Shown here: positions 1-64,000 of the stretch, piece by piece
How positions within the stretch are numbered: position 1 is the first letter of the stretch
Layout of the letters: each line of letters begins with the position of its first letter
Assembly: GCF_009937995.1 (NCBI RefSeq)
Contig: NZ_AP021881.1
Span: 620,001 to 684,000 of the forward strand
Length of the DNA: 64,000 bases
Source of the DNA: Sulfuriferula nivalis
GTDB lineage: Bacteria; Pseudomonadota; Gammaproteobacteria; Burkholderiales; Sulfuriferulaceae
Direction: 5' to 3'
Made by a program: the position numbers and the translations under genes
Notes under the pieces: model-generated
Seen by the model: the letters and a program-made list of their open reading frames with translations, nothing else
Database searches by the model: none
What the model was told of the DNA's origin: nothing

Positions 1-2
1 TC

Positions 3-842
3 TCGGTGTTGAAGAAGCTGACAAGGGAGGGTGGGCTGCCTAACCTTCAAGTATACGCGCTGACCAAAGAGGTGGACTCAGATACCGCATCTTGGGTTGG
101 GCTGGAAAATGCATTGGGCGACTTTGTTGCCGTGATCGATGCTGCAGCAGATAGCATCAATTTTCTGCCAAGTTTGTTGGAGCAGGCATTAGAGGGGGCA
201 GATGTTGTGTTCGCCTCTAATCAACAAAAACCTCGGCAAAGTTTGGCTTATCGAGCCTGTTATTCAGCCTTTAACAGTATTTATCAGACGTTCAATGGCA
301 TTCATCTAGCTAATGAAGCGCCGTCATATCGAGTGTTGAGCAAGCGGGTTGTGAATTTTATTCTGCAGCATCCTATGCCTTCGCTGACCTATCGTCATCT
401 GCCTGCCACTGGCGGTTTTACCAAAGTTAATTTAAGTTACAGCGCCAAGACGCGACCATCGCAACCCAAACGTCTGAGTGAAAGTATTGATCGTGGTATG
501 CGTTTGCTGGTTTCGACTACCCGTGGACCGATGCGTTTAGTGACGGCGCTCTCTTTGTTTGGTGCTGGTGCAAATTTATTTTATTCGTTTTATGTTATTG
601 CAGTTGCTTTGCTAAAACCGGATGTTGCGCCTGGGTGGGTGACATTATCTCTACAACAGTCGGGTATGTTCTTTTTGATTTCGCTCGTTTTGTGGATGTT
701 GGGTGAATACATTTTACATATGGCAAGCCTCTCTAATGAGGGGCCGATGTACCATGTGGCACAAGAGTTTACTAGTGCTGTTATAACTCGGCGCGAGAAA
801 CTGAATGTTGAAGAAATCCGTGCAAAAACTCATTTTTCATAA
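3..842 (+). CDS. Family 2 glycosyltransferase with C-terminal membrane anchor (5' partial)
   Basis: The reading frame is already open at the window edge, so the N-terminus is missing and the GTG at 6 is not necessarily the true start. The visible 278 residues hold the second half of a GT-A fold: an aspartate pair (D45, D49 of the visible part) and a GG loop near 136. Two hydrophobic segments follow, at about 176-202 and 219-239. Such a layout is typical of polyprenyl-phosphate sugar transferases (DPM1/GtrB/ArnC-like), which load a sugar onto undecaprenyl phosphate at the inner face of the membrane. It is the first visible gene of a dense operon with sugar-modifying enzymes and an SMR-like membrane protein. 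The substrate is unknown. Confidence 0.75.
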   Translation, partial: SVLKKLTREGGLPNLQVYALTKEVDSDTASWVGLENALGDFVAVIDAAADSINFLPSLLEQALEGADVVFASNQQKPRQSLAYRACYSAFNSIYQTFNGIHLANEAPSYRVLSKRVVNFILQHPMPSLTYRHLPATGGFTKVNLSYSAKTRPSQPKRLSESIDRGMRLLVSTTRGPMRLVTALSLFGAGANLFYSFYVIAVALLKPDVAPGWVTLSLQQSGMFFLISLVLWMLGEYILHMASLSNEGPMYHVAQEFTSAVITRREKLNVEEIRAKTHFS

Positions 843-890
843 TGATAAGCTATGCTTTATCGAATGAACCGGTGAAGGGTGGCTGTAATA

Positions 891-1997
891 ATGTATGACG
901 CAATAGTTATTGGCGGCGGTTTTTATGGTGCGGCAATTGCCGTCTACCTCAAGAAGCAGCGTGGGTTCTCGAATGTTTTGTTAATCGAGCGGGAGAATGA
1001 GTTATTGCAACGCGCCTCTTACAATAATCAGGCTCGTGTTCATAACGGTTACCACTACCCACGCAGCTTTACCACGGCTTACCGTAGCCGCATCAACCTG
1101 CCACGCTTCGTGCAGGAATATCCGCAGGCGATGAAAAGAGATTTCACCAAGCTTTATGCCATAGCCAAACGTAATTCTAAAGTTACGGCGCGGCAATTTG
1201 AACGGTTCTGTCGTGAAATAGGGGCTAAGTTAGAACCCGCACCTGATAACGTGCGTAGTTTGTTCGAGCCACGTTTGATAGAAGCGGTGTTTGTAGTCGA
1301 AGAATATGCCTTCGATGCTAACAAACTGGCCCAGTGGGCAAGGGATGAACTTAAGGAATGTGGCGTGGAAGTGCGTATGGGTACACGCGTTCAGTGCATA
1401 AAAAAAATGCAAAACGGCTTGTCGGTACAATGCGAAAACGACATGCCAGAGGCACTGAATACCCGTTATGTATTTAATTGCACATATAGCGGGCTTAATC
1501 AGTTTGGTGGGGATTTTCATGGTACGCAAACTGGGCTGAAGCATGAAATTTCTGAGATGGCTTTGATGCAAGTGCCGTCTGAATTGGCAGGTATGGGCAT
1601 CACTGTGATGGATGGCCCTTTTTTCTCTATGATGCCGTTTCCGAGTAGGGGGTTGCACACGCTGTCGCATGTTCGATATACGCCTCATCTCAGCTGGGCT
1701 GATATGGAAGGAGTTGATCCCTATCAAAGGCTGGAGAGTTACCATCGGGCAACGCGAGTGGATCGGATGGTCAGGGATGTTATGCGGTACATGCCAGCAA
1801 TAGCAGATGCCAGATATGTAGAGTCGTTATTTGAAGTGAAGACGGTATTGGTTAAGAACGAAGGCGATGATGGTAGGCCAATCTTATTTGAACGTCATGC
1901 TGAATTACCTAACTGCTATTCGATTCTCGGTGGAAAGATTGATAATATTTATGACGTACTTGAGAAGTTGGATGCGGAAGAATTTTTGCTCATTTAA
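891..1997 (+). CDS. FAD-dependent oxidoreductase (DAO superfamily)
   Basis: A 368-residue protein opening with a dinucleotide-binding beta-alpha-beta (IVIGGGFYGAAIA, GxGxxG type), which indicates FAD binding by the DAO/glycine-oxidase superfamily. The ATG at 891 puts the Rossmann strand at residue 3 and has a GAAGGG at 874-879. A GTG at 879 would add only four residues. It sits 48 nt after a membrane glycosyltransferase and 28 nt before an SDR, so a role in oxidising a sugar or lipid-linked sugar is likely. The reaction cannot be told from sequence alone. No membrane segment or signal peptide is visible, which points to a cytoplasmic protein. Confidence 0.75.
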   Translation: MYDAIVIGGGFYGAAIAVYLKKQRGFSNVLLIERENELLQRASYNNQARVHNGYHYPRSFTTAYRSRINLPRFVQEYPQAMKRDFTKLYAIAKRNSKVTARQFERFCREIGAKLEPAPDNVRSLFEPRLIEAVFVVEEYAFDANKLAQWARDELKECGVEVRMGTRVQCIKKMQNGLSVQCENDMPEALNTRYVFNCTYSGLNQFGGDFHGTQTGLKHEISEMALMQVPSELAGMGITVMDGPFFSMMPFPSRGLHTLSHVRYTPHLSWADMEGVDPYQRLESYHRATRVDRMVRDVMRYMPAIADARYVESLFEVKTVLVKNEGDDGRPILFERHAELPNCYSILGGKIDNIYDVLEKLDAEEFLLI

Positions 1998-2025
1998 AAG
2001 ATAGATAATGAATTGTGGGGTGTAG

Positions 2026-2817
2026 ATGTCTGATGCGTTGATTGGTTATACGGGATTTGTTGGTTCAACATTGCTTAAACAACATTCGTTTGAGTGCAGG
2101 TTTCGATCTGTGAATATCAATGAGATTGATGGGAGTGAATTTGATATGGTTGTGTGTGCGGCCGCTCCTGCTCAAAAATGGATCGCTAACCGCGAACCTG
2201 ACTTGGATCGTCAAAAAATTGAAGGGTTGATTGCACATCTTAAGTCAATAAAATGTAAAACTTTTGTGCTGATTAGCACGGTTGATGTTTTTAAAGCGCC
2301 TGTTGGTGTTAAAGAAGATACGCAAGTTGATGAGGTGGATTTACATCCTTATGGTTTGCATCGCCGGTTGCTGGAAAAATTCGTTGAAGGCCATTTCCCG
2401 AATCATTTGATAGTCAGACTGCCTGGTTTGGTTGGACCTGGTTTGCGTAAGAACGTGATTTTTGATTTTCAGAACAATAATAATCTTCATGCAATTGAAA
2501 GTCGTGGCGTGTTCCAGTTTTATCCGATGGTTAATCTCTGGTCGGATATTCAGACTTCACTCAAAGCCGGGTTGAAGCTTGTCCATCTTACGGCCGAGCC
2601 TATCAGTGTGGCTGAGTTGTCAGTGGCGGGCTTTGGTAAAATGTTCAATCAGAATTTTGCTAATTTGCCCGCTACATATGATATGCAGTCTAACTATGCA
2701 AATTTGTTTGGTGGTAATAGCGTTTATCAGTACAGTAAACGAGAAACTATTCAGGCAGTTCGGGCTTATGCACAATCAGAGCCAATATCAGTTACAACAA
2801 TGGGCGGGCAGGCTTGA
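2026..2817 (+). CDS. NAD(P)-dependent epimerase/dehydratase-like SDR
   Basis: A 263-residue extended-SDR-like protein. The N-terminal glycine motif (GYTGFVGS) fits NAD(P) binding. The active-site region reads STVDVF, then YGLHR where the usual YxxxK is expected, so the catalytic lysine appears replaced by arginine. The length is short for a full epimerase (about 310-340), so the substrate domain is reduced. It follows the flavoprotein by 28 nt and overlaps the next start by one base (ATGA), so the three are probably translated together. It is inferred to act on the same nucleotide or lipid-linked sugar as the neighbouring oxidoreductase; it could also be catalytically weak or structural. Confidence 0.65.
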   Translation: MSDALIGYTGFVGSTLLKQHSFECRFRSVNINEIDGSEFDMVVCAAAPAQKWIANREPDLDRQKIEGLIAHLKSIKCKTFVLISTVDVFKAPVGVKEDTQVDEVDLHPYGLHRRLLEKFVEGHFPNHLIVRLPGLVGPGLRKNVIFDFQNNNNLHAIESRGVFQFYPMVNLWSDIQTSLKAGLKLVHLTAEPISVAELSVAGFGKMFNQNFANLPATYDMQSNYANLFGGNSVYQYSKRETIQAVRAYAQSEPISVTTMGGQA

Positions 2818-3662
2818 TGAGGATTGCGATTTCAAATATTGCCTGGAACGTTTCCGAAGATGAACAGGTGGCTTCTCTGCTAAATAGCTATGGCATCGAT
2901 GCGATTGATATTGCGCCGGGTAAGTATTTTTCGGATCCGAAAAATACTAGTCCAGTTGATATTGTGCGGGTACGAGACTGGTGGCGGAGTCGCGGAATTG
3001 AGATTGCAGGAATGCAAGCGCTGCTGTTTGGTACCACAGGGTTGAATATGTTCGGTTCTGTTGATTCTCAGACTGCAATGCTGGCGCATCTGGAAGTGGT
3101 ATGTCGAATTGGTGCTGGATTGGGTGCTACGAAGTTGGTGTTTGGTTCGCCTAAAAACCGTGATTGTTCAGCGCTACCAGATGAAGATGCGCGTGATATT
3201 GCGATTGGTTTTTTCAGGCAGTTGGGAGATATTGCCAGTCGACATGGTGTGGTGATATGTCTTGAGCCAAATCCACCCTGTTATGGTGCTAACTTCATGA
3301 CTAATAGCGCCGATACGGCGAGTATTGTGACAGCGGTGGCGCATCCTTCTGTTCGCATGCAACTAGATACCGGTGCCCTTACCATAAACGGCGAGGATGC
3401 AGGGCAGGTCATTAAGGATTATGCGACCTTGATTGGTCATATTCATGCTAGCGAATCAAACCTTGTTACACTAGGCGACGGGGGGGCTGATCACAGTACA
3501 GTAGGCTTGCAATTGAGTGAGCGGCTACCTGAACTTATTGTAACCATTGAGATGTTGCTTGCCAAAAACGAATCCAATCTTGATGCAATAGAGCGAGCAC
3601 TCGGAATAGCTATTCGTTATTATCGAGGCTCCTTTGTTGCCATAACAGGGGCTGTGATATGA
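2817..3662 (+). CDS. Sugar phosphate isomerase/epimerase-like TIM-barrel protein
   Basis: 281 residues resembling the AP-endonuclease-2/xylose-isomerase TIM-barrel family. Characteristic strands are visible: VICLEPNPP with the metal-binding Glu, MQLDTGAL with an Asp, and GHIHASE with a His and Glu late in the barrel. These suggest a divalent-metal isomerase or epimerase. The ATG at 2817 overlaps the previous TGA; a TTG at 2814 would add one residue. In this operon it would interconvert a sugar or a keto-sugar intermediate. No member of known function can be named from the sequence. Confidence 0.7.
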   Translation: MRIAISNIAWNVSEDEQVASLLNSYGIDAIDIAPGKYFSDPKNTSPVDIVRVRDWWRSRGIEIAGMQALLFGTTGLNMFGSVDSQTAMLAHLEVVCRIGAGLGATKLVFGSPKNRDCSALPDEDARDIAIGFFRQLGDIASRHGVVICLEPNPPCYGANFMTNSADTASIVTAVAHPSVRMQLDTGALTINGEDAGQVIKDYATLIGHIHASESNLVTLGDGGADHSTVGLQLSERLPELIVTIEMLLAKNESNLDAIERALGIAIRYYRGSFVAITGAVI

Positions 3663-4015
3663 AATGGTTGATTTTGATTATGGGCATACTGTCTAATGCT
3701 TCTGCAAGTGTATTGGTTAAGTTGGCCATGATGCCACCTCGAAAATTTCCGAGTTTGAATGATCCAATGGGAGCCTTGAGTAATTGGCCTTTCTGGTTGG
3801 GATTGGTGCTCTATGGGGTTGCATTTTTGCTTTATGCTGCTGCATTGGCTCGTCTACCTCTGAATGTAGCGCATCCTGTGCTGACTGCTGGGGCGGTGGC
3901 AACCGTGGCTACATGTTCATATGTAATATTTCGAGAACCTTTTTACTGGACAACCATTGTGGGGATATTGCTGGTGATCAGTGGCGTAGTATTGATTACA
4001 GTGCGTGTAGGTTAA
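3659..4015 (+). CDS. Small four-helix EamA/SMR-like membrane protein, possible lipid-linked sugar flippase subunit
   Basis: 118 residues with four predicted transmembrane helices, at about 3-20, 42-62, 69-90 and 95-116. This matches the half-size transporter layout of SMR proteins and of ArnE/ArnF, which move undecaprenyl-phosphate-aminoarabinose across the inner membrane. The start overlaps the preceding stop (ATGA). It lies in the same operon as a membrane-anchored GT2 and sugar-modifying enzymes, so a flippase role for a lipid-linked monosaccharide is a reasonable inference. ArnE/ArnF act as a pair; only one such protein is visible here, so it may work as a homodimer or pair with a protein outside the window. 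Confidence 0.65.
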   Translation: MKWLILIMGILSNASASVLVKLAMMPPRKFPSLNDPMGALSNWPFWLGLVLYGVAFLLYAAALARLPLNVAHPVLTAGAVATVATCSYVIFREPFYWTTIVGILLVISGVVLITVRVG

Positions 4016-4028
4016 GTAGGGATAGGTG

Positions 4029-4874
4029 ATGATGAATTCAGATTTATCCGTAATTGAGCGCGCAAATTGGCAAGTACCTGAATTTGATACGCCATTGTGG
4101 CTTGGACGACGTCATCAATTCTGTGTGGTGATACCTGTTATCAATGAAGGCTCCCGGATCAAAAATTTACTAGATCGCATGAAAATGCACAAAATTTCTG
4201 AGGTTGCTGACATTATTATTGTGGATGGTGGCAGTACTGATGGATCGCTTGATCTCGATGTCCTAAAAGACAAAGATGTTCGAGGGCTTTTAGTAAAGAG
4301 GGGGCGTGGCAAGCTTAGTGCGCAATTGCGCTGTGCCTATGCTTTTGCGCTGGATCAAGGATACGATGGTATTGTCACGATTGACGGCAATGACAAAGAT
4401 GACCCTGCCTCTATTCCGCAATTCATTGCTACGCTCAAAAATGGATATGACTTTGTGCAAGCTTCTCGTTTTATACCCGGCGGGGTAGCCGAAAACACGC
4501 CTAAATCGAGAGATTTCGCTATTCGGTTTATTCATGCACCAATGTTAAGTTTGTTTTCCGGTTTTTCATGGACGGATACAACCCAAGGTTTTAGAGCCTA
4601 TAGTAGCAAGATGCTGTTGGATGTCAGAGTGGCACCGTTTCGGGATGTTTTTATCAGTTATGAACTGCTTGCTTATCTTTCTTATCGGGTTCCCAGGCTC
4701 GGTTATCGATGTGTCGAGTTGCCAACGATAAGGCGATATCCTCTGACGGGTGATATCCCGACTAAAATTAATGGCATCAAAGGGAATTTATCAGTGTTGC
4801 AGGTGCTTTTTAGAGCATGTTTTGGCGCCTACAATTTACCGGCTGACCATGCTGGGAAAAGGTGTCTTCAATGA
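4029..4874 (+). CDS. Family 2 glycosyltransferase, DPM1-like, without membrane anchor
   Basis: A 281-residue GT-A glycosyltransferase. It shows the nucleotide-binding strand FCVVIPVINEGSRI, the IIVDGGSTDGS acidic segment, the metal/acceptor motif TIDGNDKDDP, and a GFRAYS loop typical of dolichol-phosphate-mannose-synthase-like enzymes. Unlike the first gene of the operon it has no C-terminal hydrophobic pair, so it should be soluble or peripheral. The ATG at 4029 is preferred; GTG 4026 and the next ATG at 4032 are alternatives. It overlaps the following gene by 4 nt. Donor and acceptor are not known. Confidence 0.75.
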   Translation: MMNSDLSVIERANWQVPEFDTPLWLGRRHQFCVVIPVINEGSRIKNLLDRMKMHKISEVADIIIVDGGSTDGSLDLDVLKDKDVRGLLVKRGRGKLSAQLRCAYAFALDQGYDGIVTIDGNDKDDPASIPQFIATLKNGYDFVQASRFIPGGVAENTPKSRDFAIRFIHAPMLSLFSGFSWTDTTQGFRAYSSKMLLDVRVAPFRDVFISYELLAYLSYRVPRLGYRCVELPTIRRYPLTGDIPTKINGIKGNLSVLQVLFRACFGAYNLPADHAGKRCLQ

Positions 4875-6019
4875 AAATTTTGAATGTAAGTAATACGCTT
4901 GACCCCATAACAGGTGGTGGGGAAGCGGAAAGATCCTTTCAGATGAGTAAGTTTTTAGTTCGGTTAGGAGCTGACTGTCATGTATTGACTGTCGATACGG
5001 GATTGAGCGTTGAGAGAAAAGGTTTTCTTGGTAAAGGGGGGGTGATTGCGCTGCCGTGTCTTTTAAGAAGATTTTATATACCCAAATTTTCTTTTCGAGT
5101 AATCAATGAGCTTGTGCATGAAGCGGATATTGTGCATTTAATGGGTCATTGGACTATTCTAAATGCGTTGGTATATCTCGCGATTCGTAAAAAAAATAAA
5201 CCTTATGTGGTTTGTCCTGCAGGAGCTTTGCCAATATTTGGACGCTCAAAACTGATCAAGATGTTTTACAATTTTGTTGTTGGTAAACAAATCATACGAA
5301 ATGCTTCTATGTGCATAGCAGTGACGCCAGATGAGGAGAGAGCTTTTAAAGCTTATGGTGTGAGGCGCGAGGAGATTCAGGTGATTCCAAATGGGATTGC
5401 GGCTTCTGATTTTATGGCAGAAGATAATAAAAAATTTCGGGAAAAGTATGAACTTGGCATGCGACCCTTTATACTTTTTATGGGACGGTTGAATCTAATT
5501 AAGGGGCCCGATTTATTATTAGAGGCTTTTTGCAATGTAATGGAAAAATTTCCTGAATTCGATCTGGTATTCGTTGGTCCAGATGGTGGGATGCTTGCAG
5601 AATTACAAGTTATTGCAAAGTCTGCTGGTGCTGCAGGTCGCGTGCATTTTGTGGGTTACTTGGGGGGTGTTGATAAGTCGCATGCTTATCATGCTGCCGC
5701 TTTTTTGGCGATCCCATCACGGCATGAGGCTATGTCTATCGTGGCGCTTGAAGCCGGCATCTGTGGAACCCCCGTGTTGTTGACTGACCAGTGTGGCTTT
5801 AACCAAATCGCCGATGTTGGCGGAGGGTGGGTTGTGCCAGCCACAGTGGAAGGGATAGGTAAGGGATTGAATGAGGTTTTACGTGATGCGAGTGGAGTTG
5901 AGCGTGCATCTGTGAAAATTAAAGAATATGTAGCGGAGAGTTTTTCATGGGAGGTTGTTGTTCTTGAGTACTGTCAATTGTATTCAACTATATTAAAAGT
6001 CATTGATCATGCAAATTAA
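4871..6019 (+). CDS. Family 4 glycosyltransferase (GT-B)
   Basis: A 382-residue retaining GT-B transferase. The N-terminal half begins with a glycine-rich acceptor loop (DPITGGGEAERSF). The C-terminal half has the GRLNLIKGPDLLLEA donor-domain signature and the EX7E motif in RHEAMSIVALE, which binds the nucleotide sugar. The ATG at 4871 overlaps the upstream stop, a coupled start; the GTG at 4862 would extend into the neighbour. This is the last gene of the first polysaccharide operon and is followed by a strong terminator at 6289-6322. It is expected to add one residue of the repeat unit at the cytoplasmic face of the inner membrane. Confidence 0.85.
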   Translation: MKILNVSNTLDPITGGGEAERSFQMSKFLVRLGADCHVLTVDTGLSVERKGFLGKGGVIALPCLLRRFYIPKFSFRVINELVHEADIVHLMGHWTILNALVYLAIRKKNKPYVVCPAGALPIFGRSKLIKMFYNFVVGKQIIRNASMCIAVTPDEERAFKAYGVRREEIQVIPNGIAASDFMAEDNKKFREKYELGMRPFILFMGRLNLIKGPDLLLEAFCNVMEKFPEFDLVFVGPDGGMLAELQVIAKSAGAAGRVHFVGYLGGVDKSHAYHAAAFLAIPSRHEAMSIVALEAGICGTPVLLTDQCGFNQIADVGGGWVVPATVEGIGKGLNEVLRDASGVERASVKIKEYVAESFSWEVVVLEYCQLYSTILKVIDHAN

Positions 6020-6640
6020 TACGATAGAAATATTTTTTTGATAATCGCATTATGTTTTTTTAATAAAACGACATAGAGCTGTCACTACATTTATTACTGA
6101 TTTTTTTCTATAGTTCCCTGCATTTCGGTTTTGTGATCATCTTGATTTTATTGCTGTAAAATTCTGTGAATTTATGGATGATGAAACCTTGGAGAGCAAT
6201 GAAAGTTGAGATTTATATCTTAATGGTAATAGCGGCTATATTTTTTGGATTTGTTTTTAATATTTAGGTATGGCGATTGGCTACAATTAAAAAGCGTTAT
6301 TTCAATTGAAATAACGCTTTTTCTTATACTGATTAGATATGTTGTCTTAGTTGGTGGCATCTGTATGAACAAGACGAATTTTATTTATTCGTGGGGTGTT
6401 GGTGGCTTGTTATATTGTTTGTTACTGATTGTGTTGCACTTTGATGAGGTCTTTACCCATAAATCACGGGTAGGCGCCCTTTTAGGGATTCTGGTGAAAT
6501 CATTTACCTAGCCAATGCGCTTTTATTTATTCTGAATTTATTCTGAATTTATTGGATTTTTGAGTGTTAGTAGTCTACCTTGCGTATGCATATGATTTAT
6601 ATTTTTTTAAAAAAACGTGAAATTATGATGTTGGGGATGA
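6020..6640. other. AT-rich non-coding stretch with degenerate hydrophobic coding remnants and a short tandem repeat
   Basis: This gap holds the terminator at 6289-6322, a short open stretch at 6364-6511 encoding a hydrophobic peptide (GLLYCLLLIVLHF) without a convincing start, and two tandem copies of TTTATTCTGAA (6526-6536, 6537-6547) followed by a partial third. Base composition is far more AT-rich than the flanks. I see no intact gene. The hydrophobic stretch may be a decayed N-terminal part of the membrane protein whose remnants continue to 8598. Confidence 0.5.
6289..6322 (+). terminator. Perfect 34-bp palindromic Rho-independent terminator
   Basis: AAAAA + GCGTTATTT, then a CAATTG centre, GAAATAACGC and TTTTT make a perfect inverted repeat. 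The RNA would fold into a 12-bp or longer stem followed by a U-run in either direction. It lies 270 nt after the GT4 stop and ends the first operon. Its presence inside a nominal open frame (6245-6511) argues that this frame is not a gene. Confidence 0.85.
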
Positions 6641-6871
6641 CTTTTGGATCAATCGTTATATATTCCTCTGGGCCTCGTAGTGAGGACTATCTTTTGCTGG
6701 TGGTGTTCTATCTTGTTATTGAATGGTCGGTTACGATGGATGGTTTTAACATGGTTTCCATTTGCACTATTTACAGTATCTGCAGGAACAAAATTTGCGG
6801 AAGGTGTAAAGTGGACCCCGATTTCTGGACAATGAATTAAGATGGTAACCTGCTGTAAAAAGGAGCGGGTT

Positions 6872-7165
6872 GTGAGTGAAACAAATCGTAAGCATTTTTC
6901 GGGTGAGTTTAAAGCCAAGGTTGCAGTGGAAGCGATTCGTGGTGTCAAGACGGTTAACGAAATAGGTCAGGAATTTGGCGTGCATCCGACCCAGGTTGGA
7001 TTGTGGAAGAAAGAGTTGCAAGAACAAGCTGCTGGCTTGTTTAATGCCAAACGCGGCCCGAAGCCAGTGGATCTCTCTGCTAGTCCAGAGCGACTGTATT
7101 CCGAGATTGGCAGACTCAAAATGGAATTGGACTGGCTTAAAAAAAAGTCCGGGATCAACCCATAG
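6872..7165 (+). CDS. IS3-family transposase OrfA
   Basis: A 97-residue DNA-binding subunit with the helix-turn-helix KVAVEAIRGVKTVNEIGQEF...PTQVGLWKKEL and a C-terminal leucine-zipper-like helix (RLYSEIGRLKMELDWLKKK), as in OrfA of IS3 elements. The GTG at 6872 has a good Shine-Dalgarno (AAGGAG at 6860-6865). An ATG at 6842 would add ten residues but has a weaker site. The gene runs over a run of eight A's at 7139-7146 (A-AAA-AAG), where ribosomes can slip -1 to make the OrfAB transposase; unslipped ribosomes stop at 7165. Confidence 0.9.
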   Translation: MSETNRKHFSGEFKAKVAVEAIRGVKTVNEIGQEFGVHPTQVGLWKKELQEQAAGLFNAKRGPKPVDLSASPERLYSEIGRLKMELDWLKKKSGINP

Positions 7166-8118
7166 CACTGCGCAAGCAGTGGATTAGCCAATGCACATCT
7201 TTAGCACTCAGTCAGCAGTGTGCATTGGCGGGTGTGGCGCGATCCAGCGTTTATGCGCCCAGATTGATCAAAGCCACTGACGAACAAGAATTGGCATTGC
7301 TGACGTTGATAGACACAGAATACACACGGCATCCATTTTATGGCAGCCGCAAGATTAGGCATTACCTGAGTAGCATAGGACACCACATCAATCGCAAACG
7401 AGTGCAACGATTAATGCGCACACTGGGGTTAGCTGGCATGGCGCCAGGACCGAACACCAGTCGTGCGCACCCGCAGCATAAGATTTATCCTTACCTGCTC
7501 AGAGGTGTCGCAGTGACCCGTCCCAATCAGGTGTGGAGTACGGATATCACTTACCTGCGCCTGCCACGAGGATTCGTGTATTTGGTGGCAGTGATAGATT
7601 GGTACTCGCGCAAAGTGCTGGCATGGCGATTATCGAATACGATGGACAGTGGCTTCTGTGTGGACTGTCTGGAACAGGCACTACAGTCGCACGGCATACC
7701 TGAGTTATTTAACACTGATCAGGGCAGTCAGTTCACCAGTGACGCGTTTACGGGTGCACTCAAGGAAAACGGCATTACGATTAGCATGGATGGTCGCGGA
7801 CGGGCATTGGATAACATCTTTGTGGAACGGCTCTGGCGTAGCGTCAAGCACGAAGACGTATATTTGAAAGGCTATGCTACATTACCAGCACTGCTGCTAG
7901 GATTGACGGAATACTTTGTGTTTTATAACGCTGAACGTATCCATCAGTCACTGGGTTATAAAACACCAGACGAGGTTTATCGAACAGCCAGTGGCGGTGG
8001 TGCCAGCATCGTGGACAAGTTCACTACGTCAGGAAAAGCGTTGTTAGAAAAAGATCGAAAACCAGAAACAAAACCGGGGCAGCGCCGTGCAGCTGCATAT
8101 GAAAGGTTACCCTCTTAA
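7144..8118 (+). CDS. IS3-family transposase OrfB (DDE integrase), read by -1 frameshift
   Basis: The frame is entered at the A-run around 7139-7147 and continues VRDQPIALRKQW, the usual start of IS3 OrfB, then an HTH_21-like region and the rve DDE core. Catalytic residues are visible: D in WSTDITYL, D in NTDQGSQF and E in VERLWRS with the K/H seven residues on. The C-terminus ends KTPDEVYR plus a short tail. The first in-frame start (TTG 7225) would omit the conserved opening, so frameshifting is the more likely route. The frame is intact and its codons resemble the surrounding genome. Confidence 0.9.
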   Translation, partial: KVRDQPIALRKQWISQCTSLALSQQCALAGVARSSVYAPRLIKATDEQELALLTLIDTEYTRHPFYGSRKIRHYLSSIGHHINRKRVQRLMRTLGLAGMAPGPNTSRAHPQHKIYPYLLRGVAVTRPNQVWSTDITYLRLPRGFVYLVAVIDWYSRKVLAWRLSNTMDSGFCVDCLEQALQSHGIPELFNTDQGSQFTSDAFTGALKENGITISMDGRGRALDNIFVERLWRSVKHEDVYLKGYATLPALLLGLTEYFVFYNAERIHQSLGYKTPDEVYRTASGGGASIVDKFTTSGKALLEKDRKPETKPGQRRAAAYERLPS

Positions 8119-8579
8119 ACTCGACGTATTATTGTCTTGACGGAGGGGTCCACTTTAGTGCTTTAGTTAATAGTTATTCAGGATGGCATTCAATTACTTT
8201 GCTAGGAGACAGATTTGTAGCTGCACCTATTACTCGGTTAAATTTTTGTTGCATCTTGCTGCAGGGTTCCGGTTGATATTAAGACGGCTATTGAGGGGCG
8301 TGATGCTGGATGGATGGTTTATAGTATGATGTTGGGTGGTTTGATAGTTCTTATTTTGGCGACTGTCATAATAATTTCGTGGGGTTTATGCGCGGATGCT
8401 GCGTGCCAAAATCGATCTAATGTATATGTGCTTGGTATGTTGTTATATTGTCTGTTAACAGGGGGTCGTCATGAGATCTCGGGTTTTTCCCGTTTGGTTG
8501 TTTACCAGTCTTGTTACCATTTTATGTTTAACATATTGGCGGCAGTTGGCTTTATCTCTTTTGCGCATAAGGAGCTGAA

Positions 8580-9800
8580 TTGCGTGTTCTCATTGTAAGC
8601 CAATATTTCTGGCCGGAAAGCTTTCGCATCAACGAGGTTGCCAAAACATTACTGGAAAAGGGTGTTGAGGTCGAGGTGCTGACCGGCAAGCCGAATTACC
8701 CGCAAGGGGCGATATTTTCGGGGTATCGTGCGTGGGGATGTCAGCGAGAAACCTACAAAGATATTAACATTAACCGTATTCCGTTGTTGGCGAGAGGGGG
8801 GAGAGGGGGGTGGCGCTTGGCGTTGAACTACCTGTCCTTTGTTGTGTCTGGATTGATGTTCGCCCCTTGGATGTTGCGCAAGAAAAAATTTGATGTGGTC
8901 TTTGTCTACGCCCCTTCGCCGATACTGCAAGCTATTCCGGCGATTTTCCTTGGATGGCTGAAGGGGTGTCCGGTGGTGTTGTGGGTGCAAGATTTATGGC
9001 CGGAAAGTCTATCGGCGACGGGCTATGTGCGAAACCATGCGGTGCTCAAGATGGTCGAGTGGGTGGTGCGCTTTATCTACCAACATACTGATCTGCTCCT
9101 AGTACAGTCAAGAGCCTTCGAAGAGCCTGTTCGTATCTTGGCATCGAAAATACCCATAGCGTATTATCCCAATTCTGTGGATGAGGCTTTTTGCGTACCA
9201 ACTGTTGTCGCTGTGCCCGACATCCCGGGATTGAGTAAGGGATTCTCGGTGATGTTTGCCGGTAATATTGGTGTAGCTCAAGCGGTAGATGTAATTGTTG
9301 AAGCGGCTACTTTATTAAAGGATCATACGGATATTGGTTTTGTCGTATTAGGGCAAGGGAGTCGTTGGGAATGGATGCGTCAGGAGGTAGAAACGCGGGG
9401 TTTGACTAACCTTGATCTTCCTGGGCGATTCCCAGTGGAGATGATGCCTGGTTTAATGCAGAAAGCATCAGCATTATTAGTGACATTAACCGACCAACCC
9501 ATTTTTGCAGTAACAGTGCCGAATAAAGTGCAGGCATATATGGCGAGCGGTAAACCAATTCTTGCCTGTTTGAATGGTGAAGGCGCGCGAGTGGTAATTG
9601 AATCTGAAGCAGGTTTAACAGTGCCGGCAGAGGATGCGAAAGGCTTGGCAGTAGCCATATTGCGGTTGTATGAAATGAACCCCGTGGAGCGGGAGAAGCT
9701 AGGCTCGAATGGGCGGCATTACTATAAAACGCATTTCAATCATGACCAATTGGTCGATCAATTAATTGAACATTTTCAATTGGTGTCTCAGTCTATTTAA
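8580..9800 (+). CDS. WcaI/WbuB-type family 4 glycosyltransferase
   Basis: A 406-residue GT-B transferase opening MRVLIVSQYFWPESFRINE, the hallmark start of the WcaI/WbuB group, with NYPQG and LWVQDLWPESL motifs in the acceptor domain. The donor domain carries VMFAGNIGVAQ and TVPNKVQAYMASGKPI. WbuB-type enzymes are usually found beside fnlA-fnlB-fnlC and transfer L-FucNAc or related N-acetylated 6-deoxy-L-sugars, and such genes follow directly here. The TTG start at 8580 has AAGGAG at the right spacing. This is the first intact gene after the IS. Its donor is inferred to be the UDP-sugar made by the next three genes. Confidence 0.85.
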   Translation: MRVLIVSQYFWPESFRINEVAKTLLEKGVEVEVLTGKPNYPQGAIFSGYRAWGCQRETYKDININRIPLLARGGRGGWRLALNYLSFVVSGLMFAPWMLRKKKFDVVFVYAPSPILQAIPAIFLGWLKGCPVVLWVQDLWPESLSATGYVRNHAVLKMVEWVVRFIYQHTDLLLVQSRAFEEPVRILASKIPIAYYPNSVDEAFCVPTVVAVPDIPGLSKGFSVMFAGNIGVAQAVDVIVEAATLLKDHTDIGFVVLGQGSRWEWMRQEVETRGLTNLDLPGRFPVEMMPGLMQKASALLVTLTDQPIFAVTVPNKVQAYMASGKPILACLNGEGARVVIESEAGLTVPAEDAKGLAVAILRLYEMNPVEREKLGSNGRHYYKTHFNHDQLVDQLIEHFQLVSQSI

Positions 9801-9810
9801 GAGGTGTGTA

Positions 9811-10665
9811 ATGAGGGTATTAGTGTTGGGCGCCAGTGGCATGATTGGTAATGCCATGATCCGTGTGTTTAGTGAAAAGGAAAGTTGGGAAGTTTTTGGA
9901 ACCGTTCGATCGGGTGAAGTGAAGCGATTTTTCATCCCCACGATTGCCGAGCGGCTGGTGACGGGGATAGATGTTGAAAATCACGATACACTGGTTAAAA
10001 TTTTCGCCCAGTTACGTCCAGATGTGGTTATTAATTGTGCTGGTTTGACGAAACATTTGCCGGGCGCGGAAGATCATTTGGTGGCCATCCCCATTAATAC
10101 GTTAATGCCCCACCGGTTGGCAGGGTTATGCGATCTCGTCGGTGCACGTTTGATCCATATCAGCACGGATTGTGTTTTTTCCGGCAAAAGGGGGGAGTAT
10201 ACAGAAGATGACCCTGCGGATGCAGTCGATGTGTATGGTAAATCAAAATTTCTGGGTGAAGTTAATTACCCGCATGCGATCACTCTACGTACATCAACCA
10301 TCGGACATGAGTTGCAAAGCACACATGGCTTGCTCGACTGGTTTTTGTCACAGCATGAACAATGTAAAGGCTTTACTCGTGCGATTTTTTCTGGATTACC
10401 TACCGTTGTTTTTGCACAAGTTATTCGAGATATAGTGATACCTCGGACCGATCTGTTCGGACTGTACCATGTTGCTGGTAAACCTATCGCAAAATATGAT
10501 TTGTTGAGGTTGATTGCTGAAGCTTATGGTAAATCTATCGAGATCGTGCAAGATGATCAGTTTACGATTGATCGTTCGTTGATTGCCGATCGTTTTCATG
10601 CAGCCACAGGTTATATCGCCCCCGATTGGCCTGAGCTGATAAAATCAATGCATTCCTATCAATAG
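9811..10665 (+). CDS. RmlD-like SDR reductase, putative UDP-L-QuiNAc pathway reductase (WbvR-like)
   Basis: A 284-residue extended SDR of the RmlD type: GASGMIGNAM NAD(P) loop, HISTDCVFSGKRGEYTEDD (the typical STDYVF-like site) and catalytic YGKSK. The ATG at 9811 with GAGGTG upstream begins exactly at the Rossmann strand. It lies 17 nt before a FnlA-like dehydratase and then a FnlC-like 2-epimerase. In L-FucNAc loci the middle enzyme (FnlB/WbjC/CapF) is about 370 residues with a cupin tail. The tail is absent here, and an RmlD-like reductase in this place is the pattern of WbvR in UDP-L-QuiNAc synthesis (WbvB-WbvR-WbvD). The product assignment is an inference from that comparison. Confidence 0.7.
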   Translation: MRVLVLGASGMIGNAMIRVFSEKESWEVFGTVRSGEVKRFFIPTIAERLVTGIDVENHDTLVKIFAQLRPDVVINCAGLTKHLPGAEDHLVAIPINTLMPHRLAGLCDLVGARLIHISTDCVFSGKRGEYTEDDPADAVDVYGKSKFLGEVNYPHAITLRTSTIGHELQSTHGLLDWFLSQHEQCKGFTRAIFSGLPTVVFAQVIRDIVIPRTDLFGLYHVAGKPIAKYDLLRLIAEAYGKSIEIVQDDQFTIDRSLIADRFHAATGYIAPDWPELIKSMHSYQ

Positions 10666-10682
10666 TTTGGAATTACGAAATT

Positions 10683-11693
10683 ATGTTTAAAAATAAAGTA
10701 TTAATGATTACTGGGGGCACTGGCTCTTTTGGTAATACTGTTCTCAACCGTTTTTTGTCAACAGATGTATGTGAGATTCGTATTTTCAGTCGTGATGAGA
10801 AGAAACAGGAAGAGATGCGTATTGCGCTGAATAATGACAAGCTTAGGTTTTATATTGGCGATGTTCGAGACTACGAGAGTGTTTATCAAGCAATGAAGGG
10901 TGTGGATTATGTGTTCCATGCAGCCGCTTTGAAGCAGGTTCCATCATGTGAGTTCTACCCAATGGAAGCGGTACGAACAAATGTCATGGGCACTGAAAAT
11001 GTGATGAATGCGGCTACTGCCAATTGTGTTAAACGTGTGGTGGTGCTTAGCACGGACAAAGCGGTATATCCCATTAATGCGATGGGTATATCTAAAGCGA
11101 TGGCAGAAAAACTCATGGTGGCCAAATCTCGTATGCAGCGTGAAGGTGAGACAGTGTTCTGTGCAACGCGTTACGGCAATGTAATGGCTTCACGCGGTTC
11201 GGTCATTCCCTTATTCGTCGCGCAAATTAAAGAAGGTAAGCCACTTACGGTAACGGATCCCAATATGACTCGCTTTTTGATGTCACTTGAGGATTCCGTT
11301 GACTTGGTGCTGTATGCCTACGAGCATGGTCAGCAGGGTGACATTTTTGTACAAAAGGCACCCGCTTCGACTGTGGCAGATTTGGCACAAGCACTGACTG
11401 AATTATTTGGCGGTAAAGAAGATGCTAGGATAATTGGCACACGCCATGGCGAAAAATTGTATGAATCACTCATATCTAGAGAAGAGATGGCGCACGCTCA
11501 AGATATGGGTAACTATTATCGTATCCCAGCGGATAATCGCGATCTTAATTATGCTCAGTATTTTAGTGAGGGTGAGGAAAAGATTTCTCACTCTGAAGAT
11601 TATACTTCGCACAATACTGAGCAATTAAATGTGGAACAGGTTAAAGAATTGTTGCTGAAACTGGATTATATTAAGGAAGAATTGAATGCTTAA
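10683..11693 (+). CDS. fnlA: UDP-GlcNAc 4,6-dehydratase/5-epimerase (FnlA/WbjB/CapE/WbvB family)
   Basis: 336 residues with the family opening VLMITGGTGSFGNTVL, DVRDYESV and HAAALKQVPSCEFYPMEAV, and the site AMGISKAMAEKLM, where Met replaces the usual catalytic Tyr (MxxxK), a recognised feature of this group. It converts UDP-GlcNAc into the 4-keto-6-deoxy intermediate with C5 inversion, the entry step to UDP-L-FucNAc and UDP-L-QuiNAc. The next gene starts 8 nt before its stop, so the two are coupled. Length is normal. The enzyme family is clear; the end product depends on the reductase upstream. Confidence 0.9.
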   Translation: MFKNKVLMITGGTGSFGNTVLNRFLSTDVCEIRIFSRDEKKQEEMRIALNNDKLRFYIGDVRDYESVYQAMKGVDYVFHAAALKQVPSCEFYPMEAVRTNVMGTENVMNAATANCVKRVVVLSTDKAVYPINAMGISKAMAEKLMVAKSRMQREGETVFCATRYGNVMASRGSVIPLFVAQIKEGKPLTVTDPNMTRFLMSLEDSVDLVLYAYEHGQQGDIFVQKAPASTVADLAQALTELFGGKEDARIIGTRHGEKLYESLISREEMAHAQDMGNYYRIPADNRDLNYAQYFSEGEEKISHSEDYTSHNTEQLNVEQVKELLLKLDYIKEELNA

Positions 11694-12816
11694 GGTGATG
11701 ACTATCGTGGGTACCCGCCCCGAGTTGATTAAGATGAGCCGTGTTATTACTGAGTTTGATCAGCACACGACACATATTCTGGTGCATACGGGGCAGAATT
11801 ACGATTATGAGCTAAATCAGCTATTTTTTGAAAATCTGGGTATTCGTAAACCGGATTACTTTTTGGAAGCTGTCGGCGAAAATGCAGCTCAGACTATTGC
11901 ACGCGTGATTGAAAAGTCCGATGAGGTGATGGCAAAAGAAAACCCTGATGCAGTTTTGTTGTACGGCGATACTAATTCATGTCTAGCGGTGATTTCGGCG
12001 AAACGACGCAAGATACCGGTATTCCATATGGAAGCTGGCAACCGCTGTTTTGATCAGCGTGTGCCGGAAGAGTTGAATCGTAAGGTGCTTGATCACCTGA
12101 GCGATATTAATCTGGTGTTAACCGAACATGCCCGTCGCTACTTGATCGCTGAGGGTATTCGTCCCGAGACTATCATCAAGACAGGTTCTCACATGCGCGA
12201 AGTGCTGGATTACTACATGCCCCAGATTGAGCAGTCCGAAGTATTGAAGCAAGTTGGCTTGGAAAAGAACAAATTCTTTATCGTCAGTGCTCATCGTGAA
12301 GAAAATGTGGATACGCCTGAGAACCTTCTGGATCTGGTTGAGACATTGAATGCTTTGGCTGAAACGTATAACTTTCCCGTCATTGTTTCCACTCATCCTC
12401 GCACCAGAAAACGTTTGGATGCATTGGAGCTAGGCGAACTTAATTCGCTGATTCAGTTTGCTAAACCATTCGGATTTTTTGATTATATCAAGCTGCAAAT
12501 AGAAGCATATTGCGTTGTGTCGGATAGTGGGACTATTACCGAGGAAGCATCACTGCTAAATTTACCTGCGATCACCATACGCAATGCGCATGAGCGACCA
12601 GAAGGTATGGATGTGGGAACTTTGATTATGACTGGACTGAAAAAGGAGCGCGTGCTCGATGCGGTCAAGGTGATCATCTCGCAGCAAGATGAGAATAAGC
12701 GTGTAATGCATGCGGTAGAGGATTATGAAGCGGGGCCTGTGTCCAAACAGTTATTAAGAGTCGTGCTGAGTTATGTGGATTATATTAATCGTACAGTTTG
12801 GTCTAAATCAAGTTAA
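11686..12816 (+). CDS. fnlC: UDP-N-acetylglucosamine 2-epimerase family (FnlC/WbjD/CapG/WbvD)
   Basis: A 376-residue GT-B-fold 2-epimerase: VGTRPELIKM, HTGQNYDYELNQ and the FnlC-type HMEAGNRCFDQRVPEE (RCFD replacing the common RTGD of WecB). The C-terminal half shows SAHREENVD, SDSGTITEEA and the RNAHERPEGMD loop. It inverts C2 of the UDP-6-deoxy-talosamine or rhamnosamine intermediate to give UDP-L-FucNAc or UDP-L-QuiNAc, the last step of the pathway. The ATG at 11686 overlaps fnlA. Together with 9811 and 10683 it forms a complete three-enzyme pathway feeding the glycosyltransferase at 8580. Confidence 0.9.
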   Translation: MLKVMTIVGTRPELIKMSRVITEFDQHTTHILVHTGQNYDYELNQLFFENLGIRKPDYFLEAVGENAAQTIARVIEKSDEVMAKENPDAVLLYGDTNSCLAVISAKRRKIPVFHMEAGNRCFDQRVPEELNRKVLDHLSDINLVLTEHARRYLIAEGIRPETIIKTGSHMREVLDYYMPQIEQSEVLKQVGLEKNKFFIVSAHREENVDTPENLLDLVETLNALAETYNFPVIVSTHPRTRKRLDALELGELNSLIQFAKPFGFFDYIKLQIEAYCVVSDSGTITEEASLLNLPAITIRNAHERPEGMDVGTLIMTGLKKERVLDAVKVIISQQDENKRVMHAVEDYEAGPVSKQLLRVVLSYVDYINRTVWSKSS

Positions 12817-12843
12817 TGAGTGCTGCGTGGTGATTGCTAGGTT

Positions 12844-13809
12844 ATGACCTCTTTTCTTGTCACTGGGGCAAACGGGTTTGTTGGTAAAGCCCTATGTAAG
12901 GAACTTGTACATCGTAAAGTGCCAGTTCGAGGATCTGTACGTGAGCTACTAAGTTCTGTAGAGCGGCCAATTTTCGATCTTGTTGCGGTAGGTGATGTTG
13001 GTGCGGATACAGCTTGGACCGAAGCATTGCATGGAGTAGATGTAGTCATTCATCTCGCTGCACGTGTCCACGTCATGCGTGAAAATGCTGCAGATCCTTT
13101 GGCCGCATTTCGTGAAGTTAATGTGGCTGGAACAGAATGCCTTGCCCGTGCTGCCGCAAGCGGCGGGGTGCGGCGTATGGTGTACGTTAGTTCAATTAAG
13201 GTAAATGGCGAGCAGACTAGTGCGATTCCATTTGCTGAGACTGAGGCGCCCGCACCGCAAGATCCTTACGGTATATCGAAATATGAGGCTGAGTTGGCGT
13301 TGCATAATGTCGCGAAAGAAACTGGTTTGGAGGTAGTCATCGTGAGGCCCCCTTTGGTTTATGGTCCTGGTGTCGGTGGGAATTTTTTGAGGCTATTGAA
13401 ATTGGTGTCTAAAGGCGTGCCGTTGCCGCTGGCGTCCATTCAGAATCAGCGCAGTATGGTTTATCTGGATAATTTTGTTGATGTTTTAATAATGTGCGCG
13501 ACGCATCAGGCTGCTGCGGGTAAGACCTATTTGGTGAGTGATGGGGACGATATCTCGACACCATTACTGATATATAGTATTGCAAATCTAATGGGTAAGC
13601 ATAGCCGGTTATGGCCATTGCCATCTACTCTATTGAAATTGGCGGGTGTCATGACGGGTAGATTACATGAAGTAGAGCGGCTGATTGGTTCGTTGCAAGT
13701 TGATAGTTCAAAAATTTGCAATGAGCTTGAGTGGGTGCCGCCATATACGGTGCAACAGGGTTTGTGTGAAACGGTGAATTGGTATGTTAATTTGTCTGTG
13801 CCAAAGTAA
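12844..13809 (+). CDS. Extended SDR of the WbpV/WreQ type (UDP-sugar 4-epimerase/4-reductase-like)
   Basis: A 321-residue extended SDR with FLVTGANGFVGKAL, HLAARVHVM, VYVSSIKVNGE and catalytic YGISK. This pattern, with RVHVM and VNG, is shared by WbpV, WreQ and related proteins of O-antigen loci. WreQ reduces UDP-4-keto-6-deoxy-GlcNAc to UDP-D-QuiNAc; others are annotated UDP-glucose 4-epimerase. In many genomes it precedes a WbpL/WecA-type initiating transferase, but here the locus stops at a terminator 36 nt later. No Shine-Dalgarno is strong (TGCTAGGTT before ATG 12844). The exact reaction is unresolved. Confidence 0.7.
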   Translation: MTSFLVTGANGFVGKALCKELVHRKVPVRGSVRELLSSVERPIFDLVAVGDVGADTAWTEALHGVDVVIHLAARVHVMRENAADPLAAFREVNVAGTECLARAAASGGVRRMVYVSSIKVNGEQTSAIPFAETEAPAPQDPYGISKYEAELALHNVAKETGLEVVIVRPPLVYGPGVGGNFLRLLKLVSKGVPLPLASIQNQRSMVYLDNFVDVLIMCATHQAAAGKTYLVSDGDDISTPLLIYSIANLMGKHSRLWPLPSTLLKLAGVMTGRLHEVERLIGSLQVDSSKICNELEWVPPYTVQQGLCETVNWYVNLSVPK

Positions 13810-13845
13810 AAATTTTTAATTCAAGATTGATCAGTCAACAAAAAA

Positions 13846-13862
13846 GCCGCAGTATCTGCGGC
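13846..13862. terminator. Bidirectional Rho-independent terminator between the polysaccharide locus and ompA
   Basis: A 7-bp perfect stem GCCGCAG-TAT-CTGCGGC flanked by an A-run on the left and TTTTTT on the right, so it can end transcription both from the forward SDR gene (stop at 13809) and from the reverse OmpA-family gene (stop at 13890). Confidence 0.9.
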
Positions 13863-13889
13863 TTTTTTGTTGTTCATTACAACGGCTAA

Positions 13890-14870
13890 TTACTTAGCGT
13901 GTTCATCCAACTCAACACGGCGGTTTTCAGCACGACCTGCTTTGGTTTTATTGCTTGCAATTGGGTTAGCTTCGCCCATGCCCTTAGCGGTCATACGATC
14001 AGCGGCAATACCTTTAGCTTCCAGGTATTTTTTAACTGTCATAGCACGTTTTTCAGATAGTTTTTGGTTGTAAGCAGATGAGCCAACGCTGTCGGTGTAG
14101 CCAACGATGTCTATCATGATTTCTGGGTGCTCGTTCAATACAACAGCATTTGCATCCAGTTTTTCTTTACCTGCTGGACGTAATGTCGCTTTATCGAAAT
14201 CGAAGTGTGTACCTTCCAGTTTGATGATAGTGTGCTCAACCGGAGCTGGTGCAGCAACTGGTGCTGGCGCCGGAGCTGGTTCAGCAACTGGCATAGGTGC
14301 AGCAACTGGTGCTGGTGCAACTGGTGCTGCGCCCAATGGGATTACCAAGCCAGCACTTACAATCCAGTCGCCTGGGTTGATGCTAGGATTGGAACCTACA
14401 TTGTCAGTGTAGCGATAACGCACGTCTGAACGGAAACCTACGCCGCTGAACATTTTCATGAAACCAATACCAGCATTAGCTGCGAAGTTGGTTTCGTTCA
14501 AACCAGTAGCGCGGCTGCTTAAGCCACCAATGCCAGCCACTAAATATGGAGCGAAATCTGGATTGCGGTTGAAGAAGTACAATGCATCTACACTCAAACC
14601 TGTGTTGTCCAGTGATCCAGAACCACCCGAACCAACTTTAGCGCTATGTGATGCAAAGTTAGCGTTCAATTCTAGATTGAAACTTTCTGAAACTGGCTTA
14701 CCAACAGCAACAGCAAAACCAATCGCATCATCAACACCCCAATCTTTGTCTGCAACTGTGTAATTAACACTAGGTGCAATGTAAGCACGTGTATCCATTT
14801 CGGTAGCGACGGCTGAGCCAGCCATCAAAGCACAAGAAACTGCAACTAAATTACGTAATGTAAGGGACAT
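13890..14870 (-). CDS. OmpA-family outer membrane protein
   Basis: 326 residues. A cleavable signal peptide (MSLTLRNLVAVSCALMAGSAVA, cut before TEMDTR) leads into a beta-barrel domain (about 25-185, with aromatic residues alternating). A Pro/Ala-rich hinge (about 190-220) and a C-terminal OmpA peptidoglycan-binding domain (FDFDKATLRPAGKEKL, GYTDSVGSSAYNQKLSEKRA, NRRVE) follow. The barrel anchors in the outer membrane and the C-terminal domain holds the cell wall. The ATG at 14870 is chosen because GGAGAAC sits just upstream and the signal peptide begins there; upstream in-frame ATGs lack this. The gene is monocistronic, ending at the shared terminator. Confidence 0.9.
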   Translation of the reverse strand: MSLTLRNLVAVSCALMAGSAVATEMDTRAYIAPSVNYTVADKDWGVDDAIGFAVAVGKPVSESFNLELNANFASHSAKVGSGGSGSLDNTGLSVDALYFFNRNPDFAPYLVAGIGGLSSRATGLNETNFAANAGIGFMKMFSGVGFRSDVRYRYTDNVGSNPSINPGDWIVSAGLVIPLGAAPVAPAPVAAPMPVAEPAPAPAPVAAPAPVEHTIIKLEGTHFDFDKATLRPAGKEKLDANAVVLNEHPEIMIDIVGYTDSVGSSAYNQKLSEKRAMTVKKYLEAKGIAADRMTAKGMGEANPIASNKTKAGRAENRRVELDEHAK

Positions 14871-14978
14871 ATGGTTCTCCATTCTAAAAGCATTGTTCAA
14901 TAAAAGATTGAAACTAGCTTAATTGTACACAAAAATAGTTAGGTAAATTTATATGAATTGTTAAAAAGTGTAACTAAG

Positions 14979-15530
14979 CTAGGTGCTTGTTGCTTTTATG
15001 CTACTTTTTGGGCGAAAGGCTGTAATGACTTCTGTTCTGGTTTCGAGATAGGCGCCACCGATGAGGTCTATACAGTATGGAATCGCAGCAAATATTCCAT
15101 CTAATGTTTCGGCAATCGCTTTGGGCTGGCCCGGCAAATTGATGATTAAACTGCTGCCCCGCACTACGCCAACCTGACGCGAGAGGATGGCGGTGGGGAC
15201 GTACTTTAAACTGACAGCGCGCATGGATTCACCAAATCCAGGTAATACTTTATCTGCTACTGCAAGAGTTGCTTCTGGCGTGACATCGCGTGGTGCTGGG
15301 CCTGTGCCGCCGGTGGTGAGGATAAGGTCGCAGTGTTGCTCGTCAGCTAACTCGCGCAGTGTGGCTTCAATGACCGCTTGCTCATCGGGAATTAAACGCG
15401 CGTTGAATTCACAAGGGTTGAGTAGTGCATTTTGCAGCCAGGTTTGTAATGCGGGTAAGCCTTTATCTTCGTATACGCCTGTGGATGCGCGATCGGAGAT
15501 CGATACAATGCCTATTTTTGCGATGTCCAT
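14979..15530 (-). CDS. mog: Molybdopterin adenylyltransferase
   Basis: A 183-residue MoCF_biosynth-domain protein: IGIVSISDRAS at the N-terminus, TTGGTGPAPRDVTPEA (nucleotide/molybdopterin-binding loop) and NLPGQPKAIAET. Mog adenylylates molybdopterin before MoeA inserts molybdate, in the cytoplasm. Length and motifs fit Mog rather than MoaB, and the moaE-moaD-moeA genes lie elsewhere in this window (53,077-55,003). It starts 6 nt after the stop of the phosphoglucomutase-like gene, so the two are probably co-transcribed. Confidence 0.9.
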   Translation of the reverse strand: MDIAKIGIVSISDRASTGVYEDKGLPALQTWLQNALLNPCEFNARLIPDEQAVIEATLRELADEQHCDLILTTGGTGPAPRDVTPEATLAVADKVLPGFGESMRAVSLKYVPTAILSRQVGVVRGSSLIINLPGQPKAIAETLDGIFAAIPYCIDLIGGAYLETRTEVITAFRPKSSIKATST

Positions 15531-15536
15531 ATGGCC

Positions 15537-16913
15537 TCAGAATGGAAGCGCTAAATCAGGGGCCGCGGCGTGGAATACGCTGCGGAACTCATCCTGGATA
15601 CGGTCTAAACCAGCCTGAGTTTCAGCCTCAAAGCGCAGCACGATGACTGGTGTGGTATTGGACGGGCGCGCCAGGCCAAAGCCATCGGCATATTCCACAC
15701 GCAAACCATCGAGTTTGATAATGTCTTGTGATTGGGGGAATACGGCACTGTTTTGTAGCTTTTCCATGAGTTTGTAATGTTCACCTTCAGCTAAAGTAAT
15801 GTTTAATTCAGGCGTATTTACAGTGTTAGGCAAGCCGTGCAGTGTGGCATCAATGTCAGGCTGCTTGCTTAAATATTCCAGCAAGCGAGCTCCCGCGTAT
15901 AAGCCATCGTCAAAGCCGTACCAGCGTTCTTTAAAGAATACATGGCCGGACATTTCCCCTGCCAGCAATGCACCTGTTTCTTTCATTTTAGTTTTGATGA
16001 AGCTGTGACCTGTTTTCCATAATAATGGGCGGCCACCACGAGCGCGTATCCAGTCAAATAAGTTACGCGTAGATTTCACGTCAAAAATGATTTCTGCACC
16101 CGGATTGCGTGAGAGCACGTCATCGGCAAATAACATGAGCTGGCGGTCTGGGAAAATGATTGTGCCGTCTTTAGTGACTACGCCAAGTCTGTCACCGTCA
16201 CCGTCAAACGCCAGACCTATTTCAGCATTGCTGGTCTTCAGGCGCGCGATCAAATCGACCAGGTTTTTAGGTTGTGATGGATCAGGATGGTGATTAGGGA
16301 AGTTGCCATCCACTTCACAGAACATTTCTTCCACTTCGCAACCTAAGCGGCGATAAAGTTCAGGGCCAAATGCCCCTGGCACGCCATTGCCTGCATCGAC
16401 AATAATCCGCATAGGGCGGGCGAGTTTGATGTCGCCGACGATGCGATCCAGATATTCAGGGGCAATATCATGAGCACTGTAATTGCCAGCGCCATGGGTG
16501 AGATTGTTATCGACTATGCGCTGCCGCAGTGCCTGTATGGTATCGCCTGATAAGGTTTCACCGTCGATGACCATTTTCAGGCCATTGTAGTCAGGCGGGT
16601 TGTGTGAGCCCGTGACCATGACAGCGGAGTTGGTGTTGAGCTGATAGGCCGCAAAATAGGTCATGGGTGTGGCGACCATACCTAAATCTATCACGTCTAT
16701 GCCAGATTTCTGTATGCCGCGCGCAAGTGCGGCGGCGAGTTCTTCGCCAGATAAACGGCCATCACGTCCGATGCAAATGGCAGTTTGGTTACGCGCGGCA
16801 GCTTCAGAGCCTATAGCGTGACCAATGGCTTCAACGATTTCAGGGGTGAGCGATTTACCAACGATGCCGCGTATGTCGTAGGCTTTAAAGATTTCTGTAG
16901 GCAAGTTTTGCAT
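15537..16913 (-). CDS. Phosphomannomutase/phosphoglucomutase (AlgC/ManB family)
   Basis: A 458-residue alpha-D-phosphohexomutase with the four standard signatures: phosphoserine loop VMVTGSHNPPDYNG, metal loop AFDGDGDRLG, sugar-binding GEMSGHVFF and the C-terminal phosphate loop RPSNTTPVIVLRFE. The opening FKAYDIRG is typical of AlgC-type enzymes. It interconverts hexose-6-P and hexose-1-P, supplying UDP-Glc or GDP-Man precursors for surface polysaccharide such as that encoded at 1-13,809. It is a chromosomal housekeeping enzyme next to mog. Confidence 0.9.
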   Translation of the reverse strand: MQNLPTEIFKAYDIRGIVGKSLTPEIVEAIGHAIGSEAAARNQTAICIGRDGRLSGEELAAALARGIQKSGIDVIDLGMVATPMTYFAAYQLNTNSAVMVTGSHNPPDYNGLKMVIDGETLSGDTIQALRQRIVDNNLTHGAGNYSAHDIAPEYLDRIVGDIKLARPMRIIVDAGNGVPGAFGPELYRRLGCEVEEMFCEVDGNFPNHHPDPSQPKNLVDLIARLKTSNAEIGLAFDGDGDRLGVVTKDGTIIFPDRQLMLFADDVLSRNPGAEIIFDVKSTRNLFDWIRARGGRPLLWKTGHSFIKTKMKETGALLAGEMSGHVFFKERWYGFDDGLYAGARLLEYLSKQPDIDATLHGLPNTVNTPELNITLAEGEHYKLMEKLQNSAVFPQSQDIIKLDGLRVEYADGFGLARPSNTTPVIVLRFEAETQAGLDRIQDEFRSVFHAAAPDLALPF

Positions 16914-16969
16914 GGCGAAGTCCTAGGATAGGTGAGAGATGTAATTGGCTTTATATCATTGTAATAGAG

Positions 16970-17932
16970 TTATGTGACGTTTTTGAAATATTCGAGCACT
17001 GTGTTTGGCAGCCAATTGGCGTGTCCGGGAAATTTGCCGCTATGGAAACCGACGTGCCCACCGTGTTCGGGATAGCATAATTTAACGTGAGTGGAGACTT
17101 CGTGCTGTTGGGGTAGATATTGAGCTGGCAAAAACGGGTCGTTTTTAGCGTTGATAATCAGCGTAGGAATGCGGATATTGATTAATCCTGATTTGCTGGC
17201 AGCGCGTGACCAATAATCATCAGCATCTTTATAACCGTGTATGGGCGCAGTGACGACATCATCAAATTCGCGCAACGTGGTAGCAGCACGGACACGCTGT
17301 GCGTCATAACTATTAGGGAAACGTTTGAGTTTATCGAGCGCGGTGCGTTTGAGCGTGATGAGAAAGTGTCGCGTATACAGCCATTTATTGAGCCCCCTAT
17401 CTAATGTATTGCCTGCTGCCGTTAAGTCGATAGGTGCGGAAATTGCGGCAGCGGCTTTTAATAATGGTGCATCGGTGCTGGACTGTTCGCCCAACCATTT
17501 CAGCAAGGCATTGCCACCAAGCGATACACCGACTGCATATAATTGCGGATAGTCCGGATGCAGGCGGTTGAGTACATAATTGATTTCTGCGCTATCACCT
17601 GCAAAATAAGCGCGTGCAAGTCGGTTAGGCTCGCCTGAACAACCACGAAAATGTACGACCACACCGCGCCAGCCGAGTTGCTGAATTTTTGCCATCAATG
17701 CCAGCGCATAGTAGCCGCGTGAGTTACCTTCCAGTCCGTGAAATAACACGACCAAAGGTGCGTCTGAGTTGCCATCTACCCAATCCAGATCAAGAAAGTC
17801 ACCATCTGGTAACTCCCAGCGTTCACGACGATATTTTATGTGGGGTTTATGTGCGAAAAAATAGGGGAACAGGGTTTGTAAGTGACCATTAGGTAACCAG
17901 GCAGGACGATGATACGGTGTAATGTTAGGCAT
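16970..17932 (-). CDS. YheT-family alpha/beta hydrolase
   Basis: A 320-residue alpha/beta-hydrolase of the YheT/EMB8 group: RPAWLPNGHLQTLFP opening, oxyanion loop FHGLEGNSRG, nucleophile elbow GVSLGGNALLKW (Ser), Asp in NAKNDPFLP and His in PEHGGHVGF, giving the full triad. Physiological substrates of the family are poorly defined; esterase activity is expected. It is separated by 56 nt from the gene downstream of it on the same strand and is divergent from ruvC, with 72 nt between the starts. Confidence 0.85.
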   Translation of the reverse strand: MPNITPYHRPAWLPNGHLQTLFPYFFAHKPHIKYRRERWELPDGDFLDLDWVDGNSDAPLVVLFHGLEGNSRGYYALALMAKIQQLGWRGVVVHFRGCSGEPNRLARAYFAGDSAEINYVLNRLHPDYPQLYAVGVSLGGNALLKWLGEQSSTDAPLLKAAAAISAPIDLTAAGNTLDRGLNKWLYTRHFLITLKRTALDKLKRFPNSYDAQRVRAATTLREFDDVVTAPIHGYKDADDYWSRAASKSGLINIRIPTLIINAKNDPFLPAQYLPQQHEVSTHVKLCYPEHGGHVGFHSGKFPGHANWLPNTVLEYFKNVT

Positions 17933-18004
17933 GATAGCGGTGATGGACTGAATAGGCGATAATGTAGCGATGAGTGTAATTTACTACAACATTGGGCAAA
18001 CATC

Positions 18005-18532
18005 GTGACTATTCGTATATTAGGTATAGATCCGGGATTGCGTGTCACAGGATTTGGCGTCATCGATAAAATCGGCAATCGCCTTGTGTATGTAAGTAGT
18101 GGTTGTATTAAAAGCGGCGAGGGCGAATTGCCGCAACGCCTGAGTGTGATTTTAGAAGGACTGGGTGAAGTGATTGGCCTGCATCAGCCAAATCAGGCGG
18201 CGGTGGAAAAAGTGTTTGTGAATGTGAATCCGCAATCGACTTTGCTCCTAGGGCAAGCACGCGGTGCAGCGATATGTGCGGCAGTACTGCAGAAGCTGCC
18301 GGTGGCTGAATATACTGCGTTGCAGGTTAAACAAGCCGTGGTTGGTAATGGACATGCGGCAAAAGAACAAGTGCAGGAAATGGTTAAGCGACTGTTAAAT
18401 CTGCCCGGCGTACCGAGCAGTGACGCGGCAGATGCATTGGCTTGTGCGATTTGCCATGCGCATGGTGGACAGGGTTTGGGTGCGCTGGCAACGGCGGGGT
18501 ATAGAGTTAAGAATGGGCGATTGGTCGGGTGA
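18005..18532 (+). CDS. ruvC: Holliday junction resolvase RuvC
   Basis: 175 residues. Acidic active-site residues are visible in [13 protein letters not shown] (first Asp), [11 protein letters not shown] (Glu) and [14 protein letters not shown] (C-terminal Asp pair). RuvC cuts four-way junctions as a dimer on the RuvAB complex. The start is GTG 18005, which places the first catalytic Asp at the usual position 7-8. It is upstream of ruvAB but separated from them by a 149-nt gap containing a long imperfect inverted repeat. Confidence 0.95.
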
Positions 18533-18534
18533 CG

Positions 18535-18673
18535 GAGATGTCTATAAATAGAAATCTCGTCGCAATACGGCGTTGCTCATGAAAAATGATTCCTTATATA
18601 TTAGTTATATACTGCGTCATCATTTTTCATTCGCGCCTTGTCTTGCTTAGATATTTCAATTTATAGAGGTCCC
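18535..18673. repeat. Long imperfect inverted repeat between ruvC and ruvA
   Basis: The arms (about 18535-18592 and 18617-18673) pair over some 55 nt with blocks TCTATAAAT, GAAAT, GCAA and a perfect ATGAAAAATGAT / ATCATTTTTCAT, around an AT-rich centre (TTATATATTAGTTATAT). The repeat fills the whole intergenic region. It resembles a small non-autonomous transposable element or a very long hairpin in the ruvC-ruvA transcript. No second copy is obvious in this window. Confidence 0.75.
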
Positions 18674-18681
18674 CTAAATAT

Positions 18682-19263
18682 ATGATAGGCAGAATCACAG
18701 GCACGTTAATCGAAAAGCATCCGCCACAGATAGTAGTCGATGTTGCTGGCGTTGGCTACGAGCTGGATGTACCCATGAGCACGTTGTACCACTTGCCAGC
18801 CATTGGTGAGCGCGTGGCATTGCATACGCACATGGTGGTGCGTGAGGATGCGCAGTTGCTTTATGGTTTCGGTAGTGAAGCCGAGCGGGCGAGTTTCCGA
18901 CAGCTGATTAAAATTACAGGGGTAGGGCCGAAAATGGCGTTAGCGGTATTGTCGGGCTTGAGCGCAGCAGATTTGGCGCAAGCAGTGGTGATGCAGGATG
19001 TGACGTTGTTGACCAAAATACCCGGCGTGGGCAAGAAAACTGCCGAACGTCTGTTGCTGGAATTGAAAGGCAAAATTGCTGATGCTTTGCCTGGTGGGGG
19101 TGCTGCGCCGCAGCAGGTTGCGTCAGTCAATAGCGATGTGCTTAATGCTTTGCTGGCACTGGGCTACAACGAGCGTGAGGCGAGCACTGCTGTACGTCAG
19201 ATTGCCGTCAGCACAAGTGTGGAAGATGGCATCCGCTTGGCGTTGAAGTGGTTGTCTAAATGA
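18682..19263 (+). CDS. ruvA: Holliday junction branch migration protein RuvA
   Basis: 193 residues: N-terminal OB domain ([21 protein letters not shown]), two helix-hairpin-helix motifs ([28 protein letters not shown]) and the C-terminal RuvB-binding domain ([15 protein letters not shown]). It forms the tetrameric plate that holds the junction for RuvB. Its stop overlaps the ruvB start by 4 nt (ATGA), so the two are coupled. Confidence 0.97.
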
Positions 19264-20288
19264 TAGAAGTTGATCGTTTAATCGCCCCCGCCCCGCAAAG
19301 TGCAGCGGAAGAACAAATTGAACGTGCGCTTCGTCCTAAGCAATTAGCAGAATATGTTGGACAGGAAAAAGCACGGGGTCAGTTGTCGATATTTATTGAA
19401 GCGGCGCGTAAGCGCAAAGAATCGTTAGATCACGTGCTGTTATTCGGTCCGCCTGGCTTGGGTAAAACCACGCTGGCGCATATTGTGGCGCGGGAAATGG
19501 GCGTGAATTTGCGCCAGACCTCAGGCCCTGTTTTGGAACGGGCAGGTGATTTGGCGGCGTTACTGACCAATCTTGAGCCTAATGATGTGTTGTTTATCGA
19601 CGAAATTCATCGCCTGAGTCCTGTGGTTGAAGAGATACTTTATCCTGCACTGGAAGATTTTCAGCTCGATATCATGATAGGCGAAGGCCCCGCTGCGCGT
19701 TCGGTAAAACTCGACTTGCCGCCGTTTACCTTGGTGGGGGCGACGACGCGGGCGGGGATGTTGACTAATCCGCTGCGCGACCGTTTCGGTATTGTGGCGC
19801 GGCTGGAGTTTTATACCGCAGAAGAGCTTACCCGTATCGTCACCCGTTCAGCGCATTTGCTGGAAATGGAAATCGTACCCGAAGGTGCATTTGAAGTGGC
19901 GCGGCGTTCGCGTGGCACGCCGCGTATCGCAAATCGTTTATTGCGCCGTGTGCGTGATTACGCTGAAGTGCGTGCGGATGGGCGAGTTACCGCACAAGTG
20001 GCGGATGAGGCATTGCAAATGCTGGATGTGGATCATGCTGGGTTGGATGTAATGGACAGAAAGTTGCTGAGCGCGGTGCTGGAAAAATTTGATGGCGGTC
20101 CGGTTGGTCTGGATAACCTCGCTGCGGCGATAGGTGAGTCACGTGACACCATAGAAGATGTGCTGGAACCATATTTAATCCAGCAGGGTTATTTGCAACG
20201 CACGCCGCGTGGACGTATGGCGACGCTGATGGCATATAAGCATTTTGGACTGGGTGCGCCAGCGAAAAAAGACATGTGGGATGCGTGA
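19260..20288 (+). CDS. ruvB: Holliday junction branch migration ATPase RuvB
   Basis: 342 residues: [11 protein letters not shown] start, Walker [14 protein letters not shown], Walker [10 protein letters not shown], sensor 1 GATTRAGML, arginine-finger region LRDRFG and a C-terminal winged helix ([12 protein letters not shown]). It is the hexameric motor of the RuvABC resolvasome. It follows ruvA directly and is followed, with no space, by ybgC, so ruvAB and the tol-pal genes are likely one long transcript. Confidence 0.97.
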
Positions 20289-20289
20289 A

Positions 20290-20682
20290 ATGAACTTTGA
20301 TTGGCCAGTGCGCGTCTATTATGAGGATACTGATGCAGCGGGTGTGGTTTATTACGCAAATTATCTGAAATTTATGGAGCGTGCGCGTACTGAGTGGTTG
20401 CGGGCATTGGGCGTGGAGCAGACCGACTTACTGGGTGAGCATGAGGTTGTTTTTGTGGTGCATCATGTCACGGCCAAATATCATCAGCCAGCACGATTTA
20501 ATGATGCGTTATTGGTAGAAACACGTATTCAGCAATTGACGCCAGTGCGGATTAAATTCGCGCAACGAGTGATGCGCGATGGAGTGCAGTTGGTCAGCAG
20601 TGAAATAGCGGTGGTATGTGTCAACGCAATGACATTTAAGCCAGTTAAAATACCGCAACATATTATTGATTTATTGGAATAA
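20290..20682 (+). CDS. ybgC: Tol-Pal-associated acyl-CoA thioesterase YbgC
   Basis: 130 residues with the hot-dog fold signature VRVYYEDTDAAGVVYYANYLKFMERARTE; the Asp and Tyr of the 4-hydroxybenzoyl-CoA thioesterase class are in this segment. The ATG at 20290 aligns the start with the E. coli protein; ATG 20281, in the same frame, overlaps ruvB. YbgC hydrolyses short or medium acyl-CoA and is nearly always the first gene of the tol-pal operon, as here. Cytoplasmic. Confidence 0.93.
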   Translation: MNFDWPVRVYYEDTDAAGVVYYANYLKFMERARTEWLRALGVEQTDLLGEHEVVFVVHHVTAKYHQPARFNDALLVETRIQQLTPVRIKFAQRVMRDGVQLVSSEIAVVCVNAMTFKPVKIPQHIIDLLE

Positions 20683-20686
20683 AAAA

Positions 20687-21370
20687 GTGGATATAGGCGT
20701 TAATCAGGATTTATCTATGCTGGCATTGTTAGCCAGTGCGAGTTTAACCGTGAAATTAGTGATGGGTTTGTTGCTCGTTGCTTCGTTCATGTCATGGTGG
20801 TACATCTTTCTTAAGCTGTTCGCGATTAAGCGTGCGACCAAACTGGCGCAGGAATTTGAGCAGACTTTCTGGAATGGCGCAGATTTGCAGCAGCTGTTCC
20901 ATCAGTTCAGCCCTGAACGTAGTGGAGAACTTGAGCGGATATTCGAAGCGGGTTTCCGTGAATTCATGAAGCTGAAAAAGCAGTCAAATATGGATGCTGC
21001 CACGATGACGGAAAGTGCGCGGCGTGCCATGCGGGCGGCTTATCAGCGCGAGATGGATAGTCTGGAATCACATCTGTCGTTTCTTGCTACGGTGGGTTCG
21101 GTCAGTCCATATGTGGGCTTATTTGGTACGGTGTGGGGAATTATGAACGCGTTCCGCGGCTTGGCGAACGTTGCGCAGGCAACTCTGGCACATGTTGCCC
21201 CTGGTATTGCCGAGGCGCTAATTGCCACCGCAATGGGTTTGTTTGCAGCCATCCCGGCGGTGGTTGCCTATAACCGATATACCTATGACATAGATCGATT
21301 GGCAAATCGTTATGAGAGCTTCATAGAGGAGTTTTCTAATATTCTGCAACGACAAGCGAACCAAAGATGA
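20687..21370 (+). CDS. tolQ: Tol-Pal system protein TolQ
   Basis: 227 residues. Three transmembrane helices are visible (about 18-38, 130-152 and 165-188), with the MotA/ExbB domain motif [11 protein letters not shown] and [13 protein letters not shown]. TolQ forms the pentameric proton-driven stator with TolR in the inner membrane and energises TolA for outer-membrane constriction. The GTG at 20687 gives the expected short N-terminal tail; the frame is open further up but overlaps ybgC. Confidence 0.95.
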
Positions 21371-21789
21371 GTCAGCGTCGCCCTCGTAAACAAATGAATA
21401 ACATTAACGTCGTGCCTTATATCGACGTGATGCTGGTGTTGCTGGTGATCTTCATGGTAACCGCACCTATGGTTAACCCTGGGCAGGTAGACTTGCCTAG
21501 TGTCGCGAAAACACAAACGGTTGCGTTACAGCCGCTGCAAATCACGATACATGCCAACGGTGAGCTGCGTGTACATGATCAGGCACAGGCGAATAGTGAT
21601 GAGCAGACGGTAGATAATACTGAATTGGTGAATGTGATACGCCAAAAGCAGGCTGATCATCCTGATCAGGCAGTGGTGATCGCGGCAGATAAAAATGTGC
21701 GCTACGAAGACGTGATGAAAATCATGAGCTTAATGCAGCAAAATCAGGTTAAACGCGTCGGTTTGTTGGCGGCGATGGGCGATAAGTGA
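21367..21789 (+). CDS. tolR: Tol-Pal system protein TolR
   Basis: 140 residues: short cytoplasmic tail, a single transmembrane helix ([18 protein letters not shown]) with the essential proton-path Asp near its start, and a periplasmic ExbD-like domain ending in [11 protein letters not shown]. It is partner of TolQ in the proton channel. Starts overlap stops on both sides (4 nt with tolQ, 1 nt with tolA). Confidence 0.95.
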
Positions 21790-22673
21790 TGCTCGTAACG
21801 ATGCGTGAAGCACCGGGGCGTGTCCCTGCAGCAGTACTGGCAGTGCTAGTGCATGCGGTGTTTTTTGCATTGTTGGTGTATAGCCTGGACTGGAAGACGC
21901 ATGCGCCTGAGCCGGTGATGGTGGAGTTGTGGCAACCACCGCCACCTGTTGTATCGAGTCAAGCACGGCCACGTCCAACCCCGCATGTTGAGAAAATCAG
22001 TAAACCTGAACCGGTGCAGCCTGACCCCGATATTGCGATAGCCGAGAAAAAACGCAAACTGGCAGAGCAGGCAGCACGTGAAGCGGAATTGGTTGCCCAG
22101 CAAGCCGCGAAAAAAGCTGCGCAGAAACTGGCCGAACAAAAACAAGCTGAGTTAGTGCAGCAACAGCAAGCTGAACAGAAAGCTATTGCGCAGAAACAAA
22201 TGGAATTGGCTAAGTTAGCTGAACATCAAGCCAAGCTGGATGCGCAAAAACAATTAGCGCAAAAGCAGGCTGCATTGCGGCAAATGATTGCGCAGCAGAC
22301 TCAAAGTGAGTTAAAAAATGAATCTGCAAGAGCGTTAACTGGACAAAAGCAGGCAGCAATTGCAAGCAAGCAGGCGGCAGAGATGTCCAAAATGCAAGAT
22401 GAATATGTCGCGAAAATCAGAGCCAAAATTCGCGGTAAGACTATTTTGCCTGATAGCTTGCAGGGCAATCCACAGGCCAGATTTGCCGTTTCGGTATTAC
22501 CGACGGGTGAGGTGTTGCAAGTGAAATTGCTGCATGGTAGTGGACAAAGCGCTTATGATGATGCGGTTGAACGGGCTATTTTGAAAGCATCGCCTTTGCC
22601 TATGCCACCGGATGCCAGTTTGATGAGTCAATTTAGAGATTTAGACCTGAATTTTTCGAGGAATGAAAAATAA
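21789..22673 (+). CDS. tolA: Tol-Pal system protein TolA
   Basis: 294 residues: an N-terminal transmembrane helix (about 13-34), a Pro-rich stretch, then a long Ala/Gln/Lys/Glu coiled-coil domain (about 85-200) spanning the periplasm, and a C-terminal TonB-like domain (FAVSVLPTGEVLQVKLLHGSG, ...AILKASPLPMPPD) that contacts Pal/TolB. It transmits TolQR energy to the outer membrane. The repeat-like coil is low complexity, not a genomic repeat. The ATG at 21789 shares one base with the tolR stop. Confidence 0.93.
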   Translation: MLVTMREAPGRVPAAVLAVLVHAVFFALLVYSLDWKTHAPEPVMVELWQPPPPVVSSQARPRPTPHVEKISKPEPVQPDPDIAIAEKKRKLAEQAAREAELVAQQAAKKAAQKLAEQKQAELVQQQQAEQKAIAQKQMELAKLAEHQAKLDAQKQLAQKQAALRQMIAQQTQSELKNESARALTGQKQAAIASKQAAEMSKMQDEYVAKIRAKIRGKTILPDSLQGNPQARFAVSVLPTGEVLQVKLLHGSGQSAYDDAVERAILKASPLPMPPDASLMSQFRDLDLNFSRNEK

Positions 22674-23941
22674 TGCAATTAATTAAGCGAGTCGTCAGCC
22701 TGATGCTGTTATGTTTGCCGCTAGTTTCACATGCGGCTATGACTATAGAAATTATTGGTGGTGCGGCGAGTAAGATTCCCGTGGCGATTTCCCCTTTTGC
22801 TGGGGCAGGAACTGCATATCAGACCATCACCGATGTGGTTTCCGCAGATTTAGCGCGTACGGGCGAGTTGAATTTAATTAATGTGGCAGATGTGACGCCG
22901 CCGATTACTGATCCGGGTGATCCTCGCTTTGGGCTCGCACAACAACGTGGTGCGGATGCAATAGTGCTGGGGCAAGTGAATGTCTTGCCAAATGCCCAAA
23001 TTGAAGTGAAGTTCAGGTTGATGGATGCGGTAAAAAAAACGCAGCTGGCAGGGTATAGCTACACCACTGATATCAAGCAACTGCGAGTCATAGGGCACAA
23101 AATTGCAGATGTGGTGTATGAGAAGCTGATAGGCGTGCCTGGGATATTTTCTACGCATATTGCGTATGTGTTGAAACAAGGTAAGCGTTACGAATTGCAG
23201 GTGGCTGATGCAGATGGGCAAAACGCACAGACGGTACTGAAATCCACGGAGCCGTTGATTTCACCTGCCTGGTCACCTGATGGCAGTAAAATTGCGTATG
23301 TCTCGTTTGAAGCCAAAAAGCCAGTGATTTATGTGCAGTCCATGACCAATGGTGCTCGACATATATTGGCTAACTTCAAGGGCAGTAATAGTGCGCCAGC
23401 CTGGTCACCGGATGGCAGTAAGCTGGCGCTGGTGTTGACACGGGATAATAATGGTTCGCAGCTTTATGTGATGAATGCGGATGGTAGTGGCTTGCAGCGA
23501 CTGACTTTTGGTGGTGGGATCGATACTGAACCGACATGGAGCCCTGATGGTCGGACTCTATTATTCACCTCGGATCGTGGTGGTAGTCCACAAATTTATC
23601 AAATGCCAGCTTCAGGTGGGGCAGCAAAGCGGGTGACGTTTGAGGGGAACTATAATGTTTCACCTAGCTGGAGTCCCGATGCTAAGCGGGTTGCTTTTGT
23701 ACAGCGTAGTGAGGGTCGATTCCGTATTGCGGTGCAGGATTTGGCGACAGGTCAAGTACAAGTGCTGACAGACACGAATCTGGATGAGTCGCCTAGCTTT
23801 GCGGCGAATGGTAAGATGATCGTGTATGCCACAGAAATTAATGGCCATGGCGTGCTCGCAGCAGTTTCCTCAGATGGTAGAACGCAAGTGCGTTTGTCGG
23901 ATCGTGCGGGTGACATGCGCGAGCCAAGTTGGGGTCGTTAG
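22673..23941 (+). CDS. tolB: Tol-Pal system translocation protein TolB
   Basis: 422 residues with a signal peptide (cut after LVSHA), an N-terminal alpha/beta domain and a six-bladed beta-propeller built of repeated SPDGSKIAYVS-type WD40-like blades (PAWSPDGSKL, PTWSPDGRTL, PSWSPDAKRV). Periplasmic; it binds Pal and is recycled by TolA. It overlaps tolA by one base and is followed by pal 60 nt later. Confidence 0.97.
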   Translation: MQLIKRVVSLMLLCLPLVSHAAMTIEIIGGAASKIPVAISPFAGAGTAYQTITDVVSADLARTGELNLINVADVTPPITDPGDPRFGLAQQRGADAIVLGQVNVLPNAQIEVKFRLMDAVKKTQLAGYSYTTDIKQLRVIGHKIADVVYEKLIGVPGIFSTHIAYVLKQGKRYELQVADADGQNAQTVLKSTEPLISPAWSPDGSKIAYVSFEAKKPVIYVQSMTNGARHILANFKGSNSAPAWSPDGSKLALVLTRDNNGSQLYVMNADGSGLQRLTFGGGIDTEPTWSPDGRTLLFTSDRGGSPQIYQMPASGGAAKRVTFEGNYNVSPSWSPDAKRVAFVQRSEGRFRIAVQDLATGQVQVLTDTNLDESPSFAANGKMIVYATEINGHGVLAAVSSDGRTQVRLSDRAGDMREPSWGR

Positions 23942-24001
23942 AGGCTATATTAGCCGTTGTTTTGTTTGATATTTTTGTGCAATTTTTAAGGAGTGATTTA
24001 T

Positions 24002-24559
24002 ATGAAAAAAACCGCTTTAAGTTTAATTCTGGTTGCCTTGTTGGCAGGTTGTTCAACTACAGCTACCCAGCCAGCACCTGTCGTTGATAATTCAGCACAA
24101 GATGCTGCTGCTCGTGCTGCTGCTGCAAAAGCTGCGGCGGATAAAGCTGCTGCTGAAGCTGCTGCTTTAGAACAAGCACGTTTGGCTAGCCAAATGAATC
24201 CATTGACAGACCCTAATAACATTTTGTCTAAACGTAATGTTTATTTCGATTTTGATAAATATGCGGTTAAGTCTGAATACACACCGATGATAGAAGCGCA
24301 CGCAGCGTATTTAGTTAGCCACAAAGATGTAAAAGTTACTGTGCAAGGCAATACCGATGATCGCGGTAGCCGTGAATACAACTTGGCATTAGGTCAGCGT
24401 CGTGCAGATGCAGTGCGTAAGGCGATGAACCTGCTTAACGTGCCAGAAGCTCAAATGGAAGCAGTTAGTTTTGGTGAAGAAAAACCTAAGGCAGCTGGTG
24501 AAGATGAAGCTGCTTGGGCGCAAAACCGCCGCGCTGATATCGTTTATCAAGGCGAATAA
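24002..24559 (+). CDS. pal: Peptidoglycan-associated lipoprotein Pal
   Basis: 185 residues. Lipoprotein signal peptide with lipobox LLAGC (Cys about 20), an Ala-rich linker, and an OmpA-like domain (VYFDFDKYAVKSEY, QGNTDDRGSREYNLALGQRRADAV, NRRADI) that binds meso-diaminopimelate in peptidoglycan. It anchors the outer membrane to the wall and interacts with TolB/TolA. AAGGAG at 23988-23993 sets the ATG at 24002. Confidence 0.96.
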   Translation: MKKTALSLILVALLAGCSTTATQPAPVVDNSAQDAAARAAAAKAAADKAAAEAAALEQARLASQMNPLTDPNNILSKRNVYFDFDKYAVKSEYTPMIEAHAAYLVSHKDVKVTVQGNTDDRGSREYNLALGQRRADAVRKAMNLLNVPEAQMEAVSFGEEKPKAAGEDEAAWAQNRRADIVYQGE

Positions 24560-24562
24560 AGC

Positions 24563-25357
24563 GTGCTGAATAAGTCTGTTTCCCGTTTTCTATGGTTGTG
24601 TTTGGCGGTGACATCGACGGCGTATGCTGCCGATGATGATACTGCCAAACGTCTGGCTGATATGCAGCAACAGCTTAATGCAGTTACCGCGCGATTGACT
24701 GTATTGGAGCAGCAGCCACAGGCGAGTTCGCTGTTAACCTTGCAATCACAAATTGATGCGTTGAAATCAGTGGTGGAAGGCTTGCGCGGACAGTCTGAGG
24801 TGCATGCACATGACATAGAAACTACACAAAAACGGCAAACTGACTTATATCAGGATTTGGATACCCGCTTACGTGACATGGCACGTACTGATGCGGCCGC
24901 TACGGCCGCAGCCAGTACGCCAACTACCACGTCTGGCGCAGCAACAAAAACTGATGCGAAGTCTGATACTAAAGTTGATAACGGCGCTGAAGAACATAGC
25001 TATCAAGCTGCTCTGACGTTATTTAAACAAGGTGATTACGCAGGTGCATCAACTGGATTCAAACAATTTCTAAAAACTTATCCTAAAAGTAACATGGCTG
25101 CCAGTGCACAATACTGGATAGGCAATGCTTACTTTTCTACCAAAGATTTCAAAAATGCGCTCAGCGCTCAACAGAAATTGGTCAGCACCTACCCTAACAG
25201 CCCAAAAGTGCCGGATGCCTTGTTAAATATATCGAGTGCGCAAATCGAACTGGGTGATATGGATGGGGCGCGCAAGACCTTGGAAACGATAGTTAGCAAA
25301 TATTCGGCTACATCAGCGGCAGGATTGGCTAAAAAACGTCTGGCATTGTTCAAATAA
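24563..25357 (+). CDS. cpoB: Cell division coordinator CpoB (YbgF)
   Basis: 264 residues: signal peptide (cut near AYA), N-terminal trimerising coiled coil (MQQQLNAVTARLTVLEQQ), a Thr/Ala-rich linker and C-terminal TPR repeats (YQAALTLFKQGDYAGASTGF; AQYWIGNAYFSTKDF; ...KVPDALLNISSAQIELGD). CpoB is periplasmic and links Tol function to septal peptidoglycan synthesis. The start is GTG at 24563, 3 nt after pal; the stop overlaps queE. Confidence 0.92.
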   Translation: MLNKSVSRFLWLCLAVTSTAYAADDDTAKRLADMQQQLNAVTARLTVLEQQPQASSLLTLQSQIDALKSVVEGLRGQSEVHAHDIETTQKRQTDLYQDLDTRLRDMARTDAAATAAASTPTTTSGAATKTDAKSDTKVDNGAEEHSYQAALTLFKQGDYAGASTGFKQFLKTYPKSNMAASAQYWIGNAYFSTKDFKNALSAQQKLVSTYPNSPKVPDALLNISSAQIELGDMDGARKTLETIVSKYSATSAAGLAKKRLALFK

Positions 25358-26001
25358 TGCTATCTGCAACTTTACGCATTACCGAGATTTTCTATTCTGT
25401 TCAGGGCGAAACCAGTCGCGTTGGATTGCCTACTGTATTTATCCGTTTAACGGGCTGTCCATTACGTTGCGGATATTGTGATACCGCTTATGCATTTCAT
25501 GGTGGCGAAACGATGTCGCTGGAAACGATAATGGCGCGTGTTGCTGAGTTTCATCCCCACTATGTGACGGTAACCGGCGGTGAGCCACTCGCGCAAAAAC
25601 ATGCCCACACCTTGCTCAATGCATTGTGTGATGCAGGCTATGATGTCTCGCTGGAAACCAGTGGTGCTTTGGATGTCAGCGCAGTGGATAAGCGCGTATC
25701 GCGTATCGTCGATATTAAAACGCCAGGCTCGGGCGAAGTCAGCAAAAATCGATGGGAAAATATCGAGCATCTCACTAAACATGACGAAATCAAATTTGTT
25801 ATTACTGATGAGGCTGATTATGTATGGGCAAAACAGATGTTGGTAGAGCATCAATTAAATAAAAATTGTCCTGTTTTATTTTCTCCTATACACGGTAGTG
25901 ATGCACGTGATTTGGCGGAATGGATATTACGTGACCGTTTGCCAGTTCGCATGCAATTGCAATTACATAAAATTTTGTGGGCAGAATCTGCAGGGCGTTA
26001 G
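25357..26001 (+). CDS. queE: 7-carboxy-7-deazaguanine synthase QueE
   Basis: A 214-residue radical-SAM enzyme with the CxxxCxxC cluster motif in TGCPLRCGYCDTAYAF, the EIFYSVQGE opening and TGGEPLAQ. It converts 6-carboxytetrahydropterin to 7-carboxy-7-deazaguanine in queuosine biosynthesis. It overlaps cpoB by one base and precedes queC. The que genes downstream of tol-pal are a common proteobacterial order. Confidence 0.95.
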   Translation: MLSATLRITEIFYSVQGETSRVGLPTVFIRLTGCPLRCGYCDTAYAFHGGETMSLETIMARVAEFHPHYVTVTGGEPLAQKHAHTLLNALCDAGYDVSLETSGALDVSAVDKRVSRIVDIKTPGSGEVSKNRWENIEHLTKHDEIKFVITDEADYVWAKQMLVEHQLNKNCPVLFSPIHGSDARDLAEWILRDRLPVRMQLQLHKILWAESAGR

Positions 26002-26010
26002 TCTGAGATG

Positions 26011-26061
26011 CTAAAATTGGCCAGTTGATGCAGCTTATCTTGCATCTTGGCTAATTTTTAG
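26011..26061 (+). other. Two-tier hairpin in the queE-queC gap
   Basis: An outer stem (CTAAAATTGGCC at 26011-26022 with GGCTAATTTTTAG at 26049-26061) encloses an inner stem GATGCA/TGCATC (26027-26032, 26041-26046) with loop GCTTATCT. There is no terminal T-run, so it may be a processing or attenuation element rather than a terminator. It does not look like a preQ1 aptamer. Confidence 0.55.
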
Positions 26062-26105
26062 ACTGTTTCTGCAATCGCAGGATTACGTCTTTTTGAGGTT
26101 CTGTT

Positions 26106-26777
26106 GTGACTAAACACGCTATCGTTTTACTTTCCGGTGGGCTGGATTCCGCCACCGTTCTTGCCATCGCTCAGCGCGAAGGATACATCTGTCATGCTTT
26201 AAGTTTTGATTACGGGCAACGTCATTATGCTGAACTCGCTGCTGCTGCGCGAGTTGCACAAGCACAAGGCGCAGCCGAACATCGTGTATTCAAAATGGAT
26301 CTGACCATGTTTGGTGGTTCTTCACTCACCGATAATAATATCGCAGTTCCTGAAATGCCCAGTGAAGGTATCCCCTCTACCTATGTGCCTGCGCGTAATA
26401 CCATCATGCTGTCGATCGCTTTGGCATGGGCTGAAGTGTTAAATAGTAAAGCCATTTTTATTGGTGTGAATGCTGTGGATTACTCTGGCTATCCTGATTG
26501 TCGCCCAGATTATATTGCTGCATTTGAACGTATGGCGAATCTGGCTACGAGAGCTGGTGTAGAGGGGCAGGATTTGCATATTCATGCGCCATTAATGCGC
26601 TTATCCAAAGCTGAAATCATACAATTAGGCACGCAATTGGGTGTGGATTACGCTTCCACAGTTTCCTGTTATCAGGCTGATGAACAAGGACGAGCTTGCG
26701 GTGTTTGTGATTCTTGTCGCTTGCGTCAGCAGGGGTTTGAGCAGGCTGGGATTGCGGATGCAACCCGATATCGCTAG
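26106..26777 (+). CDS. queC: 7-cyano-7-deazaguanine synthase QueC
   Basis: 223 residues with the PP-loop [15 protein letters not shown] at the N-terminus and a C-terminal zinc site [10 protein letters not shown] (plus an upstream Cys in TVSCYQ). It uses ATP and ammonia to turn 7-carboxy-7-deazaguanine into preQ0. Start GTG 26106. A 104-nt gap with a hairpin separates it from queE. Confidence 0.96.
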
Positions 26778-26916
26778 TCATATGTGAATCGGATTTGGAA
26801 ATAAATGATAAACTGAACACGTTGTTTTTCTGTGCTGAGTTCTAAGGTTCTCGTAATATCATGAGGACTATATGCGTAAATATATGAATTTTCCTGATGT
26901 TGATCCAAGTTAAAAA

Positions 26917-28191
26917 ATGTTAACGCCATCCGAAGCGCAATATGTAACGCCTGAACAATTGTGTATCGGGCTTTATATCCACCTTGATTTAGGCTGGATG
27001 GATCATCCATTTACCTTTAGCAGCTTCAAAATTAAAAATCAGCAGCAAATTAATACGATACGTAAGCTCAAGTTGAAGCGGGTGCGCTATGACCAGGCAT
27101 TGAGTGATGTGGAGCCAATGCTGATTGAAAATAGTCCGCCTCCACCGGTGATAGTGGAAGAGCTGGATGCGGAGGAGGAAGCAATTCTGGCTGGTAAAAA
27201 AGCCAGAATTGATCAGTTAAAAACCATACAAAACGATATTGCCCGTGTTGAGCAAGCATTTGTCAGATCTGTTGATGCAGTCAGAAGCATTACCCGCAAT
27301 GTATATTCCAGACCTGCAGAAGCTTATGCAGACACTAACGCGCTGATTAATCAAATGTTAAAGAGTCTGGTGGAAAATGGTGATGTGCTTATACATGCGA
27401 TGGGTAATCAGCTGGGTGAAGATCTTTATTTCCATTCATTGAACGTAACTGTGTTGAGTCTGATGCTGGCTAAATCATTAGACTTCAGTAATGCAGATAT
27501 GCAAGATCTTGGTATGGCTGCAATGTTACATGATATTGGTAAGAACGATATCCCGCATAAAATATTGGCTAAAACCGACCCGCTTACCAAGGCGGAGCAA
27601 ACGATAGTTGAGCAACATAGTGAAATCGGGGTGGCTGTCGCAAAAAAAATGGGCTTATCAAATGCAGCTTTGCTTGCTATTTTGCAGCACCATGAATATG
27701 TTGACGGAAGTGGTTATCCTCGGCATCTTACGGGGGATAAAATGTCCCCTATTTCACGTGTACTATCAATAGTGAATACTTACGATAATTTATGTAATCC
27801 AGGCCATGGTTTAGCCGGACTAACACCGGCAGAAGCATTGTCACGTATGTTTGCCAAGCGGCGTGCGCAATTTGATGATGAGATGCTTAAATCTTTTATC
27901 AAGGGGCTGGGTGTGTATCCACCAGGTAGTATAGTGCGACTGTCTAATGATTTTGTGGGGCTGGTGCTGTGTGTGAATGCGACCAACCCGATGAAACCCG
28001 ATGTGTTGATTTATGATGCTGATACACCAAAAAATGAAGCGGTAATACTGCATCTTGCTGATGAAGCTGATATCAAAATAACCAAAAGCTTGCGTGTTGC
28101 TGAGTTATCACCTGAAGCCCATGCTTACCTCAATCCACGTAAGCATGTAACGTATAGCCTGGACTCAAAAGAAAAGCCCAGACCACGTTAG
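26917..28191 (+). CDS. HD-GYP domain cyclic-di-GMP phosphodiesterase
   Basis: 424 residues: N-terminal DUF3391-like domain (about 1-140, QYVTPEQLCIGLYIHLDLGWMDHPF opening) and a C-terminal HD-GYP domain with LHDIGKNDIPHKIL (HD pair near 205), ILQHHEYVDGSGYPRHL (HHE and the GYP motif) and LSIVNTYDNL. All metal ligands expected for c-di-GMP hydrolysis are present, so it is probably active. It may counter the GGDEF-EAL protein at 40,325. The ATG at 26917 has only a weak Shine-Dalgarno. Confidence 0.9.
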   Translation: MLTPSEAQYVTPEQLCIGLYIHLDLGWMDHPFTFSSFKIKNQQQINTIRKLKLKRVRYDQALSDVEPMLIENSPPPPVIVEELDAEEEAILAGKKARIDQLKTIQNDIARVEQAFVRSVDAVRSITRNVYSRPAEAYADTNALINQMLKSLVENGDVLIHAMGNQLGEDLYFHSLNVTVLSLMLAKSLDFSNADMQDLGMAAMLHDIGKNDIPHKILAKTDPLTKAEQTIVEQHSEIGVAVAKKMGLSNAALLAILQHHEYVDGSGYPRHLTGDKMSPISRVLSIVNTYDNLCNPGHGLAGLTPAEALSRMFAKRRAQFDDEMLKSFIKGLGVYPPGSIVRLSNDFVGLVLCVNATNPMKPDVLIYDADTPKNEAVILHLADEADIKITKSLRVAELSPEAHAYLNPRKHVTYSLDSKEKPRPR

Positions 28192-28208
28192 TCCGTAGCA
28201 TTTGAGTT

Positions 28209-28940
28209 TCAAAACCGATCCAGTATTGTCAGATTAAAATCACAACTGGTTTGTAAGGCGGCGAGCTGATCTTCACGCACGCGTTTAACCCAGCATTTTT
28301 CATAGACTTTGCCACCATCCTGTTGCCAGCGGAATCCTTTTTCCTTTGCCATCTCACGTTCTTCGTAACCAACATTGGCTTGAACTATGAGCCACTTGCG
28401 CTGGCTGTTGGCGACGACTTCCGCTATGTCGTAGCGGGCGAGTATGGTGAGCATGGTGAGGACGTCGGTGACGGCACGGTGGGCAAAAGGATTGACTATG
28501 CCGTGATATCCCGCCAGATAAATCAGACTGCGGCTTCTGCAAGGGCGTGGGTAATCTACGTCGTACTGAGTATCCAACCAAGGTGTGGCGGGCATTTTAA
28601 GACCAAACTGGGTAAATGCAGCTTCCAGCAAGGGACGGTCAAAATCACGACCATTATGCGCCACGATGTAATCAGCTTTGTTCATCAACTTGGTGATGGG
28701 TTGTAAGGTGCGTATGTCCGCAGGATGGCCGTGTTGAGCTAATAGTTCGTCGCTGATTCCTGTGTATTCAACCGATTCGGGTGAGACAGGCTGGCCGGGT
28801 TTGATGAGTAGCGATAAAAAATCTACCGGCTGTGCAAATTCGGTATCCCATAACACCAGGCCGACTTCGGTAATGAAGTTGGTGTCCATGGGTGCGTTAA
28901 ATGCGCCACCCGTTTCAAGATCTAGTCCTAGTAATAGCAT
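28209..28940 (-). CDS. DEDD-family 3'-5' exonuclease with C-terminal extension
   Basis: 243 residues. Exonuclease motifs: ExoI LLGLDLETGG (Asp, Glu), ExoII VAHNGRDFDRPLL (Asp) and ExoIII HRAVTDVLTM (His, Asp), as in DnaQ/RNase T proteins. The last 60 residues (from about 180: KWLIVQANVGYEEREMAKEKGFRW) form an extra small domain not part of the core nuclease, with several Trp and Lys, suggesting nucleic-acid contact. Single-strand DNA or RNA is the likely substrate. It stands alone, convergent to the HD-GYP gene. Confidence 0.8.
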   Translation of the reverse strand: MLLLGLDLETGGAFNAPMDTNFITEVGLVLWDTEFAQPVDFLSLLIKPGQPVSPESVEYTGISDELLAQHGHPADIRTLQPITKLMNKADYIVAHNGRDFDRPLLEAAFTQFGLKMPATPWLDTQYDVDYPRPCRSRSLIYLAGYHGIVNPFAHRAVTDVLTMLTILARYDIAEVVANSQRKWLIVQANVGYEEREMAKEKGFRWQQDGGKVYEKCWVKRVREDQLAALQTSCDFNLTILDRF

Positions 28941-29030
28941 GATGATATAGCTGGAATAATAATGCTTGGAGTTTAGCGTATTTTTGCGGCTAATACATTG
29001 GGATCAAGATGGCCGGTGTGTGAGTTGGTT

Positions 29031-29603
29031 TTATAATCCTGCTATCCAACTGTGTAGTGTATTGATTTCGTTCTGTAACAGTGTCGTATCGTGATAAACA
29101 TGGGCGAGGAGGGTTATGCCCTGCGCCCGCCCGAGTAAATGGAGAGCCAGAGCTTGTGCTTCATTACCTTTACCCAGCTCACGAAAACAAACAGCCAGCC
29201 AATCACGAAATAAATCAAATAAAGCGCGGGCAGCTTGCTGTTGTTCGCGCTTGTGTTTCGCTAGTTCGGTGTTGAGTGTGCCTATAGGACAGCCATACTC
29301 AACCAGTTCCATTTTACGACCCGTAATCATGTCCACAAAAGCGGTTAATTTTGCTTTGGCGTCAGGTTGCGTCGTGTCCCAGAGATGGAGCCGTGTACTG
29401 AAGTCTTCGAGGTGCTGAGTAATCACGGCATCAAGGATGTCATCTTTAGTTTTGAAGTAGTGGTAAATATTGCCACGGTGCAATTTGGATGCATCGACAA
29501 TATCCGTAAACGAGGTATCGGTATAGCCACGTTGGTAGAACAGTTGTTTAGCGCAAGCTACTATATCGGCGCGCGTTTTTTCGCCTTTGCGTATGAGTGT
29601 CAT
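29031..29603 (-). CDS. TetR-family transcriptional regulator
   Basis: 190 residues with an N-terminal helix-turn-helix (RADIVACAKQLFYQRGYTDTSFTDIVDASKLHRGNIYHYF) and a TetR ligand domain containing a few His and Cys residues (for example EYGCPIGTLNTELAK). It is the last gene of a three-gene operon (SDR, peroxiredoxin-like, TetR) and most likely represses its own operon by binding the palindrome at 31229-31248. The Cys in the ligand domain could sense electrophiles or oxidants, an inference from the operon content. Confidence 0.88.
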   Translation of the reverse strand: MTLIRKGEKTRADIVACAKQLFYQRGYTDTSFTDIVDASKLHRGNIYHYFKTKDDILDAVITQHLEDFSTRLHLWDTTQPDAKAKLTAFVDMITGRKMELVEYGCPIGTLNTELAKHKREQQQAARALFDLFRDWLAVCFRELGKGNEAQALALHLLGRAQGITLLAHVYHDTTLLQNEINTLHSWIAGL

Positions 29604-29633
29604 TTTGTGGTTTCTAATATGTGCGTGGTCGAA

Positions 29634-30194
29634 TTAGTTGTGTGCAATGCTAGCATGGAGGTGCTGTCGAATTCTATCTATCGGCATGTGGTCACCAATA
29701 TCTCGACCATAATATGCTTCTGCAATATGCCCATCTGGGCGAATGAGAAAGTCGGCCGGAATACGGTGTATGCCACCTTCTACAGTACCAGGTAAATACC
29801 GCTGACGAAATACTGCATGGCTGATTGTGGGCAGTCTTTTAATCCATGCAATGAGAAACCCCGCCCAGCTATGGATAACGCCATAACGTTTATAAAGTAT
29901 CTGTTGTGGATCTGGGATAAGCGGGAAGGGTGGATGCTGGTTTCCAACGTAGGTGTCTATTTTTTCAGCAGGGGATTGGAATACCGCAAGCATATCTAGC
30001 CCATAAGCTTGCAACTCAGCATGTAACTTAGATAGCTCGTGTACTCGCAAATTACATAAGGGACAAGAAGCATAGCGGTAGAATGATAGTAGCAACCACC
30101 GCCCGTGAAAATTACTCAGGCTCATCATGTTGCCAAGCTGGTCAGTCGCCTGAAAGTCAGGGGCTATTTCTCCAGCTGTAAGTCTTTTTGACAT
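29634..30194 (-). CDS. Peroxiredoxin-like AhpC/TSA family protein
   Basis: 186 residues of thioredoxin fold: GEIAPDFQATDQLG opening and active site SFYRYASCPLCNLR, a CxxC instead of the usual single peroxidatic Cys context (PxxxTxxC) of true peroxiredoxins. Family members are annotated AhpC/TSA or PRXL2-like. It is expected to act on peroxides or other thiol-reactive compounds in the cytoplasm. Only one nucleotide separates its start from the stop of the SDR gene, so it is co-expressed with it and the TetR regulator. Confidence 0.8.
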   Translation of the reverse strand: MSKRLTAGEIAPDFQATDQLGNMMSLSNFHGRWLLLSFYRYASCPLCNLRVHELSKLHAELQAYGLDMLAVFQSPAEKIDTYVGNQHPPFPLIPDPQQILYKRYGVIHSWAGFLIAWIKRLPTISHAVFRQRYLPGTVEGGIHRIPADFLIRPDGHIAEAYYGRDIGDHMPIDRIRQHLHASIAHN

Positions 30195-30195
30195 G

Positions 30196-31203
30196 TCAAG
30201 CTATCGCCTTGGACATCGACATCGGATTTTTTTGATATTTCTGCATTTCATGCATCTGTGCGCGTACAGCTTCCTGCCATGTGTGAGTTGGTTTATAACC
30301 CAGTAAGTGCTCCGCTTTACTGTTGTCAGCACTGACTTCTTCCATGAGATGAATAATGCTGCGTGTCACCAGTGGTTCCCACGGCACAATAGCATCAAGT
30401 TTCTCCATCAGCCAGGTAAAAGGATATGCGATGGCAAACGGTACGCTAAAATGTGGGCTAGGTAAGTTAAATTCTTTACTAAGCAAAATAATGACTTCGC
30501 GTACAGTGGGTACTTGCGGGCCAACGATATTGAATCCTTCGTAGTCGGCCAGCCCATCAGTAATTGCAGCTAAGGCAAAAGCCTGGCCTATGTTGCGACC
30601 GTCAACTATCGGTAAACTGGTGCGACCACCTGCAACCCAGGGTACGAGATGTGTTTTCAGTCGTGGGGTAAGTATGGGTAATATACCCAGACCATATCGA
30701 TGACCAGCAAAGATACCCAGTCTGAGGTTTATTACTTGAAAGTGTGTACTGGCTTGTTCACGTAAGGCATCTTCAATCGCAACGACATTGCAAAGATGTG
30801 GCCAAAATGTGCGCGGGATGCCGTGGCTCATGGCGTCAGATGAGTTTAGCGGTGATGATGCGCTGGTGGTGCTGGTATTGATAAAACGTTTAACACCGGC
30901 AGCACGGGCGGTTTCGATTAGTGCTAATGTGGGTTGCAGATATAACTCATTGGATGCCTGTGCGTGATCCCACAATGAAGTCCATGCCGCCGCATGACAC
31001 AGGACATCAACTCCTTTTACCAGCGTTTCGCGGTAATCTTTATCACGCAAATCGCCTATGCGGATTTCACCTTTGTACCCCTTTGGCAGTTTTTCCGGGT
31101 CGCGACAGGCGGCGATAATATGAACATCATTTTGCATCTGTAATGCTTCTATGATGTGGCTACCAACAAATCCATTTGCACCTGTCACTAATACTGTTTT
31201 CAT
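30196..31203 (-). CDS. NAD(P)-dependent extended SDR (epimerase/oxidoreductase-like)
   Basis: 335 residues: LVTGANGFVGSHII cofactor loop, GDLRDKDYRE, CHAAAWTSLWDH and a modified active-site segment (INTSTTSASSPLNSSDA) with no obvious YxxxK, so it is divergent from sugar epimerases. It is the first gene of the operon and reads from the promoter at 31238-31266. Substrate unknown; a carbonyl or quinone-type compound would fit the redox partner and TetR control, but this is inference. Confidence 0.75.
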   Translation of the reverse strand: MKTVLVTGANGFVGSHIIEALQMQNDVHIIAACRDPEKLPKGYKGEIRIGDLRDKDYRETLVKGVDVLCHAAAWTSLWDHAQASNELYLQPTLALIETARAAGVKRFINTSTTSASSPLNSSDAMSHGIPRTFWPHLCNVVAIEDALREQASTHFQVINLRLGIFAGHRYGLGILPILTPRLKTHLVPWVAGGRTSLPIVDGRNIGQAFALAAITDGLADYEGFNIVGPQVPTVREVIILLSKEFNLPSPHFSVPFAIAYPFTWLMEKLDAIVPWEPLVTRSIIHLMEEVSADNSKAEHLLGYKPTHTWQEAVRAQMHEMQKYQKNPMSMSKAIA

Positions 31204-31228
31204 AGTCGCCCCTTATTTGTTGGATGAT

Positions 31229-31266
31229 CGTCCTAATATATTAGGACGACTGTCCAATATTGTCAA
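31229..31266 (-). promoter_or_regulatory. Sigma-70 promoter with TetR-type operator over the -10
   Basis: On the minus strand TTGACA (31266-31261), a 17-nt spacer and TAATAT (31243-31238) form a near-consensus promoter 35 nt ahead of the SDR start. The -10 is embedded in a perfect 20-bp palindrome CGTCCTAATATATTAGGACG (31229-31248), with a further half-site GGAC/GTCC beside it. This is the geometry of autorepression by the TetR protein encoded third in the operon. A Shine-Dalgarno AGGGG precedes ATG 31203. Confidence 0.85.
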
Positions 31267-31432
31267 ACGGTATAATTAAGAGGTGAGGTTTTAAATTGAT
31301 TTATATGCGATGACAGTACATATGGCGGGAATTCTGTATTGGATATGAATAACGCTGTAACGAAAATCAACAGTAGGATTTCATGAGTTATTTTCAAAAA
31401 TTACTCTGGTTATTACTTGGGTTTAATGTAAA

Positions 31433-31446
31433 TAAGTATATACTTA
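31433..31446. promoter_or_regulatory. Palindrome upstream of vapBC, candidate autoregulatory operator
   Basis: TAAGTATATACTTA is a perfect 14-bp palindrome 27 nt before the vapB start, followed by a related half (ACGTATAT). VapBC complexes normally repress their own promoter through such sites. Confidence 0.55.
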
Positions 31447-31472
31447 ACGTATATCTTTTTGTGGGGTGGCTC

Positions 31473-31703
31473 ATGATTTATGCACGGGTATTTCAATCAG
31501 GCAATAGTCAGGCAGTACGTTTGCCAAAGGAGTTTCGTTTTGATACTGATCGGGTAGAGATTTTTCGACGGGGTGATGAGGTTGTTTTACGTCATCGGCG
31601 GGGAGACGCACAAGTTATTTTTGATGCTTTGACAAGCCTGCCCGCTGATTTCATGGCGCAAGGACGTGATGATGATCAGCCGCAAGAGAGGCCGGCATTC
31701 TGA
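31473..31703 (+). CDS. vapB: Antitoxin VapB (AbrB/SpoVT type)
   Basis: 76 residues: swapped-hairpin DNA-binding domain ARVFQSGNSQAVRLPKEFRF, typical of VapB, and a disordered C-terminal tail rich in Asp/Arg that wraps the toxin. The ATG at 31473, preceded by a G-rich Shine-Dalgarno (GTGGGGTGG), fits the family length; upstream in-frame codons run through the operator palindrome and are not credible. It overlaps vapC by one base. Confidence 0.88.
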   Translation: MIYARVFQSGNSQAVRLPKEFRFDTDRVEIFRRGDEVVLRHRRGDAQVIFDALTSLPADFMAQGRDDDQPQERPAF

Positions 31704-32110
31704 TGGCAGTTCGTTATTTATTAGATACTAACATCTGTATTTATATTGCAAAAGACAATCCTCAGGCAGTGAGAGAGCGATTTGCGCAACATACGTTGGA
31801 TGAGTTAGTCATGTCGGTTGTTACCTTAGGTGAATTACGTTTTGGCGCAGAGAAAAGCCAGTCACGAGACCGTGCAATTGCTGTAATTAATCAACTTGAG
31901 GCCAGTATGTGTATCGCCCCTTTGACCGAAGTGGTTGGTGAACACTATGGGAAAATTCGCGCTGCCCTACAGCGTCGCGGTGAGCTGATTGGTAATAATG
32001 ATTTGTGGCTTGCCGCTCATGCCCGTGCTGAGGGCTGGGTGCTGGTGACCAATAATGAACGTGAATTTGTTCGTGTTGATGGTTTGCAAGTTGAGAATTG
32101 GGCTGTTTAG
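31703..32110 (+). CDS. vapC: Toxin VapC (PIN-domain ribonuclease)
   Basis: A 135-residue PIN domain: first acidic residue in YLLDTNICIY, second in VTLGELRFGAEKS (Glu), third in GNNDLWLAAHARAEG and the final TNNEREFVRVDGL. VapC toxins cleave specific RNAs (often initiator tRNA or rRNA) when the antitoxin is degraded. The paired, overlapping arrangement with vapB makes the assignment secure. Confidence 0.92.
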   Translation: MAVRYLLDTNICIYIAKDNPQAVRERFAQHTLDELVMSVVTLGELRFGAEKSQSRDRAIAVINQLEASMCIAPLTEVVGEHYGKIRAALQRRGELIGNNDLWLAAHARAEGWVLVTNNEREFVRVDGLQVENWAV

Positions 32111-32137
32111 AATGGGTGAAATGGGAACCAATAGTCT

Positions 32138-32341
32138 ATGTTAGATACGATATTAGAATTTATATTTTATTTGTTCATTGAGGTTATAAGTTTTAATGTT
32201 GGCCGTTTTTGTCTTAGGGTTTTGACACTGGGTCGCTTTAACTCAAGAATTGATGATCATCGTCAAGGTTGGGTAAGCCTTGTGGGTTTTCTGGTGATTT
32301 TAGTTCTTATAATTGGTTTTGGTGTATGGATGAACAATTAA
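32138..32341 (+). CDS. Small hypothetical membrane protein
   Basis: 67 residues with two hydrophobic segments (about 3-22 and 46-64) separated by a basic loop (RVLTLGRFNSRIDDHRQG). It starts 28 nt after vapC on the same strand. I do not recognise the family. The pattern of two helices with an Arg-rich loop suggests an inner-membrane protein; a real gene is likely but unproven. Confidence 0.55.
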   Translation: MLDTILEFIFYLFIEVISFNVGRFCLRVLTLGRFNSRIDDHRQGWVSLVGFLVILVLIIGFGVWMNN

Positions 32342-32391
32342 TTCTGTGTCTGTGAAATTGGGAAGCAGGGTCAGTTCTAACATTGCCATAT

Positions 32392-33270
32392 TTAGCTTAA
32401 TCCCCGCAATATATCCTGATAAGCTGACAGGCGTGCATCACTGATTTTGCCAGCTTCGTGCGCATTGAGCACAGCGCAGTTGGGTTCGTGAGTGTGGCGG
32501 CAGTTACTGTATTTGCAATGGCCTATGTAGGGGCGGAATTCGGTGAATAGTTGGTCTAGTTCGCCTGCGCGGATATGGTTGAGGCCGAATGCTTGCATCC
32601 CTGGTGAGTCGATGATGTGGCTGTTAGCGTTGAGGTGGTAGAGTGTGGCGCTGGTGGTTGTGTGTTTGCCTGAGTCTAACGCGCTGGAAACGTCACGGGT
32701 GGCGACGGCGGCTTCGGGGAGTAGTGCGTTGATCAAGCTGGATTTCCCCATGCCTGACTGGCCGACAAGGACGCTGGTTTTGCCTTGTAAATAGGGCGTG
32801 AGCTGGCTGATGTCATGTTTGGCGGAGACGCGTATGAGGTTGTAGCCGAGTTCGCGATAGCTGCATAGCTTAGTGTAGGCGGCATCGGCAACTTCACCCA
32901 GATCGGATTTGTTGAGGCAGATCAGGCTCTCTATGCCTGCGGCTTGTGCGGCAATGAGGCAGCGATTGACCAGCAAATCGTAATAACTGGGTACGGGCGA
33001 AACGACGATAACAGCAAGATCGACATTGGCGGCAATGAGTTTGCTGCGATGTTCGACGGAGCGGTAGAGCAGGCTGGTTCGGGTGATGATGGATTCAATT
33101 ACGCCCTGATTGGGACTGGTGAGTTTGAGCCTGACCCAATCACCACATGCGACATTGCTTTGTTTGCCACGGGTTACGCAGTCAAGTACCTGCTGTTGGT
33201 CAACTTCAACTTGATAATGCCGACCATAGCTGGCAATGACGCGACCTTCGAGTAGAGGAATGGCGCTCAT
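32392..33270 (-). CDS. rsgA: Ribosome small subunit maturation GTPase RsgA
   Basis: 292 residues in the circularly permuted GTPase order: OB domain (about 1-70), then G4 CLNKSD, G1 [13 protein letters not shown] and G3 [10 protein letters not shown], then a zinc domain (C-HTHEPNC pattern in [17 protein letters not shown]). RsgA checks late 30S maturation and releases RbfA. Its start overlaps the mutS stop by 4 nt, so the two are likely co-transcribed. Confidence 0.95.
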
Positions 33271-35819
33271 GGGTTGAGTGATTTCAAAGTGTAAAGTAAC
33301 TCCAATGCGGCTTTGGGGGTGAGGTCGTCGGGATTAACGCCGTTCAATAATTCTATCGCGGGATGCGCTGGTGCAACAGCAACAGTGCTGAATAAATCAG
33401 GTTGCTGCGCATCATGGGTTGCGGCTTGTTCGAGTTCGGCTAATTTGCGTCGAGCCGCGCTGATGGTGGCGGGTGGCACGCCCGCTAGCGCGGCGACTTG
33501 CAGGCCGTAGCTCTGGCTGGCATGACCGTCTTTGATGCTGTGTAAAAATATGATGCGGTCTTTATGTTCGATAGCTTGCACATGCACGTTAGCTATCTGG
33601 CGCAGGCTATTGGGTAATTGGGTAAGCTCGAAATAATGGGTGGCGAATAGGGTGTAAGCGCGCGTTTTTTCAGCAAGCTGACGCGCAACTGCCCAGGCCA
33701 GTGCAAGCCCGTCAAAGGTTGACGTACCGCGCCCGATTTCATCCAGTAGCACCAGGCTGTGTTTGCTGGCATTGTGCAATATGTGCGCGGTTTCGGTCAT
33801 TTCCACCATGAACGTGGAACGTCCACCTGCCAAGTCATCTGAGCTGCCGATGCGGGTAAATATCTGGTCTATGGTACCGATGCGGGCACTAGTGGCGGGT
33901 ACCCAGCTACCGCAACATGCTAACAATGTAATCAGCGCAGTTTGGCGCATGTAGGTGGATTTACCACCCATATTCGGTCCCGTAATCAGCAGCATCTGGC
34001 GGCTGCGTGATAGATCGGTGTCGTTAGGGATAAATTCGGCGATGCGGCTTTCTACCACGGGGTGCCGTCCTGCGATGATGCTGATGACATTATCATCGAC
34101 CAGCTCAGGCTGACAAAAATTCAGCGTACTGGCGCGTTCCGCCAGACAACACAAAGTGTCGATTTGCGCGAGTGCGGCGGCGAGGGTTTGCAGTGCCGGG
34201 ACATGCGTGAGCAGGTCGGCCAGCAGCGCATCGTAGAGCATTTTTTCGCGAGCGAGGGCGCGGTCGGCAGCAGAGAGCGCTTTGTCTTCGAAGGCTTTGA
34301 GCTCGGGCGTGATATAGCGCTCGGCATTTTTCAGCGTTTGCCGACGGCGATAATCGTCAGGTACGTTGTCGGCCTGAGCGCGGCTGATTTCGATGTAGAA
34401 GCCGTGGACTTTGTTGTATTCGACGCGCAGTGTGGCTATCCCTGTGCGCTCACGTTCACGCGCTTCCAGGGCAATGAGGAATTCGCCGCTGTTGGTTTGC
34501 AAGCCACGCAGTTCATCTAGATCGGCATCGTAGCCATCGGCGATAACGCCGCCTTCGCGCAGCACTACCGCAGGTTCGGCACGTAATGCGGCAACCAGTT
34601 GCGTATGCAATGCGCTCTGCGGTGCACAATCGGCAGCGAGTTGTGTTAACAGCGGATTGTCGAGTTGTGCGAGTAGCGGTTGTAGTGCGGGTAATAGTGC
34701 CAAGCTGTCGCGTAAGCCTGATAAGTCGCGTGGACGCGCGCTCGACAGTGCGATGCGTGCGCTGATACGCTCGACGTCTCCGCAGTCACGTAACTGTTGA
34801 TGCAGCTGTTCACGTTCGCGCGGTGCTGTGACTAATGTGGCAATTGCACTGGAACGCAAGCGTAAGGCGTCACGATCACGCAGTGGATGATGCAGCCAGT
34901 GACGCAATCGGCGTGTACCCATGTGCGTAGCGCAGGTGTTGAGCAGCGAGAGTAATGTGGGTGCAGCTTCGCCGCGTAGCGTTTCGCTGATTTCCAGATT
35001 GCGCCGTGTTGCTGCATCCATGCCGACAAATTCATTGTCACGTGCAACCTGCAAGCCATTGATATGCGGCAACTGTCCGCGTTGTGTGCTGTGGGCGTAT
35101 TGCAATAATGCGCCTGCGGCTTGCAATGCGTTATCCATGTCGTCACAGCCATAGGCGCGTAAATCATGGGTGGCGAATTGCTGGCAGAGCAGTTCCTGCG
35201 CGCGTTTGCGGTCAAAATGCCAGGTGGGTAATCGGTGCAGGCTGATGCTGTCAGTGATGGCTGGATATTCGGCATCATCTGCAATCAATATTTCTGCAGG
35301 TGCGATGCGTTCCAGCGTGGCAGTGAGTTGCTGCGCAGGTATCTCGCTGATAAAGAATGCGCCACTGGATAAATTGAGCCAGGCCAGTCCGAGTATATCG
35401 TTGTTAGCGGGTGAGATGGTGAGCAGCAGGTTGTCCTTGTGCTCATCCAGTAACGCTGCATCAGTGACAGTACCCGGGGTGACGATGCGCGCAACACGGC
35501 GTTCTACCGGGCCTTTGCTGGTCGCAGGGTCGCCGACTTGTTCGCAGATGGCAATGGATAATCCTGACTTCACCAGCTTGGCTAGATATTGCTCGGCAGC
35601 ATGGTAGGGCACACCTGCCATTTTAATCGGCTGACCTGCGGTTGCGCCGCGTGTGGTCAGGGTAATACCGAGTAACTGCGAAGCGCGTACCGCATCATCA
35701 AAAAACAGCTCGTAAAAATCACCCATGCGGTAAAACAGCAGTTTATCCGTGTGCTCGGCCTTGATGCGCAAATATTGCTGCATCATCGGCGTGTGCTGTT
35801 TGAGAGTGTCGTCTAGCAT
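33267..35819 (-). CDS. mutS: DNA mismatch repair protein MutS
   Basis: 850 residues. The mismatch-recognition Phe-x-Glu lies in [14 protein letters not shown] (about 30-43). The C-terminal ATPase has Walker [15 protein letters not shown] (about 615), the conserved [10 protein letters not shown], Walker [17 protein letters not shown] and a short helix-turn-helix. Length matches MutS1. It overlaps ampD downstream start context by 7 nt (35813-35819). All catalytic elements are intact, so mismatch repair should be functional. Confidence 0.97.
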
Positions 35820-36337
35820 ATCCGCTTCCAGTCAAAATAAGGTCCGGGATCGGTTTTGCGGGTGGGTGCGATGTCACTGTGGCCGGTAAGTGCGGTGTTG
35901 GGGTAGCGAAGTTGCAGGCCGCGGATCAGGGAGCTGAGTTTGGTATATTGGCTATCGGTGAATGCGCTAAAGTCGTCGCCTTCCAGCTCTATGCCTATGG
36001 AGAAATCGTTGCATCTGTCCCAGCCTTGCCAGTTGGAGGCGCCAGCGTGCCAGGCGCGTTTGCTGCAGGGCACAAATTGAATTAACTCTCCGTCACGACG
36101 TATCAAGAAATGTGAGGAAACGCGTAAATGGGCAATGTCAGCATAGTAGGGGTGGGCCTGAGCATCGAGTTTACCGGTGAATAGTTCGATGATGCCGTTG
36201 CCGCCAAATTGCCCTGGTGGTAATGAGATGTTGTGGATGACGATAAGGCGGATGTCGTTTTCACTGGCACGAAAGTCACAATGTGGTGAGGCGATAAAAC
36301 GGGTGTGGCTGGCAACGCCGTACTGATCTATGTTCAT
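35813..36337 (-). CDS. ampD: 1,6-anhydro-N-acetylmuramyl-L-alanine amidase AmpD
   Basis: 174 residues; the ATG at 36337 is chosen because the amidase-2 fold begins there and it overlaps the thioredoxin gene stop by 4 nt; the frame is open for 82 more codons upstream but that part is a shadow of the neighbour. Zinc ligands: [10 protein letters not shown] (His), and [22 protein letters not shown] (His, Asp). It cleaves the stem peptide from recycled anhydro-muropeptides in the cytoplasm. Confidence 0.93.
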
Positions 36338-36672
36338 GGTTCTTCGTGGGCGGGTGCGTTTAGTGCGTGCTGTATGGCAGCGACAACTGCGCTGGGCTGT
36401 GCTTCGGCCTGTAGCGGGGCATGGAAGCGCCCATCGACAAACAGAAACAGGCTGGGAAGATGAAACACGTCGTATTCGCGCGCCAGCGCGGTGGCGGTTT
36501 GCACATCGACACTGTAGGCGTGCTGGATGAGCGGGGTGGATAAGTTTTGCAATAATTGCACCCACACTCGACAACTGCCGCAATGCGGTGCGGTAAATAG
36601 CACCAGACTGACACCCGCGCTGTGACTTAAGCTGGGGTGAAAATCGAATTCATTGAGCGCAGTCAGGTACAT
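36334..36672 (-). CDS. Thioredoxin-like protein
   Basis: 112 residues of thioredoxin fold with active site LFTAPHCGSCRVWVQ (CGSC) and cis-Pro loop FHLPSLFLFVDGR. It lacks a signal peptide, so is cytoplasmic. It lies between a Kdo-transferase-like gene and ampD, overlapping the latter by 4 nt. The CGSC site differs from the standard CGPC, so its redox potential and partners may differ. Confidence 0.85.
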   Translation of the reverse strand: MYLTALNEFDFHPSLSHSAGVSLVLFTAPHCGSCRVWVQLLQNLSTPLIQHAYSVDVQTATALAREYDVFHLPSLFLFVDGRFHAPLQAEAQPSAVVAAIQHALNAPAHEEP

Positions 36673-36675
36673 GAA

Positions 36676-37743
36676 TTATTGGATGTGATCCAGAACACGA
36701 TTCATGGCTCCGACTTGTAGTTGCAGCCATGCCTGAGCCAGTTGTGCACGTTGCTGGCCTTGTTGCGGGGTGTCGATGATGGTTTTGATGTGGTTGAATA
36801 TTTGCTCGTTGTCATCCCCTGTCCATACTACGCCAGCGGCGATGGCGGCAGCCAGTAATGGGTTCTCACGGTGCGCTGTGCCGACAATGACGGGGCGGTT
36901 GTGCAAGATGGGCGTGATGATGTCGGGTGCATTTTTGGCATTCTGGTTCAGAGTAGCGCCGACGACGACGAAATCGACGCAACCGTACAGGCTGGCGATA
37001 GGTTCGGCTTGTTCTATGTAATAGACACGCGTTTTCAGCGGCACAAACGAAGTTGAAAAACGTGCGTGACGTATGGTTTGCAAACGATATCGGATGGATT
37101 CGCGATAGACCGGTTCACAACGAGCCGGGTCGCGTGGGGCGAGCAGCATCATGCCCATTTTGTGGCGTATGGCGCGACTGAACAGCGCATAAGCCGTATC
37201 CTCTTCATCCTCACCGGTGGCGGCGAAGTAGCCCAGCCAGCGCTCACTTTCGTGCTGTTCTTTGAAACGCAGGCAGATTTCAGTGTCAGGTGTGATTTGT
37301 GGCAGGCTGGTTAAATCAGCTAGTGGGTCACCTAATGCGAGCGCACCATCAATCTTGATGCCGGCGCTACTGGTGCTTATAAGTTTGCAACCTGCTTGGG
37401 CTATGCCTGCATCCTGCGCGTTGATCCAGTAACGTGGGCTGGATGTGGCAAGCGCCAGTGGCAGATATTGTTCACCTAATCCCAGCATAATCACGCGTTG
37501 TGGCTGGGCTTTGGCTATGCGCTGTGCAGCAGTGGAGATGTCGCCAGGCAGTGTAAAGTGGGGCAAGGCTGGGGCAGGGTGACTGTGATCGACCAGCGCA
37601 ATCGCAACGTTATGAAATTTGGTTTGTAGTGCTGTGATGAACAGGTCTGCGCGCGCGTACGTGGCTGCGTCAGTAATCACTAAAGTGCTATTGGTTACGC
37701 CTGTGGGCAGTTTATTGAACCCTAAAAAATCGAATAATCCCAT
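36676..37743 (-). CDS. Divergent Kdo-transferase-like glycosyltransferase (GT30 C-terminal type)
   Basis: 355 residues. From about 150 the protein follows WaaA: ERWLGYFAATGEDEEDTAY resembles the GSTHEGEE step, MMLLAPRDPARCEPV resembles LVPRHPERF, and GCVDFVVVGATLNQNAKNAPDIITPILHNRPVIVGTAH matches the VGGSL...GGHNPLEPA...GKPV region, with Gln-Asn-Ala-Lys-Asn in place of the usual GGHN. The N-terminal half is short and has no membrane anchor. It may be a paralogue with altered function. A true WaaA is not in this window. Confidence 0.6.
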   Translation of the reverse strand: MGLFDFLGFNKLPTGVTNSTLVITDAATYARADLFITALQTKFHNVAIALVDHSHPAPALPHFTLPGDISTAAQRIAKAQPQRVIMLGLGEQYLPLALATSSPRYWINAQDAGIAQAGCKLISTSSAGIKIDGALALGDPLADLTSLPQITPDTEICLRFKEQHESERWLGYFAATGEDEEDTAYALFSRAIRHKMGMMLLAPRDPARCEPVYRESIRYRLQTIRHARFSTSFVPLKTRVYYIEQAEPIASLYGCVDFVVVGATLNQNAKNAPDIITPILHNRPVIVGTAHRENPLLAAAIAAGVVWTGDDNEQIFNHIKTIIDTPQQGQQRAQLAQAWLQLQVGAMNRVLDHIQ

Positions 37744-37792
37744 GATGTGTAAACTGATATCAACAAACGACTAAGCATACCGCAAATGTCGT

Positions 37793-37812
37793 TGCCTAGC
37801 CATGGTTAGGCA
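37793..37812. repeat. 20-bp near-perfect palindrome, weak hairpin
   Basis: TGCCTAGCCATGGTTAGGCA lies between two reverse-strand genes just after the stop of the OB-fold gene. It could form a small stem but there is no T-run, so a terminator role is doubtful. Confidence 0.4.
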
Positions 37813-37813
37813 C

Positions 37814-38194
37814 CTAGTAATAGCGATTAAATGGGTCAAAAGGATCGTATCGCGGATAGCCATAATCAGAACGATATCTGCGTGGTGGCAGTGGTGCATC
37901 GGTGAGGCTGATTTGTGCCGCGGTAATGGTGACAGGTGTGGTGTCAGTTTGCAGCAGACCAGTCACTTTTAACCATTTACCCATGCCGTATTGTGTAGCA
38001 TCATAGTAGCCATATACGCAGGTTTTGAATTTGGCAGGCATGGCGTTATGGCGGGTTAGCTCGAAACAGGTGTTGTCGCCATCGCGATATTGTTGTGTGA
38101 CTTGTCCTGACCACTCAACTGCGTTACCACTGATGTCAGGATCTGCGTGTGCAGTGCAGGATAATAATAGAAAAATAAATAGCCGTAGGCGCAT
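37814..38194 (-). CDS. Small secreted OB-fold-like protein (Slp-like)
   Basis: 126 residues. The ATG at 38194 begins a signal peptide (MRLRLFIFLLLSCTAHA); an upstream in-frame ATG at 38224 would spoil it. The mature part (NAVEWSGQVTQQYRDGDNTCFELTR...GKWLKVTGLLQ) has the strand pattern of the OB-fold Slp/YeaY group. It contains two Cys and ends in a Tyr/Pro/Asp-rich tail (RYDPFDPFNRYY). A lipobox Cys overlaps the signal region (LLSCTA), so it might be a lipoprotein. Function unknown; divergent from the ERCC4 nuclease gene. Confidence 0.6.
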   Translation of the reverse strand: MRLRLFIFLLLSCTAHADPDISGNAVEWSGQVTQQYRDGDNTCFELTRHNAMPAKFKTCVYGYYDATQYGMGKWLKVTGLLQTDTTPVTITAAQISLTDAPLPPRRYRSDYGYPRYDPFDPFNRYY

Positions 38195-38246
38195 GGCAGC
38201 TAACTCCGTAGAATGAAGGTTCAACTTGAATAAGAGTATTTAGATT

Positions 38247-38918
38247 ATGACTGATGTAATAACAACTATCACCTATCATCCACGTGAACAAAAATCAGCT
38301 GTTTTACAGCATTGGAATGAGTATCCAGCCAGTTGCAAGGGCTTGTCGTTACAAATGGCAGAGCTGGATAGTGGCGATTATGATTTGGGTGGCGGTGTTG
38401 TGGTTGAGCGTAAGTCGGCAACGGATTTTACTTTGGCGATTATGGATAAACGCTTGTTTAGCGAGGTGGGTAAGCTCAAGTCCAGTTATGATCAGGTGAT
38501 TTATATCGTTGAAGGCGATATTTATGGTGGGCGTTTTCATACAGACCCTGTGGTAATACGTGAGGCGATTGCCTGGATGGCGGTGATGCAAAGCGTGCCC
38601 TTGGTACCAAGTCCGAGTGAAGGGTTTACAGCGGAAATACTTTATACCATGGCACATCAGGCACAGCATGGCATGGGGCATCCGGTGGTGATGCGTAATG
38701 GTAAGCCGTTTGATCCTGTGAATGGTCAGCGTTATCTGGTGGAAGGCTTGCCGGGTGTTAATGAGGTTATGGCTAAGGCATTGCTGAATCATTTTGGTGG
38801 TGCGGCAGCGGTTTTTGCAGCGGATGTGGAGGCGTTGGCGCAAGTGCCAGGTGTTAGCCCGCAGGCGGCAGCACGCATGCGTAAGGTGCTGGACGCGAAA
38901 TGGACAAAGGCGGCGTAA
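38247..38918 (+). CDS. ERCC4/XPF-type nuclease with helix-hairpin-helix domain
   Basis: 223 residues. The nuclease core has the XPF signature GD-x9-ERK-x3-D: SGDYDLGGG then VVVERKSATDF (G43, D44, E54, R55, K56, D60). The C-terminal third holds helix-hairpin-helix elements (LVEGLPGVNEVMAKALLNHFGG, LAQVPGVSPQAAARM), as in archaeal XPF/Hef and eukaryotic Mus81 partners. Such proteins cut branched DNA. The family is sparse in bacteria. It heads a forward group with a FIST protein, a small coiled coil and a GGDEF-EAL protein, although shared function is not shown. The start overlaps no gene. Confidence 0.85.
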   Translation: MTDVITTITYHPREQKSAVLQHWNEYPASCKGLSLQMAELDSGDYDLGGGVVVERKSATDFTLAIMDKRLFSEVGKLKSSYDQVIYIVEGDIYGGRFHTDPVVIREAIAWMAVMQSVPLVPSPSEGFTAEILYTMAHQAQHGMGHPVVMRNGKPFDPVNGQRYLVEGLPGVNEVMAKALLNHFGGAAAVFAADVEALAQVPGVSPQAAARMRKVLDAKWTKAA

Positions 38919-38920
38919 AT

Positions 38921-40036
38921 ATGTCATTTGCTTATGCACACTCAAATATAGGGCAGTGGATGGAAGCGGTGCAGGATTGCGTGCGGCAGTTGCAGCCTGT
39001 ATCAGCGACTGCAAACCTGGGTTTTGTTTATGTGACTGATTTATATGCGAACAGACTGAGTGATATGTTGGCGCAATTGCGTGAGCAGACAGGTATTGCG
39101 CAATGGGTAGGATCAGTGGGCATCGGTGTTTGCGTTACTGGGCATGAGTATCTGGATGAATCCGCCATAGTGGTGATGCTAGGTGAGTTTCCCGACAATG
39201 CATTTCGGGTGTTTGCACCAGTAACCGATGTGGCACGTGTGGCGGAAGAGCTGGATGGCTTTACGGTGCATGGACAGGCTGCGTATTATGCCTTGGTACA
39301 TGGCGATGCCCGCAATGCAGAGATTCCTGAGCTGATAGAGGCGACGGCAGCTGGCATGGCAACTGGATTTATTACGGGTGGAATCAGTAGCTCACGTTTC
39401 CAGTCGTTGCAGGTGGCTGATGAGGTAGTGCATGGTGGTTTGTCGGGAGTGATGTTCACTGAAGCTGTAGCGGTAATGACCCGGTTGACACAGGGTGTGA
39501 CACCAATAGGCCCGCGTCATGCGGTGACTGCCTGTCATGAAAATATCTTGATTACGCTGGATAATCGACCTGCTCTGGATGTGTTATATGAGGATATAGG
39601 TGAAATTCTGGCACGTGATTTAAGTCGGGCGGCAGGTTACATTTTTGCGGCTTTGAGTATCCCGGGCTGTGATAGTCGGGATTATCTGGTGCGTAATTTG
39701 ATCGGTGCGGATACGACTGAGCGTCTGGTTGCGATTAGCGAAGAAATTCCTGCGGCGGCGGAGGTGTTGTTTTGTCGTCGTGATGCTGGTGCGGCGCAGG
39801 CGGATATGTTGGCGATGCTGGAAGATTTGCAAGGCCGTTTAACAACGCAACCACGCGGGGCGGTGTACTATTCATGCTTAGGTCGCGGTGAAAGCTTGTT
39901 TGGTGCAAAATCGGCTGAATTAGAATTGATACAGCAAGTCTTGGGAGATGTGCCTTTAGTGGGTTTTTTTGCTAATGGTGAAATTTCGCATGACCGTTTG
40001 TACGGCTATACAGGCGTACTGACTTTATTTTTATAG
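38921..40036 (+). CDS. FIST-domain sensory protein
   Basis: 371 residues with FIST-N (about 1-210) and FIST-C (about 215-371) domains: VGSVGIGVCVTGHEYL, GGISSSRFQSLQVADEVVHGGLSGVMF in FIST-N and PRGAVYYSCLGRGESLFGAK plus LVGFFANGEISHDRLYGYTGVL in FIST-C. FIST proteins bind small ligands (amino acids have been proposed) and feed signals to methyl-accepting, kinase or GGDEF proteins. ATG 38921 follows the nuclease stop by 2 nt; the frame is open 21 nt further upstream. The next genes are a small coiled coil and a GGDEF-EAL protein, suggesting a c-di-GMP output. Confidence 0.88.
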   Translation: MSFAYAHSNIGQWMEAVQDCVRQLQPVSATANLGFVYVTDLYANRLSDMLAQLREQTGIAQWVGSVGIGVCVTGHEYLDESAIVVMLGEFPDNAFRVFAPVTDVARVAEELDGFTVHGQAAYYALVHGDARNAEIPELIEATAAGMATGFITGGISSSRFQSLQVADEVVHGGLSGVMFTEAVAVMTRLTQGVTPIGPRHAVTACHENILITLDNRPALDVLYEDIGEILARDLSRAAGYIFAALSIPGCDSRDYLVRNLIGADTTERLVAISEEIPAAAEVLFCRRDAGAAQADMLAMLEDLQGRLTTQPRGAVYYSCLGRGESLFGAKSAELELIQQVLGDVPLVGFFANGEISHDRLYGYTGVLTLFL

Positions 40037-40054
40037 TTTTAAGGGGGAAGAAAC

Positions 40055-40309
40055 ATGCCACAAACACAACAAGAAGTCTCCATGTTACGTAACGAAGTTG
40101 AAATGCTTATGCGTGAGCGTGATGCATTGCTACGCGTATGTGGGTCAGCGGCAGTATTCGTGGCGGAGATGGATAGCGCACAATTGCCAGAGGCCAGTCT
40201 GATTGCGGCTGAAATGCTGGGTGAGTCATTAAATGAGTTGAGTGAAGATACATTGCAAGACGCGCTTACTGCGGTGCAGGCGCATATTGAGCAGCATGTA
40301 GCAAGTTAA
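40055..40309 (+). CDS. Small coiled-coil hypothetical protein
   Basis: 84 residues: an N-terminal coiled coil (EVSMLRNEVEMLMRERDALLRV), a short hydrophobic patch with one Cys (VCGSAAVFVAEM) and a second acidic helix. A strong Shine-Dalgarno (AAGGGGGAAG) precedes ATG 40055. It lies 18 nt after the FIST gene and 15 nt before the GGDEF-EAL gene, so it is part of that operon. I do not recognise the family. The coil suggests it may bridge the sensor and the output protein. Confidence 0.7.
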   Translation: MPQTQQEVSMLRNEVEMLMRERDALLRVCGSAAVFVAEMDSAQLPEASLIAAEMLGESLNELSEDTLQDALTAVQAHIEQHVAS

Positions 40310-40324
40310 TAATAGTTAATCTTC

Positions 40325-42559
40325 ATGATAGCAGTGCCACAATTCATCAAACAACCTAGATACTGGCTGGGTTTGTTAGTGCTTTGCTTGATAAATATGG
40401 CTTTGGCAAAGTTTGGCCTATGGATAGCACCATTCGTCAATGGCAGCATTAGTGCAATCTGGCCGGCGAGTGGGTTTGGGATCGCTACAGTGGTGTTGTT
40501 TGGGCCGCGTTATTTACCCAGCATATTGATAGGTAGTTTTTTTGCCAATCTGGGCATGATACCTGCACCACTTGCATTTATGTTTGGTGTGGGGAGTAGT
40601 GCTGCTGTGGTGATGGCCTGGTGGGTCGTGCATTTAGACGGAACGTTCCGCTGGCAGCTAGATCGCATTGTGGATGTGGTGAGGTTGTCATTTATCGCTG
40701 TACCTTTGGCAGCATTGATGAGTGCAGTACTTGGTGCAAGTGCGTTGGTCGCATTAGGGGCTATGCCAGGCGAAAATTGGCTAAATGCGCTGGGGGTGTG
40801 GTTGCTGGGCGATTTGGTGGGAGATTTAGTCGTAGCTCCTGCGGTGATGTCGTTATATGCGGCTTATGTTGTTAGACCTTCGCGTGGGCAGTTGGTTGAG
40901 GCGGTAATTTTGATAGTGCTGATGGTGTTGGTCATCGGGGGTACGCATTTGCAGTGGATGGGTACCCCTAATTTTGATCCGCAATTTCATTTGCTTTTCC
41001 CTTTCATCGTCTGGGCAGCGCTACGTTTGGGCGGCTTTGGACTTGCCATTTCGATATTGAGTGCGGCAGCTATGGTGGTGGCTCTGGTACTGGGCGAGCC
41101 CAGGTGGGTGGGTACTTCAGTACCCTATCTGGAAGTTGTAAACTTACAAACATTGCTGATTATTCTTAGTGTGCCAGGGTTTTTGATCGTGGCGGCATTG
41201 GCGGAGCATCGTCATGTTGAACGGCGTTATTTCGAAATTGCTTATCGAGACAGTTTGACAGGCTTGGCTAATCGTACGGCATTAGTTGAAAAATTGGAAA
41301 ATGTGGTGAATACGGCCTATATGAACGGGCTTGATGTCGCGTTGCTGTTTATGGATTTAGACAGGTTTAAAAATATCAATGATACTTTGGGTCACGCCAT
41401 GGGCGATTTGGTGTTGCAGGAATATGCCCGTCGGATTCAGCGTTGTTTACGTAATGATGATTTTGTGGCGCGCTTGGGTGGAGATGAGTTTACCGTATTG
41501 ATTTCCGGGCATAATGCACGTGAAGCTGCCGCGGCAGTGGCACACAAGATTTTAGCTGCAATGCGTACACCGATTAAATTGGGTGGGCATGATTATGTGG
41601 TGTCGGGCAGCATAGGTATCGCAGCATTAGAATCCATGATGACGCTGAACTGGTCTGATACCAACAGAATTAATGTGGCTGAGGAATTGATGCGCCAGGC
41701 TGATACGGCAATGTATCGAGCAAAACGTAACGATTCCGGATTCATGCTCTTTAATAGTAGTATGGATAGTCATACCAAAATGCAATTGCAATTAGAAAGT
41801 GAATTGCGAGTGGCGTTGGCAGAGCATCAGTTTGAATTGTATTATCAGGCAAAAGTAGCAACTGCCAGTGAACAGATAGTAGGATGCGAAGCTCTGATAC
41901 GCTGGCATCATCCTACGAAAGGTCTGATTGAGCCTGATAAGTTTCTGGAAGTGCTGGAGTCCATCGGGCTGATATTGCCTGTGGGTGCATGGAGCTTACG
42001 CGAGGTATGCGAACAGATGCGCCAGTGGCGTGAGCAGGGTTTGCCCGTGCAGAGGGTGGGTGTCAATCTATCCATGCGTCAGTTTTTGCAACCGGATTTG
42101 CTGGTGTTAATTGATCAGGTATTAGTTGAAACACAAATTCCAGCTGATTTACTGGAGTTGGAAATTACTGAGAGTGTTGCGATGAGCAATGCTAACCTTA
42201 CCATTGATACCTTAATTGCGTTGAAGCAACGTGGTATATATATTTCCATAGATGATTTTGGTACAGGTTATTCCAGTTTGAGCTATTTGAAACGTTTCCC
42301 GATAGATGCGGTAAAAATTGATCGGTCATTTATTCAGGATTTGGAACATGAAAGCGATGATGCCGCGGCTATAGTGACCGCAACTATACGTCTGGCACAC
42401 GCCATGAATTTGTCGGTGGTAGCGGAGGGGGTGGAAAATGCCCTGCAACGTGATTTCCTGATGAAATACGGCTGTGATGTGCTACAAGGTTATTATTACA
42501 GCAAGCCTGTATCTGCAGATGAATTTGCAACTATGTTGATGCGCGGACATTATCACTAA
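40325..42559 (+). CDS. MASE1-GGDEF-EAL cyclic-di-GMP turnover protein
   Basis: 744 residues: eight or so transmembrane helices of a MASE1 sensor (about 10-290), a GGDEF domain with intact RLGGDEFTVL active site near 385, and an EAL domain with GCEALIRWHHP near 520, then LEITES, DDFGTGYSSL and KIDRSFIQ. All signature residues for both synthesis and hydrolysis are present, so the balance is presumably set by the sensor. The MASE1 ligand is unknown. It is the last gene of the ERCC4-FIST group and ends at a terminator. Confidence 0.93.
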   Translation: MIAVPQFIKQPRYWLGLLVLCLINMALAKFGLWIAPFVNGSISAIWPASGFGIATVVLFGPRYLPSILIGSFFANLGMIPAPLAFMFGVGSSAAVVMAWWVVHLDGTFRWQLDRIVDVVRLSFIAVPLAALMSAVLGASALVALGAMPGENWLNALGVWLLGDLVGDLVVAPAVMSLYAAYVVRPSRGQLVEAVILIVLMVLVIGGTHLQWMGTPNFDPQFHLLFPFIVWAALRLGGFGLAISILSAAAMVVALVLGEPRWVGTSVPYLEVVNLQTLLIILSVPGFLIVAALAEHRHVERRYFEIAYRDSLTGLANRTALVEKLENVVNTAYMNGLDVALLFMDLDRFKNINDTLGHAMGDLVLQEYARRIQRCLRNDDFVARLGGDEFTVLISGHNAREAAAAVAHKILAAMRTPIKLGGHDYVVSGSIGIAALESMMTLNWSDTNRINVAEELMRQADTAMYRAKRNDSGFMLFNSSMDSHTKMQLQLESELRVALAEHQFELYYQAKVATASEQIVGCEALIRWHHPTKGLIEPDKFLEVLESIGLILPVGAWSLREVCEQMRQWREQGLPVQRVGVNLSMRQFLQPDLLVLIDQVLVETQIPADLLELEITESVAMSNANLTIDTLIALKQRGIYISIDDFGTGYSSLSYLKRFPIDAVKIDRSFIQDLEHESDDAAAIVTATIRLAHAMNLSVVAEGVENALQRDFLMKYGCDVLQGYYYSKPVSADEFATMLMRGHYH

Positions 42560-42568
42560 AGCATAACA

Positions 42569-42599
42569 ACACGGACATTGAGTAGATCAATGCCCGTGT
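42569..42599. terminator. Terminator between convergent genes
   Basis: ACACGGACATTGA (42569-42581), loop GTAGA and TCAATGCCCGTGT (42587-42599) form a 13-bp stem with one mismatch, followed on the plus strand by GTGTTTG. It separates the convergent GGDEF-EAL and clpA genes. Confidence 0.65.
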
Positions 42600-42618
42600 G
42601 TGTTTGTAGAGGCTAGCT

Positions 42619-44871
42619 TCAGGTGGTTACGGGTTCTTCTGCAAATTCCAGCTTCAGCGCGTCATTCTCATCTATATCCACGGTCACTGTGCCACCATTC
42701 GCCAAACGGCCGAACAATAATTCATCAGCCAGTGCGCGGCGTATCGTGTCTTGTATCAGACGAGCCATAGGGCGAGCACCCATTAATGGATCAAAGCCTT
42801 TTTTACCTAGATAGGCTTTCAATGCGTCGGTGAAATGCGCATCAACTTTTTTCTCATGCAGCTGGTCTTCCAGTTGCATAAGGAATTTATCTACCACACG
42901 CAAGATGATGTCTTGCGAAAGTGGTGCAAACGAGATAGTCGCATCCAACCGGTTGCGGAATTCGGGCGTGAACATGCGCTTAATTTCGGCCATCTCGTCA
43001 CCAACCTGTTTCCCTAAAGTAAAGCCTATAGAGGATTTGCTTAGTGATTCTGCACCGGCATTGGTGGTCATGATAATAATAATGTTGCGAAAATCGGCTT
43101 TGCGTCCATTGTTATCCGTAAGCGTGCCGTGATCCATGACTTGCAACAGCACGTTGAATACGTCAGGGTGCGCCTTTTCGATTTCGTCGAGCAGTAGGAC
43201 GGCGTAAGGCGTTTTGGTGATAGCTTCTGTCAGTAAACCACCTTGATCAAAACCTACATAACCTGGAGGCGCGCCGATTAAGCGCGATACAGCATGACGT
43301 TCCATGTATTCAGACATGTCAAAACGTATGAGACTGATACCCATGGTGTAGGCCAACTGTTTTGCCACTTCAGTTTTGCCGACACCTGTAGGGCCGGAGA
43401 ACAGGAATGAGCCTATCGGTTTTTGTGGATTGCCTAAGCCACTGCGTGCCATTTTGATAGCCGCAGTAAGTGCAGCTATGGCGGGATCCTGACCAAATAC
43501 GACGGTTTTCAAATCGCGATCTAAATGCTTGAGTGCATCTCTGTCATCAGTATTGACGTGTTTAGAAGGGATACGCGCAATTTTGGCGATAATTTCTTCA
43601 ATTTCTTTTTTGGTGATGATTTTCTTTTGCTTGGATTTAGGCAAAATACGTTGCGCAGCACCCGCTTCATCAATGACATCAATGGCTTTATCAGGTAAAT
43701 GTCTGTCATTGATATAGCGTGCTGATAATTCTGCTGCTGTAATCAGCGCAGAAGCGGTGTATTTCACGCTGTGGTGTGTTTCGAAGCGTGATTTCAAGCC
43801 GCGTAAAATGGCGATAGTCTGCTCTACGCTAGGCTCATTGACGTCTACTTTCTGGAAGCGGCGCGATAATGCATGGTCTTTTTCAAAGATGCCGCGATAT
43901 TCAGTGTAAGTTGTCGCACCTATACATTTTAGTTGGCCAGATGACAACGCTGGTTTGAGTAGATTGGATGCATCCAGCGTGCCGCCCGAAGCTGCGCCTG
44001 CACCGATTAAGGTGTGGATTTCGTCAATAAACAGTATCGCTTTAGGATCGTCATTGAGTTGCTTCAGTACAGCTTTGAGGCGTTGTTCAAAATCGCCACG
44101 GTATTTTGTGCCTGCCAATAACGCACCCATGTCTAATGAGTAAACAGTGCTGTCTTCGAGCACATCCGGGATGTCACCTTCGACTATACGACGTGCCAAG
44201 CCTTCGGCTATCGCAGTTTTACCCACGCCAGCTTCACCGACTAATAACGGGTTATTTTTACGGCGACGACATAACGTCTGAATTACGCGTTCAAGTTCCT
44301 CGGCACGCCCAATAAGCGGATCAATTTTTCCGGCGAGTGCTTGCTCATTGAGGTTGCTGGTGTAACTGTCCAGTGCTGATGCGGTGTTTGACTCTTCGCT
44401 GTTACTGCTGGATTCGCTAGGCTGGGATTCGGGTTGCTCGTTTTTGCTAGTGCCGTGCGACAAGTAGTTGACCACATCCAGCCGTGTTAAACCTTGTTGA
44501 GTAAGGAAAAATACGGCATGTGCGTCTTTTTCGCCAAACAGCGCAACCAAGACATTCGCTCCAGTCACTTCTTTTTTGCCCGAGGACTGAACATGCAGAA
44601 TTGCGCGCTGAATGACCCGTTGGAAACCGAGTGTAGGCTGCGTGTCAATTTCTTCTGTGCCTGCGACGGTAGGTGTGTGTTCAGCGATGAAGTCAGCAAG
44701 CTGCTGCCGTAGCGTGTCAATATTGACAGCACAAGCGCGCAGGACTTCAGATGCGGATGGGTTATCCAGCATCGCGTAAAGCAGATGCTCTACGGTGATA
44801 AATTCGTGGCGTTTCTGGCGTGCTTCCATAAACGCTAAATGTAGGCTGACTTCGAGCTCTTGGGCAATCAT
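42619..44871 (-). CDS. clpA: ATP-dependent Clp protease ATP-binding subunit ClpA
   Basis: 750 residues: ClpN repeat (about 1-140, [19 protein letters not shown]), AAA1 Walker [14 protein letters not shown] with [10 protein letters not shown], and AAA2 Walker [15 protein letters not shown] with [12 protein letters not shown]. It unfolds substrates for ClpP, with ClpS delivering N-degron proteins. The start is immediately next to the clpS stop, giving the usual clpS-clpA operon. Confidence 0.97.
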
Positions 44872-45180
44872 TTAATTTTCCTCCATCACGCAAAGTAGCG
44901 GATGTTGATGTTGGCGGGCAAAAGCCAAAACTTGTGCGACCTTGGTCGCCGCTAAATCAGCCGTATACAAACCGCAGATCCCACGCCCTTCTGTATGTAC
45001 TTTGAGCATGATTTGTGTGGCTTGTTCATACGACTTATGAAAAAAATGTTGCAAAACGTGTACAACGAAGTCCATAGGTGTGTAATCGTCATTGAGCAAT
45101 AATACTTTATACATAGGCGGTGATTTTAATTTCGCCTTACTGGGTGAGAGTACTGTACCTTCCCGCTGTTTTATCGCCAT
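44872..45180 (-). CDS. clpS: ATP-dependent Clp protease adaptor ClpS
   Basis: 102 residues: disordered N-terminal tail, then [24 protein letters not shown] (N-end-rule pocket with the DDYTPMD motif), [18 protein letters not shown] and [12 protein letters not shown]. It recognises N-terminal Leu/Phe/Tyr/Trp residues and hands the protein to ClpA. The first gene of the clpSA operon. Confidence 0.97.
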
Positions 45181-45246
45181 TTGATGCTATTACGCTATGA
45201 ATTTACTAAGGCTTTATTTTGACGCTTTATGTAGATAATTCAAGCA

Positions 45247-45276
45247 TTGATTAAAAAATAATAAAAAAAATATAAA
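45247..45276 (+). promoter_or_regulatory. Promoter and long leader of the cold-shock gene
   Basis: TTGATT (45247-45252), an 18-nt A-rich spacer and TATAAA (45271-45276) make a plausible sigma-70 promoter. Transcription from it would give a leader of about 140 nt before ATG 45425, typical of cold-shock genes, in which the leader can act as a thermosensor. Confidence 0.55.
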
Positions 45277-45424
45277 ATGCTTGCAAAGAAGATGTATCTA
45301 GCGTAAAAAGTTACTTGGAGTTTGGTATCAAGGTTTAAGCAAGTCTGGTATTGCCGTTGTGCAATCTTGGTTCTCAAATATTCCGTAGCCGTTTTTGGCG
45401 TATTTTTTATCAAGGAATGTAGCA

Positions 45425-45628
45425 ATGGCAACTGGCACAGTTAAATGGTTCAACGATTCTAAAGGTTTTGGTTTTATTACTCCTGATGATGGTAGCGAAG
45501 ATTTGTTTGCACACTTCTCTGCAATCAACATGGGTGGTTTCAAGACTCTTAAAGAAGGTCAAAAAGTTAGCTTTGAAGTATCGCAAGGTCCTAAAGGCAA
45601 ACAAGCTTCAAACATCCAAGCTTCTTAA
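45425..45628 (+). CDS. Cold-shock protein, CspA family
   Basis: A 67-residue single cold-shock domain with both RNP motifs: KGFGFITP (RNP1) and DLFAHFSAI (RNP2), and the closing [11 protein letters not shown]. It binds single-stranded nucleic acids and acts as RNA chaperone. The ATG at 45425 matches the family start; the ten codons upstream are leader. It ends at a terminator 22 nt after the stop. Confidence 0.96.
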
Positions 45629-45649
45629 TTAGTCGCTTGAATTGAAAAA

Positions 45650-45676
45650 GGGTGCGATTTATTCGCACCCTTTTTT
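45650..45676. terminator. Rho-independent terminator after cspA, bidirectional
   Basis: A perfect 8-bp stem GGGTGCGA-TTTAT-TCGCACCC with an A-run before and TTTTTT after. It ends cspA and, read the other way, the icd transcript. Confidence 0.92.
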
Positions 45677-45707
45677 ATTGCCTGCTGTTTAAGCAGGCAA
45701 GCTGGCT

Positions 45708-46949
45708 TTACATATTTTCTATCATCTTGTCACCGAATGCTGAGCAAGATAATTTAGTTGCGCCATCCATGAGTCGCACGAAATCAGCAGTAACGGTTTT
45801 ATTGGTAATCGCTGTTTGCATGGCAGCAACGATTAAATCAGCTGCTTCATCCCAGCCGATGTGACGTAACATCATGTCGGCAGACAAAATAGAGGCTAAT
45901 GGGTTGGCCAGGTCTTTACCAGCGATGTCAGGGCCAGTGCCGTGAGTTGCTTCGAAAATAGCAACGCTGTCAGATAAGTTCGCGCCTGGTGCGATACCGA
46001 TACCACCGACTTCCGCTGCCAAAGCATCTGAAATATAGTCGCCATTAAGGTTCAGTGTGGCGACTACATCATAATCAGCAGGTTTTAATAGAATTTGTTG
46101 TAGGAATGCATCAGCGATAACGTCCTTGATGACAATGCCATTCGGCAGTTTGCACCATGGGCCACCATCTATATCAACTGCACCAAATTCACGTTTAGCC
46201 AGTTCATAACCCCATTTTTTGAAACCACCTTCGGTGAATTTCATAATGTTGCCTTTGTGCACCAAGGTGACTGAGCTACGTTTGTGGTCGATTGCATATT
46301 GTATGGCTTTGCGGATCAGGCGCTCGCTACCTTCGATAGATACGGGTTTGATACCGATGGCAGATGTATCCGGGAAGCGAATTTTAGTGACGCCCATTTC
46401 TTCTTGCAGAAATTTGATGACCTTTTGTGCTTCTGGTGAGCCAGCTGGCCATTCTATACCTGCGTAGATGTCTTCTGTATTTTCACGGAATATCACCATA
46501 TCTACTTTTTCTGGTGTTTTAACAGGGCTAGGTACGCCTTGGAAGTAGCGTACAGGACGCAAGCAAATATACAAATCCAGAGTTTGGCGCATCGCGACGT
46601 TTAATGATCGTATGCCGCCTGAAGTGGGCGTGGTTAACGGACCTTTGATGGAAACCACATAATCACGCATGGCATTGAGGGTTTCTTCAGGCAGCCAGCT
46701 ATCATTGCCATAGACTTTAACTGCCTTTTCGCCAGCATAAATTTCCATCCATGCGATTTGGCGTTTACCTTGGTATGCCTTGGCAACGGCGGCATCAACC
46801 ACTTTACACATGACTGGAGTAATATCAGCACCTGTACCATCGCCTTCAACAAATGGGATAATGGGCTGGTCAGGTACGTTAAGCGTGGTGTCGGCATTAA
46901 CAGTGATTTTTTCGCCAAAGCTTGGCAGGTGTATGTGTTGGTAAGTCAT
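45708..46949 (-). CDS. icd: Isocitrate dehydrogenase, NADP-dependent
   Basis: 413 residues: [17 protein letters not shown], substrate-binding [18 protein letters not shown] (with the Ser that is phosphorylated by AceK in enteric bacteria), [33 protein letters not shown] and [17 protein letters not shown]. It converts isocitrate to 2-oxoglutarate in the TCA cycle. Bacterial type I; NADP use is inferred from family. Divergent from the pseudouridine synthase gene. Confidence 0.96.
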
Positions 46950-46985
46950 GATTTTCCCTAATCCCTAAAATAAAGTTAATCCTGT

Positions 46986-47546
46986 ATGCGGCAAGTTATA
47001 TTATTTAATAAACCTTATGGTGTGGTGTGTCAGTTCAGTGCTGATGGCAAACACCCTACCTTAAAAGATTATATCCCTATTGCGGACGTCTACGCAGCGG
47101 GGCGACTAGATACCGATAGTGAAGGTTTGCTTATTTTAACTGATGATGGTCGTTTGCAGCATCAACTTGCACACCCCAAGCATAAATTACCTAAAACTTA
47201 TTGGGTGCAAGTTGAGGGCGAAATGACTGAAGATGCGCTGGTGGCTTTGATGCGAGGCGTGGACTTGGGCGATTTTGTCACCGCACCTGCGCATGCGCAA
47301 AGCATTGCGGAGCCTGATGGGCTGTGGTCGCGTACGCCACCTGTACGTTTTCGCTTGTCAGTGCCCACAAGCTGGATTGCGCTCACGATTACCGAGGGTA
47401 AAAATCGTCAGGTTAGACGTATGACTGCAAAAGTTGGGTTTCCGACTTTACGATTAATTCGGGCGAAAATCGGTAATTGGACATTAGATAGCCTCGCTCC
47501 GGGACAATATCGGCAATTGTCTGTCATGGAATTGAAAAATATTTGA
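46986..47546 (+). CDS. rluE: 23S rRNA pseudouridine synthase, RluE type
   Basis: 186 residues with RsuA-family motifs: LFNKPYGVVCQF, catalytic AAGRLDTDSEGLLILTDDG (Asp), KTYWVQVEGE and EGKNRQVRRMTAKVG. It lacks the N-terminal S4 domain, as does RluE, which modifies U2457 of 23S rRNA. Length is close to the family. A catalytic Asp is in place, so activity is expected. Confidence 0.88.
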   Translation: MRQVILFNKPYGVVCQFSADGKHPTLKDYIPIADVYAAGRLDTDSEGLLILTDDGRLQHQLAHPKHKLPKTYWVQVEGEMTEDALVALMRGVDLGDFVTAPAHAQSIAEPDGLWSRTPPVRFRLSVPTSWIALTITEGKNRQVRRMTAKVGFPTLRLIRAKIGNWTLDSLAPGQYRQLSVMELKNI

Positions 47547-47647
47547 ATATCGTGTCAACGGCATGAAAGCTTATGGCGTTACTTGCTATGACGACGATGA
47601 ATTCGCGTCATATTAACTTACACTAATTTATTTTTAAGGATGTCAAA

Positions 47648-47863
47648 ATGAGCAAATTATTATCCGCTTTGATCGTTGCTGCTTTCGCTGCTGTTTCTTT
47701 CTCTGCTGTTGCTGCTGACGCTCCTGCTGCAGCACCTGCTGCGACTGAAGCTGCTGCACCTGCTGCTGCTCCTATGAAAGCTAAAACTAAAAAGCACCAC
47801 GCTAAGAAAAAAGCAGCTAAAAAAGTTGAAGCTGCACCAGCTGAAGCACCAGCTGCAAAATAA
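47648..47863 (+). CDS. Small secreted Ala/Pro/Lys-rich protein
   Basis: 71 residues with a Shine-Dalgarno (TAAGGATG) before ATG 47648. A signal peptide (SALIVAAFAAVSFSAVAA) is followed by an Ala/Pro-rich segment, a Lys/His cluster (KAKTKKHHAKKKAAKK) and an Ala/Pro/Glu tail. It is expected to be periplasmic and very basic in its middle. Similar short proteins are known only as hypothetical. A strong terminator follows at 47,892, supporting a genuine gene with its own transcript. Confidence 0.75.
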   Translation: MSKLLSALIVAAFAAVSFSAVAADAPAAAPAATEAAAPAAAPMKAKTKKHHAKKKAAKKVEAAPAEAPAAK

Positions 47864-47893
47864 TTAGCCACAAGCTAATTGTGATGCGATAAA

Positions 47894-47916
47894 CGGGAGC
47901 TAGTCTCCCGTTTTTT
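47894..47916. terminator. Rho-independent terminator after the Ala/Lys-rich gene
   Basis: A perfect stem CGGGAG-CTAGT-CTCCCG followed by TTTTTT. Confidence 0.9.
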
Positions 47917-47989
47917 ATTGTCTGAGCGTTGTGAACCGATACGAAGTTGTCGTTTCTCAGTTAAAATTATGCTTTTGTGAGTTTATTCC

Positions 47990-48433
47990 ATGGTGTGGAA
48001 GCCGCACGTCACCGTTGCTGCTGTCATTGAACAGCATGGCAAATTTTTACTGGTAGAGGAACATACTTCTGAAGGGGTATTGTTCAATCAACCTGCAGGT
48101 CATCTGGAACCAGGTGAGTCTTTGCTGGATGCAGTCATACGCGAGACGTTGGAAGAGTCCGCATATCATTTTCTGCCCACTGCGTTGGTGGGTATTTACC
48201 AATGGCATCAGCCCTTGCACGACCGGACTTATTTACGCTTTGCCTACACTGGTGAAATAACCGGACACGATGCTGAGCGTACGCTGGATACAGGTATTAT
48301 TCGAGCATTGTGGCTAACACCCGAAGAAATAAGCGCGCAAATTCAATTGCATCGTAGTCCACTGGTAATGGATAGCCTGCAAGATTACATGCGCGGTGCG
48401 CGCTTTCCTTTAAACGTAGTTACGACTTACTGA
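47990..48433 (+). CDS. nudJ: NudJ-type Nudix phosphatase
   Basis: 147 residues opening KPHVTVAAVIEQHGKFLLVEEHT and with a Nudix box GHLEPGESLLDAVIRETLEESA. The glycine near the end of the box (GX5EX7REUXEEXGU) is replaced by Ala, and U by Thr; the metal-binding Glu residues are kept. NudJ in E. coli hydrolyses thiamin pyrophosphate and nucleoside tri- and diphosphates. It overlaps the next start by one base and lies two genes before mnmA. Confidence 0.87.
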   Translation: MVWKPHVTVAAVIEQHGKFLLVEEHTSEGVLFNQPAGHLEPGESLLDAVIRETLEESAYHFLPTALVGIYQWHQPLHDRTYLRFAYTGEITGHDAERTLDTGIIRALWLTPEEISAQIQLHRSPLVMDSLQDYMRGARFPLNVVTTY

Positions 48434-48972
48434 TGCGCGTCTGGTTGTTATTGCTGACGTTGTACACTGCACCAAGCTGGGCGGTGAATGTTGATATTTG
48501 TTATAACTATGACTGTGCTGTACATGCTAATGTACGTTTCACCAGCACGCAAATACGAGATATTCGTGAATTGTTTATCACGGTTACCACGTCACAACAG
48601 GAGCGTGATGCGATAGCCTTGGCTATGGGGCTGTTTGCAGGATATACGGCGCAACAGACACCGACCGGTAATGACAAAGGTGGTAATGTAAATGATGGTG
48701 ATGTCGATGGGCGTATGGACTGTATGGACCACGCGCATAATACGACGGCCTATCTGCAATTATTAAAACGATTTGGTTTTTTGGCTTACCACGATGTGTT
48801 GTCACCTGTGGAGCGCGCACCATTGTTGGTGAATGTACATTGGGGGGCTCAAATTATGGAATATGCTAGCGGAGATAAATTTGTAGTGGATACCTGGTTT
48901 AGAGATAACGGCGCACCCGCGGTGATTTACCCATTGGAAGCATGGTTGCAGGGAGCATCACCTGATGAGTAA
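48433..48972 (+). CDS. Putative secreted protein with Cys-His-Asp triad, transglutaminase-like
   Basis: 179 residues: signal peptide ([17 protein letters not shown]), then [11 protein letters not shown] conserved-looking core follows: [19 protein letters not shown] (Cys at a helix start), [13 protein letters not shown] (His) and [12 protein letters not shown] (Asp). The order and spacing Cys-His-Asp resemble transglutaminase or papain-like enzymes. It might be a periplasmic cysteine peptidase or transferase. The family is not one I can name. It overlaps both neighbours (nudJ, mnmA). Confidence 0.65.
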
Positions 48973-50032
48973 TGCCAATACGCATATTGTAGTGGGCATG
49001 TCTGGTGGTGTTGATTCCGCGGTGACTGCATTGTTGTTGAAGCAGCAAGGTTATCGCGTGACCGGTGTGTTCATGAAAAACTGGGAGGACGATAACGATG
49101 ATAATTGTCCTGCGCGCCAAGATTTTTTAGATGTGCTGGCAGTGGCCGATGTTATTGGGCTGGATATTGAATCGGTCAATTTCAGTGCTGAATATAAAGA
49201 TCGTGTGTTCAGTTATTTCCTGCGTGAATATCAGGCGGGGCGCACACCTAACCCTGATGTATTGTGTAATGCCGAGATAAAATTTAAGGCATTTCTCGAT
49301 TATGCGATGTCACTAGGTGCGGATAAAATTGCAACAGGGCACTATGCCCGTTTGTCTGAGCTAGATGGACAGTTTTATTTACGTAAAGCTGTGGATTTGA
49401 GCAAGGATCAAAGTTATTTTTTATACCGACTCAATCAGGCGCAGCTATCGAAAGCGATGTTTCCTTTAGGCGATATGCTTAAATCTGATGTGCGTAAACT
49501 TGCAGAGCAAGCGGGTTTGCCAAATGCGGCGAAAAAAGACAGTACAGGCATATGTTTTATTGGTGAGCGTCCGTTTACAGAGTTTCTGCAGCGCTATCTT
49601 CCCATCACGCCAGGCGCGATGCGTACGCCAGAAGGTAAAGTGATGGGGCAACATCAAGGTTTGACTTATCACACCATAGGTCAGCGCCAGGGTCTGGGCA
49701 TCGGTGGCGCGGGTGAGCCGTGGTTTGTGGTAGCGAAAGATATGGCTAATAATGAATTGATTGTGGTGCAAGGGCATGATCACCCGTTGTTGTATCGTTC
49801 GCAATTGATAGCTGCGGACTTGAGCTGGGTGGCTGGTGCTGTGCCTGATGTGGCGCAAAGTTGCGCGGCGAAAACACGTTATCGGCAAGCTGATGCAGCA
49901 TGTCATGTTGCAGCATTAAGTGCAGACACATGCGAATTTAATTTTGCTACGCCACAATGGGCAGTCACCCCTGGACAGTCAGTGGTAGCCTATCAGGGAG
50001 ATATCTGCTTGGGCGGCGGGATCATTCAGTAA
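48965..50032 (+). CDS. mnmA: tRNA-uridine 2-sulfurtransferase MnmA
   Basis: 355 residues: PP-loop [20 protein letters not shown], catalytic [13 protein letters not shown] (Cys) and [12 protein letters not shown] (second Cys), and [17 protein letters not shown]. It puts the 2-thio group on U34 of Lys, Glu and Gln tRNAs. It overlaps the upstream gene by 8 nt. A hairpin at 50034-50057 follows the stop. Confidence 0.97.
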
Positions 50033-50033
50033 A

Positions 50034-50057
50034 TGTGTCGGATTGGGTTCCGACACA
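50034..50057. terminator. Hairpin between convergent mnmA and orn
   Basis: A perfect 8-bp stem TGTGTCGG with loop ATTGGGTT and CCGACACA, but without a clear T-run. Probably a transcription end or RNA-stabilising hairpin for the convergent pair. Confidence 0.5.
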
Positions 50058-50066
50058 GGCAGAATA

Positions 50067-50615
50067 TCAATCCAGTTTAATAAACACTTCACGATAATGC
50101 TGCATTTCGGCGATCGAATCATAGATGTCCGACAAAGCTTCATGCTTGCTGTTTTTGGTGAAATTCTTTACTGCATCAGGTTTCCAGCGTTTTGCCAGTT
50201 CCTTGAGTGTGCTCACATCCAGATTGCGGTAGTGGAAGTAGTCTTCCAGTTTCGGCATGTAACGAGCCAAGAAACGTCTGTCCTGGCATATGGAATTGCC
50301 GCACATGGGTGAGATGCGATTAGGAACGTGTAGTTGCAAGAATGCGATCATTTCGGCTTCTACACTGGCTTCATCAAGAGTTGACGCTTTGACTTTGTCT
50401 ATCAGACCGGACTTGCCATGCGTACCTTTGTTCCAGCTGTCCATACCATCTAATACGGCATCACTTTGGTGTACAACGAGTACAGGGGCCTCGGCGATGG
50501 TGTTGAGTTGCGAGTCGGTGATGACCAGCGCGACTTCTAAAATACGGTCGCTGTCGGGTTGCAAACCAGACATTTCCATGTCTATCCAGATGAGGTTGTT
50601 TTGATCTTGTGGCAT
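50067..50615 (-). CDS. orn: Oligoribonuclease
   Basis: A 182-residue DEDDh exonuclease: [14 protein letters not shown] (DxE), [14 protein letters not shown] (Asp) and [11 protein letters not shown] (His, Asp). Orn degrades RNA dinucleotides, including pGpG left by c-di-GMP phosphodiesterases such as the HD-GYP and EAL proteins in this window. It is divergent from the M48 protease gene. Confidence 0.96.
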
Positions 50616-50661
50616 TTTGCTTATTCAACGATTAAAAATGAGATTGTGGCATAATCTGACT

Positions 50662-51909
50662 ATGAATACATTTACTTTAATTTTTATCTTGGCATTAAGT
50701 GCCACCACTTTATTGCGAGTTTGGTTAGCGTTACGTCAGATTCGTCATGTCCAACAACATCGTGATGCGGTACCGCAGGCTTTTGTTGGACAGATTAGTT
50801 TGGAACAACATCAGAAAGCGGCAGACTACACCGTGGCAAAAAGTCGTTTTTCGCTGTTTCAAATTGGTGTAGAGGTTATGTTGTTGCTGGCGTTTACGCT
50901 TGCGGGTGGTATTAATGTGGTGAGCGGTCTATGGGCTCAGTATGTGGATCAACCTTTGCTACGTAACGTGGCGTTGATTGCAAGCGTGCTGGTGCTGAGT
51001 AGCTTAGTAGAGTTGCCACTGGATATTTATCGAAAATTCAAACTGGAACAGCAGTTTGGATTTAATACCATGACGCCACGCCAGTACGTGCAAGACATGA
51101 TTATGCAGTCGGTCGTGGGTGCAGTACTAGGGCTGCCATTGTTGTTTGCAGTATTGTGGATAATCGCCTCGATGGGTACGTATTGGTGGCTGTATGCCTG
51201 GCTGGTCTGGGTGAGTTTTAATTTGTTGATATTAGCGATCTACCCGAATTTTATCGCACCATTATTCAATAAATTTGAACCATTGCCTGATGGTGAGTTA
51301 AAGCAGGGAATTGCTAGTTTGTTGAATAAATGTGGTTTTACCGTGCAAGGTTTGTTTGTCATGGATGGCTCGAAACGTAGTCGTCATGGCAATGCGTATT
51401 TTACCGGCTTTGGCAAAACCAAGCGGATAGTGTTATTTGATACGCTGATTAAACATTTGCAAGGCGGGGAAATTGAAGCAGTGCTGGCGCATGAATTGGG
51501 GCATTTTCATCATCGTCATGTGGTCAAACGTATGGTATGGATATTCAGCATGAGTCTGGCGTTTTTGTGGGTGTTGAATTTACTGCTGACTAGCCCGTGG
51601 TTCTTTGCCGGATTAAATGTTCAGGAGATGAGTGCTGGTGCTGGTTTAATGTTGTTTTTCCTGGTGTTGCCTGTGTTCAGTTTGCCATTGCAGCCTTTGT
51701 CCAGTGTGTATTCGCGTAAGCATGAGTTTGAGGCAGATGCCTATGCTGCTGCGCATGCCGATGGTCGAGACCTGGTGAGTGCATTAATTAAACTGTATCG
51801 TGATAATGCCTCGACGTTGACACCTGATACATTGTATTCTTTGTTTTATGATTCACATCCTAATGCGCAGCAACGTGTTGCCCGTTTGCAAGTTGTGAAG
51901 CCCGCTTAA
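50662..51909 (+). CDS. M48-family zinc metalloprotease (Ste24-like)
   Basis: 415 residues: five to seven transmembrane helices, and zinc motif VLAHELGHFHHRH (HExxH, followed by the third ligand EFEADAYAA). This is the CAAX-type/Ste24 subfamily, membrane-embedded with cytoplasmic or periplasmic cutting site. The ATG at 50662 begins the first helix (NTFTLIFILALSATTLLRVWLA); the frame is open for 15 codons more upstream. The natural substrate is unknown. A cytochrome c gene follows 19 nt later. Confidence 0.9.
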   Translation: MNTFTLIFILALSATTLLRVWLALRQIRHVQQHRDAVPQAFVGQISLEQHQKAADYTVAKSRFSLFQIGVEVMLLLAFTLAGGINVVSGLWAQYVDQPLLRNVALIASVLVLSSLVELPLDIYRKFKLEQQFGFNTMTPRQYVQDMIMQSVVGAVLGLPLLFAVLWIIASMGTYWWLYAWLVWVSFNLLILAIYPNFIAPLFNKFEPLPDGELKQGIASLLNKCGFTVQGLFVMDGSKRSRHGNAYFTGFGKTKRIVLFDTLIKHLQGGEIEAVLAHELGHFHHRHVVKRMVWIFSMSLAFLWVLNLLLTSPWFFAGLNVQEMSAGAGLMLFFLVLPVFSLPLQPLSSVYSRKHEFEADAYAAAHADGRDLVSALIKLYRDNASTLTPDTLYSLFYDSHPNAQQRVARLQVVKPA

Positions 51910-51928
51910 ATGATTTGAAAGGTTTAAA

Positions 51929-52237
51929 ATGAGAGCTGCTTTGTTAGTAATGTGTGTCGCAGGGGTAGCTTTGTCTGCCAGTGCGATGGCGTTTGATAAG
52001 GGTGATCCCAAGCTGGGTAAAGCCCTGGTGGATAAGTCTTGCGTGAGTTGTCATGCCTCGATGTATGGTGGTGATGGCTCGAAAATTTACACTCGCCCTG
52101 ACCACAAAGTGAAAACGCCACAACAATTGGCAGCGCGTATCAGTGGCTGTAATGCCAATACTGGTGCGGGATGGTTCCCTGAGGAAGAAGCGCATGTGGC
52201 TGCATATTTGAATCAGCAGTATTACAAATTCAAATAG
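51929..52237 (+). CDS. Small monohaem cytochrome c lacking the usual distal Met
   Basis: 102 residues: signal peptide (cut after SASAMA) and haem site SCVSCH at about 37-42. After the haem, the only Met is M45, three residues from the His, so the standard C-terminal axial Met is not visible. Candidate ligands are H59 or a residue in GCNANTGAGWFPEEEAHVAAYLN. This sequence pattern (CNxNTGxxWFPEEE) seems conserved within a family of betaproteobacterial c-type cytochromes. Function unknown; possibly electron transfer in the periplasm. Confidence 0.8.
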   Translation: MRAALLVMCVAGVALSASAMAFDKGDPKLGKALVDKSCVSCHASMYGGDGSKIYTRPDHKVKTPQQLAARISGCNANTGAGWFPEEEAHVAAYLNQQYYKFK

Positions 52238-52252
52238 TCAGGCACAGCGAGA

Positions 52253-52729
52253 TTATTTGCTGAGGTCTATACCTTCGGTAATGATGTCATTTAATAACTG
52301 CTCAACTTGTTTGAATATTTCGCGTGAACTGCGCGCTTTCACTACAGGTGGTTTGCGGTAGCTTACGTATATCATGTTGGGTTGGGCAGGCAGATTGTAA
52401 ACCGCAATGCTGTATGGGCAGACCATAATGTTGGTAGGGTCTGCCTCCATCATGCTCCGAGACAGAGTGGCACTGCAAAATTCTATTTGTTCCGCGTTTA
52501 AATATACTTCCTTGCTCGCCCCTAAATCCTTGCCAGTGCGTGCCAGCATTTCGCTGATATGATTGATGTGGTTGATTTTCAAGCCGCGTCCTTCGACAGA
52601 ACTGACGATCGAATCCCGTACTGTCTCAAAATCTCCTTGCGTTTGATAGATATGAGAAAATTCATTAGTGTCGGCAGCCATGCTGGCCGCGGAGTAACTG
52701 AGGAATAATGCTAGAATTAAATTTTTCAT
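52253..52729 (-). CDS. DUF302-domain protein, secreted
   Basis: 158 residues: signal peptide (MKNLILALFLSYSAASMAA) and a DUF302-like domain (DFETVRDSIVSSVEGRGLKINHINHISEMLARTGKD, ...FCSATLSRSMMEADPTNIMVCPYSIAVYNL...YVSYRKPP). DUF302 proteins are found in sulfur and iron oxidisers; their function is unsettled. The start at 52729 with AGGTG upstream gives the signal peptide. It is convergent to the cytochrome c gene (15 nt) and divergent from the ModE-like gene, its start 16 nt away. Confidence 0.78.
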   Translation of the reverse strand: MKNLILALFLSYSAASMAADTNEFSHIYQTQGDFETVRDSIVSSVEGRGLKINHINHISEMLARTGKDLGASKEVYLNAEQIEFCSATLSRSMMEADPTNIMVCPYSIAVYNLPAQPNMIYVSYRKPPVVKARSSREIFKQVEQLLNDIITEGIDLSK

Positions 52730-52745
52730 GTAGCACCTTGTGAAT

Positions 52746-53096
52746 ATGAATACAGAAATGCAAGTATGGGGGAGAGTCTGGGTAACGCGCAATGGTAATA
52801 ATCTCATAGGGCGTGGTCGAGTGACCTTGTTGAAAAAAATTGCAGAAACCGGTTCAATTTCGCAAGCGGCGAAGTCCATGAAAATGAGCTACAAAGCGGC
52901 GTGGGATGCGGTTGATGCCATGGGTAAAACTTTAGGTGAGCCGCTTGTGGCGACCAGTACGGGCGGGCGTGGCGGTGGTGGTGCACAATTGACAGCTAAA
53001 GCACATTTGGTGATTGCTGCATTTGAAGCAATCGAAATTCGCCATCAGCAGATGTTACAAGATTTAGCAGCAGAGTTTAATGCGGCGCTGGTTTAG
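52746..53096 (+). CDS. ModE-like winged-helix regulator without molybdate domain
   Basis: 116 residues of the LysR/ModE-type winged helix: LIGRGRVTLLKKIAETGSISQAAKSMKMSYKAAWDAVDAM and the glycine wing TGGRGGGGAQLTA. There is no molbindin (TOBE) domain as in full-length ModE. It is convergent to moaE, overlapping its stop by 20 nt, so a role in controlling molybdenum cofactor or molybdoenzyme genes is probable. GTG 52740 and ATG 52746 are both possible starts. Confidence 0.82.
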   Translation: MNTEMQVWGRVWVTRNGNNLIGRGRVTLLKKIAETGSISQAAKSMKMSYKAAWDAVDAMGKTLGEPLVATSTGGRGGGGAQLTAKAHLVIAAFEAIEIRHQQMLQDLAAEFNAALV

Positions 53097-53541
53097 ACCA
53101 GCGTTGTTGCGCTAACTCATCACTTTCTCGTGCATCGACCCAGTGCGCGCCATTGGGTGTGTGTTCTTTTTTCCAGAAAGGTGCGCGCGTTTTTAAATAA
53201 TCCATGATAAATTCACACGCAGCAAAGGCATCACCTCGGTGCATGGATGCGATTGCTACCAGTACGATTTGATCGCAGGGTGAGAGCTTGCCGACACGAT
53301 GGATGATGGTGGCGTCAATAATTTGCCAGCGCTGCTGTGCAGTGGTGATGATTTCTTGCAGCGATTTTTCTGTCATCGCTGGATAATGCTCCAGTTCCAT
53401 GCAGCTGACGCTGTGGTCATGGTTAATGTCTCGCACTAGGCCGACAAAGCTGACCACTGCGCCGATTTGCGGCTGATTTTCTCGTAGTGCATTAACCTCG
53501 GTGGTTAAGTCAAAATCATCTGTGGTGACCAGAATTTTCAT
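53077..53541 (-). CDS. moaE: Molybdopterin synthase catalytic subunit MoaE
   Basis: 154 residues with GAVVSFVGLVRD, MELEHYPAMTEKSL and FIMDYLKTRAPFWKKE (Lys residues of the active site). It pairs with MoaD to insert the dithiolene sulphurs into precursor Z. Starts 3 nt after the moaD stop; the last gene of the moeA-moaD-moaE operon. Confidence 0.95.
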   Translation of the reverse strand: MKILVTTDDFDLTTEVNALRENQPQIGAVVSFVGLVRDINHDHSVSCMELEHYPAMTEKSLQEIITTAQQRWQIIDATIIHRVGKLSPCDQIVLVAIASMHRGDAFAACEFIMDYLKTRAPFWKKEHTPNGAHWVDARESDELAQQRWSKPAPH

Positions 53542-53544
53542 GAA

Positions 53545-53802
53545 TTAACCACCCGTCACTGGTGGAAATATTGCTACTTCATCGCCGTCTTCGAGCGGCA
53601 TCGTCATTTCAGCCAGTTCCTGATTGACGGCCACGCGGAAGCTTCCCCCCGCCGCGAGTGCTTCAGTCCAGACACCACCGCGTGCACGAAGTACATCCAG
53701 CAGCATCGCCACCATCGCTGCGCCATCCGGCAGATCCAGCGTTTCTGCGCTGACACCTAGCTTTTCGCGCAGTTTGGCAAAGTAGAGTACTTGGATATTC
53801 AT
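53545..53802 (-). CDS. moaD: Molybdopterin synthase sulphur carrier subunit MoaD
   Basis: An 85-residue beta-grasp protein ending in VAIFPPVTGG, where the terminal Gly-Gly is made a thiocarboxylate by MoeB. It sits between moeA and moaE on the reverse strand, one base after the moeA stop. Confidence 0.95.
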   Translation of the reverse strand: MNIQVLYFAKLREKLGVSAETLDLPDGAAMVAMLLDVLRARGGVWTEALAAGGSFRVAVNQELAEMTMPLEDGDEVAIFPPVTGG

Positions 53803-53803
53803 A

Positions 53804-55003
53804 TTAATGCAGTTCGTTAAACGGAATGAAGTTAATCATATCGCCTATCGCTATCGTTTGCCCAATTTCCAGATCTATAAAACCATTTGCCCAAGTGGTG
53901 GATGTGAGCACGCCTGAGCTTTGGTTGGGAAATAGTGTGGCTGCAAGTACGCCATCTGCACCCACTTGTGCACGTGCACGCAAGAACTCTCGGCGGTCAC
54001 CAGCCTTGTTCCAGACGCTGGCTGCACGAACTTTGTAGATGATGGGGAGGCAATCTTTTGCGCCCATGCGTTTTAAAATGAATGGGCGAGCAAACAGACT
54101 GAAGGTGGCAAATGCGGAAACAGGATTGCCAGGTAAGCCGATAAAGTCAGCTTCGCCTATGCGGCCATAAGCCAGAGGTTTGCCCGGTTTCATGGCGACT
54201 TTCCATAAATCAATTTGCCCTAATTGTGCGACAGCCGCTTTGACGTGATCTTCTTCGCCGACAGATACGCCACCGCTGGTGATGATGAGGTCAGCCATTT
54301 GGCTGGATTGTTGTAATGCCTTTAAAGTCGCATCCAGTGTGTCAGGAATGCTGCCCAAGTCTATCCAGTCGCAGTCCAGCGTTTTAATGAGGCCGGCAAT
54401 GGTGTATCGATTGGAGTTGTATATCCTTCCTGCGGTGAGGGGCGAGCCAGGCTGGACGAGTTCATCACCAGTAGAAAAGCTGGCAATTTTTAAGCGAGTA
54501 TAGACTGGGAGTGTTGCGTAGCCCACGGAAGCGGCTAGACCCATGTGAGCTGCGCTTAGGCGCGTGCCTGCGGTTAGCACGGTGTCACCTGCTTTAATGT
54601 CTTCACCTGCACGGCGAATATTGTCACCTGAGTTGATTGTACGGTTAATGCGGATGCTGTCACCTTCTACGCTGCAATGTTCTTGCATGATGACGGCATC
54701 TGCATCAGCTGGTATAGGTGCGCCAGTGAAAATGCGAGCTGCAGTGCCTGCCAGCAAAGCCGTACCTACTTGTCCGGCAGGTATGCGCTGACTGACGGAT
54801 AATAAAGCGCCAGCGACACATTCTGCTGCACGTACTGCGTAACCATCCATGGCGCTATTGTCTAGCGGTGGTACGGTAATGGCCGAGGTGAGGTCGGTGG
54901 CAAGAATACGACCCAGACTTGATTCGGTCGCTATCGTTTCCGTAGTCGTGAGCTCGCGTGCGCGCAGCAGTAGTTCAGCAAGTAGTTGGTCAGCGGTGAG
55001 CAT
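53804..55003 (-). CDS. moeA: Molybdopterin molybdenumtransferase MoeA
   Basis: 399 residues: PPLDNSAMDGYAVRA, GRIFTGAPIPADADAVIMQEH, LITSGGVSVGEEDHV and KPGKPLAYGRIGEADFIGLPGNPVSAF. It inserts molybdate into adenylylated molybdopterin made by Mog (gene at 14,979). First gene of the moeA-moaD-moaE operon; the efp terminator lies just upstream. Confidence 0.96.
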   Translation of the reverse strand: MLTADQLLAELLLRARELTTTETIATESSLGRILATDLTSAITVPPLDNSAMDGYAVRAAECVAGALLSVSQRIPAGQVGTALLAGTAARIFTGAPIPADADAVIMQEHCSVEGDSIRINRTINSGDNIRRAGEDIKAGDTVLTAGTRLSAAHMGLAASVGYATLPVYTRLKIASFSTGDELVQPGSPLTAGRIYNSNRYTIAGLIKTLDCDWIDLGSIPDTLDATLKALQQSSQMADLIITSGGVSVGEEDHVKAAVAQLGQIDLWKVAMKPGKPLAYGRIGEADFIGLPGNPVSAFATFSLFARPFILKRMGAKDCLPIIYKVRAASVWNKAGDRREFLRARAQVGADGVLAATLFPNQSSGVLTSTTWANGFIDLEIGQTIAIGDMINFIPFNELH

Positions 55004-55024
55004 GGCGTTCCTCTAAAAGAAAAA

Positions 55025-55040
55025 AGCAGCCGTAGCTGCT
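55025..55040 (-). terminator. Rho-independent terminator of efp
   Basis: On the minus strand a 6-bp stem AGCAGC-TACG-GCTGCT is followed by a T-run (plus-strand AAAAGAAAAA at 55,015-55,024). It separates efp from moeA. Confidence 0.82.
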
Positions 55041-55065
55041 TTCGTCGTTTCAAACACAGCGTGTA

Positions 55066-55623
55066 TTAGTTTACACGACGCTTGAATTCATTGGTGCGGG
55101 TGTCGATTTCGATTTTGTCGCCAATTTCCACGAATGCAGCAACCGGAATTTCAAAACCTGTAGCCAAGCGTGCAGGCTTCAACACTTTGCCTGATGTATC
55201 GCCACGAACCGCAGGTTCAGTGTAAATCACTTCGCGAACAACGGTGGTTGGCATTTCAACAGAAATTGCTTTGCCATTGTAGAACATAACTTCTAATGGC
55301 ATTGCATCTTCCAGATAGTTGAGTGAGTCACCCATGTTGTCGGCTTCGATTTCGTACTGGTTGTACTCTTCATCCATGAATACATACATAGGATCTGCGA
55401 AGTAAGAATAAGTACAATCTTTATATTCTAATTGTACAGACTGGAATTTTTCGTCAGCTTTGTAAACTGCTTCTGCTGTTTGGCCTGTCAGCAAGTTTTT
55501 CATTTTCATTTTAACTACAGATGCATTGCGCCCGGATTTGCTGAATTCAGCTTTCTGCACCACCATCGGGTCGCTACCGACCATAAATACATTACCTGCG
55601 CGTAATTCTTGAGCTGTTTTCAT
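55066..55623 (-). CDS. efp: Elongation factor P with Arg32
   Basis: 185 residues in three beta-barrel domains. The tip of domain I reads [15 protein letters not shown], putting arginine at position 32 instead of the lysine (34) of E. coli EF-P. Arg32-type EF-P is rhamnosylated by EarP in betaproteobacteria and pseudomonads, enabling it to rescue ribosomes stalled at polyproline. No earP gene is next to it, so EarP would be encoded elsewhere. A terminator follows. Confidence 0.95.
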
Positions 55624-55748
55624 CTGCGTTTTCCTACCAAATGGTTAAGATAATAAATAATCCCGCTATTTTAACCGAAACTGGCAAATTTCACCAAGCT
55701 GACGTACTGATATAATAGAGATTATTGAATAACAGAGAGATTTATAGC

Positions 55749-57101
55749 ATGAGCCTACGCGCCCCTGAACTTTTGTTGCCTGCTGGTAGCCTGGATAAAA
55801 TGCACACCGCGTTTCGCTTTGGCGCAGATGCGGTCTATGCCGGACAGCCGCGCTACAGCTTACGTGCTCGTAATAATGAATTTCAGCTGGATCAAATTGA
55901 GCTGGGCATTAATCAGGCGCGCGCATTGGGTAAAAAATTCTTTGTTGCCAGTAATTTGATGCCGCATAACGCTAAAGTTAAAACCTATATGGCGGATATG
56001 GAGCCCATCATCGCCATGCGCCCCGATGCACTAATTATGGCTGACCCTGGATTAATCATGATGGTGCGTGAAAAGTGGCCAGAAGTGCCTGTGCATTTAT
56101 CGGTGCAAGCTAATACGGTGAACTATGCAACGGTTAAATTTTGGCAGGCATTAGGTTTGACCCGCATTATTTTGTCTCGTGAGTTGTCGCTGGATGAAAT
56201 TGCCGAGATCCGTCAGCAGTGTCCTGATATGGAGTTGGAAGTGTTTGTTCATGGCGCGTTGTGCATTGCGTACTCTGGACGTTGTTTGTTGTCAGGTTAT
56301 TTTAATCATCGTGACCCTAATCAAGGTACTTGTACCAATTCTTGTCGCTGGGATTATAAAGTTCATGATGCCGAAGAAAATCCGGCTGGTGATATTCAGA
56401 AGATTGATTTCAACTTTGGCAGCGCGCTTGAGCAGGCTGAAACCAGCTTTGCTGATTGCGGACAGCAGCAGCGTCATCCATTGGCAGATAAGGTTTATTT
56501 GATAGAGGAAAGTGCGCGGCCTGGAGATTTGATGCCCGTGCTGGAAGACGACCATGGCACTTATATCATGAACTCAAAAGACCTGCGTGCCATTGAACAT
56601 GTGGCCAGATTGGTTGAGATGGGTATAGATTCACTGAAAGTCGAAGGTCGCACCAAATCTGCTTACTACGTTGCGCGTACTGCACAATCATACCGTCAAG
56701 CCATAGATGATGCCATGGCGGGCAAACAGTTTGATACCAATCTGTTGGCGACATTAGAAGGGTTGGCTAATCGCGGCTATACCGACGGTTTCTATGAGCG
56801 TCACCACACGCATGATTATCAAAATTACATGCGTGGTCATTCAGAATCTAACCGCAGCCAATATGTAGGTGATGTGACCGGATACGATGCGCAAACTGGT
56901 ATGGCTGAGATTGCCGTGAAGAATAAATTCAGTGTAGGGGATAAGCTGGAAATTATTCACCCCACAGGCAATTTCGATGTGGTTATTGATGCCATGTGTA
57001 TTAAAAATAAATCAGTCACGGTTGCACCAGGTACAGGCCATCTTGTGCAAGTAAAGGTCGGGCAGGACTGCCGTGATGGCATGGTCGCCCGCTACTTGTA
57101 A
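55749..57101 (+). CDS. trhP: tRNA uridine-34 hydroxylation protein TrhP (YegQ), peptidase U32 family
   Basis: 450 residues, the length of E. coli YegQ: LLLPAGSLDKMHTAFRFGADAVY, VHLSVQANTVNYATV, the U32 signature EVFVHGALCIAYSGRCLLSGYF with its Cys residues, and ...NQGTCTNSCRWDY. TrhP makes 5-hydroxyuridine at tRNA position 34, using prephenate. Start ATG 55749; eight more codons are open upstream. Start is divergent from efp. Confidence 0.92.
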   Translation: MSLRAPELLLPAGSLDKMHTAFRFGADAVYAGQPRYSLRARNNEFQLDQIELGINQARALGKKFFVASNLMPHNAKVKTYMADMEPIIAMRPDALIMADPGLIMMVREKWPEVPVHLSVQANTVNYATVKFWQALGLTRIILSRELSLDEIAEIRQQCPDMELEVFVHGALCIAYSGRCLLSGYFNHRDPNQGTCTNSCRWDYKVHDAEENPAGDIQKIDFNFGSALEQAETSFADCGQQQRHPLADKVYLIEESARPGDLMPVLEDDHGTYIMNSKDLRAIEHVARLVEMGIDSLKVEGRTKSAYYVARTAQSYRQAIDDAMAGKQFDTNLLATLEGLANRGYTDGFYERHHTHDYQNYMRGHSESNRSQYVGDVTGYDAQTGMAEIAVKNKFSVGDKLEIIHPTGNFDVVIDAMCIKNKSVTVAPGTGHLVQVKVGQDCRDGMVARYL

Positions 57102-57127
57102 TAGTAGCTCAGGCGTATGGTATCCGT

Positions 57128-57493
57128 TTAGCCGCAAACTTTCATCTGTAAGGTGAAACTGATAATACCCAAGCAGATAGCGGCAAGCGGTAGCCAGAGA
57201 TCGTGAAAATTAAATTTTCGTTTTCTTAGCCAGTTATCTGCAATGACAAATAATGATCCTACACCCGCAATAGATGTAACTATAAATAAGAACCCAGATA
57301 TCAATATGATAACCATGTTGGTATTGCTGGCGTTTGTGCATACCAGTCGATTAGGCATGCGAGAATCAAAACCATAAAGAAAAATCAACGCTGATATGGT
57401 AATGAAAATGATCACTGCCAAAATAATCAGCCAGGAAGCAGGTCGGCTGATGAATTTGTACAGGGTTTTCAAATCATAAAACTGTATGTGCAT
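57128..57493 (-). CDS. Hypothetical membrane protein
   Basis: 121 residues with three hydrophobic segments (about 18-38, 60-85 and 101-117), a short basic loop (NWLRKRKFNFHD) between the last two and three Cys residues. A plausible AGG Shine-Dalgarno precedes ATG 57493. No family recognised. It lies alone between trhP and yebC, convergent to trhP. Confidence 0.55.
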   Translation of the reverse strand: MHIQFYDLKTLYKFISRPASWLIILAVIIFITISALIFLYGFDSRMPNRLVCTNASNTNMVIILISGFLFIVTSIAGVGSLFVIADNWLRKRKFNFHDLWLPLAAICLGIISFTLQMKVCG

Positions 57494-57651
57494 GAAACCT
57501 CCGTTATTTATTGATTTTTAAACAATAATAGCAGAAATTTAATAATGTTCATGGGTGATTTGCTGAAATGTAACTTAAGTCGTTAGGGTTATCGTAACGG
57601 GCGGCAAAGTGGTAAAATTATGGTTTTTCATACGCAAGCCAAGAGGATGTT

Positions 57652-58377
57652 ATGGCAGGTCATAGTAAGTGGGCGAATATCAAGCATAAAAAAGCAGCAA
57701 CGGATGCGAAGCGCGGCAAGATTTTTACGCGCCTGATTAAGGAAATTACGGTTGCAGCAAAGATGGGTGGTGGCGATGTTTCTACCAACCCGCGTTTGCG
57801 TCTGGCGATGGATAAAGCGTATGACAATAACATGCCGAAGGATAACGTAGAGCGTGCAATTAAGCGCGGTTGCGGTGATCTGGAAGGTGTGAATTATGAA
57901 GAGATACGTTACGAAGGTTATGGCATAGGCGGTGCAGCAGTCATGGTGGACTGTTTGACTGATAACAAGGTGCGTACTGTTGCGGATGTGCGACATGCTT
58001 TTAGCAAATTCGGTGGCAATATGGGAACAGATGGCTGCGTGGCTTTTCAGTTCCAGCATTGCGGTCAGTTGTTGTTTGCGCCGGGTGTGGATGAAGATGC
58101 GCTGATGGAAGCTGCACTTGATGCAGGTGCCGATGATGTGATGACGCACGAAGATGGTAGTATCGAGGTGATTACACCGCCGTACGAGTTGCACACGATT
58201 AAGCAAGCACTGGAAGCAGCCGGATTTAAGGCTGAGTTTGGTGAGGTGAGCATGAAGCCACAGAATGAGGTTGAGTTCACAGGTGATGATGCGGTCAAAA
58301 TGCAAAAGCTGTTGGATGCACTGGAAGCGCTGGATGATGTGCAGGAGGTCTATACTTCTGCTGTACTTGACGAATAA
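57652..58377 (+). CDS. yebC: YebC/PmpR-family regulatory protein
   Basis: 241 residues: [28 protein letters not shown] opening, GFGGVNYEE-like [19 protein letters not shown] and [26 protein letters not shown] end. This family acts as transcription regulator and, in other members, as a factor relieving ribosome stalling at polyproline. Commonly located before ruvC; here it stands before the riboflavin operon. ATG 57652 has GAGGATG upstream. Confidence 0.95.
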
Positions 58378-58391
58378 TTTTAAGGATAGCC

Positions 58392-58988
58392 GTGTTTACA
58401 GGAATTATTCAGGCAGTTGGTAAAGTCGCCGAAGTTGTACCCAGTAACGATGATGCGCGTTTATTGATAGACGCGACGACGCTGGATTTAAGCGACGTCG
58501 CGCTAGGTGACTCCATTGCCTGCAATGGTGTTTGTTTAACGGTGGTCGCGTTGTCGCCACAAGGTTTTAGTGTGGATGTGTCAGCTGAGACTTTCCGTTG
58601 TACGGTGGGCTTTCCCGCTGGCACATTGGTCAATCTGGAAAAAGCACTGCGCCTGGCGGATAGGCTGGGTGGGCACTTAGTTTCTGGGCATGTTGATGGT
58701 GTGGGGACAGTGGTTAGCTTTGCCCCTGTGGGCGATTGCTTTGAGCTGGTTATACGTGCACCTGGCGATATTGCGCGATTTATTGTAACCAAGGGTTCGG
58801 TCACTGTGAATGGCGTGAGTTTGACCGTTAATCGCGTGGCGGGTGATGAGTTTAGTATTAACTTGATTCCACACACACTTGCGAATACCAATTTACATAT
58901 CTTAGCTACTGGTAGTCATGTCAATCTGGAAATCGATATGATGGCACGCTACGCTGAACGTATCCTCAATTATCAGGAATCTAAATGA
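58392..58988 (+). CDS. ribE: Riboflavin synthase alpha chain
   Basis: 198 residues: two lumazine-binding repeats, each with a [12 protein letters not shown]-like start and a CNGVCLTV / VNGVSLTVN core; [14 protein letters not shown] marks the junction. It dismutates 6,7-dimethyl-8-ribityllumazine to riboflavin. Start GTG 58392, 14 nt after yebC; the gap is too short for an FMN riboswitch. Overlaps ribB(A) by 4 nt. Confidence 0.95.
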
Positions 58989-60073
58989 GTTTAAGCCCTA
59001 TAGAAGACATTATCGCTGATATCAAAGCTGGCAAAATGGTGGTGTTGGTTGATGAAGAAGATCGTGAAAACGAAGGCGATTTGGTGATGGCAGCTGAATT
59101 TGCTACACCTGAAGCTATTAATTTTATGGCGAAGTTTGGGCGCGGTCTGGTTTGTCTGACTTTGACGGATGAACGCTGCAAGCAACTCGGCTTACGCCAG
59201 ATGGTGTCAGATAATCAATCACCTTACAGCACCGCGTTTACCATTTCTATAGAAGCGGCTGAAGGTGTGACCACTGGCATTTCAGCTGCAGATCGTGCGT
59301 GCACGATACAGGCTGCTGTAGCCAAGCATGCTAAAGCGACAGACATTATTCAGCCCGGACATGTTTTTCCATTACGTGCACAACCAGGTGGTGTATTGAT
59401 ACGTGCTGGCCATACTGAAGCTGGTTGCGACTTGGCGGCGATAGCTGGGCTGGAGCCTGCTGCGGTAATTTGCGAAATTTTGAAAGAAGATGGCGAGATG
59501 GCGCGTTTGCCAGATTTGCTGCCTTATGCCCAAGAGCATGGTTTGAAGATAGGTGCGATAGTTGATTTGATTCATTATCGCAACCAGAATGAAAGTCTGA
59601 TAGAGCGCGTAGGTGAGCGGGCAATCACAACCGCATTTGGCGAATTCAAGTTGATAGCGTATCGCGAAAAAATCTCAGGTGCTGCGCATCTGGCATTGGT
59701 CAAAGGTGAAATTTACTCTGATAATGAAACCTTGGTGCGTGTGCATGAACCTGTTTCAGTGATGGATGTGCTGGAAATGGATAGCCCCTTGCATAGCTTC
59801 GGCGTTAACCGCGCGCTGGAAAAAATAAATATGATGGGTGCTGGTGTGCTAGTGTTGTTGCACAGACCTGAAACCGCTACTGAATTACTGGGGCATGCAT
59901 TGCCTGATAATGAAGTTAAACCTGCCCAAAAATGGGATGTGCGCAATTACGGCATAGGTGCACAAATTTTGAAAGATGTCGGCGTGGGTAAAATGCGCTT
60001 AATGGCAAAACAACGCAAAATGCCATCGTTGGCAGGATTTGGGTTGGAAGTAGTCGGGTATAGCGAGGAATAA
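58985..60073 (+). CDS. ribB: 3,4-dihydroxy-2-butanone-4-phosphate synthase with degenerate GTP cyclohydrolase II domain (RibBX-like)
   Basis: 362 residues. The first half is an intact DHBP synthase ([28 protein letters not shown]-like, [21 protein letters not shown]). The C-terminal half follows GTP cyclohydrolase II in fold (end [19 protein letters not shown]) but lacks the zinc cysteines (SEC and RCDCG sites) and the RQEGRNIGL segment; the corresponding part is [15 protein letters not shown]. Only the ribulose-5-phosphate step should be catalysed. A separate RibA must be elsewhere. Commonly misannotated ribBA. Confidence 0.92.
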
Positions 60074-60077
60074 TGGC

Positions 60078-60545
60078 ATGGCAACATACAAAAATACACG
60101 CGAAGTAGATGCAAATATGGCCGGTGAAGCGTTATCCATCGCTATAGTGATGAGTCGTTTTAATCGTGATATCTGTGATGCATTATTGGCATCATGCGTT
60201 AATAAACTGGCGCAATTGGGTGTTAAGGCAGATAACACGGTGATTATTAACGTGCCTGGTGCGCTGGAAATCCCTGTAACCCTACGTAAACTAGCATTGA
60301 GTGGCAAATATGATGCACTCATCGCGATAGGGTCGGTAGTGAGGGGTGATACTTACCATTTTGAGGTGGTGTCCAACGAAATGGCGAGCGGGATTACGCG
60401 TGTGCAATTGGATACAGGCATCCCTGTCGCCAATGCCGTGCTAACTACCGATACTGACGAGCAAGCGCACATCCGTACCGCAGTTAAAGGTGCTGAAGCG
60501 GCAGAATGCGCAATAGAGATGGCTAACTTGTTGAAGGTGTTATGA
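60078..60545 (+). CDS. ribH: 6,7-dimethyl-8-ribityllumazine synthase
   Basis: 155 residues with IVMSRFNRDI, VPGALEIPVTLRKLA and AIGSVVRGDTYHFEVVSNE; the catalytic His follows RGDTYH. It condenses the DHBP with ribitylaminouracil; forms a large shell with RibE in some bacteria. 4 nt after ribB(A) and overlapping nusB by 4. Confidence 0.97.
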   Translation: MATYKNTREVDANMAGEALSIAIVMSRFNRDICDALLASCVNKLAQLGVKADNTVIINVPGALEIPVTLRKLALSGKYDALIAIGSVVRGDTYHFEVVSNEMASGITRVQLDTGIPVANAVLTTDTDEQAHIRTAVKGAEAAECAIEMANLLKVL

Positions 60546-60979
60546 GCGGAAATAGACGTAAGGCGCGTGAATTCGCGGTACAAGGGGTGTATTTGTGGTT
60601 GCTGAATCAGCAACCTGTGAATGATGTGATTAAACAGTTGCGTGAAGATGCAGCTTATCAAGAGATTGATGAAGCCATGTTTTCCAAATTGCTGCACGGT
60701 GTGGTTGCTAATGTGGCTGAGCTGGATCTGCGTATTGCGCACTTTGTAGATCGGCCTATGGCAGAATTGAGCCCTGTTGAACATGCTGTGTTGTTGCTGG
60801 GTACGCAAGAATTATTGCATAGCCTGGAAGTGCCTTATCGGGTCATTATTAATGAGGCAGTTGAATTGACTAAAACCTTCGGTGGCACTGATGGGCACAA
60901 ATACGTCAATGGTGTAATGGATAAAATTGCTGCACAGGTGCGTAGTGCAGAAGTGAATAAGCCGCGCGCACCTAAATAA
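60542..60979 (+). CDS. nusB: Transcription antitermination factor NusB
   Basis: 145 residues, all-helical: RRKAREFAVQGVYLWLLNQQ opening, and VPYRVIINEAVELTKTFGGTDGHKYVNGVMDKI. With NusE it binds boxA of rRNA transcripts. The ribH-nusB-thiL order is common in proteobacteria. Confidence 0.96.
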   Translation: MSGNRRKAREFAVQGVYLWLLNQQPVNDVIKQLREDAAYQEIDEAMFSKLLHGVVANVAELDLRIAHFVDRPMAELSPVEHAVLLLGTQELLHSLEVPYRVIINEAVELTKTFGGTDGHKYVNGVMDKIAAQVRSAEVNKPRAPK

Positions 60980-60982
60980 CCT

Positions 60983-61942
60983 ATGTCCAGTGAGTTTAGT
61001 CTCATACAGCAATACTTTTCTCGGCCTACGCCCGATGTAGTATTAGGTGTAGGCGATGATTGTGCGTTATTGCAATCCTCCCCAAACATGCATCTCGCGG
61101 TCTCGACCGACAGTCTGGTTGCTGGTGTGCATTTTTTTCACGATGCCGATCCTGCCTTGTTAGGCTGGAAAAGTCTGGCTGTTAATTTATCTGATCTGGC
61201 TGCAATGGGCGCAACTCCGCGCTGGTGCACATTGGCGATTAGCTTGCCTGAGGTAGATGAATCTTGGCTGGCTGCTTATGCCGATGGTTTGTACCATTGT
61301 GCAGATGCGCACCAGATACGACTGGTGGGTGGTGATACGACGCGCGGCCCACTCAATCTGAGTTTGACGGTGATGGGTGAAGTGCCCATTAATCAAGCAC
61401 TGCGTCGGGATGGTGCGCAGGTCGGTGATGCGATTTGGGTATCTGGTGACTTGGGTGACGCTGCATTCGCCTTAGCCGCGATACAGGGGCAGTTGCAATT
61501 AAGCGAGGTTGATATGGCAAGCCTGGCACAACGCTTGCACGCACCTGTGCCTCGAGTTTCCCTGGGTCTGGCATTGCGCCAGATTGCCCATAGTGCGATT
61601 GATATTTCAGATGGATTGTTGGCTGATTTGGGACATATTCTTAGCCATAGTCGAGTCAGTGCTGTGCTGCACTATGCGGCCTTGCCGACTAGCGAGATTG
61701 TGGCTGATTTAGCTGCACATCCAGCTTATGATCGTTGTGTTTTGGCTGGTGGCGATGATTATGAATTGTGCTTTACCGCGCCAGTGGCGCACTCTGACGC
61801 TATATCTGCTATGGCTGAACAATTGGATGTGCGTTTAACCTGTATAGGTGAAATTGTTGCTGACGGTGGCATGCAACTTATGGACGCTGATGGCCAGCCC
61901 ATGCAGATGGTGCAAATGGGGTATGATCATTTTGTCAGCTAA
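60983..61942 (+). CDS. thiL: Thiamine-monophosphate kinase
   Basis: 319 residues: GVGDDCALL, VSTDSLVAGVHFF, KSLAVNLSDLAAMGATPRW, LVGGDTTRGPLNLS and AGGDDYELCFT. It phosphorylates TMP to TPP. Start ATG 60983, 3 nt after nusB; the gene overlaps pgpA by 20 nt. Confidence 0.96.
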   Translation: MSSEFSLIQQYFSRPTPDVVLGVGDDCALLQSSPNMHLAVSTDSLVAGVHFFHDADPALLGWKSLAVNLSDLAAMGATPRWCTLAISLPEVDESWLAAYADGLYHCADAHQIRLVGGDTTRGPLNLSLTVMGEVPINQALRRDGAQVGDAIWVSGDLGDAAFALAAIQGQLQLSEVDMASLAQRLHAPVPRVSLGLALRQIAHSAIDISDGLLADLGHILSHSRVSAVLHYAALPTSEIVADLAAHPAYDRCVLAGGDDYELCFTAPVAHSDAISAMAEQLDVRLTCIGEIVADGGMQLMDADGQPMQMVQMGYDHFVS

Positions 61943-62411
61943 TTGGCAATTTATTATCCGCCATCCTGCTCATTTTATTGCGTTTGGATTTGGTGCCGGT
62001 TTGGCACCGAAAGCGCCGGGGACGTGGGGTACGCTGGTAGCGTTGCCATTGTATTACGGCCTGATGCTATGGTTAAGTCAGCCACAAATGCTGATTTTGA
62101 TTGCCTTGGCTTTCGTGATCGGTATAGGAATCTGTGATGTGACTGGCAAAAATCTGGGCATCTCAGATTATGGTGGCATCGTCTGGGATGAAATCGTAGC
62201 AATGTGGCTGGTGTTGGTGTTTGCGCCTGTACAACCTGTTTGGTGGGCGGTGGCATTCGGCCTGTTTCGTTTGTTTGATATCTGGAAGCCGTTCCCGATA
62301 AGCTGGTTTGATACCCATGTAAAGAACGGATTTGGGGTTATGCTGGACGATCTGTTAGCTGCTTTGTTTGCGATAGGCAGTCTGTATGTAATGTTGTGGG
62401 TGCTGAAATGA
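61923..62411 (+). CDS. pgpA: Phosphatidylglycerophosphatase A
   Basis: 162 residues: HFIAFGFGAGLAPKAPGTWGTLVALPL signature and membrane helices at about 40-60, 65-82, 97-118 and 140-158; KNLGISDYGGIVWDEIVAMW carries the conserved acidic residues. It dephosphorylates PGP to phosphatidylglycerol. Start ATG 61923, inside the end of thiL; a start at 61848 would overlap it too far. Confidence 0.93.
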   Translation: MIILSANWQFIIRHPAHFIAFGFGAGLAPKAPGTWGTLVALPLYYGLMLWLSQPQMLILIALAFVIGIGICDVTGKNLGISDYGGIVWDEIVAMWLVLVFAPVQPVWWAVAFGLFRLFDIWKPFPISWFDTHVKNGFGVMLDDLLAALFAIGSLYVMLWVLK

Positions 62412-62902
62412 GGCCGACTGATGCAGAGCTATACCAATTAGCGGTAGCAGCGGGAAAGGCATTACACCATCGGGGTATGCGCTTAGCGACAGCAGAGTCC
62501 TGTACGGGTGGCTGGGTAGGTATGGTGATGACCGCAGTGCCCGGCAGTTCAGCCTGGTATGACCGTGGTTTTATCACCTATACCAACGAAGCTAAACACG
62601 CGCAATTGGGTGTGGCAGTGGCAACGATAGCAAGCACAGGTGCAGTCTCCGAAGCCACTGTACGCGAAATGGCCATGGGCGCGTTACAACACAGTTTGGC
62701 AGATATTGCTCTGTCGATTTCAGGTATAGCTGGACCAGGTGGCGGTACGCCGCATAAACCAGTGGGTACTGTATGTATAGGCTGGGCCATGCGTGATGGC
62801 ACGACGTTGCAAACGACTTGCAGGTTAGATGGTGATCGAGAAGAAATACGCGCACGTGCGGTGGCTGCGGCATTGCGCGGTGTGATTGAGTTGCTGTCCT
62901 GA
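62408..62902 (+). CDS. pncC: Nicotinamide-nucleotide amidase PncC (CinA C-terminal family)
   Basis: 164 residues: LATAESCTGGWVGMVMTAVPGSSAWYDRGFITYTNEAK and SGIAGPGGGTPHKPVGTV. It deamidates NMN in pyridine nucleotide recycling. It is the stand-alone C-terminal CinA domain, commonly located directly before recA as here. ATG 62408 overlaps the pgpA stop (ATGA). Confidence 0.94.
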   Translation: MRPTDAELYQLAVAAGKALHHRGMRLATAESCTGGWVGMVMTAVPGSSAWYDRGFITYTNEAKHAQLGVAVATIASTGAVSEATVREMAMGALQHSLADIALSISGIAGPGGGTPHKPVGTVCIGWAMRDGTTLQTTCRLDGDREEIRARAVAAALRGVIELLS

Positions 62903-62998
62903 ATCACGGATAATAACTGAAAAGGTCTCGAAAAAATAATGGCGGTGATGCACCGTATTTTGGCAACACTATTCAGCATCAATTTTTAAGGAACATAC

Positions 62999-64000
62999 AT
63001 GGACGATAATAGAAGCAAAGCCTTGGCTGCTGCACTGGCGCAAATCGAAAAAAGTTTTGGTAAAGGTTCCATCATGCGCCTGGGTGATGGTGAGGTGGTG
63101 AATGATGTACAGGTTGTGTCTACAGGCTCACTGGGCCTGGATATCGCGTTGGGTGTAGGCGGTTTGCCACGCGGCCGTGTGGTGGAAATCTATGGCCCTG
63201 AGTCATCTGGTAAAACTACGCTGACTTTGCAAGTAATTGCAGAAATGCAAAAGCTGGGCGGTACGGCAGCATTTATCGACGCGGAACATGCACTGGATCC
63301 ACAATATGCACAGAAGCTGGGTGTGAATGTAGGTGAACTGTTGATTTCTCAGCCTGATACAGGTGAGCAGGCTTTGGAAATCGCTGACATGTTGGTTCGC
63401 TCAGGGTCAGTGGATATTGTGGTGGTCGATTCGGTTGCTGCATTAACCCCTAAAGCTGAAATTGAAGGCGAAATGGGCGATTCACACATGGGCTTGCAAG
63501 CGCGTTTGATGAGCCAGGCGTTGCGTAAACTCACAGGTAATATCAAGCGTACCAATACGCTGGTAATCTTCATTAACCAGATTCGTATGAAAATAGGTGT
63601 GATGTTTGGTAGCCCAGAAACCACCACGGGTGGTAATGCGTTGAAGTTTTATGCATCGGTGCGATTAGATATTCGACGTACTGGCGCGATTAAAAAGGGT
63701 GAAGAAGTCATTGGTTCAGAAACACGTGTCAAAGTGGTTAAGAACAAGGTTGCTCCACCGTTCAAGCAAGCTGAATTTGATATTTTGTATGGCGAAGGTA
63801 TTTCACGTGAAGGTGAAATCATTGAGCTGGGTGTAGTGCATAAAATCGTTGATAAAGCGGGTGCATGGTATGCCTACAATGGTGAGAAAATTGGTCAGGG
63901 TAAAGATAATTCACGTGAATATTTGCGTGAACATCCGGAAATTGCACGTGAAATAGAAAATAAAGTTCGCGCAGCTGTTGGTATCGTACCTCACACCGTT
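62999..64000 (+). CDS. recA: DNA recombinase RecA (3' partial)
   Basis: 334 codons visible; the last roughly ten to fifteen residues lie beyond the right edge. [25 protein letters not shown], Walker [25 protein letters not shown], the L1/L2 region ([53 protein letters not shown]) are all intact. Core of homologous recombination and SOS induction. AAGGA at 62988-62992 sets the start. No CTGT-N8-ACAG LexA box is visible in the 96 nt upstream of the start. Confidence 0.98.

Follow-up and report, generated by a model that had tools for sequence, protein, structure and literature searches.

A conserved and mobile six-gene module of Sulfuriferula nivalis and its relatives, with a putative sugar-converting enzyme trio

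DprE1 and DprE2 convert decaprenyl-phosphate-linked ribose to arabinose; the flavoenzyme DprE1 is of the VAO type (FAD_binding_4), and its SDR partner carries a YxxxK motif. For YcjS, YcjR and YcjQ of E. coli, a series of oxidation, 4-epimerisation by a TIM barrel and reduction is described in the accessible part of PMC11543891, and the E. coli annotation places the Ycj genes alongside transport and phosphorylase genes. In Citrobacter, according to the accessible part of PMC11127046, a three-component pentofuranose locus encodes a synthase that depends on PRPP, a flippase of the MATE type and a single SDR bearing YXXXK; the authors state there that they are aware of no further epimerases among the systems for O-antigen side chains. 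By term search, the main text of a paper on gtrA/B/II of P. donghuensis mentions no oxidoreductase, epimerase or isomerase. The open-access literature, to which our search was confined (subscription papers were outside its scope), yielded no description of the module reported here or of its FAD-SDR-TIM trio.

Layout and conservation of the operon

The window, a stretch of 64,000 nucleotides from Sulfuriferula nivalis, carries seven open reading frames on the forward strand within positions 1–6019 (Table 1). Their places and their Pfam families agree with the seven-gene operon proposed in the initial annotation, which had worked from the sequence and its reading frames. Its claim of translational coupling was borne out for three gene pairs, i.e., SDR and TIM (overlapping as TGATG), TIM and SMR (as ATGA), and GT2b and GT4, whereas GT2a and FAD are separated by 36 bases, FAD and SDR by 28, and SMR and GT2b by 10–13. 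The earliest possible start of GT2a lies 163 bases upstream of the window. Among the NCBIfam matches listed (the best 25 for two of the proteins), none reached its cut-off. The stretch is flanked by two identical insertion-sequence copies inside a polysaccharide locus.

Table 1 Coordinates and assignments of the seven reading frames in the window.
Feature	Position	Strand	Remarks
GT2a	3-842 (part 1..842)	+	3' part, truncated at window edge; complete protein 334 aa
FAD enzyme, DAO fold	879..1997	+	Start GTG 879 or ATG 891; Pfam DAO 3.9e-22
SDR, Epimerase-type	2026..2817	+	Pfam; GxxGxxG, S84, YxxxR
TIM barrel, AP_endonuc_2	2814/2817-3662	+	Pfam; metal tetrad intact; residues numbered from TTG at 2814
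SMR four-helix protein	3659..4015	+	Pfam SMR/EamA/TMEM234
GT2b, DPM-synthase/ArnC-like GT2	4026/4029-4874	+	Pfam GT2; DGN replaces DxD
GT4 glycosyltransferase	4862/4871-6019	+	Pfam GT4; outside module

Eighty related loci were retrieved with the FAD gene, and separate queries with parts of the module were run against plasmids and against 274 genomes of the class. Among the loci retrieved in this way, 61 of 80 contained the complete set GT2a-FAD-SDR-TIM-SMR-GT2b, 60 of them in the order of the window, and GT2a adjoined the FAD gene in all 80. The separate plasmid queries with FAD, SDR and TIM returned the same 12 records (one extra for TIM); in plasmids, the three middle genes, which the initial annotation had considered might belong to unrelated pathways, are thus not scattered. 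In the 274 genomes, FAD and GT2a occurred in the same three and SDR and TIM in the same two. A Psychrobacter plasmid of 10.8 kb carries the module together with a 479-aa polytopic protein and mobilisation and replication genes, and one prophage-like contig holds the entire gene set. We conclude that the operon is a genuine conserved module of six genes and a mobile cassette. A polysaccharide locus in which insertion sequences had brought unrelated genes together would fit the two identical bracketing copies, but this reading is contradicted by the gene order kept across many bacterial groups and by the identical plasmid sets from separate searches, and retains hardly any probability.

The initial annotation had counted GT4 within the same module. 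This gene was present in none of the 80 loci and is rejected as a member, leaving the other six; it encodes a common type of glycosyltransferase that belongs to the surrounding polysaccharide locus. A parallel set was detected in five of the 80 loci, where GT2a-FAD is followed by an aldo/keto reductase, another GT2 and GtrA.

The FAD-SDR-TIM trio within and outside the module

The predicted structure of the FAD enzyme (pLDDT 84) is nearest to GlpD (2qcu, E = 1.1e-18, TM = 0.69), and FAD_binding_4 is missing from the 12 Pfam families listed for this enzyme up to E = 0.1. It probably performs an alcohol-to-ketone oxidation of a sugar. In the SDR, the YxxxR that the initial annotation had noticed is invariant, Y109 and R113 being present in all 76 aligned sequences, and the protein is probably a ketone reductase. 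We assign the TIM barrel, whose metal tetrad (E151, D185, H211 and E246) is complete in all 73 aligned sequences, as an epimerase/isomerase. Its profile is related to ketose 3-epimerases and to a 3-keto-D-glucoside 4-epimerase; the matches to YcjR (37 bits) and 6wn6 (E = 2.7e-8) indicate a relationship and do not imply orthology. The profile also matches IolI (1i60, E = 5e-7) and, weakly, myo-inosose dehydratase, which would suit a non-sugar polyol product, e.g., an inositol isomer, carried like a sugar, but the ketose 3-epimerases are the closer matches and the neighbouring genes encode glycosyltransferases, making a polyol very improbable.

The trio also occurs by itself, i.e., without GT2a, SMR or GT2b, in 35 of 59 viral loci and likewise in one plasmid region of Mesorhizobium loti. 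The viral loci indicate that a lipid-linked sugar is not required as substrate of the trio. One large phage contig places the trio next to a T4-type DNA glucosyltransferase, and a DNA or virion sugar may therefore be a further product. A scan with the FAD protein of this contig returned that contig alone and no further such trios, and in the INPHARED phage genomes the four FAD matches obtained were weak and partial, all below 80% coverage.

The initial annotation had placed a sugar modification before translocation, with the oxidase and reductase acting on a lipid-linked sugar. The former is plausible, and the viral loci together with the Mesorhizobium region leave the latter undecided. We tentatively favour, at somewhat less than an even chance, that the trio acts before or independently of lipid loading, over action on a lipid-linked sugar, to which we give a smaller though real probability. 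A DprE-like arrangement, in which the trio works on a polyprenyl-phosphate-bound sugar and GT2a presents the lipid to the FAD enzyme, would be consistent with the constant adjacency of GT2a and FAD and with the membrane helices of GT2a. It also has precedents in DprE1/DprE2 and in an SDR acting on polyprenyl-phosphate pentose (accessible part of PMC11127046). Residues H264, R266 and D355 of FAD, conserved across the aligned bacterial modules, are altered in the five phage FADs taken for comparison, as though the substrate differed. This arrangement is nevertheless rather unlikely, given the viral and Mesorhizobium loti trios that lack GT2a, SMR and GT2b and a parallel set in which the GT2 changes along with the reductase.

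It is conceivable, though short of probable, that FAD-SDR(YxxxR)-TIM is a portable unit for inverting stereocentres in a sugar derived from glucose, by way of oxidation, epimerisation and reduction. In bacteria (including plasmids and the prophage-like contig) the unit would be coupled with a scaffold formed by a pseudo-glycosyltransferase, with a loader and a flippase, and with GT-Cs that can be exchanged, making up a cassette for surface conversion; in phages it would be coupled with Leloir glycosyltransferases and, on the one large contig, with the T4-type enzyme. No earlier description of such a unit was found within the literature searched.

Proposed loading, flipping and transfer of the sugar

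The polyprenyl-phosphate GT2 fold family includes GT2a as well as GT2b, and the canonical DxD is found in neither. GT2a itself fell below the cut-off against Pfam GT2 (E = 0.037), whereas its family profile matched GtrB at E = 7e-31; the homology is full-length, and membrane helices are C-terminal. The second Asp of DxD is missing in 87 of 87 sequences and the first in 12 of them, including six of the seven alphaproteobacterial copies. D105 and D106 are widely retained in the module copies, and the protein in the window deviates from the family pattern at three residues, P102, D106 and P205. The initial annotation had taken GT2a for a glycosyltransferase of the polyprenyl-phosphate type, but the DxD loss makes a lipid-sugar synthase unlikely and suggests, from sequence, a probable role as non-catalytic partner for GT2a and as loader for GT2b.

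GT2b is probably a polyprenyl-phosphate-sugar synthase, and its activity is also uncertain because an invariant DGN (72/72) stands in place of DxD. Two plasmids carry it as a fusion with a polytopic protein, a third has it in one frame with GT2a, and it occurs in another cluster of G006 with STELLO-like and amine-oxidase-like genes. GT2a could instead be an active polyprenyl-phosphate-sugar synthase with an unusual metal site, GT2b adding a second sugar or acting elsewhere. The full-length GtrB homology, the retained D105 and D106, the equally non-canonical GT2b and its second setting in G006 would be in line with this, but the Asp losses in GT2a and the fusion of GT2b, as the partner, to polytopic proteins argue against it, and we consider it improbable.

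The slot of the small flippase expected from the initial annotation is occupied by an SMR protein in the window, as it is in 64 of the 80 loci, and by GtrA in five; such a protein is absent or not reached in 11, and in six loci without SMR (of the 80) no small flippase was found in the slot. Whether the SMR groups with drug or cation transporters, a concern raised earlier, received a divided answer. The defining membrane Glu14 of EmrE is replaced by Asn13 (Asn in 66 of 66), the position being Glu in EmrE, MdtI and MdtJ and Ser in ArnE, and we reject a drug or cation pump on this residue; against the rejection, the profile scores slightly higher with EmrE (32.6 bits) than with ArnE (26.1) and ArnF (6.9). 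The SMR protein is probably a flippase of the lipid-linked sugar.

Of the 67 five-gene loci, 60 have a large polytopic membrane protein adjoining the module and seven show none, and large polytopic reading frames are only 1.8 times denser near the module (0.100/kb) than elsewhere in the loci (0.055/kb). One modelled family resembles the GT-C enzymes ArnT, OST, AftA and AglB (modest model, pLDDT 67; TM 0.39–0.48 to these four best matches), supporting a GT-C fold for this one relative and a putative role in transfer. Ten Pfam GT-C families tested at E = 0.01 gave no match, and for the 452-aa upstream reading frame of the window, Pfam, profile comparison, PDB sequences and NCBIfam gave nothing above chance for GT-C. 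The initial annotation did not include a GT-C partner.

We propose, at about an even chance of being right, that the six genes act as a single line, together with a putative GT-C whose gene lies close by in most relatives, to decorate a surface glycan from outside. Judging from families and catalytic residues, the FAD enzyme would turn a sugar hydroxyl into a ketone, the metal-dependent TIM barrel would epimerise or shift the neighbouring centre via an enediolate, and the SDR would reduce the ketone to a rare stereoisomer. GT2b would attach either this product or a precursor of it to polyprenyl phosphate, and the GtrB-like GT2a, as a non-catalytic partner in the membrane, would bring FAD and GT2b to the lipid. 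The lipid-linked sugar would then be flipped by SMR, or elsewhere by GtrA, and moved to the glycan by the variable GT-C; differences between GT-Cs would determine the acceptor, as in gtr operons that convert the serotype. If true, a built-in sugar-rewriting step would be added to the logic of lipid-carrier glycosylation, and a YxxxR SDR, a metal TIM barrel and a DAO flavoenzyme together could mark rare sugars in bacterial glycans and phages. The module would also be a compact gene set for testing the chemistry.

Comparison with known systems

The view of the initial annotation that the components are not closely those of DprE or Arn systems holds, as the module lacks at least one defining feature of each. 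Like DprE1/DprE2 it pairs a flavoenzyme with an SDR for what would be a single epimerisation of a sugar, but membership is rejected on the DAO fold of FAD, the YxxxR of the SDR and a TIM barrel as third enzyme. The Arn system (Und-P-Ara4N) has similar parts in an ArnC-like GT2, an ArnE-like flippase and an ArnT-like GT-C fold, but no relative of ArnA, ArnB or ArnD was found among 19 reading frames scanned around the window module. The putative oxidise-epimerise-reduce logic of the module and its YcjR-type TIM barrel recur in YcjS-YcjR-YcjQ, but the FAD and SDR profiles gave no match to YcjS or YcjQ above the inclusion threshold, and the module is not placed in that system.

The Citrobacter pentofuranose locus, as far as described in the accessible part of PMC11127046, likewise combines a lipid-linked sugar, a flippase, a GT-C and a sugar-converting enzyme, and it differs from the module, which has a GT2, SMR or GtrA, three enzymes and a YxxxR SDR. 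The three-component GtrA/GtrB/Gtr glycosylation of O antigens resembles the module in its polyprenyl-phosphate-type GT2, its small SMR/GtrA flippase, its strain-variable polytopic GT-C-like protein and, in one case, carriage by a prophage-like contig; the module has in addition the trio for oxidation, epimerisation and reduction, and a GtrB-like protein that has lost DxD. We regard the module as a probable variant of three-component glycosylation, new as far as the literature was searched.

Architecture and distribution of the module

The seven open reading frames of the initial annotation were all recovered at their places on the + strand, and its family guesses were matched by a Pfam scan. 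In the NCBIfam scan of the window ORFs, none of the models listed reached its cut-off. The first gene, GT2a, is truncated at the window edge (334 aa in full) and is followed by FAD, SDR, TIM, SMR and GT2b, which together form the module, and by GT4. Three of the six junctions overlap (SDR/TIM, TIM/SMR and GT2b/GT4) and the remaining three are short gaps.

A contig scan with the FAD protein revealed 221 relatives, and the gene content of the best 80 of these 221 loci was scored by tblastn at set identity thresholds. The order GT2a-FAD-SDR-TIM-SMR-GT2b was found in 60 of the 80, and one more locus (L024) had all six genes rearranged. SMR was missing from six loci, and three others had every gene except GT2b (L019, which is at the end of a contig, and L025 and L026, in which the followers have diverged). 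The run stopped at TIM in one locus and at SDR in another, GT2a-FAD stood alone in three (0-2.3 kb of contig remaining), and five were arranged as GT2a-FAD-GT2c-AKR-GtrA. GT2a adjoined FAD in every locus (80/80); GT4 was detected in none of the 80 loci fetched with FAD. Judged by record titles, the carriers are mostly Beta- and Gammaproteobacteria, along with one Nitrospirae, two Chloroflexi-type members (Anaerolineae, Roseilinea) and one Nocardioides.

As this set was fetched through FAD, the parts were also searched for separately. Among 72,556 plasmid records, FAD and SDR matched the same 12, and TIM these 12 plus one Nitratireductor (66 bits). Among 274 genomes drawn from the class (with a separate E threshold for each part), FAD and GT2a occurred in the same three and SDR and TIM in the same two of these; GT2b was found in those two and in genome G006, and SMR in those two, G217 and G084. 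One genome of the draw, G128, is probably the same record as L016 and hence not independent of the 80 loci. The GT2b relative of G006 (53%) lies in a different cluster, next to a GT2 with two membrane stretches, an amine-oxidase-type flavoenzyme, two polytopic proteins and a STELLO-like protein; thus, GT2b is not exclusive to the module.

The window sits in a surface-polysaccharide locus. Scanning of ten upstream ORFs revealed, among others, a Polysacc_synt (Wzx-like) protein, methyltransferases, a GT2, a WbsX glycosyltransferase, a GDP-mannose-dehydratase-like enzyme, an MBOAT and an AlgX-like protein. A stretch of ~10.8 kb that contains the module is bracketed by two copies of an insertion sequence that has eight full copies in this genome. 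Further on, RmlD-like, polysaccharide-synthase-like and UDP-GlcNAc-2-epimerase-like ORFs lie in a row.

Coordinates of features in the window and in related loci (G000, window genome; L, fetched loci of relatives)
Feature	Location	Remark
GT2a	window 1-842
Insertion sequence, two identical inverted copies	window 6807-8157 and G000:C1:614626-615976	IS3-like by eye
RmlD-like to UDP-GlcNAc-2-epimerase-like ORFs	window 9766-12816	first by scan, others by eye
Cluster with the GT2b relative of G006	L105 2-7087
Module and polytopic protein	L118 3022-12384	IMG/VR contig, 35.7 kb
Trio and T4-type beta-glucosyltransferase	L119 5992-9764	IMG/VR contig, 386 kb
Exosortase gene, first Rhodobacterales plasmid	L114 10576-12228
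Exosortase gene, second Rhodobacterales plasmid	L117 3105-4715

Glycosyltransferases, SMR protein and candidate polytopic partner

The GT2a profile matched GtrB sll0501 along its full length (E 7e-31). Alignment to E. coli ArnC places a gap at the second Asp of DxD in all 87 GT2a sequences. Asp is also missing from the first position in 12 of them: six have Asn (five module loci and a Psychrobacter copy), and the other six, which are among the seven alphaproteobacterial copies, have Ser, Thr or Ala. The GT2a of the window deviates from the family at P102, D106 (missing in 3/80) and P205, and it may be drifting. GT2b matched a dolichol-phosphate mannose synthase (E 1e-13); its DGN is invariant (72/72), so GT2b is not canonical either. 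We infer that GT2b is the loader, proposed to act on polyprenyl phosphate, and GT2a a pseudo-enzyme. Before residue counts, rows were dropped for length (GT2a 2/81, FAD 3/84, SDR 1/76, TIM 3/75, SMR 0/65, GT2b 0/71, with one fused GT2b copy cut), and the window sequence was added to each alignment after this filter.

SMR, which the initial annotation had taken for a flippase, has Asn in 66/66 sequences where EmrE, MdtI and MdtJ have Glu and ArnE has Ser. Its profile scored 32.6 bits with EmrE, 26.1 with ArnE, 23.8 with MdtJ, 11.6 with MdtI and 6.9 with ArnF, a spread that does not separate SMR from drug pumps. Inspection of the slot in the six loci without SMR revealed no clear substitute; a GtrA-family gene lies within the module in six alphaproteobacterial plasmid regions that were read.

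A polytopic protein, defined as one of 400 aa or more with a minimum of six hydrophobic stretches, was located within the module or immediately next to it in 60 of the 67 loci with five core genes (GT2a, FAD, SDR, TIM and GT2b) and was absent from seven; a stricter rule left 52 loci with a partner. The density of such proteins was 0.100 per kb near the module versus 0.055 per kb in the rest of these loci, and the enrichment is therefore modest. Pfam gave no match at E 0.01 for ten partner examples, and none above cut-off for four further relatives. A model of one partner family, built on seven sequences (pLDDT 67, pTM 0.74), has four PDB matches below E 0.001, namely ArnT (9e-5), yeast OST, AftA and AglB, all of which are GT-C glycosyltransferases (TM-scores 0.39-0.48). 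GT2b is fused to such a polytopic protein in two plasmids (Cereibacter and Rhodobacter), and a Psychrobacter plasmid has GT2a and GT2b in one open frame. The window candidate, directly upstream of GT2a, is a polytopic protein of 452 aa with five stretches; none of the tests run found GT-C kinship for it.

The FAD-SDR-TIM trio within and outside the module

TIM keeps an E-D-H-E tetrad (73/73), which we take to be a metal site as in ketose epimerases. In the PDB it is related to ketose 3-epimerases (best E 8e-13) and to 6wn6, which is named a 3-keto-D-glucoside 4-epimerase (E 2.7e-8). FAD has a DAO fold, with GlpD, glycine oxidase and L-2-hydroxyglutarate dehydrogenase nearest, and SDR is Epimerase/RmlD-like with YxxxR in 76/76. 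As described in PMC11543891 and the E. coli annotation, E. coli YcjS, YcjR and YcjQ offer a precedent for oxidising, epimerising and reducing a sugar, but neither YcjS nor YcjQ is related in sequence to FAD or SDR. In 5/80 loci, FAD is followed by an aldo/keto reductase instead of SDR and TIM, consistent with a common oxidation and a different follow-up. Glucose as the trio's substrate is a guess from the kinship to YcjR and one glucosyltransferase neighbour.

The module is found on plasmids and in a prophage-like contig. Psychrobacter plasmid pA22P4 (10.8 kb) carries it with mobilisation and replication genes and a 479-aa polytopic protein. Two Rhodobacterales plasmids have exosortase genes (annotated as xrtD and xrtE) close to the module. 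On an IMG/VR contig (L118), all six genes lie with a polytopic protein whose PMT_2 match is below threshold; a phage tail-hub gene stands on one side and an S24-type repressor on the other. This contig is prophage-like, and its module resembles lysogenic-conversion cargo.

When viral sequences were scanned with the FAD alignment, 16 loci were returned, with FAD, SDR and TIM in seven and FAD alone in nine; a phage-weighted SDR alignment returned 59, with some contigs shared between the two scans. The trio was present in 36 of the 59, one being the prophage-like contig and 35 lacking GT2a, SMR and GT2b within the stretch covered. The rest had SDR alone (20, some stopping at a contig edge), SDR and TIM (2) or FAD and SDR (1). 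In L145, L147, L150-L154 and similar loci, the neighbours of a YxxxR SDR without FAD or TIM are an aminotransferase-like gene and an epimerase-like one, as judged by eye. The viral SDRs keep Y and R in 58/59, with one gap, and all catalytic residues are kept in six phage-type SDRs and TIMs compared; H264, R266 and D355 of FAD are changed in the five phage-type FADs compared. The scanned neighbours of viral trios include GT10, GT4, methyl- and carbamoyltransferases. In L119, the trio is followed directly by a T4-type beta-glucosyltransferase (PF09198, E 5.7e-15), perhaps pointing to an unknown DNA sugar modification. In a Mesorhizobium loti plasmid region, too, the trio occurs in the absence of GT2a, GT2b and a flippase.

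Relation to known glycosylation systems

The window joins two parts that can be separated, the lipid-carrier line and the sugar-rewriting trio. That the trio also stands alone makes a soluble or glycoside substrate plausible and weakens the initial proposal of action on a lipid-linked sugar, whereas the constant GT2a-FAD pair argues for membrane contact. In a search of the open-access literature we found no description of the module or the trio. Three-component systems with an epimerase are already known for pentofuranoses, as described in PMC11127046. We read the module as a variation on known three-component glycosylation, with a possibly new enzyme unit at its centre.
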